Origin: Prevotella sp.
GTDB taxonomy: Bacteria; Bacteroidota; Bacteroidia; Bacteroidales; Bacteroidaceae
Length of the DNA: 11,307 nucleotides
Direction of reading: 5' to 3'
NCBI GenBank assembly: GCA_017442765.1
Contig: JAFRZC010000124.1
Coordinates: forward strand, 1 to 11,307
Positions within the stretch are counted from its first letter, which is position 1; the number at the start of each line of letters is the position of its first letter. Under the pieces are notes generated by a model. It did no database searches. It worked only from the letters and a program-made list of their open reading frames with translations, and was not told the origin of the DNA. This document shows, one piece after another, positions 1-11,307 of the stretch. The translations under genes were made by a program, and so were the position numbers.

Positions 1-2
1 CC

Positions 3-572
3 ATCGAGGTGCCCAATGCGCTGATCATCCCGTTAGACAAGAACGGCAAAGCCAAAAAGGGCGACATCCTGCTGACCCACGACCGTTATCACTTGATGAT
101 GCGTGCCATCGTGGTGGACGACTCTAATCCTACGGAGCCGGTGGTCTGCTTCCTGGACGACCGATGGCCCGACAATCCCGAGTCGGCAGACATAGCTGAG
201 AAGCAGAAGGGCGAACAGCTGAAGGCTGGCTCGTTCAATGTGCTCAAGAAGGGCACCTTCATGCCGGGCGCACAGGTGGCATTCGGAACGGGCACCAACA
301 AGAAGTTCGGACGGATACTGCAGGTCAGCGGCGACAAGCTGTTGGTGAGTGTTTTTGCCGATCGCATAGAGTGTGTCACGAAGGACGAGTGTCAGTTGTT
401 GCCGCTCAACCAGAAGTTCAAGGTAGGCGACAAGGTGCGCTGTGTGAGCTCGGACGAGTATGAGCCGGACTTTAAGGTGGTGAAGGTTGACCTGGAGCAC
501 GGGCATGTGTGGGTGCAGTACGAGGGCTCGAAATACACACACTGCTACGGCCTGTTTAACGTAATGAAGTAA
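3..572 (+). CDS. Hypothetical protein, 5'-truncated, possible SH3-like barrels
   Basis: The reading frame is open to the left edge, so the true start is outside the window; the GTG at position 9 is only an internal valine or a weak candidate start. I do not recognise the family. About 189 residues are visible. They read as three similar beta-rich segments, each starting with a K/PG-type turn and a short hydrophobic strand: KKGDILLTH, then FMPGAQVAFG followed by KKFGRILQVSGDKLLV, then FKVGDKVRCV followed by DFKVVKVD and HVWVQYEG. This spacing suggests small SH3/KOW-like barrels, but that is inference from pattern only. No signal peptide or membrane segment is visible in the part present. It ends with TAA and converges on the CBM9-like gene. 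No function is assigned. Confidence 0.7.
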   Translation: MEVPNALIIPLDKNGKAKKGDILLTHDRYHLMMRAIVVDDSNPTEPVVCFLDDRWPDNPESADIAEKQKGEQLKAGSFNVLKKGTFMPGAQVAFGTGTNKKFGRILQVSGDKLLVSVFADRIECVTKDECQLLPLNQKFKVGDKVRCVSSDEYEPDFKVVKVDLEHGHVWVQYEGSKYTHCYGLFNVMK

Positions 573-583
573 GTGTCACGAAC

Positions 584-635
584 TCCGCTGCTTTTAGCGG
601 ACAATACTAAACATCTGTCTCACTTGTGCAGATGT
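584..635 (+). terminator. Two weak hairpins after the first gene
   Basis: Twelve bases after the stop codon, TCCGCT (584-589) can pair with AGCGGA (596-601) around a 6-base loop. A second 7-base stem follows, ACATCTG (611-617) with CAGATGT (629-635). Neither has a convincing T-run on the plus strand, so termination here is only possible. They are listed because nothing else in the convergent gap would end the upstream transcript. Confidence 0.25.
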
Positions 636-640
636 CAAAA

Positions 641-824
641 GGGGGTGTGTCAAAATAGAGGAGTCGCCCTAATGACGAGAACCATCGGTCTCTGTTCGCG
701 AAGCGAGGGAAAGAAAATCTTACAAATCTTACAAAAAACATTGTTGAAAATCAATTTGTTAGATTTGAAAAGATTTGTTGGATTTCTGCGCGATAGCGCA
801 CTTCATTTATTTTGATACACCCTC
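641..824. repeat. Possible MITE-like element with 17-base inverted ends
   Basis: GGGGGTGTGTCAAAATA (641-657) is matched in inverted orientation by 808-824 with two differences, both of which would still pair as G-U in RNA. The interior has no credible gene. It contains purine-rich and pyrimidine-rich stretches, direct copies of TCTTACAAA, looser inverted copies of the same words (TTTGTTAGATTTG), and a small hairpin TGCGC-GATA-GCGCA (787-800). Length, inverted ends and lack of coding capacity fit a miniature inverted-repeat element or the remnant of an insertion sequence. I see no clear target-site duplication next to the ends, and copies elsewhere in the genome cannot be checked from here. 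Confidence 0.4.
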
Positions 825-833
825 TTAACAATT

Positions 834-1511
834 TTAAGTTAAAACCATTTCGGGAAAGTGACGCGAGAAGTGCAAAGTTCCGAAATAATCGGGGCGATGG
901 AAGTCGGGTGTCAGTGTGCCTACGGGGCTCCACGAAAGGAAGTGAGGGCGGTGCAGTTTGTCGCCGCACTTGTAGAAATTGCATCGCATGGTTTTTCCTG
1001 AGAGGGTGCCTATGTCATGACAGAAGAACGAACTGACGGGGATGATGAGCTCCAGTCGCCAGTGGTATTCTCCTTGGGAGAGCGGTATTTCTTTGTGCCT
1101 GAAGGTGGACTTCCGTGCAATACCGCATAGGACTTCCGGTGAGGCCAGCTGGCGGTTCTCGCGTTCGGAGCCGGAAGCAACAAGCAGTGTGCCGATGCAG
1201 TTGCACTCAAAATTGTAATAGGTGCCGGCGGCATCGGGAGCGACGAAGAACTCACAGCACGAGTCTTCCCAGACACGACCGTTGTCGTGCAGAGCCACAG
1301 CGCGGATGCTGGTTTCCTCCACGTCGAACTGTATCACGAAATGGCTGCCGGTGTGTGCAATCCTGAATTTCACCTCGGGGCGGTAGGGATATTTCTCTGC
1401 CCAATTTGAAGAGGCCATCCTAGTCCAGCTAACCAGATGTCGGTCCAGCCAGGTTGATGCCGTGTCGGCCGATGGGGGCTGACTGGCAATGCGTTTTGCT
1501 GTTATTTCCAT
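834..1511 (-). CDS. Carbohydrate-binding family 9-like (CBM9/DOMON-type) protein
   Basis: The 225-residue protein has the signature of the Bacteroidota CBM9-like family: VWEDSCCEFFVAP near residues 80-92, YYNFECNCIGTLL at 98-110, a WRLELIIPVSSFF strand pair near 151-163, and the C-terminal block FYKCGDKLHRPHFLSWSP (179-196) followed by PDFHRPDYFG (202-211). The fold is a beta-sandwich normally associated with sugar binding. There is no signal peptide or lipobox, so it should be cytoplasmic, unlike most carbohydrate-binding modules. Its ATG lies inside the end of the upstream kinase gene (10-base overlap, different frame), which suggests translational coupling and a shared role in handling the kinase's sugar substrate. 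That role is inference. The family match is from motif recognition; the exact ligand is unknown. Confidence 0.8.
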   Translation of the reverse strand: MEITAKRIASQPPSADTASTWLDRHLVSWTRMASSNWAEKYPYRPEVKFRIAHTGSHFVIQFDVEETSIRAVALHDNGRVWEDSCCEFFVAPDAAGTYYNFECNCIGTLLVASGSERENRQLASPEVLCGIARKSTFRHKEIPLSQGEYHWRLELIIPVSSFFCHDIGTLSGKTMRCNFYKCGDKLHRPHFLSWSPVGTLTPDFHRPDYFGTLHFSRHFPEMVLT

Positions 1512-2605
1512 TTGTCAATATATGATGTTATTCGTTCCTGATTTTCTCTGACCCGTCTGAACAACTGCAGCTGGTTGCGGGTGCGGACGAGGTTGTGCTC
1601 GGGATATTGCGTCTTGTAATAGGTGTCACCGTTGAGATGGTCGGTAAGGAACCTCACGGCCTGCATCATCGGGAACAGTGCAACGGCAAAGGGCAACATG
1701 TTGACTTCCTGTGGCGTGAGAAACTGATACGTGCTCTTGAGGTAGCCACGCGTGAAAGCCTCGAAAATGTCGTGGCGAAACTGAACTTTTTCCAACTCGG
1801 GCGAGTCTTCGGCCACGCTATTTGCGGCTGTCCGGAGGAAGTCGCCGTAGTCGGAGAAGACGAAACTGGGCATGACGGTGTCGAGGTCGATGACGCACAG
1901 CACGTTGCCGTCTTCGTCGAACAGCATGTTGTTCACTTTCGTGTCGCAGTGGCAGATGCGCTTGGGCAGCTTGCCCTCACGATAGAGACGCTCGGCCTGG
2001 CACATCTCCTCTTCGTACAGATAGATAAGGTTCAGCTCTTCGCCGACCTCGCCGAGACGGCCTGCCGCGTCGGTGCTTACGGCATCCTTAAGTTGGGTCA
2101 TGCGCAGCTCCATGTTGTGAAAGTCGGGGATGGTTTCTCCCAAAGGCTCCTTCACGTCGACGAGCATTTGCTCGAAGCGTCCGAAAGCTGCTCCTGCCTG
2201 ATAGGCACTGACGGGAGTTACCTCGTTACGAGTATGGGAGCGGGGGATGAGCACGGAGACTCTCCAATAGTTGCCGGTCTCGTCGCGCCACCATGTCTTG
2301 CCACTGTCGGTTGGTATGAAACACAACACTTTCCGTTCAACGTCGAGCTCGCCCAATTGCTGCAGCTTTTCTCTGATGTGATGCGTGACGATTTCTATGT
2401 TGTGTTGCAAAAGCTCAACGTCTTGGAAAACATGATGGTTGATGCGCTGTAACACGTAATCGGGGGCATCGCCCTCCTTTGTTGCCACTTTATAGGTGTC
2501 GTTGATAAGCCCTTCACCCATCGCAGCAACAGACTGCACCGTTCCCTGAAGATGGAAATGGCGCAAGATGGCCTTAAAATCGTTTTTCTCCATTTTCCTT
2601 TTCAT
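1502..2605 (-). CDS. nahK: N-acetylhexosamine 1-kinase-like phosphotransferase
   Basis: This 367-residue protein belongs to the aminoglycoside phosphotransferase/choline kinase fold. The nucleotide loop is GEGLINDTYKV (30-40), followed by a YVLQRIN strand (50-56). The catalytic Brenner motif is HCDTKVNN (219-226) with D221 as base, and the metal-binding segment is CVIDLDTVMPSFVFSDYGD (237-255) with D240/D242. These blocks closely resemble bifidobacterial NahK, which phosphorylates GlcNAc/GalNAc at C1 using ATP. It would feed host- or mucin-derived amino sugars into sugar-phosphate metabolism in the cytoplasm. Homologues in this phylum may carry older labels such as mucin desulfatase. Two starts are possible, M1 and M5; M5 is preceded by AAAAGGAAA. 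A promoter lies 84 bases upstream and the CBM9-like gene overlaps its 3' end. Kinase fold is nearly certain; the substrate is inferred. Confidence 0.82.
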   Translation of the reverse strand: MKRKMEKNDFKAILRHFHLQGTVQSVAAMGEGLINDTYKVATKEGDAPDYVLQRINHHVFQDVELLQHNIEIVTHHIREKLQQLGELDVERKVLCFIPTDSGKTWWRDETGNYWRVSVLIPRSHTRNEVTPVSAYQAGAAFGRFEQMLVDVKEPLGETIPDFHNMELRMTQLKDAVSTDAAGRLGEVGEELNLIYLYEEEMCQAERLYREGKLPKRICHCDTKVNNMLFDEDGNVLCVIDLDTVMPSFVFSDYGDFLRTAANSVAEDSPELEKVQFRHDIFEAFTRGYLKSTYQFLTPQEVNMLPFAVALFPMMQAVRFLTDHLNGDTYYKTQYPEHNLVRTRNQLQLFRRVRENQERITSYIDKWK

Positions 2606-2688
2606 AATGGTGATGTTATCCTGAATAGTGTTTTGTTTAGGATAGGGCTTCTATGGCTTGATGTGCTCTCCATCTGACCCCAGCTTCG

Positions 2689-2720
2689 CAAAGATAGTTT
2701 TTTTCTTTATAATTGACAAG
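2689..2720 (-). promoter_or_regulatory. Bacteroidota-type promoter for the nahK operon
   Basis: On the minus strand TATCTTTG (2696-2689) matches the TAnnTTTG -7 element, and CTTG (2720-2717) stands at -33 with a 20-base spacer. Transcription would start near 2682-2685 and leave an untranslated leader of about 80 bases before the ATG. The rest of the gap to the kinase gene shows no further clear signal. Confidence 0.65.
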
Positions 2721-2816
2721 TTGTGGCTATGGGATTGCGGAAATTTTAATGTTTTTTGTGAATCGGGACAAAAACTGTAAAATATTTGCACATACTCGGG
2801 GCAATGACTCATCATG

Positions 2817-2850
2817 AAAAAGCTGCCACCGTCCTCACGACAGCGGCAGC
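2817..2850 (-). terminator. Rho-independent terminator of the small-peptide gene
   Basis: GCTGCC (2822-2827) pairs with GGCAGC (2845-2850), with further inner pairing GTC/GAC around loop 2834-2838. On the minus strand the stem is followed by five T residues (2821-2817). It lies about 120 bases after the stop codon of the small acidic peptide gene and before the nahK promoter, so it separates the two transcription units. It sits in the 368-base gene-free stretch 2606-2973, which otherwise holds the nahK promoter and the short tandem repeats listed separately. Confidence 0.65.
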
Positions 2851-2895
2851 CCCATCAAACAATTCTATTCAATAAATATTACGATTTTTCTTTTC

Positions 2896-2916
2896 GACAT
2901 AATGACATAGTGACAT
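2896..2916. repeat. 8-base tandem repeat (GACAT words)
   Basis: GACAT recurs exactly every 8 bases at 2896, 2904 and 2912 (units GACATAAT, GACATAGT, GACATTTT). No coding or structural role is visible. Confidence 0.5.
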
Positions 2917-2927
2917 TTTTTCCTATA

Positions 2928-2955
2928 ATCACTATTCACTTATCACTTCTCACTT
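2928..2955. repeat. 7-base tandem repeat, four units (TCACTT words)
   Basis: Four degenerate 7-base units, ATCACTA, TTCACTT, ATCACTT and CTCACTT, lie 18 bases past the stop of the small peptide gene. They are followed by the palindromic GGCC-TCC-GGCC (2956-2966). Two other arrays of the same unit length but different sequence occur in the exported-protein gene. Confidence 0.6.
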
Positions 2956-2973
2956 GGCCTCCGGCCATCACTC

Positions 2974-3171
2974 CTATACGATAAACGACGGCAAGCCTTC
3001 AATCATATCCTCATCATCGAGGAAGTCCATGTCGTCAAAGTTATTCCGTTTCGATTCAATCTCTTCACCGTTTCCACCTTCATCTTCTGGTGCTGACCAG
3101 TCAAGCAGATGACAGCTCATATTTATATAAATCTGTTCCGTAAGGGGTACTTGATATATTTTCTTTTTCAT
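2974..3171 (-). CDS. Small acidic peptide of unknown function
   Basis: The chosen start gives 65 residues beginning MKKKIYQVPLTEQIYINM. An upstream in-frame ATG at 3213 would add 14 charged residues; I prefer the shorter form because its MKKK start and AGAAATAGAGAA leader are more typical. The N-terminal third is basic to hydrophobic and includes SCHLLDWSA; the rest is strongly acidic (DDMDFLDDEDMIE) and ends in EGLPSFIV. There is no lipobox and no clear signal peptidase site. From memory, short Bacteroidota peptides with MKKxYxxPxxE starts are common, often close to exported or processed proteins, but I cannot name a family. It appears monocistronic: hairpins lie upstream and a terminator downstream. 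A -7-like TACATTTG (3302-3295) occurs upstream without a convincing -33 partner. Confidence 0.6.
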   Translation of the reverse strand: MKKKIYQVPLTEQIYINMSCHLLDWSAPEDEGGNGEEIESKRNNFDDMDFLDDEDMIEGLPSFIV

Positions 3172-3262
3172 TTCTCTATTTCTTTTATCGTCTTCGACGA
3201 GAAATTTTAGCAAAATCAGAATTCAAAATCAAACAAAATAAAGTTTCAGAAGAAATTAATCC

Positions 3263-3293
3263 CTGGCTTAGGCCAGCCCCTTATCAAGGGGCT
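3263..3293. repeat. Two overlapping GC-rich hairpins
   Basis: CTGGC-TTAG-GCCAG (3263-3276) overlaps by two bases with a perfect 8-base stem AGCCCCTT/AAGGGGCT (3275-3282 with 3286-3293) around a 3-base loop. They stand between the surface-protein remnant and the small peptide gene. Minus-strand transcription from 3352 would meet the 8-base stem first, but no T-run follows on either strand. Because the arms overlap, only one can form fully at a time. Confidence 0.45.
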
Positions 3294-3351
3294 TCAAATG
3301 TATAATTTTTGAAATCAATTTTGTATATTTTCTTTGCGAAGCAAATCCATT

Positions 3352-3698
3352 TTATTTGATGACTACTTTTTTAGTTGTTCCATCGTTCATGCGAACAATA
3401 TTGATGCCCTTTTGCAATGCAGAAATCTTGCGACCCTGCATGTCGTAGATGGCCTCGGCCTCGCTCATGTCCTTGCGCAACTCAGCTTCCTTAATGGCGT
3501 GATGACTTCATCATCGCTGTTGCCCGTCTCGATGCCGAAGCTCTTAGCTCCGTCGTAGCCCAGTGCCCATGCGCCGTGGAACGTCACGCGATGGGGATAC
3601 ATTGTCAGTGCGCAGTTGGCCTTGTAGAATCTGTCGGAGGCAATATAGAAAGCATCGTTGTAGTCATTAATAGTCTCGTTGACATAATAGCCATTACA
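3352..3698 (-). pseudogene. Frameshifted C-terminal remnant of a surface protein
   Basis: Read on the minus strand, 3698 to about 3500 encodes a sequence starting CNGYYVNETINDYNDAFYI and running through FYKANCALTMYPHRVTFHG to SFGIETGNSDDEVIT. There the frame runs into a stop. Shifting by one base near 3496-3500 continues as AIKEAELRKDM, AIYDMQGRKISALQKG and finally GTTKKVVIK before TAA at 3352. The second half is the same type of C-terminal module as in the 697-residue neighbour. A single missing base (ACG-GCC reduced to ACGCC) would explain the break. There is no start codon or signal peptide, and the frame upstream runs into the 3734-3772 hairpin. This looks like the 3' stub of a larger exported protein gene, damaged by truncation and a frameshift. 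Confidence 0.7.
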
Positions 3699-3733
3699 CT
3701 TTTTTGATTTATGCCGGAGAATATAGGAATGAA

Positions 3734-3772
3734 TAAATCCGAACGGAACTTTCTAAATTCCGTTCGGATTTA
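3734..3772. terminator. Perfect 15-base inverted repeat, possible terminator
   Basis: TAAATCCGAACGGAA (3734-3748) pairs perfectly with 3758-3772 around a 9-base loop. It lies 56 bases past the stop of the 697-residue protein gene. A TTTTT run follows on the plus strand (3775-3779), whereas the minus strand has only TTCATTCCTA, so it is a better intrinsic terminator in the direction where no gene needs one. It could still stop or protect the minus-strand mRNA. Half of the arm, TTCGGATTTA, recurs at 3787-3796. Confidence 0.45.
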
Positions 3773-3827
3773 AGTTTTTATGTGTATTCGGATTTACCTC
3801 GTAGATGCTGAGGCATTCTAGCCAGTC

Positions 3828-5921
3828 TTACTTCAGAACAATCTTTTTCCCGTTGCGGATATAAATACCCGGTTTTAATTGAGAATTGGCTGGCGCATTG
3901 AAATTATCCATTGTCCATTGTCCATTGTCAATTATCTTGCGGCCTTGCAAGTCATAAATGGATGAGGGATGAGAGATGAGGGACGAGGGGGTCGTTATGC
4001 CTGTGCTGGTGTCGTAGGTGAAGGTGAGTCTTATGGCATTTTCCCGTTTCTCTCTGGGGAACATATAGTATTTGCCATTGTTGTCTATGAGCTGGAAGTA
4101 AGAGCACAGGCGATAGGTCTGACCTTCGTGGAGTATTGTTGACACCCGGTCGAAGAGATCCACTCCCATGTTCGTGGCATAGAACTTCTTGAGGTGCTTG
4201 TCGCCGCCCTCGTCAGTCTGCTCCTGACATGTCAATGAGCCGAGGTAACCTGTCAGGTCGCTGCCTTTCTGGTCTTCTACCCAGAATTGCAGACTGACGT
4301 TCTGGCTTTCGAAGTTGAGACTTGCATTGCGCTCGAACCGCACCATGATATCGTCAATAATCAATGAGCCGACTTGTCCGAGGTTGCTGTTCTCTCCGCT
4401 GATGGAGCTGTCGCCGTTGACAGAGAAATTCTTCTTTTTTCCGTTCACGGTCAACCCGAGAGAGGCGGTGTTGCTCTCGTAGAATTCAAGGTCGCCCTTC
4501 CCCTTCTTGTATTTAATTTTGTAGTTCGCACCACCGTTGTTGTAGCTGAAGGTGTTGGTGCCGTCGGTAGCCTCGAAGTAGAACTCAAAGATGTAGATGG
4601 CATTGTCCTGAATGTCCTCGCCTACCAGATTGATGTCCATTTCTTCCGGTTCCCAGGTTCTTTCATCCTTCTTGACGGCCTCGAAAATATAGTAGCCATT
4701 TTCGGGGATTACGCTTTCGCCGTTTTCGGTGGTTAGCTTGAAGTGACCGGTCACTTTTGTGACATTGCCCGATGTGGTAACGGTGTAGCCCGTTACGCGG
4801 AATTTGGAATCGGGCTCATCCGACTGGTCGAACATTTCCATGCCCGACAGCGGGAGATCCATTCCTTGCTGACCTTCTCCCATGTCGGCATAGACCCTCA
4901 CCCCGGTAATGGCAAGGTCGATAGGATTTACTTCGGCCATGAGCATTGTAGTTTCACTGTTGAAGGTGAAGGTGACTCTGTAAACTCCAGCCTCGCCGAT
5001 AGCGAACTGTTCATTTCCGTCTTTGGGATACCTGAGACTCCACTCATGGTCTGCACAAACTTTGTAATAGTAGATGCCCGACGAGAGAAAGCCGGTCTTG
5101 GTGAGGGTCCACATGTTGCCGCCGATTTCGGTCATGTCGTTGGCCGCGATGGTTGCGTCCCAGGTTTTGCCAAGGAGGGCATCATCAAGATTTGCGCCAA
5201 CGCCCTCAGGTCCTCCGGCAATGGTCCAGGTGTGAGTGATGACTGCGTCGCTGGTCTTTATGGCCTCAGCAGAGAGGGCATGCGTGGTCTCGTTGAAGGT
5301 GAAGGTCACGTTGTACTCACCATCTTCGGAAATGGCAAACGACGCATTCGACGAGGGATAGTTTGTTCCCCAGTCGTGATTCTTCGTTACCTTGTACTCA
5401 ATGGTTCCCTTGCCCAAAGGCTTGTTCTTCAACTCGAGCTTATAGGTTCCGTCGCTTTGAAGGGTCATGTCGTTGGCGGTGTTGGAGGGATCCCACGACG
5501 TTCCGAAGAGTGCCACCGACGAGCCTGCAATGGTCCAGGTGGATGCGCCAGGGGTGTAAGAACCCGTCTTTACTGCTTCGGAGCTGACATCCTGCCAGTC
5601 GGGGTCGAAGGTGAAGGTCACGGTGTACTTGGCAGTCTCCGTGATGACGAGTTTGTCGTTGTCGGCAGGCCACGAGTTGGTGTAGCTGTGGTTCTCTACA
5701 ATCTTGTACTCGTAGGTGCCGGCTTCGAGCCCGCAGTTCTCGATGACGAGCTGATAGGTGCCGTCGCTCTGCAGGGTCATGTTGTTGTCATTGTTGTTCA
5801 GGTCCCAGCTTTTTGTTCCATTGAGGATGACTGAGTTGCCTACTACGGTGTAGGTGTCTTGCGCTGCCACGCCGAGGGTGGCAAGCAGCGAAACTGTTAA
5901 TAGCATTAAAAACTTCTTCAC
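3828..5921 (-). CDS. Exported protein with three starch-binding-like repeats
   Basis: The 697-residue product starts with a signal peptide (KKFLMLLTVSLLATLGVAAQ, residues 2-21). The start codon is GTG; the ATG at codon 6 would lose the basic N-region. Three repeats of about 100 residues follow (24-118, 128-223, 231-333), each built as TxTIAG...WD...NDMT...GTYxL...YKVxxxHxWxxxYP...YxVTFTF. These resemble X25/SusE-SusF-type starch-binding domains. Residues 338-640 form one or two unrecognised beta-rich domains. The end, IYDLQGRK...LKPGIYIRNGKK (655-692), resembles the C-terminal sorting-like module common in Prevotella, so cell-surface location is likely. Tandem 7-base repeats interrupt this module. 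The gene starts 33 bases after kbl with no obvious promoter and may be co-transcribed. Glycan binding is inferred; no catalytic domain is visible. Confidence 0.78.
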   Translation of the reverse strand: MKKFLMLLTVSLLATLGVAAQDTYTVVGNSVILNGTKSWDLNNNDNNMTLQSDGTYQLVIENCGLEAGTYEYKIVENHSYTNSWPADNDKLVITETAKYTVTFTFDPDWQDVSSEAVKTGSYTPGASTWTIAGSSVALFGTSWDPSNTANDMTLQSDGTYKLELKNKPLGKGTIEYKVTKNHDWGTNYPSSNASFAISEDGEYNVTFTFNETTHALSAEAIKTSDAVITHTWTIAGGPEGVGANLDDALLGKTWDATIAANDMTEIGGNMWTLTKTGFLSSGIYYYKVCADHEWSLRYPKDGNEQFAIGEAGVYRVTFTFNSETTMLMAEVNPIDLAITGVRVYADMGEGQQGMDLPLSGMEMFDQSDEPDSKFRVTGYTVTTSGNVTKVTGHFKLTTENGESVIPENGYYIFEAVKKDERTWEPEEMDINLVGEDIQDNAIYIFEFYFEATDGTNTFSYNNGGANYKIKYKKGKGDLEFYESNTASLGLTVNGKKKNFSVNGDSSISGENSNLGQVGSLIIDDIMVRFERNASLNFESQNVSLQFWVEDQKGSDLTGYLGSLTCQEQTDEGGDKHLKKFYATNMGVDLFDRVSTILHEGQTYRLCSYFQLIDNNGKYYMFPREKRENAIRLTFTYDTSTGITTPSSLISHPSSIYDLQGRKIIDNGQWTMDNFNAPANSQLKPGIYIRNGKKIVLK
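3901..3936. repeat. 7-base tandem repeat inside the exported-protein gene
   Basis: Three identical CCATTGT units (3908-3928) are followed by CAATTAT and preceded by AAATTAT. On the coding strand they encode residues 662-674 (KIIDNGQWTMDNF), which split the YDLQGRK half of the C-terminal module from LKPGIYIRNGKK. Gain or loss of one unit would shift the reading frame. Confidence 0.7.
3961..3988. repeat. Second 7-base tandem repeat inside the exported-protein gene
   Basis: Units GATGAGG, GATGAGA, GATGAGG and GACGAGG encode residues 645-654 (PSSLISHPSS), just before the YDLQGRK motif. The unit sequence differs from the CCATTGT array 24 bases away, but the unit length is the same. Confidence 0.65.
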
Positions 5922-5954
5922 AGTTCTTTCGTTTTTGTTATTATTGATATGATT

Positions 5955-7142
5955 CTATTTTAGTACGTCCAGCTCTTTGCCCACCTTGATGAAGGCGGCG
6001 ATGGCCTTGTCGAGCTGCTCACGGGTGTGGCCGGCCGAGAGCTGCACACGGATGCGGGCCTGCTCCTTCGGCACGACAGGATAGTAGAAGCCCGTGACGT
6101 AGATGCCTTCCTCCTGCATCTTGGCGGCATAGACCTGCGAGAGCTTGGCATCGTAGAGCATCACGGCGCAGATGGCGCTCTGCGTGGGCTTGATGTCGAA
6201 GCCGGCAGCCATCATCTTGTCGCGGAAGTAGTTGACGTTCTCCACCAGCCGGTCGTGCAGCTCGTCGCTCTCCTTGAGCATCTTGAACACCTCGAGCGAC
6301 GCGCCGATGATGCAGGGAGCCAGCGAGTTGCTGAACAGATAGGGGCGACTGCGCTGACGCAGCAGGTCGATAATCTCCTTGCGGCCAGTGGTGAAGCCGC
6401 CGAGGGCTCCGCCGAATGCCTTGCCGAGCGTGCCGGTGTAGATATCGACACGGCCGTAGGTGTTGAAAAACTCGCTCACACCATGGCCGGTCCGTCCGAC
6501 GACACCGGCCGAATGACTCTCATCCACCATCACGAGCGCATCGTATTTCTCAGCCAGGTCGCAGATTTTGTCCATCGGAGCCACGTTGCCGTCCATAGAG
6601 AAGACACCGTCGGTGACGATGATGCGGAACCGCTGGGCCTGTGCCTCTCTGAGCTTTTCCTCCAGATCGGCCATGTCGGCATTGGCATAGCGGTAGCGCT
6701 TGGCCTTGCACAGGCGCACGCCGTCGATGATGGAGGCATGGTTGAGGGCATCGGAGATGATGGCATCCTCGTCGGTGAGCAACGGCTCGAACACACCGCC
6801 GTTGGCATCGAAGCAGGCCGCATAGAGAATGGTGTCCTCGGTCTTGAAATAGTCAGAGATGGCAGCCTCAAGCTCCTTGTGGATGTCCTGAGTGCCGCAG
6901 ATGAAACGTACCGAAGACATGCCGTAGCCCCGGCGGTCCATCATGCGCTTCGAGGCCTCGATGAGCCGCGGATGATCGCTCAAACCTAAATAGTTGTTGG
7001 CGCAGAAGTTGAGCACTTCCTGTCCCTTTACATCGATGGAAGCCCGCTGCGGACTTTCAATCAGGCGCTCTTCCTTGTAGAGTCCTGCCTCACGAATCTC
7101 AGCCAGTGTCTGGCAGAGATGGTCTTTCATTTTTCCGTACAT
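5955..7142 (-). CDS. kbl: 2-amino-3-ketobutyrate CoA ligase (glycine C-acetyltransferase)
   Basis: This PLP-dependent alpha-oxoamine synthase cleaves 2-amino-3-ketobutyrate with CoA to glycine and acetyl-CoA, the second step of threonine degradation in the cytoplasm. At 395 residues it is close to the E. coli enzyme (398). Visible motifs are NFCANNYLGL (45-54), LNHASIIDG (133-141) with the conserved histidine at 135, VDESHSAG (206-213) with D207/H210 for the cofactor ring, and TGTLGKAFGGALGG (236-249) with K241 as Schiff-base lysine. The start MYGK is preferred over the ATG at codon 5 because it keeps the same distance to GLYKEER as the E. coli protein. It is divergent from the threonine dehydrogenase gene and has its own strong promoter. 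The exported starch-binding-like gene follows after 33 bases. Other family members (8-amino-7-oxononanoate or 5-aminolevulinate synthase) are less likely given this neighbour. Confidence 0.93.
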   Translation of the reverse strand: MYGKMKDHLCQTLAEIREAGLYKEERLIESPQRASIDVKGQEVLNFCANNYLGLSDHPRLIEASKRMMDRRGYGMSSVRFICGTQDIHKELEAAISDYFKTEDTILYAACFDANGGVFEPLLTDEDAIISDALNHASIIDGVRLCKAKRYRYANADMADLEEKLREAQAQRFRIIVTDGVFSMDGNVAPMDKICDLAEKYDALVMVDESHSAGVVGRTGHGVSEFFNTYGRVDIYTGTLGKAFGGALGGFTTGRKEIIDLLRQRSRPYLFSNSLAPCIIGASLEVFKMLKESDELHDRLVENVNYFRDKMMAAGFDIKPTQSAICAVMLYDAKLSQVYAAKMQEEGIYVTGFYYPVVPKEQARIRVQLSAGHTREQLDKAIAAFIKVGKELDVLK

Positions 7143-7170
7143 AATAAAGCGATATTAGAATTTACAGATG

Positions 7171-7202
7171 CAAAGATAATGCAAATCGAGCGAAAATGCA
7201 AA
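7171..7202 (-). promoter_or_regulatory. Promoter of kbl
   Basis: On the minus strand TTTG (7202-7199), a 20-base spacer and TATCTTTG (7178-7171) match the Bacteroidota vegetative promoter at all fixed positions. The start point should fall near 7165, leaving a leader of about 25 bases. Confidence 0.75.
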
Positions 7203-7219
7203 TTCTTTTCGGTTTTTTG

Positions 7220-7250
7220 TTGGAGGTGTCGGGAAATGTTTGTACTTTTG
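7220..7250 (+). promoter_or_regulatory. Promoter of the threonine dehydrogenase operon
   Basis: TTG (7220-7222), a 20-base spacer and TACTTTTG (7243-7250) fit the -33/-7 pattern. The -33 element lies 17 bases from that of the kbl promoter, so the two are back to back. ATGCAAA occurs three times nearby (7168-7174, 7179-7185, 7196-7202) and inverted within 7248-7254, possibly a regulator site, although some copies coincide with promoter elements. Confidence 0.7.
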
Positions 7251-7289
7251 CATGTTTGAAACAGCGAATCTTAAATTTCTTATACAGGA

Positions 7290-8234
7290 ATGAAAAATAT
7301 TCTGGTCATTGGATCAACAGGGCAGATAGGCTCTGAGCTGACCCGGGAGTTAAGAACAATCTATGGTGACGAACATGTGGTGGCGGGCTATATCCCCGGT
7401 GCCGAGCCTACGGGCGAGTTGCGCGACGGCGGACCGATGGCACTCGCCGACGTCACCAACGGCGCACAGATAGCCGAGGCCGTGAAGGCGCATCAGATTG
7501 ACACCATCTACAATCTTGCCGCGCTGCTCTCGGTTGTGGCGGAAAGAAAACCTCAGCTGGCGTGGCGCATCGGTGTCGATGGACTCTGGAACATCCTAGA
7601 GGTGGCACGCGAGAACCACTGCGCCGTGTTCACCCCCAGCAGCATCGGCTCGTTCGGCCCGACAACTCCCCACAACCCCACGCCACAGGACACCATACAA
7701 CGGCCACAGACCATCTACGGTATCTCGAAGGTGACCACCGAGCTGCTCTCCGACTATTATTTCCATAAGTACGGTGTCGATACCCGCTCGGTGCGCTTCC
7801 CCGGACTCATCTCCTACGTCACACCTCCGGGCGGAGGCACCACCGACTATGCCGTTGATATCTATTACTCTGCCGTGCGTGGCGAGAAGTTCGTCTGTCC
7901 GCTCCGCGAGGGCACGCTGCTCGACATGATGTATATGCCCGACGCGCTCCGTGCCGCCGTCGCGCTCATGGAAGCCAATCCCGACCGGCTCATCCATCGC
8001 AACAGCTTTAACATCGCCGCCATGAGCTTCGCGCCCGAAACCATCTACGAGGCCATCCGCCGCTACCGCCCCACGTTCGAGATGGAGTACGACGTTGACC
8101 CGCTGAAGCAGTCGATAGCCGACTCATGGCCCGACCGCCTCGACGACAGCTGCGCCCGCGAGGAGTGGGACTGGCAGCCCCGCTACGATCTCGACACCAT
8201 GACCCGCGACATGCTCGACAAACTCGTTCTGTAA
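7290..8234 (+). CDS. tdh: L-threonine 3-dehydrogenase, NAD-dependent epimerase type
   Basis: It oxidises L-threonine with NAD+ to 2-amino-3-ketobutyrate, the substrate of the kbl product encoded divergently. The 314-residue protein is of the short-chain, extended SDR (UDP-galactose epimerase-like) class found in Flavobacterium and animals, not the zinc medium-chain class of E. coli. It has the Rossmann glycine motif GSTGQIG (8-14), NLAALLSV (75-82), PSSIGSFGP (116-124) and the catalytic YGISK (Y143, K147). It also has the family blocks RFPGLISY, PGGGTTDYAVDIYY and REGTLLDMMYMPDALRA. The full length matches the family. The ATG has AGGA five bases upstream. It is followed after 37 bases by a rhamnosidase gene on the same strand. 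Annotation as a generic NAD-dependent epimerase is common; the kbl neighbour and the PGGGTTDYAV block make the threonine assignment firm. Confidence 0.9.
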   Translation: MKNILVIGSTGQIGSELTRELRTIYGDEHVVAGYIPGAEPTGELRDGGPMALADVTNGAQIAEAVKAHQIDTIYNLAALLSVVAERKPQLAWRIGVDGLWNILEVARENHCAVFTPSSIGSFGPTTPHNPTPQDTIQRPQTIYGISKVTTELLSDYYFHKYGVDTRSVRFPGLISYVTPPGGGTTDYAVDIYYSAVRGEKFVCPLREGTLLDMMYMPDALRAAVALMEANPDRLIHRNSFNIAAMSFAPETIYEAIRRYRPTFEMEYDVDPLKQSIADSWPDRLDDSCAREEWDWQPRYDLDTMTRDMLDKLVL

Positions 8235-8271
8235 AAATACAGACAACATACCGTAATAGAAAACTATAACT

Positions 8272-10860
8272 ATGAACTTTACCAAACCCTTCGTCGGCAT
8301 GGCGACAATAGTTGCCGTTGCCGCCATCGTTGCGTGTAGTAGTAGCAGAGTAACCCAACAATTGGAACAGCGCACTGATGCCCTCGATGCGTCGGCATGG
8401 AGCATGTCGAAGTGGATATCGGCTGCCGATGCCCCCGTTATAGAGGGGCGCATCAACAACAGTGCGAAAGAACGGGCTGCCGACGGGGCCAGTTGGTTCC
8501 TGTCCACCGTGACCAACAAGGCCAAAGTGAAATCGGCCAAATGGATGACGACGGGGCTTGGGGTCTATCAGCTTTTTGTCAACGGACAGCCCGTAGGCGA
8601 GGAAATATTAAAGCCTGGTTTCACCCATCCCTATAAGACACGGCGGTCGTTCACCTATGATGTGACCGCCCTGTTCAACACAAAAGCCGGCGCGGAAAAT
8701 CAGCTGGCTGTACAGGTCACCCCCGGCTGGTGGGCCGATAAGATTGTCACGCCCTGGGAACATGAGGGGATGGTGGGGCGCAAGTGTGCCTTCCGTGGTG
8801 TCTTGCAGTTGACCTTTACCGACGGAACCACGAAATACTACGGCACCGACACCGACACATGGCGTGCCGGTATTGCCGGACCTGTGAAGCATGCCGCCAT
8901 TTTCGACGGCGAGAGCTATGATGCCCGCGAGCCGTTGCCCTTCCAGAGCATGGAACGGCTGACAGTTCCCGAGGTGAACACTGAGTTCTCGGGCGACATC
9001 CTGCCTTCCGATGGTGCCGAGGTCTATCTGCGCGATGATCTCACGCTCTCTCCGGTAAAGGCTTATACGTGGAAAGGTGTGCAGGGTGCAAGGGAAAACG
9101 AGTTTGGCAAGGTTGTCGTCGTCAGCGAGTTTGCCCCTGATGCAGAAATCACTGTCGGGAAAGGCGAGACGCTTGTCGTCGATTTCGGACAGAACTGCGC
9201 CGCTGTGCCGTCGTTTGTCTTCAAGGCCGAGCCTGGAACAAAACTGACGTGCCTGCCTGGAGAGCTGCTCAACGACGGCAACGGAGCCCGTAGCCGTGGC
9301 ATGGACGGACCAGAGGGGAGCGTCCATCGCGACAACCTTCGTATGGGGCAGACGGGTATGCGCCTCGAATATACCTTTGCCGGAACGGGCGATTACGAGA
9401 GCTATCGCCCGCAGTGCACCTTCTTCGGCTACCGTTTTGTCTCCATCACCGCCACCGATGAGGTGCACATCAAGCGCATCGAGTCGGTGCCCGTCACATC
9501 AATCGGTAAACACCTCGAGACAGGCATAATCACTACCGGCAACGAGCTTGTCAACAAACTCATCTCGAACACCGTCTGGGGTCAGCGGTCGAACTATCTC
9601 TCTGTGCCCACCGACTGTCCGCAACGTAACGAACGGCTCGGATGGACTGCCGACACGCAGGTGTTCACCGAGACGGGAACATTTTTTGCCGACACCGACC
9701 GCTTCTTCCACAAGTGGATGCGCGATATGCGCGACACGCAGAGCCCCACAGGCGGCTTCCCCGGCGTGGCTCCGCTCGCACAGTATGGCGGCGAGATGAT
9801 GCGCTTGGGATGGGCCGATGCAGGCATCATCGTGCCGTGGACCATCTGGAAGCAGTTTGGCGATAACGGTATCGTTGATGAGAACTGGGAGTCGATGAAC
9901 CGTTTTATCAACCATGTCAACGAAAACCAGTACAACCACGAGCGGCTTATTGGCGAGAACGGTGACTACCAATGGGCCGACTGGCTCAGCTACGAGCCGC
10001 TGGAGAGTTGCAGCGGACGCGCCTTCGCTGACGGGAAACCCCTGCCCGATGCCGTCAACTACTGGAATTATCTCAGTGCCTCTTACTGGGCTATCGACGC
10101 GCTGATGATGGCCGACATGGCCAAGAGCACCGGCCGCGATGCTACGCCTTATCTGAACATGGCCGCCAACGCGAAAGCCTATCTCATTGAGAATTTCCTG
10201 AATAGCGACGGGACATTCAAGCCCGACATCCTTAACACCATGCAGACACCCGCGCTCTTCGCCCTGAAGAACCAGCTCGTTGAAGGAGAGACCCGTGAGC
10301 GGATGCTGGCTCGCCTTCGTCAGAACTTCGCCGACCACGGCAACTGCTTGCAGACGGGTTTCCTGGGAACATCCATCCTCATGCAGACACTCACCGAGAA
10401 CGGTATGAGCGATATCGCCTATGAGCTGCTTCTTCAGCGCAAGAACCCCTCGTGGCTCTATTCCATCGACAACGGTGCCACCACCATCTGGGAGCGGTGG
10501 AATAGCTATACCGTCGATAGCGGCTTGGGGCCGCAGGGCATGAACTCGTTTAATCACTATGCCTACGGAGCCGTGTGCCAATGGCTATGGGAGAGCGTGG
10601 CAGGCATCGCCGCCGACCCCGCGCAACCTGGCTTCCGACATATCATCATGAAGCCCCAGCCCGACAAGCGACTGGGGCATGTCAATGCCGAATACCGCTC
10701 CAAAGCCGGACTCATCAATAGCAGCTGGCGCTACGACGGCGACCAGTGGACATGGACCTTCACCGTGCCCAAAGGCTCCACCGCCACCGTCATCCTCCCG
10801 GGCGATACCCAGGGCAAGGAATACAAAAGCGGCACCTATACCCTAAGAAAGCAGATTTAA
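8272..10860 (+). CDS. GH78 alpha-L-rhamnosidase, lipoprotein
   Basis: The 862-residue enzyme should release terminal alpha-L-rhamnose from plant or microbial glycans by inversion. The N-terminus is a lipoprotein signal with lipobox IVAC (C22) followed by SSS. No acidic surface-export signal follows the cysteine, so attachment on the periplasmic side is possible. Domains in order are an N-terminal beta-domain (about 35-225) ending in GESYDAREP, a beta-sandwich (about 280-400, VVDFGQNCAAVPSF), an (alpha/alpha)6 barrel (about 420-770) and a C-terminal beta-domain (about 775-860). The catalytic signature DCPQRNERLGWTADTQ (448-463) gives D448, proposed general acid E454, W458 and D461. WERW supplies E741 as probable base, and NSFNHYAYGAV follows. 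It lies 37 bases after tdh with no promoter visible and ends before a strong terminator, so the two probably share a transcript. Confidence 0.92.
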   Translation: MNFTKPFVGMATIVAVAAIVACSSSRVTQQLEQRTDALDASAWSMSKWISAADAPVIEGRINNSAKERAADGASWFLSTVTNKAKVKSAKWMTTGLGVYQLFVNGQPVGEEILKPGFTHPYKTRRSFTYDVTALFNTKAGAENQLAVQVTPGWWADKIVTPWEHEGMVGRKCAFRGVLQLTFTDGTTKYYGTDTDTWRAGIAGPVKHAAIFDGESYDAREPLPFQSMERLTVPEVNTEFSGDILPSDGAEVYLRDDLTLSPVKAYTWKGVQGARENEFGKVVVVSEFAPDAEITVGKGETLVVDFGQNCAAVPSFVFKAEPGTKLTCLPGELLNDGNGARSRGMDGPEGSVHRDNLRMGQTGMRLEYTFAGTGDYESYRPQCTFFGYRFVSITATDEVHIKRIESVPVTSIGKHLETGIITTGNELVNKLISNTVWGQRSNYLSVPTDCPQRNERLGWTADTQVFTETGTFFADTDRFFHKWMRDMRDTQSPTGGFPGVAPLAQYGGEMMRLGWADAGIIVPWTIWKQFGDNGIVDENWESMNRFINHVNENQYNHERLIGENGDYQWADWLSYEPLESCSGRAFADGKPLPDAVNYWNYLSASYWAIDALMMADMAKSTGRDATPYLNMAANAKAYLIENFLNSDGTFKPDILNTMQTPALFALKNQLVEGETRERMLARLRQNFADHGNCLQTGFLGTSILMQTLTENGMSDIAYELLLQRKNPSWLYSIDNGATTIWERWNSYTVDSGLGPQGMNSFNHYAYGAVCQWLWESVAGIAADPAQPGFRHIIMKPQPDKRLGHVNAEYRSKAGLINSSWRYDGDQWTWTFTVPKGSTATVILPGDTQGKEYKSGTYTLRKQI

Positions 10861-10910
10861 ACCACGGAAGAACACGGATAGACTGCAAATCCGCGAGTAA
10901 GCGAGTGCTA

Positions 10911-10926
10911 TGTGAACTTGTTCACA
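10911..10926. promoter_or_regulatory. Perfect CRP-like palindrome TGTGA-N6-TCACA
   Basis: TGTGAAC and GTTCACA flank two bases, giving a perfect 16-base palindrome that fits the CRP/FNR-family half-site pattern. It stands 50 bases after the rhamnosidase stop and 12 bases before the terminator. No promoter is adjacent on either strand, so a regulatory role is unproven. Confidence 0.3.
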
Positions 10927-10937
10927 AACAAAAGAAA

Positions 10938-10973
10938 AGGCACCTACAAAATCTTTGTAAGTGCCTGATTTTT
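10938..10973 (+). terminator. Bidirectional rho-independent terminator
   Basis: AGGCAC (10938-10943) pairs with GTGCCT (10961-10966) and TACAAA (10945-10950) with TTTGTA (10954-10959), with one mismatch between and a 3-base loop. A T-run (10969-10973) follows on the plus strand. On the minus strand the stem is followed by TTTTCTTTTG. It ends the tdh-rhamnosidase transcript, and its position just past the tRNA 3' end suggests it originally served the minus-strand tRNA gene too. Confidence 0.85.
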
Positions 10974-10978
10974 CAGCG

Positions 10979-11024
10979 TGGACCAGGTAGGGCTTGAACC
11001 TACGACCTCCAGATTATGAGTCTG
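10979..11024 (-). tRNA. 3' fragment of a tRNA with anticodon CAT (attachment site)
   Basis: On the minus strand 11024-10979 gives four bases of the anticodon stem (CAGA), loop CTCATAA with anticodon CAT, TCTGG, a 5-base variable loop AGGTC, a perfect T-arm GTAGG-TTCAAGC-CCTAC, the acceptor 3' strand CTGGTCC and discriminator A. CCA is not encoded. The acceptor 5' strand, D-arm and first base of the anticodon stem are absent: identity to a tRNA ends at 11024 and AT-rich DNA follows. The anticodon stem lacks the GGG/CCC pairs of an initiator, so it derives from elongator tRNA-Met or tRNA-Ile(CAT). Such 3' halves ending in the anticodon stem next to an integrase gene are typical att sites. It cannot make a functional tRNA alone. 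Confidence 0.85.
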
Positions 11025-11074
11025 TTAAAATAAAATTTTTTAGGATTTCATAAAATTTTTCTTGGCTTTGTAAG

Positions 11075-11104
11075 TTGTTGTTTCACAATTATTTTATAAC
11101 TTTG
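11075..11104 (+). promoter_or_regulatory. Promoter of the integrase gene
   Basis: TTG (11075-11077), a 19-base spacer and TAACTTTG (11097-11104) match the Bacteroidota pattern. Transcription would start near 11110, so the 11-base repeats lie inside the leader, downstream of the start point. Confidence 0.65.
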
Positions 11105-11147
11105 CAGCGCAAAAGTGAAATTTTAATAAACCTCAATTAATGGGCGA

Positions 11148-11191
11148 TTTTGTTCGCATTTTGTTCGCAAATTGTTCGCAAATTGTTCGCA
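11148..11191 (+). repeat. Four 11-base direct repeats (TTGTTCGCA)
   Basis: Units at 11148, 11159, 11170 and 11181 read TTTTGTTCGCA twice and AATTGTTCGCA twice, without interruption. The 11-base period is close to one helical turn, so a protein bound to each unit would sit on the same face. The position between promoter and integrase start suits an operator or integrase/excisionase arm sites. The array is too short and lacks spacers for a CRISPR. Confidence 0.85.
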
Positions 11192-11224
11192 AGATTCCCA
11201 TGAACGAAGCAACAGACTATAGTT

Positions 11225-11307
11225 ATGAAGGCTGAAAAGACATCAATCAAGTGCGGAAAAGTGGACAACTGTTCACTTACTCTAGTTCTCGACAAACGTA
11301 CCAATAA
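11225..11307 (+). CDS. Tyrosine recombinase/integrase, N-terminal part only
   Basis: The frame opens with MKAEKTSIKCGKVDNC and then SLTLVLDKRTN before running off the right edge (27 codons visible). An SLTLVLDKR-like strand followed by a basic turn is typical of the N-terminal arm-binding domain of Bacteroidota tyrosine recombinases from conjugative elements and islands. The only in-frame ATG after the upstream stop (TGA 11201-11203) is at 11225. It overlaps the end of a 31-codon frame (11140-11235). The adjacent tRNA fragment supports the assignment. The catalytic domain is outside the window, so activity cannot be judged. Confidence 0.65.
   Translation, partial: MKAEKTSIKCGKVDNCSLTLVLDKRTN

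Follow-up and report, generated by a model that had tools for sequence, protein, structure and literature searches.

The window, the whole 11,307-nucleotide stretch of Prevotella sp. DNA analysed here, very probably ends with the attR of an element from Prevotellaceae/Bacteroidaceae that is integrative and probably mobilizable, inserted in the anticodon loop of a tRNA-Met gene. The features that bear on this are the following:

8272..10860, plus strand: alpha-L-rhamnosidase gene, chromosomal flank 3' of the tRNA
10918..10934, plus strand: TTGTTCACAAACAAAAG, resembling one arm repeat plus spacer of locus L120 (TTGTTCGCAAAACAAAG; weak match, E 7.2)
10938..10966, minus strand: host-side terminator hairpin belonging to the tRNA gene (from the sequence and its likeness to genome G161)
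10979..11026, minus strand: displaced 3' half of tRNA-Met(CAT), attR copy (from an Rfam match, comparison with relatives and the sequence)
11012..11020, minus strand: CTCATAATC, the anticodon loop and its edge
11027..11224, plus strand: P' arm of the element, the 198 bp between the tRNA half and the integrase start, conserved in L116, L117 and L118
11150..11191, plus strand: four TTGTTCGCA repeats in 11-bp steps (starts 11150, 11161, 11172 and 11183), putative arm-type sites
11225..11307, plus strand: first 27 codons of an integrase (tyrosine recombinase) gene, cut by the window end

The reverse complement of 10979–11026 is AACAGACTCATAATCTGGAGGTCGTAGGTTCAAGCCCTACCTGGTCCA, the 3' 48 nt of elongator tRNA-Met(CAT), comprising the acceptor 3' strand, T arm, variable region and anticodon arm, up to the discriminator base. 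The D arm and the acceptor 5' strand are absent; the place expected for the tRNA 5' half is occupied by the TTGTTCGCA repeats, followed by the integrase ATG at 11225. The earlier note had seen here the 3' 46 bases of a CAT-anticodon tRNA ending within the anticodon stem; it is indeed the 3' part of such a tRNA, but it is 48 nt long, lies on the minus strand and includes the anticodon arm. ARAGORN called no tRNA in the window, ruling out an intact or cryptic one, and against the Rfam tRNA model the piece scores 29.0 bits (E 0.011, model positions 10–63), equal to the gathering score. In intact tRNA-Met genes of relatives the 3' half is the same as that of the window, apart from the T-stem and a few bases, which excludes chance similarity to a tRNA. 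A plain tRNA pseudogene without an element was also considered for the window and rejected. The displaced tRNA fragment and the adjoining integrase gene are both present in the window, the identity of the integrase being established via relatives. CTCATAATC is common to the tRNA-Met junctions printed, save that of L142, which has a mutated core; the crossover therefore lies in or beside CTCATAATC, its exact base not being fixed.

The DNA from 11025 to 11307 was used as a query against 399 genomes of the family, 44 of which matched, four of them strongly (E ≤ 3.8e-34). The remaining matches were short and were judged by length and query position; only four, located at the arm repeats, were examined further, and these are far ends: three of them adjoin an intact tRNA-Met, and the remaining one lies behind a displaced half. 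The window junction was found in three of the 399 genomes sampled (L116 in G072, L117 in G122 and L118 in G093), each time as a tRNA-Met 3' half followed by the P' arm and integrase start of the window. The fourth strong match, L119, is an integrase remnant in which an N-terminal piece is fused to a C-terminal piece, with no tRNA upstream within the stretch read. When the window and the three relatives are aligned, the element side is nearly identical, save for the number of arm repeats (three TTGTTCGCA copies in each relative versus four in the window) and a tandem duplication in L118, while T-stem, terminator and flank differ between hosts. Three different T-stems occur among the four, each still paired; that of the window, GTAGG/CCTAC, is the T-stem of the intact tRNA-Met in G255 and G684, beside which the 156 bases read contain no arms. 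A constant element side next to a host-variable T-stem and flank places the boundary at the anticodon loop and makes the half in the window host-derived, bearing out the proposal in the earlier note that it is the original chromosomal copy. Relatives inspected for a plain copy, a comparison which that note had suggested, give a consistent picture, with an intact tRNA-Met and no truncated one in all eight (G001, G002, G003, G653, G684, G527, G255 and G355); in four further genomes the tRNA-Met 3'-half pattern search found no match.

On the host side of the tRNA piece, the terminator that had been noticed earlier is a hairpin with 13-base arms (10938–10950 and 10954–10966) and one G-U pair, 91% alike over 56 bases to the terminator beside the displaced half in G161. 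The closest genomes by rhamnosidase are G001 and G002 (about 80%), with 96% amino acid identity for KBL, and no tRNA-Met was found within 10 kb of the rhamnosidase in L001 and L002. Elsewhere in the window, 3828–5921 on the minus strand encodes a large secreted repeat protein of 697 aa, with a C-terminal tail that by eye resembles a Bacteroidota sorting signal.

This side might also be something other than plain chromosome, the tRNA half in the window marking where one slot of a tandem array meets the next, with another element or its remnant to the left. L116 and L117 have arms of another type on their left side, five genomes (G072, G161, G266, G258 and G310) contain three tRNA-Met 3' halves each, and the degenerate arm-like 17-mer at 10918–10934 adjoins the window terminator. 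That 17-mer is a possible, if weak, remnant of a neighbouring slot, but its match has an E of only 7.2, and the left side is syntenic chromosome, with the order orf1-KBL-epimerase-rhamnosidase as in L001 and the rhamnosidase ending 118 bp from the tRNA 3' end. We consider a slot boundary unlikely.

Far ends of the window's type, that is, a tRNA-Met with GCGAACAA arms (read along the tRNA), are present in seven genomes. An intact tRNA-Met is followed by its terminator and then window-type arms in G208, G161 and G122; the arms come after an intact tRNA-Met in G001, G002 and G527, and behind the displaced half of another element, element A, in G072. Two of the seven, G122 and G072, also contain the window-type integrase end, on another contig. 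By pattern, G122 contains only two tRNA-Met 3' halves: contig C22 contains the intact tRNA-Met with window-type arms, and contig C59 the displaced half with a window-type P' arm and integrase start, of which only 20 residues are seen. Their T-stems differ (CCAGG/CCTGG in the intact gene, CTTGG/CCAAG in the displaced half), which indicates that integration swapped the 3' half. As the two ends are on different contigs, likewise in G072 (C43 and C84), we infer their continuity. A window-type integrase was found in none of the other five genomes (G001, G002, G527, G208 and G161; G002 has only a 25% match); the evidence that far end and integrase belong together therefore comes from G072 and G122, over contig gaps. 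The far ends lacking an integrase may belong to incomplete assemblies, to decayed elements or to slots moved by another integrase. In G093 the displaced half is present and no intact tRNA-Met was found by pattern, and among the relatives there is no whole element of the window's own subtype on one contig.

These integrase-less far ends in five genomes would also fit a remnant, a dead attR left behind after decay or deletion of the integrase and far end. Integrase remnants do exist (L119), the two ends of one slot in G161 have different arm types, so that this slot may be a hybrid, and the window stops after 27 integrase codons. However, these 27 codons are intact, as is the entire P' arm, and both are almost the same as in three relatives, one of which is open over at least 313 codons, making a remnant improbable. 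In all four cases the contig, or the similarity, breaks off within the integrase gene, after 313 codons in L116, about 20 in L117, 94 in L118 and 27 in the window; for each of the three relatives, the contig end falls in this gene or at most 50 bases from where the similarity stops. That the breaks fall inside a gene common in metagenomes is perhaps due to strain mixture or to several copies.

Related integrases are found in complete elements, four of which are bounded, on a single contig, by an intact tRNA-Met on one side and a displaced 3' half on the other; a fifth begins at a tRNA-Met with a D-loop insert, not called by ARAGORN:

G173: complete element, 18.8 kb, TTGTTTTCCCA-type arms
G197: complete element, 30.4 kb, TTGTTTTCCCA-type arms
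G072: complete element A, 25.2 kb, TTGTTTTCCCA-type arms
G022: complete element, 17.0 kb, TTGTTTTCGCA arms
G310: fifth element, 40.3 kb, TTGTTTACGCA arms

All five have a single arm motif at both ends. The intact tRNA that the earlier note expected at the far end is thus present on the same contig in the four related elements (17–30 kb), but for the window subtype only across a contig gap (G122 and G072). Genes for a relaxase (PF03432) and a NikA-like protein are present in the G022 element and in element A of G072, whereas none of the window-subtype DNA revealed a relaxase; no conjugation genes were noticed by eye. The D-loop-insert gene of G310 is also the far boundary of another slot, and at this shared boundary its 5' half seems to be element-carried, completing the displaced half. 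The tRNA-Met-like genes of this kind, in which a hairpin of about 30 nt interrupts the D-loop region, are at L145 (G310:C1, about 2467.6 kb), L135 (G135:C116) and L083 (MT839845). A misjoining of two metagenome fragments at tRNA sequence, which the nearby contig breaks in relatives and the repeated tRNA halves might suggest, is highly improbable, given that the same junction occurs with different flanks in four assemblies and that related elements have both junctions on single contigs.

On this reading of the window, the tyrosine recombinase of the element recombined an attP containing a tRNA-Met 3' half with the host tRNA-Met gene, in the anticodon loop. At attL, beyond the window, the host 5' half would be joined to the element's own 3' half and terminator; as the element's half completes the host 5' half, the tRNA should stay functional. 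The host 3' half would be pushed to the other end of the element, giving the copy seen in the window, and the TTGTTCGCA repeats would be arm sites bound by the N-terminal domain of the integrase. Relatives show both ends, the host-specific nature of the displaced half, the integrase and the pairing of arm repeats; in them, elements are also stacked in tandem, and window-type far ends have defence-like genes beside them. For the window copy, we infer the same far end and a similar cargo, as well as activity and movement by borrowed conjugation.

The probable integrase gene start announced in the earlier note stands: from the ATG at 11225 there are 27 codons, and the corresponding frame of L116 continues for 313 residues, to the contig end, into the tyrosine recombinase family. 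This frame has 697 relatives at E ≤ 0.001, the best of which, P0001 (482 aa, 98% identical), stands for 1735 sequences. P0001 matches Phage_int_SAM_5 (E 3.6e-7) and, with 22.4 bits and an E of 1.1e-4, Phage_integrase (PF00589), for which the Pfam cut-off is 27.1; L081 reaches 28.4 bits for PF00589. As to the catalytic domain anticipated downstream, the frame leads to proteins with a Phage_integrase match, that of P0001 being below the cut-off. A PDB sequence search yielded only IntI4 (E 0.49), aligned at RHSFAT..GH, and the predicted structure of P0001 had a mean pLDDT of 36.6, making the model useless.

Counted at E ≤ 1e-60, relatives of the integrase occupy 28 places in 26 of the 399 family genomes. 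A script that searched 1300 bp, allowing up to 5 mismatches in 30, located a tRNA-Met 3' half at most 700 bp upstream in 19 of the 28. The other nine comprise one mutated core (L142), two at another CAT tRNA (by eye), two with too little upstream DNA and four without a tRNA-Met half. Integrase relatives at 3' halves of another CAT-anticodon tRNA are L148 (G124) and L154 (G255); judged by eye, it seems that the family can change its tRNA target and keeps the ATTATGA loop. The half and the integrase are on opposite strands in 11 of the 19 places, as in the window, and on the same strand in eight. The midpoint rooting of the integrase tree serves for drawing only. In this tree, the same-strand type occurs in a single clade, which also contains L134 and L138, both of the opposite type. 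The integrase gene has thus switched sides relative to attP within one clade. Core sides are opposite for closely related integrases, L134/L138 versus L135, L139–L141 and L144–L147.

Viral contigs contained neither the pattern of three arm repeats nor a relative of P0001 or P0023. Phage records contained five distant integrases (22–29% identity); in plasmid records there was one with 49% identity (OY726034, L081), plus two with 25%. With only distant integrases in phage records and none in viral contigs, the element is not a phage of those collections. A small circular element was also considered, since many of the protein matches lay on contigs of about 5 kb; it was dropped, as nothing else was found for it.

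A natural domain swap provides a view of arm recognition. Between the L134/L138 and L135 integrases, residues 122–470 are 99–100% identical and residues 8–112 only 73% (P0001 numbering); in the L135 group, both parts of the integrase differ alike in the 12 pairs printed, out of 55. At the DNA level, the same comparison gives 84–96% identity in the leader, 64–68% over about 200 columns near the gene start and 97–100% from about 330 columns past the start codon. The arm repeats beside the gene change along with the N-terminal domain (TTGTTTTCGCA versus TTGTTTACGCA), and the tRNA-Met core is unchanged. L143 has an L134-type N-terminal domain; neither arms nor a tRNA were found beside its gene. 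The plain reading of this one swap, seen at the sequence level, is that the N-terminal domain binds the arm repeats, which would make the TTGTTCGCA repeats of the window arm sites.

A strongly conserved leader, about 320 nt upstream of the integrase, is present in one clade and not in the window (14 loci: L134, L135, L137–L144, L146, L147, L151 and L081). Its folding energy is −70 kcal/mol, versus −27.5 (s.d. 4.2) in 60 column shuffles and −42.5 for the reverse complement, and 19 pairs are changed on both sides, versus 5.8 (s.d. 2.5, maximum 11) in shuffles and 14 in the reverse complement. Rfam gave nothing at gathering scores for the leader loci scanned, only MIR807 for L139 (E 3). From these comparisons, the leader is a candidate structured RNA controlling the integrase.

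Elements stack, in slots closed by tRNA-Met 3' halves. Besides the genomes with three halves, G323 and G135 have four, and G173, G340 and G122 two; the halves are spread over contigs in G072, G323, G135 and G122, and most of the genomes counted were picked for holding the integrase. G161 has a 2.06-kb slot whose only gene encodes an ATPase; it lacks an integrase, and either end carries TTGTTTACGCA-type arms, of which one copy is degenerate. A 4.5-kb slot in G258 contains, by eye, another integrase and a HigB/HigA-like pair. We tentatively propose, although the odds are against it, that the anticodon loop of Bacteroidaceae tRNA-Met is an accreting, integron-like defence locus. Several integrases would share the core and recognise their own elements via an exchangeable N-terminal domain and its arm repeat (TTGTTCGCA, TTGTTTTCGCA, TTGTTTACGCA or TTGTTTTCCCA), and slots would stack and move separately, even integrase-less ones such as the one-gene slot of G161.

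The cargo beside window-type far ends looks like phage-defence systems, with model matches to Pbe/Ssp-like, BREX, Lamassu-like and methylase genes. In G122, PADLOC matches seven of nine proteins, all nine ORFs being listed (PbeA with 1114 bits, SspD with E 1.1e-57, AbiH with E 2.3e-32, and DndB-like and LmuB/PbeC-like proteins). The G161 cargo has matches for six of the nine proteins scanned, of 11 ORFs listed (BrxC, PglZ, BrxL, BrxP and a DndB-like protein, the match of the ninth protein being weak). For element B of G072, five of the eight proteins scanned match, of 15 ORFs listed: LmuA (2.5e-71), PDC-S01, PDC-S33 and, weakly and partially, JetC (5.8e-6) and JetD (4.3e-4). G001 contains a C5 methylase gene, cut by the contig end, and the G002 cargo resembles that of G122 by eye.

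Through this hot spot and this integrase family, Bacteroidaceae of gut and rumen apparently exchange what resemble phage-defence systems. The signature of a tRNA-Met 3' half with element-specific arm repeats finds and delimits such islands in metagenomes, and the natural domain swap offers a direct way into arm recognition by a tyrosine recombinase. Among the literature matches listed, mostly from non-subscription journals, no title or abstract start mentions a tRNA-Met anticodon-loop island family in Bacteroidaceae.

Islands that regenerate the tRNA and displace its 3' fragment are of a known kind. In Islander, 2083 of 3919 islands are of the anticodon class (PMC4383910), and that paper describes the same layout, with the tRNA regenerated at one end and its 3' fragment displaced to the other, the same anticodon-loop crossover and the recognition of tandem arrays. 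Unlike that class in general, as described there, the islands here have an integrase family of Bacteroidaceae that is mostly found at tRNA-Met; their arm repeats are element-specific and present at both ends, and the integrase is often on the displaced side. The Bacteroidota integrative mobilizable elements NBU1, NBU2 and MTnPi4 (PMC5704250) share the tyrosine integrase, the tRNA target and mobilization genes (here in two related elements), but the Bacteroidota targets among the table rows consulted are 3' ends of tRNA-Leu, tRNA-Ser and tRNA-Pro, versus the tRNA-Met anticodon loop here. ICECleSHZ29-like ICEs of Type I are likewise Bacteroidota elements in tRNA-Met-CAT; they differ (PMC12561888) in that their 17-bp repeat lies at the gene's 3' end, in being conjugative and in their resistance cargo. 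A further parallel comes from mycobacteriophages that integrate at anticodon loops (PMC10865867): Boilgate and Omega have cores of 43 and 44 bp that cover the tRNA 3' half, the tRNA being restored at attL, although these are temperate phages of actinobacteria.
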